Below the pieces are notes generated by a model that had not been told where the DNA came from, made no database searches, and worked only from the letters and a program-made list of their open reading frames with translations. Source: Candidatus Poribacteria bacterium (GTDB lineage: Bacteria > Poribacteria > DTPJ01 > WJIO01). Taken from it: a stretch of DNA of 5,866 nt. Of this stretch, positions 1 through 5,866 are shown in pieces (within the stretch, counting starts at the first letter, position 1; every line of letters begins with the position of its first letter). The translations under genes were made by a program, and so were the position numbers. Location: contig WJIO01000146.1 of the NCBI GenBank assembly GCA_014730235.1, forward strand, positions 1 to 5,866, read 5' to 3'.

Positions 1-1
1 A

Positions 2-2854
2 CCTTCATCACTATATTTCTCCGATAATTTCGAAGATGACGATGTCTCTGACTGGATTGGCGGATATTACTCCGGAACATTAACCAGGGGAGGCCAGAGA
101 AGTGGTCAACCTATAGTGAAAGCAGAAAGGAATGCTGCAAAGACCGGAAGCTATGGTTTGATGCTTACTAAAGACCAGCAAATTGGAAATACAGCCCTTG
201 TTGCAAGTCCTGAATTTGGACCTATTAAAACTCCATTTAAAGTGGAATTTGATATTCTTCTTGGCAACCATAATCAAATTGTCTGGTTGGGAAGTGAAGC
301 GCCTTTTGAAACTTCGTCTGAGTATAAGGTAAGTCATCTTGGAGTGGCTTTTGATCAGGGAAAAATTTCCCCGCGAGACCATAGCTCTCCTTTGTTAGGT
401 CACTATGTACCGGATAACTTTTATCATGTGATAATGGTTGCAGATCCATCGGAAAAACTCTTTGATATAACCGTTACCGGTAATCTTACATCCCCTGAGG
501 GTAAATTAGTAAATGAACTTACAATGAAAAGTCTGCCTTTTGAAAATGATAATATTGATGATGGTATCCGGCGTATATGTTTTCTGACTGGAACAAGAGT
601 TCCGCCGGATGTTAGCTTAAAAGTTGATAATTTATATATTGGCCAGGTAGATACAGAAGATGATATACCAGATCCCCCGATATCCGGCAGTCAGGTAGTT
701 TACCAGGATTTAACGGGAGATGGAGCAGAAGATATATACATATCCAATGGCAGGATATGGCTGATGACAAATGGGGAAGATATAGAATCTAATAGTTCAA
801 GAATTATAGTTTTTTCTGAAGGTGGTATATCAGGAGAAAACTCGCTGTTGGATTCTTTCAGCCAGGAATTGCAGTCTGCGGATGTATATCCCGGGCCATA
901 TTCTGGAATAGGACAGGAAATATCCCGGGTGCAAATGACCGACAGTTCTATATCAGATTATCTGGGGGTACAATTTGGATATACTCTGAATCCCTCTACA
1001 GCGGATGGTCCAAAGGTAGATGATCGTTCAATCCGTGCTCAATATACAGTAATAATTCCCAAACAGGCTGAGTATGCTTTAATAAAAACTGTTTTTACAA
1101 ATCAATCACAAAAGACTATAAATATAGAAAACCCAAATGGCTGGATTCATCATGGTCTGGGGATTGCACATCTAACCGCCCCTGGAGTTGACAAAATATA
1201 CCTTAATAATTCAGGTGCTATTACCCATAGAAAATGGGCAACCTATAGCTTTTCATCTTCAAGACCGTATGTCGTTTATACATATAGCGATATAAATTCT
1301 TCAATGACTAATGGCCCCGTCGGCAAATCCCCTAGGCAGTTTTTCGCCCATTCAAATTCAGAAGACGGATTTAGCTGGCAAATGTCGGGGTTGACTTTAT
1401 CGCCAGGGGAATCAGAAGAATACACGCACATGCTTGCCTTCCATTCCGGAGCAGAGGAAAAAGCGGATCAACTATATACAGAAGCGGTTGATAATCTGAA
1501 TTTACTGGACAATGCTGTCAAATTCTTTGAAAATGGCGAAGAACCATCTTCAGAAAGAATACTGGAATTAGCTTCATACGAAGCAGTGCCAGGGGAAGAT
1601 ATTTCTATACAAATATCAATGACAGATTTAACAGGCATGGCCAGTGCCGATATTATAATGAAGTATGACCCGAGCATTATAACCGTTAATGAAGCAAAGG
1701 CCACGGACTTACTGAGTGGAATGAACCTCATCGTAAATAACAATACACCGGGAGAACTGCTGGTATTCGTCGCTGGCGCACAGGAAATATCTTCAGGAAG
1801 CGGGAATATAATTGACATAAGCCTGACGGTTAGGGAAAATGCTCCTGAAGATATAGAAACACCTTTAACCTTTGACAATTCCACACAGATATATGATGAA
1901 CAGGGCAATGTTGTCCCAGTTAACCTGGAGAACGGAGCGTTAAAGATCATCCAGCCCGGGATTAAAGGCGACGTAAATAATGACGGCAAAGTCCGTTCCA
2001 ATGACGCTACTCTGGCCCTGCGTATCGCAGCAGGTTTAATGACTCCCACCTCCTTACAATCATGGGCAGCGGATATGAACGATGATGGGAAGGTGAGATC
2101 AAATGATGCCACCCTCATACTCCGTAAAGCCGCAGGATTAACAGCCCCGGAACTTCCGCTTATAGCGAACAAAGGCGTTGTTCCATGGGTATCACTGGGC
2201 GAGATTTACGGTAATTTGGGAGAAAGAATAAGCGTGCCGCTTATGGCTGAAAATATTGAGGCAATTGGAAGCGGCGAGGTTCAAATTGCCTATGATGTAT
2301 CTGTGCTCAGGCCTGTTGGAGTATCAACTGAACCCGGTATGTTGATGGCCGGCAATCTGAATGAACCCGGATGTATACGCATGGCCTTTGCCAGTCCAGA
2401 TAAGCTGGATAACAAGGCTCTTGCCGTAATTGAATTTGAGGTGTTGACCGACAGCGTTTCACCATTGGTATTCAAGAATATAGAGCTTTTTGGTCATGAT
2501 TCTCGCAGTATAGATTCCCGGAGCATAGACGGCAGCTTTAAAACCTGGTCTACACCTGCAAGCAGCAGCGCATTGATGCAAAATTTCCCCAATCCGTTTA
2601 ATCCGGAAACCTGGATACCGTATCAACTACAGTCGGGAAGTCAGGTTGAGATTAAAATCCACGATTCATCGGGAAAACTCGTAAGGGAACTTGACCTGGG
2701 ATATAAACCTGCCGGTTACTATACTAATCGCGAACGAGCTGCTTACTGGGATGGTAGAAACGAAGTGGGAGAAAAACTATCAAGCGGTGTTTATTTTTAT
2801 ACCATAAAGACGGATGGATTTGTGGATACCCGGAAATTTATTATGATGAAATAG
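2..2854 (+). CDS. Large modular secreted protein with cohesin-like domains, dockerin and C-terminal Por/FlgD-like sorting module (5' partial)
   Basis: The frame is open from the window edge (codon at 2-4) to a TAG at 2852-2854, giving at least 950 residues. The true start and any signal peptide lie outside, so the GTG at 116 is probably not the start. Modules seen in order: an N-terminal beta-rich, lectin/CBM-like part beginning FSDNFEDDDVSDW (nt 17-55); an FG-GAP/calcium-loop-like DLTGDGAEDIYISNG (from nt 707); an unrecognised middle; a cohesin-like domain (nt ~1556-1957); a two-repeat dockerin (nt ~1967-2150) with GDVNNDGKVRSND and ADMNDDGKVRSND calcium loops; a second cohesin-like beta domain (nt ~2179-2544) with a short SRSID duplication (nt 2501-2530); and a C-terminal module starting NFPNPFNPETWIPYQL (nt ~2581-2851). 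In known families, dockerins bind calcium and cohesins, and Por/FlgD-like tails serve in secretion or surface attachment. A secreted or surface adhesive role is inferred, and no catalytic domain was recognised. Confidence 0.85.
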   Translation, partial: PSSLYFSDNFEDDDVSDWIGGYYSGTLTRGGQRSGQPIVKAERNAAKTGSYGLMLTKDQQIGNTALVASPEFGPIKTPFKVEFDILLGNHNQIVWLGSEAPFETSSEYKVSHLGVAFDQGKISPRDHSSPLLGHYVPDNFYHVIMVADPSEKLFDITVTGNLTSPEGKLVNELTMKSLPFENDNIDDGIRRICFLTGTRVPPDVSLKVDNLYIGQVDTEDDIPDPPISGSQVVYQDLTGDGAEDIYISNGRIWLMTNGEDIESNSSRIIVFSEGGISGENSLLDSFSQELQSADVYPGPYSGIGQEISRVQMTDSSISDYLGVQFGYTLNPSTADGPKVDDRSIRAQYTVIIPKQAEYALIKTVFTNQSQKTINIENPNGWIHHGLGIAHLTAPGVDKIYLNNSGAITHRKWATYSFSSSRPYVVYTYSDINSSMTNGPVGKSPRQFFAHSNSEDGFSWQMSGLTLSPGESEEYTHMLAFHSGAEEKADQLYTEAVDNLNLLDNAVKFFENGEEPSSERILELASYEAVPGEDISIQISMTDLTGMASADIIMKYDPSIITVNEAKATDLLSGMNLIVNNNTPGELLVFVAGAQEISSGSGNIIDISLTVRENAPEDIETPLTFDNSTQIYDEQGNVVPVNLENGALKIIQPGIKGDVNNDGKVRSNDATLALRIAAGLMTPTSLQSWAADMNDDGKVRSNDATLILRKAAGLTAPELPLIANKGVVPWVSLGEIYGNLGERISVPLMAENIEAIGSGEVQIAYDVSVLRPVGVSTEPGMLMAGNLNEPGCIRMAFASPDKLDNKALAVIEFEVLTDSVSPLVFKNIELFGHDSRSIDSRSIDGSFKTWSTPASSSALMQNFPNPFNPETWIPYQLQSGSQVEIKIHDSSGKLVRELDLGYKPAGYYTNRERAAYWDGRNEVGEKLSSGVYFYTIKTDGFVDTRKFIMMK

Positions 2855-2905
2855 TGTCTAATGACCCTGGGATTTTGGGTATAAATCTTTCATCACAAAT
2901 ATAAT

Positions 2906-2939
2906 AATCCAGCCATGCCAAATCTGGAATGGCTGGATT
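2906..2939. terminator. Inverted repeat between convergent genes, likely intrinsic (possibly bidirectional) terminator
   Basis: An 11-bp perfect inverted repeat, AATCCAGCCAT (2906-2916) and ATGGCTGGATT (2929-2939), has a 12-nt loop. It lies between the stop of the + strand gene (2854) and the stop of the - strand lipoprotein gene (2953). On the - strand the stem is followed by a T-rich stretch (ATTATTATATTTG), so it best fits termination of the lipoprotein transcript. The + side has no clear T run, so termination of the long gene here is less certain. Confidence 0.7.
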
Positions 2940-2952
2940 CTCAAACCTAATT

Positions 2953-3624
2953 CTAAGGCGAGAGTCTTTCCAGGGCTTTTCTGCTGGATTCATGACCCCT
3001 GTGATACTGTAAAGCCATTTGATAAAGCTTTACAGCCTCAGCAGGATTGCCATTTTCTTCCGCTGTCCTGCCTTTGGAGTAGAAGCTGTCGGCCAGCAAG
3101 CGGTTGTGGTTGGCTTTTACCTTATCCCTGATGATGCTGGCCTGTTTGCCCACCATTTTGAATATCTCTTTGTCATCTATCTTGCATGTATCCTCTCCGG
3201 CAGCCAGCACTTCGTATGTCTCCAGGCGAATCAGGTGACCGTCCAGACGCATCATACTGCCGAAGGTAGTGAAGGAGCCTTTATATATGGCCTGAGCGCC
3301 TACAAGCCTGCCCACTTTTTGGGCTGTAGAAGCATCCACTATACCCATTTCTGACAATTCTGCTTCACTCATAATAGCGTCCAGGCGTTTTCTCTGGACT
3401 ACCTGGAGCTCGGGTATCTTCTCCAGTTCAGTTATAAACATATCTGTAAGACCCACCCGGTAGTCCTCCATATCCTCACGGGTGGAGTTGCGCTCAAAAT
3501 AAGATACTAGTACGGTGATGCGTTGGGAACTGGTGTAGTCAGGCGATGGAGTAGGGGTGCATGCTGTGATGATTAAGTATGTTAATAATAGGGTTAGAAA
3601 GATTATACAGAATGTGTTTTTCAT
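2953..3624 (-). CDS. CsgG/LpoB-like outer-membrane lipoprotein with C-terminal TPR-like repeat
   Basis: The predicted protein has 223 residues. The start was chosen at the ATG at 3622-3624 because it places a lipoprotein signal at the N-terminus and has an AAGGGAT-type ribosome site 6 nt upstream (3631-3637); the frame extends 18 codons further but would bury the signal. MKN is followed by a hydrophobic stretch and a lipobox, I-T-A-C, with the lipidated Cys at residue 22. Residues ~33-150 resemble the CsgG/LpoB/FlgO group: a VLVSYFERN-like first strand, a helix ending in ELQVVQRKRLDAI, then GRLVGAQAIYKGSFTTFG and a strand describing a change of ligand or substrate (HLIRLETYEVL). The last ~45 residues hold one TPR-like helix pair (GNPAEAVKLYQMALQY). 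Members of this superfamily act in the periplasm or outer membrane in secretion pores or as activators of cell-wall enzymes. Which role applies here cannot be told, and no curli genes are in view. Confidence 0.8.
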   Translation of the reverse strand: MKNTFCIIFLTLLLTYLIITACTPTPSPDYTSSQRITVLVSYFERNSTREDMEDYRVGLTDMFITELEKIPELQVVQRKRLDAIMSEAELSEMGIVDASTAQKVGRLVGAQAIYKGSFTTFGSMMRLDGHLIRLETYEVLAAGEDTCKIDDKEIFKMVGKQASIIRDKVKANHNRLLADSFYSKGRTAEENGNPAEAVKLYQMALQYHRGHESSRKALERLSP

Positions 3625-3700
3625 GAATTTATCCCTTGTCCAATAAATGTATGGGTATTTTCTACTCCTGAAATACACAGAAACAGGATTTTTTTGCAGT

Positions 3701-4111
3701 TTACATCAATTGAAAACCAAAGTGTTTAAAATCTTCATCAAAAGCAAATGCAATATTTAATCCTCTTGCCTGCATGGTAGCGAAACTGGCGCAATCTACC
3801 AGACTGTAATCTTTATCAGAATATTGACGAAATAATTCCTGGGCCTTATGAAAACCAAACTCGCCCTGGAAAATAATTATTAGATTTTCCTCCTCCTGTA
3901 ACGCCTGATCAAACAGGTTCGCAGCAAACCTACCCACTCGGGAAACCAGAAAGGCATATACTTCTGTAAGAACATAATCTGTAGTGACACAGAGCATTCC
4001 TTTTCTGTCAATCTCTTCCTGAATTTGCAAGGCTTCATTATGATATTGATCATCTTTATATATCAATGCAATAAAAGCACTGGTATCAATGAAATATTCA
4101 TTTTTTGCCAT
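3701..4111 (-). CDS. vapC: PIN-domain ribonuclease toxin, VapC type
   Basis: The 136-residue product has the usual size and layout of a VapC toxin, a Mg2+-dependent endoribonuclease that cleaves RNA (often tRNA or rRNA) when its antitoxin is lost. The acidic residues expected in a PIN active site are present: D9 in FIDTSAF, E50 in YVLTEVYAF, D106 in YSLVDCASF and D125 in AFAFDEDF. The gene overlaps the antitoxin gene upstream by 14 nt (4098-4111), and its ATG at 4109-4111 has GGAG 7 nt upstream, inside the antitoxin gene. This is typical of translational coupling in a toxin-antitoxin operon. No catalytic residue appears lost, so the toxin is probably functional. The target RNA is unknown. Confidence 0.9.
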   Translation of the reverse strand: MAKNEYFIDTSAFIALIYKDDQYHNEALQIQEEIDRKGMLCVTTDYVLTEVYAFLVSRVGRFAANLFDQALQEEENLIIIFQGEFGFHKAQELFRQYSDKDYSLVDCASFATMQARGLNIAFAFDEDFKHFGFQLM

Positions 4112-4424
4112 CAGATAGCTCCGCTAAATCTTCTTCTTCATTTGTCTGTGTCTCAGTTAGGTATCTATCATGATTTACTGAATAGTCGGGTTGACCACCA
4201 CCGGTCTTTACCATTCCATAGATTTTTGACAGGCCCTTTTTATTTTCATCTGGAACTATTTCTGCCCCGGACTGTCTTTTATCTACGATTTTTTTGGGAT
4301 AAAGGCTGATAATTTCCCCATCAAATTGAATTTCTACAAAATCACCTATTTCAAGCTGGGCAGATTCACATATAGAGGCAGGGAGAGTTAGTTGCCTGTT
4401 TGTTCTGAGTTTTACAATTGGCAT
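4098..4424 (-). CDS. AbrB/MazE-type (SpoVT-AbrB fold) antitoxin
   Basis: The 108-residue product is the first gene of the toxin-antitoxin pair. Residues ~1-45 show the swapped-hairpin AbrB/MazE DNA-binding pattern: a LRTNRQLTLPASI strand-turn, then LEIGDFVEIQFDGEIISLYP. The remaining ~60 residues are charged and low in hydrophobics (NEEEDLAELSDGKK at the end), as expected for a disordered tail that wraps and blocks a PIN toxin. The ATG at 4422-4424 has AAGGAGT (4433-4439) 8 nt upstream. In known systems the antitoxin also binds its own promoter, with the toxin as co-repressor; the consensus promoter at 4476-4504 would be the target, though I did not identify an operator. The N-terminal fold call is firm, but the exact antitoxin family is not assigned. 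Confidence 0.85.
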   Translation of the reverse strand: MPIVKLRTNRQLTLPASICESAQLEIGDFVEIQFDGEIISLYPKKIVDKRQSGAEIVPDENKKGLSKIYGMVKTGGGQPDYSVNHDRYLTETQTNEEEDLAELSDGKK

Positions 4425-4475
4425 CTCAGATCACTCCTTTCGTTTGCAATTTTAAGAAATTATGAATTTAATAAA

Positions 4476-4504
4476 ATTATAATGCCTCTGTATCCTGATG
4501 TCAA
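4476..4504 (-). promoter_or_regulatory. Consensus sigma-70-type promoter of the toxin-antitoxin operon
   Basis: Read on the - strand there is a perfect TTGACA (4499-4504), a 17-nt spacer and a perfect TATAAT (4476-4481). This predicts transcription starting near 4469 and a leader of about 45 nt before the antitoxin ATG at 4424, with an AAGGAGT ribosome site in it. It gives the toxin-antitoxin pair its own transcription, independent of the retroelement genes upstream. An exact match in both boxes is unusual and suggests a strong promoter kept in check by antitoxin autorepression (inference). Confidence 0.85.
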
Positions 4505-4557
4505 CAGGTTTATATATCCCCCTGTTTCAATGTATTGTTATAGAAATATCCCGGACC

Positions 4558-4726
4558 GACTTTCGTTGCCTACCAACCGGCCCAGGACGTTCTTTATCTT
4601 TGGCTGGACTTTATTGCCCAACACAGGAACGTCATCTGGACTTCTCGACGCGCTCTCTGTAAGACTTTCTGGCTTACAGACTCTGGCATCGAACATGAGA
4701 AGTATTGAGACGAACAACGAAAACCG
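4558..4726 (-). ncRNA. Putative DGR template/spacer RNA 3' region (structured)
   Basis: The region runs from the invariant end of the template repeat into non-coding sequence, read on the - strand. Three nested, non-crossing pairings can be seen. First, the TR end GGTTTTCGTTGTT (4713-4725) can pair with GGCAACGAAAGTC (4558-4570) over 13 contiguous positions, 9 Watson-Crick and 4 G-U, with an 8-bp perfect core. Inside it lie an 8-bp perfect stem, TCTGTAAG/CTTACAGA (4673-4680 with 4656-4663, 9-nt loop), and a 7-bp repeat, GACGTTC/GAACGTC (4627-4633 with 4586-4592, 34-nt loop). In studied DGRs the RNA downstream of TR is a folded spacer that binds the RT-Avd complex and primes cDNA synthesis. 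That this segment is such a spacer is inferred from position and fold. I did no energy calculation, and the toxin-antitoxin promoter begins just beyond it. Confidence 0.45.
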
Positions 4727-5001
4727 TTGTTGTTGTTCGTGTTCGTCGGATTGTTGTTATTGCGGTTCGCCGCGCTTATCAGGCGTTTCTTTGGCTCGTA
4801 TATGGTAAACTCGTGGTATTCTCCCGGCTGGTAAACCTTATCTATAAGCTCTTCCTGAAGCTGGAATATTTCCCGCTCCCGATGGAAGTTAAATTTGGAT
4901 ACTGAATACTGGAATCGTTTACCTTTCTGAGACTGATCAGCCGCCTTCCAAAGGTTTTCAAAGGAGCAGATTTGCGGGTAAAGACCTGTAAATGTTTTCA
5001 T
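4594..5001 (-). pseudogene. Truncated DGR reverse transcriptase, fused in frame to the template repeat
   Basis: The gene starts at ATG 4999-5001, overlapping the avd stop by 4 nt (ATGA), with AGGGG 9 nt upstream (5011-5015). Residues 1-78 match the start of DGR-type group-II-like reverse transcriptases: LYPQICSFENLWKAA, KGKR, a LQEEL helix, YQPGEYHEFTIYEPKKRL and ISAA. At residue 78 the usual continuation (PFRDR..., then the palm with the YxDD motif and the DGR-type QGxxxSP-like motif) is absent. The frame instead reads NRNNNNPTNTNNNN and GFRCSSQ, which is translated template repeat, then 35 unrelated residues to a stop at 4594-4596. Intact DGR RTs are several times longer, so no polymerase activity is possible from this product. 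The join lies in a GCGGCG stretch at ~4768-4773, suggesting a microhomology deletion. No RT motifs were found further on in any frame, so this is not a frameshift. Confidence 0.88.
4706..4770 (-). repeat. DGR template repeat (TR), 3' remnant
   Basis: This is the partner of the variable repeat at 5431-5495: 65 nt align without gaps, with 53 identical. Read on the - strand it is a run of AAC/AAT codons (10 in 16 codons), the adenine-rich design of DGR templates. It ends in a 21-nt block identical to VR (4706-4726), corresponding to the initiation-of-mutagenic-homing region. Of the 12 differences from VR, 11 fall at TR adenines and one is T to G (TR base 4759). Typical TRs are about 100-150 nt, so the 5' part is missing, cut off at the junction with the RT gene near 4770. 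Confidence 0.92.
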
Positions 5002-5345
5002 CTGGCATTTCCCCTTTGCTGCTTGATCCAGCCCCCGACTAAACTGCCTGCCTCGTTGATCTCACGGGATATGTATCCGTACCGTTTAAGGGATAACAAG
5101 TCCAGATCTCTACATAATCTCAGGAGATAGCGCATCTGTTCCAGCCTTATGTTGGCCTGACACAGCAGGTCAAGCTTCCTGCGTGTATAGCTGGCTTCTA
5201 TCAGCAATCCCAACACATCTAACCCCAGGTCAGTGATCCTGTCCCCCAGGGTAAATTTATGGGACCTGGGCAGTTTTGAAACCTGGGGCAACAGCCACTT
5301 GAGCACATCATACATTTTCGCTACAGCCTTCATTTCATCAGCCAA
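4998..5345 (-). CDS. avd: Avd, DGR accessory variability determinant (four-helix bundle)
   Basis: The product has about 115 residues. It fits the Avd / 23S-rRNA-intervening-sequence-protein fold: four amphipathic helices with the recognisable pieces YDVLKWLLPQVSKLPR, KFTLGDRI, LLIEASYTRRK, LLRLCRDLDLLS and a C-terminal GGWIKQQ. In characterised DGRs, Avd forms a basic pentameric barrel that binds the reverse transcriptase and the template RNA and is required for mutagenic homing. I prefer the TTG at 5343-5345 because GGAG (5352-5355) lies 6 nt upstream; the ATG at 5331-5333 is an alternative, and the frame is open to 5366. The stop overlaps the RT start as ATGA, so the two were translationally coupled. 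Avd itself looks intact, which contrasts with the broken RT. Confidence 0.9.
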   Translation of the reverse strand: MADEMKAVAKMYDVLKWLLPQVSKLPRSHKFTLGDRITDLGLDVLGLLIEASYTRRKLDLLCQANIRLEQMRYLLRLCRDLDLLSLKRYGYISREINEAGSLVGGWIKQQRGNAR

Positions 5346-5364
5346 ATTAAGCTCCAATATTTCC

Positions 5365-5391
5365 AAAAAAATCGCGCGGCTTCGCCGCGAT
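5365..5391 (-). terminator. Hairpin plus T tract after the DGR target gene
   Basis: On the - strand, CGCGGC-GAA-GCCGCG forms a 6-bp all-GC stem with a GAA loop (5375-5389). A T tract follows (5365-5371) after a 3-nt CGA. It lies 34 nt past the target stop (5424) and just before avd. The shape fits an intrinsic terminator. DGR targets also often carry a GC-rich hairpin just downstream of VR that marks the site for retrohoming, so it may serve as that element, or both. Confidence 0.65.
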
Positions 5392-5423
5392 GGGGTAAAG
5401 GAATAAAGGAAAAAGGGGTAACA

Positions 5424-5866
5424 TCAGTCCTGAGACGAACAACGAAAACCGAAGTCGTTGCGCGTGTGCGTCGGAGAGTTGGCCTTGCGGTCCGCGGCCC
5501 GAAGGAAGCCCGGAGGGTAGTACCAACCACCGCCCCGCAAGACGCGAGATGATCCGGAATCCGGACCCTCAGGGTTATTTAACGGCGAACTTGAATAATA
5601 GCTGCCGCTGTACCAGTCCGAGCACCACTCCCAGACGTTCCCTGCCATGTCATACAATCCGTATCCGTTTGGAGGGTAGCTGCCAACCGGCGATGTATAT
5701 TCATAACCATCATCATCATACCTGCCAGTATAATAATTTGCCCGGTATACGCCGCCCTCATCAGGGGCTTCATCACCCCAGGGGTAACGCTTGCCTACAA
5801 GACCACCCCGGGCGGCTTTTTCCCATTCTGCCTCGGTGGGAAGTCGCTTTCCCGCCCATTCAGCAT
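5424..5866 (-). CDS. DGR target protein: FGE-sulfatase/C-type-lectin-fold protein, C-terminal part (5' partial)
   Basis: The frame is open from the window edge at 5866 to a TGA at 5424-5426, giving the last 146 residues. Sequence pieces typical of the FGE-sulfatase (SUMF1) family are present in order: [29 protein letters not shown], a [20 protein letters not shown] block, DWYSGSYY, then RVLRGGGW and the terminal GFRCSSQ. True formylglycine-generating enzymes have a pair of active-site cysteines in the segment after RGG; here that segment ([14 protein letters not shown]) has none, so an enzyme role is unlikely. DGRs commonly use this C-type-lectin-like fold as a binding scaffold, with the variable residues displayed near the C-terminus, exactly where VR lies. 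It is probably a surface or secreted ligand-binding protein, but its N-terminus is outside the window, so localisation cannot be read. Confidence 0.9.
5431..5495 (-). repeat. DGR variable repeat (VR) in the target gene
   Basis: This is the segment that can be aligned to the surviving TR (4706-4770). Eight of ten template AAC/AAT codons are changed here, giving D, K, A, S, H, R, D and F in place of Asn, while the framework codons CGC, CCG, ACG and ACG and the end block are kept. The 21-nt invariant block is 5431-5451, ending 5 nt before the target stop. VR almost certainly extends 5' to about 5550, over the WYYPPGFL codons, but the matching part of the TR has been deleted, so that limit cannot be read directly. 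Confidence 0.92.

Follow-up and report, generated by a model that had tools for sequence, protein, structure and literature searches.

An internal deletion has probably made a diversity-generating retroelement of Candidatus Poribacteria non-autonomous

What is a diversity-generating retroelement (DGR) whose target gene, avd and template (TR) stand together without a catalytic reverse transcriptase (RT), and how did it come about? The question is raised by a window of 5,866 nucleotides, which comprises the entire contig C66 of a Candidatus Poribacteria genome (G000; 5.53 Mb in 451 contigs, 91.6% complete, 4.8% contamination) and carries the cassette on its minus strand. With a TR/VR adenine pair, avd and an FGE-type target with a VR hairpin, the locus is a genuine DGR by origin; on the criterion of a catalytic RT, it does not qualify as a functional DGR on its own. 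We think it likely that a formerly complete DGR was made non-autonomous here by an internal deletion and is frozen unless an RT is supplied in trans.

The target gene is present as its C-terminal 146 codons (5424 to 5866, minus strand, as for all features below); the window is a single MAG contig whose end falls inside this gene, so that the frame is open at 5866. The encoded domain has an FGE-sulfatase/C-type-lectin-like fold (Pfam PF03781, E 1.6e-45), which is frequent among DGR targets. The VR portion that matches the surviving TR occupies 5431 to 5495, and the full VR extends upstream of it to about 5550. A GC-rich inverted repeat, CGCGGC-GAA-GCCGCG, lies 3' of the VR (5372 to 5393) and is a candidate target-site hairpin (∼5377 to 5393) or cruciform. 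Its loop is GAA, not a GRNA tetraloop; a T-run comes next, and a terminator role is also conceivable. Loci L031, L032, L152 and L034 have hairpins at the same position, with different stem sequences. The intact avd frame follows (4998 to 5366; PF22296, bAvd, E 7.3e-18); its start is probably inside the frame, near 5330, and it overlaps the RT start and is 58 to 60% identical to avd of intact cassettes.

Residues 1 to 78 (4768 to 5001, by alignment to intact RTs) are all that remains of the DGR-clade RT; its catalytic body, including YxDD, is absent from the contig. The stub is 55% identical to the first 78 residues of the RT in the Poribacteria genome G021, and over residues 1 to 77 it is 38 to 57% identical to other intact DGR RTs, with those of Poribacteria at about 55 to 57%. 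It ends in ...YEPKKRLISAA at exactly the point where intact RTs go on with PYRDRVVHHAL, and the catalytic motifs A and YxDD both sit past residue 78 in intact RTs. The TR starts in frame at the very base where RT homology stops, and a GCG common to RT codon 78 and the TR (4768 to 4770) marks the deletion junction. TR/VR comparison identifies the remaining template as the 3' half of a TR (4706 to 4770): it measures 65 nt versus 109 to 120 nt in intact relatives and in a second cassette of the same genome, on contig C384. A 135-aa fusion ORF (4594 to 5001) joins the RT N terminus to the translated TR and Sp region. The original prediction had listed the surviving parts (target with VR, avd, ∼78 RT codons and 3' TR) and the losses at this locus; the PF03781 and PF22296 matches and the RT and TR/VR alignments bear out all of them, coordinates included.

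Template and target retain the mutational signature of a DGR. The TR (4706 to 4770) and VR (5431 to 5495) of C66 differ at 12 of 65 positions, and 11 of these mismatches fall at template adenines, which account for 23 of the 65 TR positions (binomial P 9e-5). There are zero changes in the reverse sense, and the two are identical at 41 of 42 non-A positions. In the C384 cassette, 20 of 23 mismatches are at A (P 5e-8), and intact cassettes have adenine/other mismatches of 17/0 (L031 of genome G059) and 16/1 (L032 of G021). Disagreement at non-adenine positions is 0 to 1% in intact cassettes, 2.4% in C66, 4.0% in C384 and 15.8% in the decayed cassette of genome G030; compared with intact cassettes, the difference is significant for G030 and not for G000 (P 0.16). 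Agreement at non-adenine positions can be read as a rough clock since the last rewriting, and with it one can test what becomes of hypermutation systems that have lost their RT. The agreement at 41 of 42 positions leads us to infer that the C66 deletion is fairly recent, and the 15 of 95 non-A positions that differ between TR and VR in G030 point to an older decay there.

Two intact cassettes, L031 and L032, have the order target with VR, avd, RT, TR. The L032 RT has its best match to the solved RT of the Bordetella DGR (8ub7; E 1.3e-63). Full-length DGR RTs are found in four genomes of one genus and in the more distant same-phylum G081, among ∼81 genomes scanned. L031 and L032 share with C66 the gene order, the FGE-type target, the VR hairpin and the RNA 3' of the TR, and differ in having a complete RT and a full-length TR. 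They thus show the ancestral arrangement that had been predicted, although they are not close: among close relatives we found no intact form of the C66 cassette itself, and the nearest is ∼57% identical. The predicted order is right but ordinary, not unusual: across 80 named DGR loci in a wide range of phyla, we resolved TR and VR in 64 and found the TR after the RT in 53 of these. Such TR-downstream cassettes are group 2 of Schillinger et al. 2012, who described no strict order (PMC3521204). Two individual templates deserve mention. Beside the intact RT of L029 (∼3977 to 4088; G031:C101), the 5' half of the TR is nearly without AAC codons and the 3' half retains them, which looks like the result of a mutated copy homing into the TR; in G133, an RT ORF with a Gln-rich tail (L036:3454-4578, minus strand) may have a TR in another frame overlapping its 3' end.

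Because intact Poribacteria cassettes are ordered target-avd-RT-TR, ∼0.95 kb is gone from C66. The two points that meet at the junction lie, as inferred by comparison, ∼950 nt apart in L032, and the estimated loss would comprise ∼275 RT codons with both catalytic motifs plus ∼55 nt of TR. The internal deletion as originally claimed thus agrees with RT homology that stops at codon 78 and a TR that continues in frame. A complete cassette (target/VR, hairpin, avd, RT, TR and structured RNA) would have undergone a short-microhomology deletion of ∼0.95 kb that fused RT codon 78 to a mid-TR position, and the product would be a non-autonomous cassette that keeps the VR-bearing target, avd, the 3' half of the TR and the structured RNA but lacks a catalytic RT. 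With the RT core and half of the template removed, the C66 cassette alone can no longer hypermutate its target, as had been proposed; the loss of the catalytic RT leaves the target frozen unless a DGR RT is supplied in trans. C66 thereby offers a DGR deletion whose junction is resolved to the base.

Could the cells carry a complete cassette, with the junction being a chimeric join made in assembly or binning? The MAG is fragmented, the contig ends inside the target, and the TRs of C66 and C384 are 91% identical in DNA. However, in intact relatives the longest word common to the TR and the RT around codon 78 is only 5 to 7 nt, which makes a k-mer misjoin unlikely, and RTs have been lost elsewhere with different junctions, including in a genome of three contigs. 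We consider an artefact very unlikely and infer that the cells do carry the deletion. Selection might also have favoured a compact form whose fusion of the RT N terminus with an Asn-rich translated TR serves a separate function, and the 135-aa fusion is indeed in frame; yet an in-frame join is expected one time in three by chance, we found no second locus with the same fusion, and the junctions of decayed relatives differ, so that we give this reading next to no credence. A compact design in which the TR overlaps the 5' end of the RT was rejected because no RT comes after it.

Other Poribacteria cassettes have decayed in different ways. In G030, avd runs directly into RT residues 281 to 352, followed by the TR. 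The three-contig genome, G034, has a target and a frameshifted avd, and its DGR RT is absent. G021 and G059 each have, besides the intact cassette, a second one in which avd is broken and the RT is absent, and in G080 the 3' RNA persists next to an FGE gene, with avd and RT absent. One phylum thus gives a series of cassettes from intact to vestigial, and RT losses across several of its genomes argue that RT loss recurs and is not an assembly peculiarity confined to a single contig.

The same genome holds a second RT-less cassette. On C384 (L016), a complete 396-aa target with VR is followed by a hairpin, an avd reduced to its first ∼20 codons and a full-length TR; the RT is absent. Its deletion junction is unlike that of C66, and the RT was therefore most simply removed twice in G000. 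The two loci resemble each other between the 3' end of the VR and avd and again from the TR to ∼170 nt beyond, and their target domains upstream have only 60% protein identity. A cassette duplicated along with a VR end and placed beside another target would fit this pattern, and such a case has been described in Thiohalocapsa (PMC10907252). Over the common 65 nt, each TR/VR pair has 1 (C66) or 2 (C384) non-A mismatches, versus 4 and 6 in the cross pairs; each VR was thus last written from its own template. Near the C384 cassette (L016 1414-8484), ORF reading reveals SSB-like, tyrosine-recombinase-like and other replication-type genes, possibly of an integrated element.

Directly 3' of the TR lies a structured RNA of ∼165 nt that is common to DGRs with the TR after the RT in several phyla. 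It has four hairpins and the motifs GCCAGA, GAAGAGUCCAGACCUGUUCC and UGGUAGG (window 4543 to 4716, minus strand; L016:3479-3651; L031:4373-4560; many named loci). A covariance model (R1) trained on 22 loci outside Poribacteria matches this Sp-like domain in C66 (4716 to 4543; 54.7 bits, E 1.7e-13), in C384 (61 bits) and in the intact Poribacteria cassettes. Our RNA counts are lower bounds, because 150 of 804 candidates were scored in G000, a scan that missed C384, and 35 per genome across the phylum. No Rfam 15 family matched the structured RNA at the gathering threshold in the window or in 13 other DGR-bearing loci, which gave two tRNAs only. In Bordetella phage, the spacer that follows the TR both recruits RT-Avd and serves to prime cDNA synthesis (PMC12875486); by analogy, the RNA found here would be its equivalent and a putative RT-Avd recruiter. 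The C66 and C384 RNAs are 94% identical by column. All nine substitutions in paired columns keep the pairs, with one pair changed on both sides, and random transitions kept all nine pairings in ∼1% of trials; because both sequences were consulted in drawing the structure by hand, and two sequences are few, this count gives no more than supporting evidence. Constraint appears to have acted on the template module during the divergence of the two copies, not necessarily after RT loss, and retention of the RNA in both cassettes means that it is not visibly decayed. In G044, a second, weaker copy of the RNA (L030:1140-1330, minus strand; 31.5 bits) lies ∼1.6 kb from an intact cassette, with no evident TR.

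These retained parts raise the question of an RT in trans. Searches of the 91.6%-complete G000 assembly with PF00078 and a DGR RT profile led to three places, C62, C357 and the N-terminal stub of C66, and found no DGR RT elsewhere. By length and context, neither C62, a group II intron (maturase) type RT, nor C357, an RT next to cas1/cas2, is DGR-type; these identities rest on ORF reading and gene context. The C357 gene (L004, 1521-5952) encodes a 1047-aa RT-containing protein with cas1- and cas2-like genes directly after it, an unusual RT-containing CRISPR adaptation module. An adenine-masked TR pattern found TR/VR pairs on C66 and C384 only; a match on C367 with three mismatches was judged to be chance because a reversed control likewise yields one match. 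The missing ∼8% of the genome presumably holds no RT either; given the completeness, the 451 contigs and the 4.8% contamination, an intact copy may be missing from the assembly or polymorphic in the population.

A DGR RT encoded at another locus of the genome, or by other members of the population, might draw on the truncated TR and structured RNA and so rewrite the VR in its 3' half, making the cassette non-autonomous yet working. The structured RNA, intact with its nine conserved pairings (one compensatory) in both RT-less G000 cassettes, the hairpin 3' of the VR, the open avd and the TR/VR agreement at non-A positions would all suit such use, and RT-less loci are diversified in trans in Thiohalocapsa (PMC10907252). 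We nevertheless regard it as unlikely: no DGR RT was found in G000, pairing conservation may predate RT loss rather than follow it, losing the 5' TR half means losing homology to the 5' part of the VR, and each VR fits its own TR better than that of the other cassette. That the RT-less cassettes of Poribacteria form a lasting class of non-autonomous, template-bearing elements, with a selected template RNA, an RT in trans and a half-length TR rewriting half a VR, seems quite improbable; if true, it would be the DGR counterpart of non-autonomous transposons.

The preferred reading, a complete DGR disabled by deletion, places C66 among degenerate RT-less loci: its parts are recognizable, key machinery is deleted, and an intact homologous cassette is known. 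Such cassettes are a known kind and, as a biological system, not new; the suggestion that decayed DGRs are rarely described was too strong. DGR RTs truncated by a transposon, nonsense or frameshift are on record (PMC3521204), as are degenerate loci with machinery missing or pseudogenized, some of them diversified in trans (PMC10907252), target genes that remain after core-component loss in Treponema denticola (PMC4891356), and DGR remnants in cyanobacteria (PMC7517822). Thiohalocapsa PB-PSB1 (PMC10907252) likewise has DGR loci duplicated within one genome, some without RT and/or TR or with pseudogenized ones, and structural variants with and without RT coexist. There, however, transposons and MITE-like arrays are linked to the losses, and every class still has an intact locus; C66 shows a simple deletion whose two sides overlap by 3 nt, and its assembly yielded no intact RT. 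In the cyanobacterial remnants, TR-VR homology also persists without an RT; unlike for C66, the available text of PMC7517822 mentions neither a fragment of RT or avd nor a readable junction. Bordetella phage BPP-1 (RT 8ub7; Avd 4dwl) shares the RT family of the intact relatives, avd, adenine mutagenesis between TR and VR, a hairpin after the VR and a structured RNA after the TR, and differs in having its TR upstream of the RT.

A phage origin was rejected: positions 4400 to 5866 had no match in phage records, and no relative of avd or of the RT N terminus was confirmed in viral contigs. Matches to plasmid records were confined to short stretches of the target domain. Adjoining the DGR remnant in the window (3701 to 4424, minus strand) are a PIN-domain gene and an AbrB/MazE-like partner, a probable toxin-antitoxin pair.
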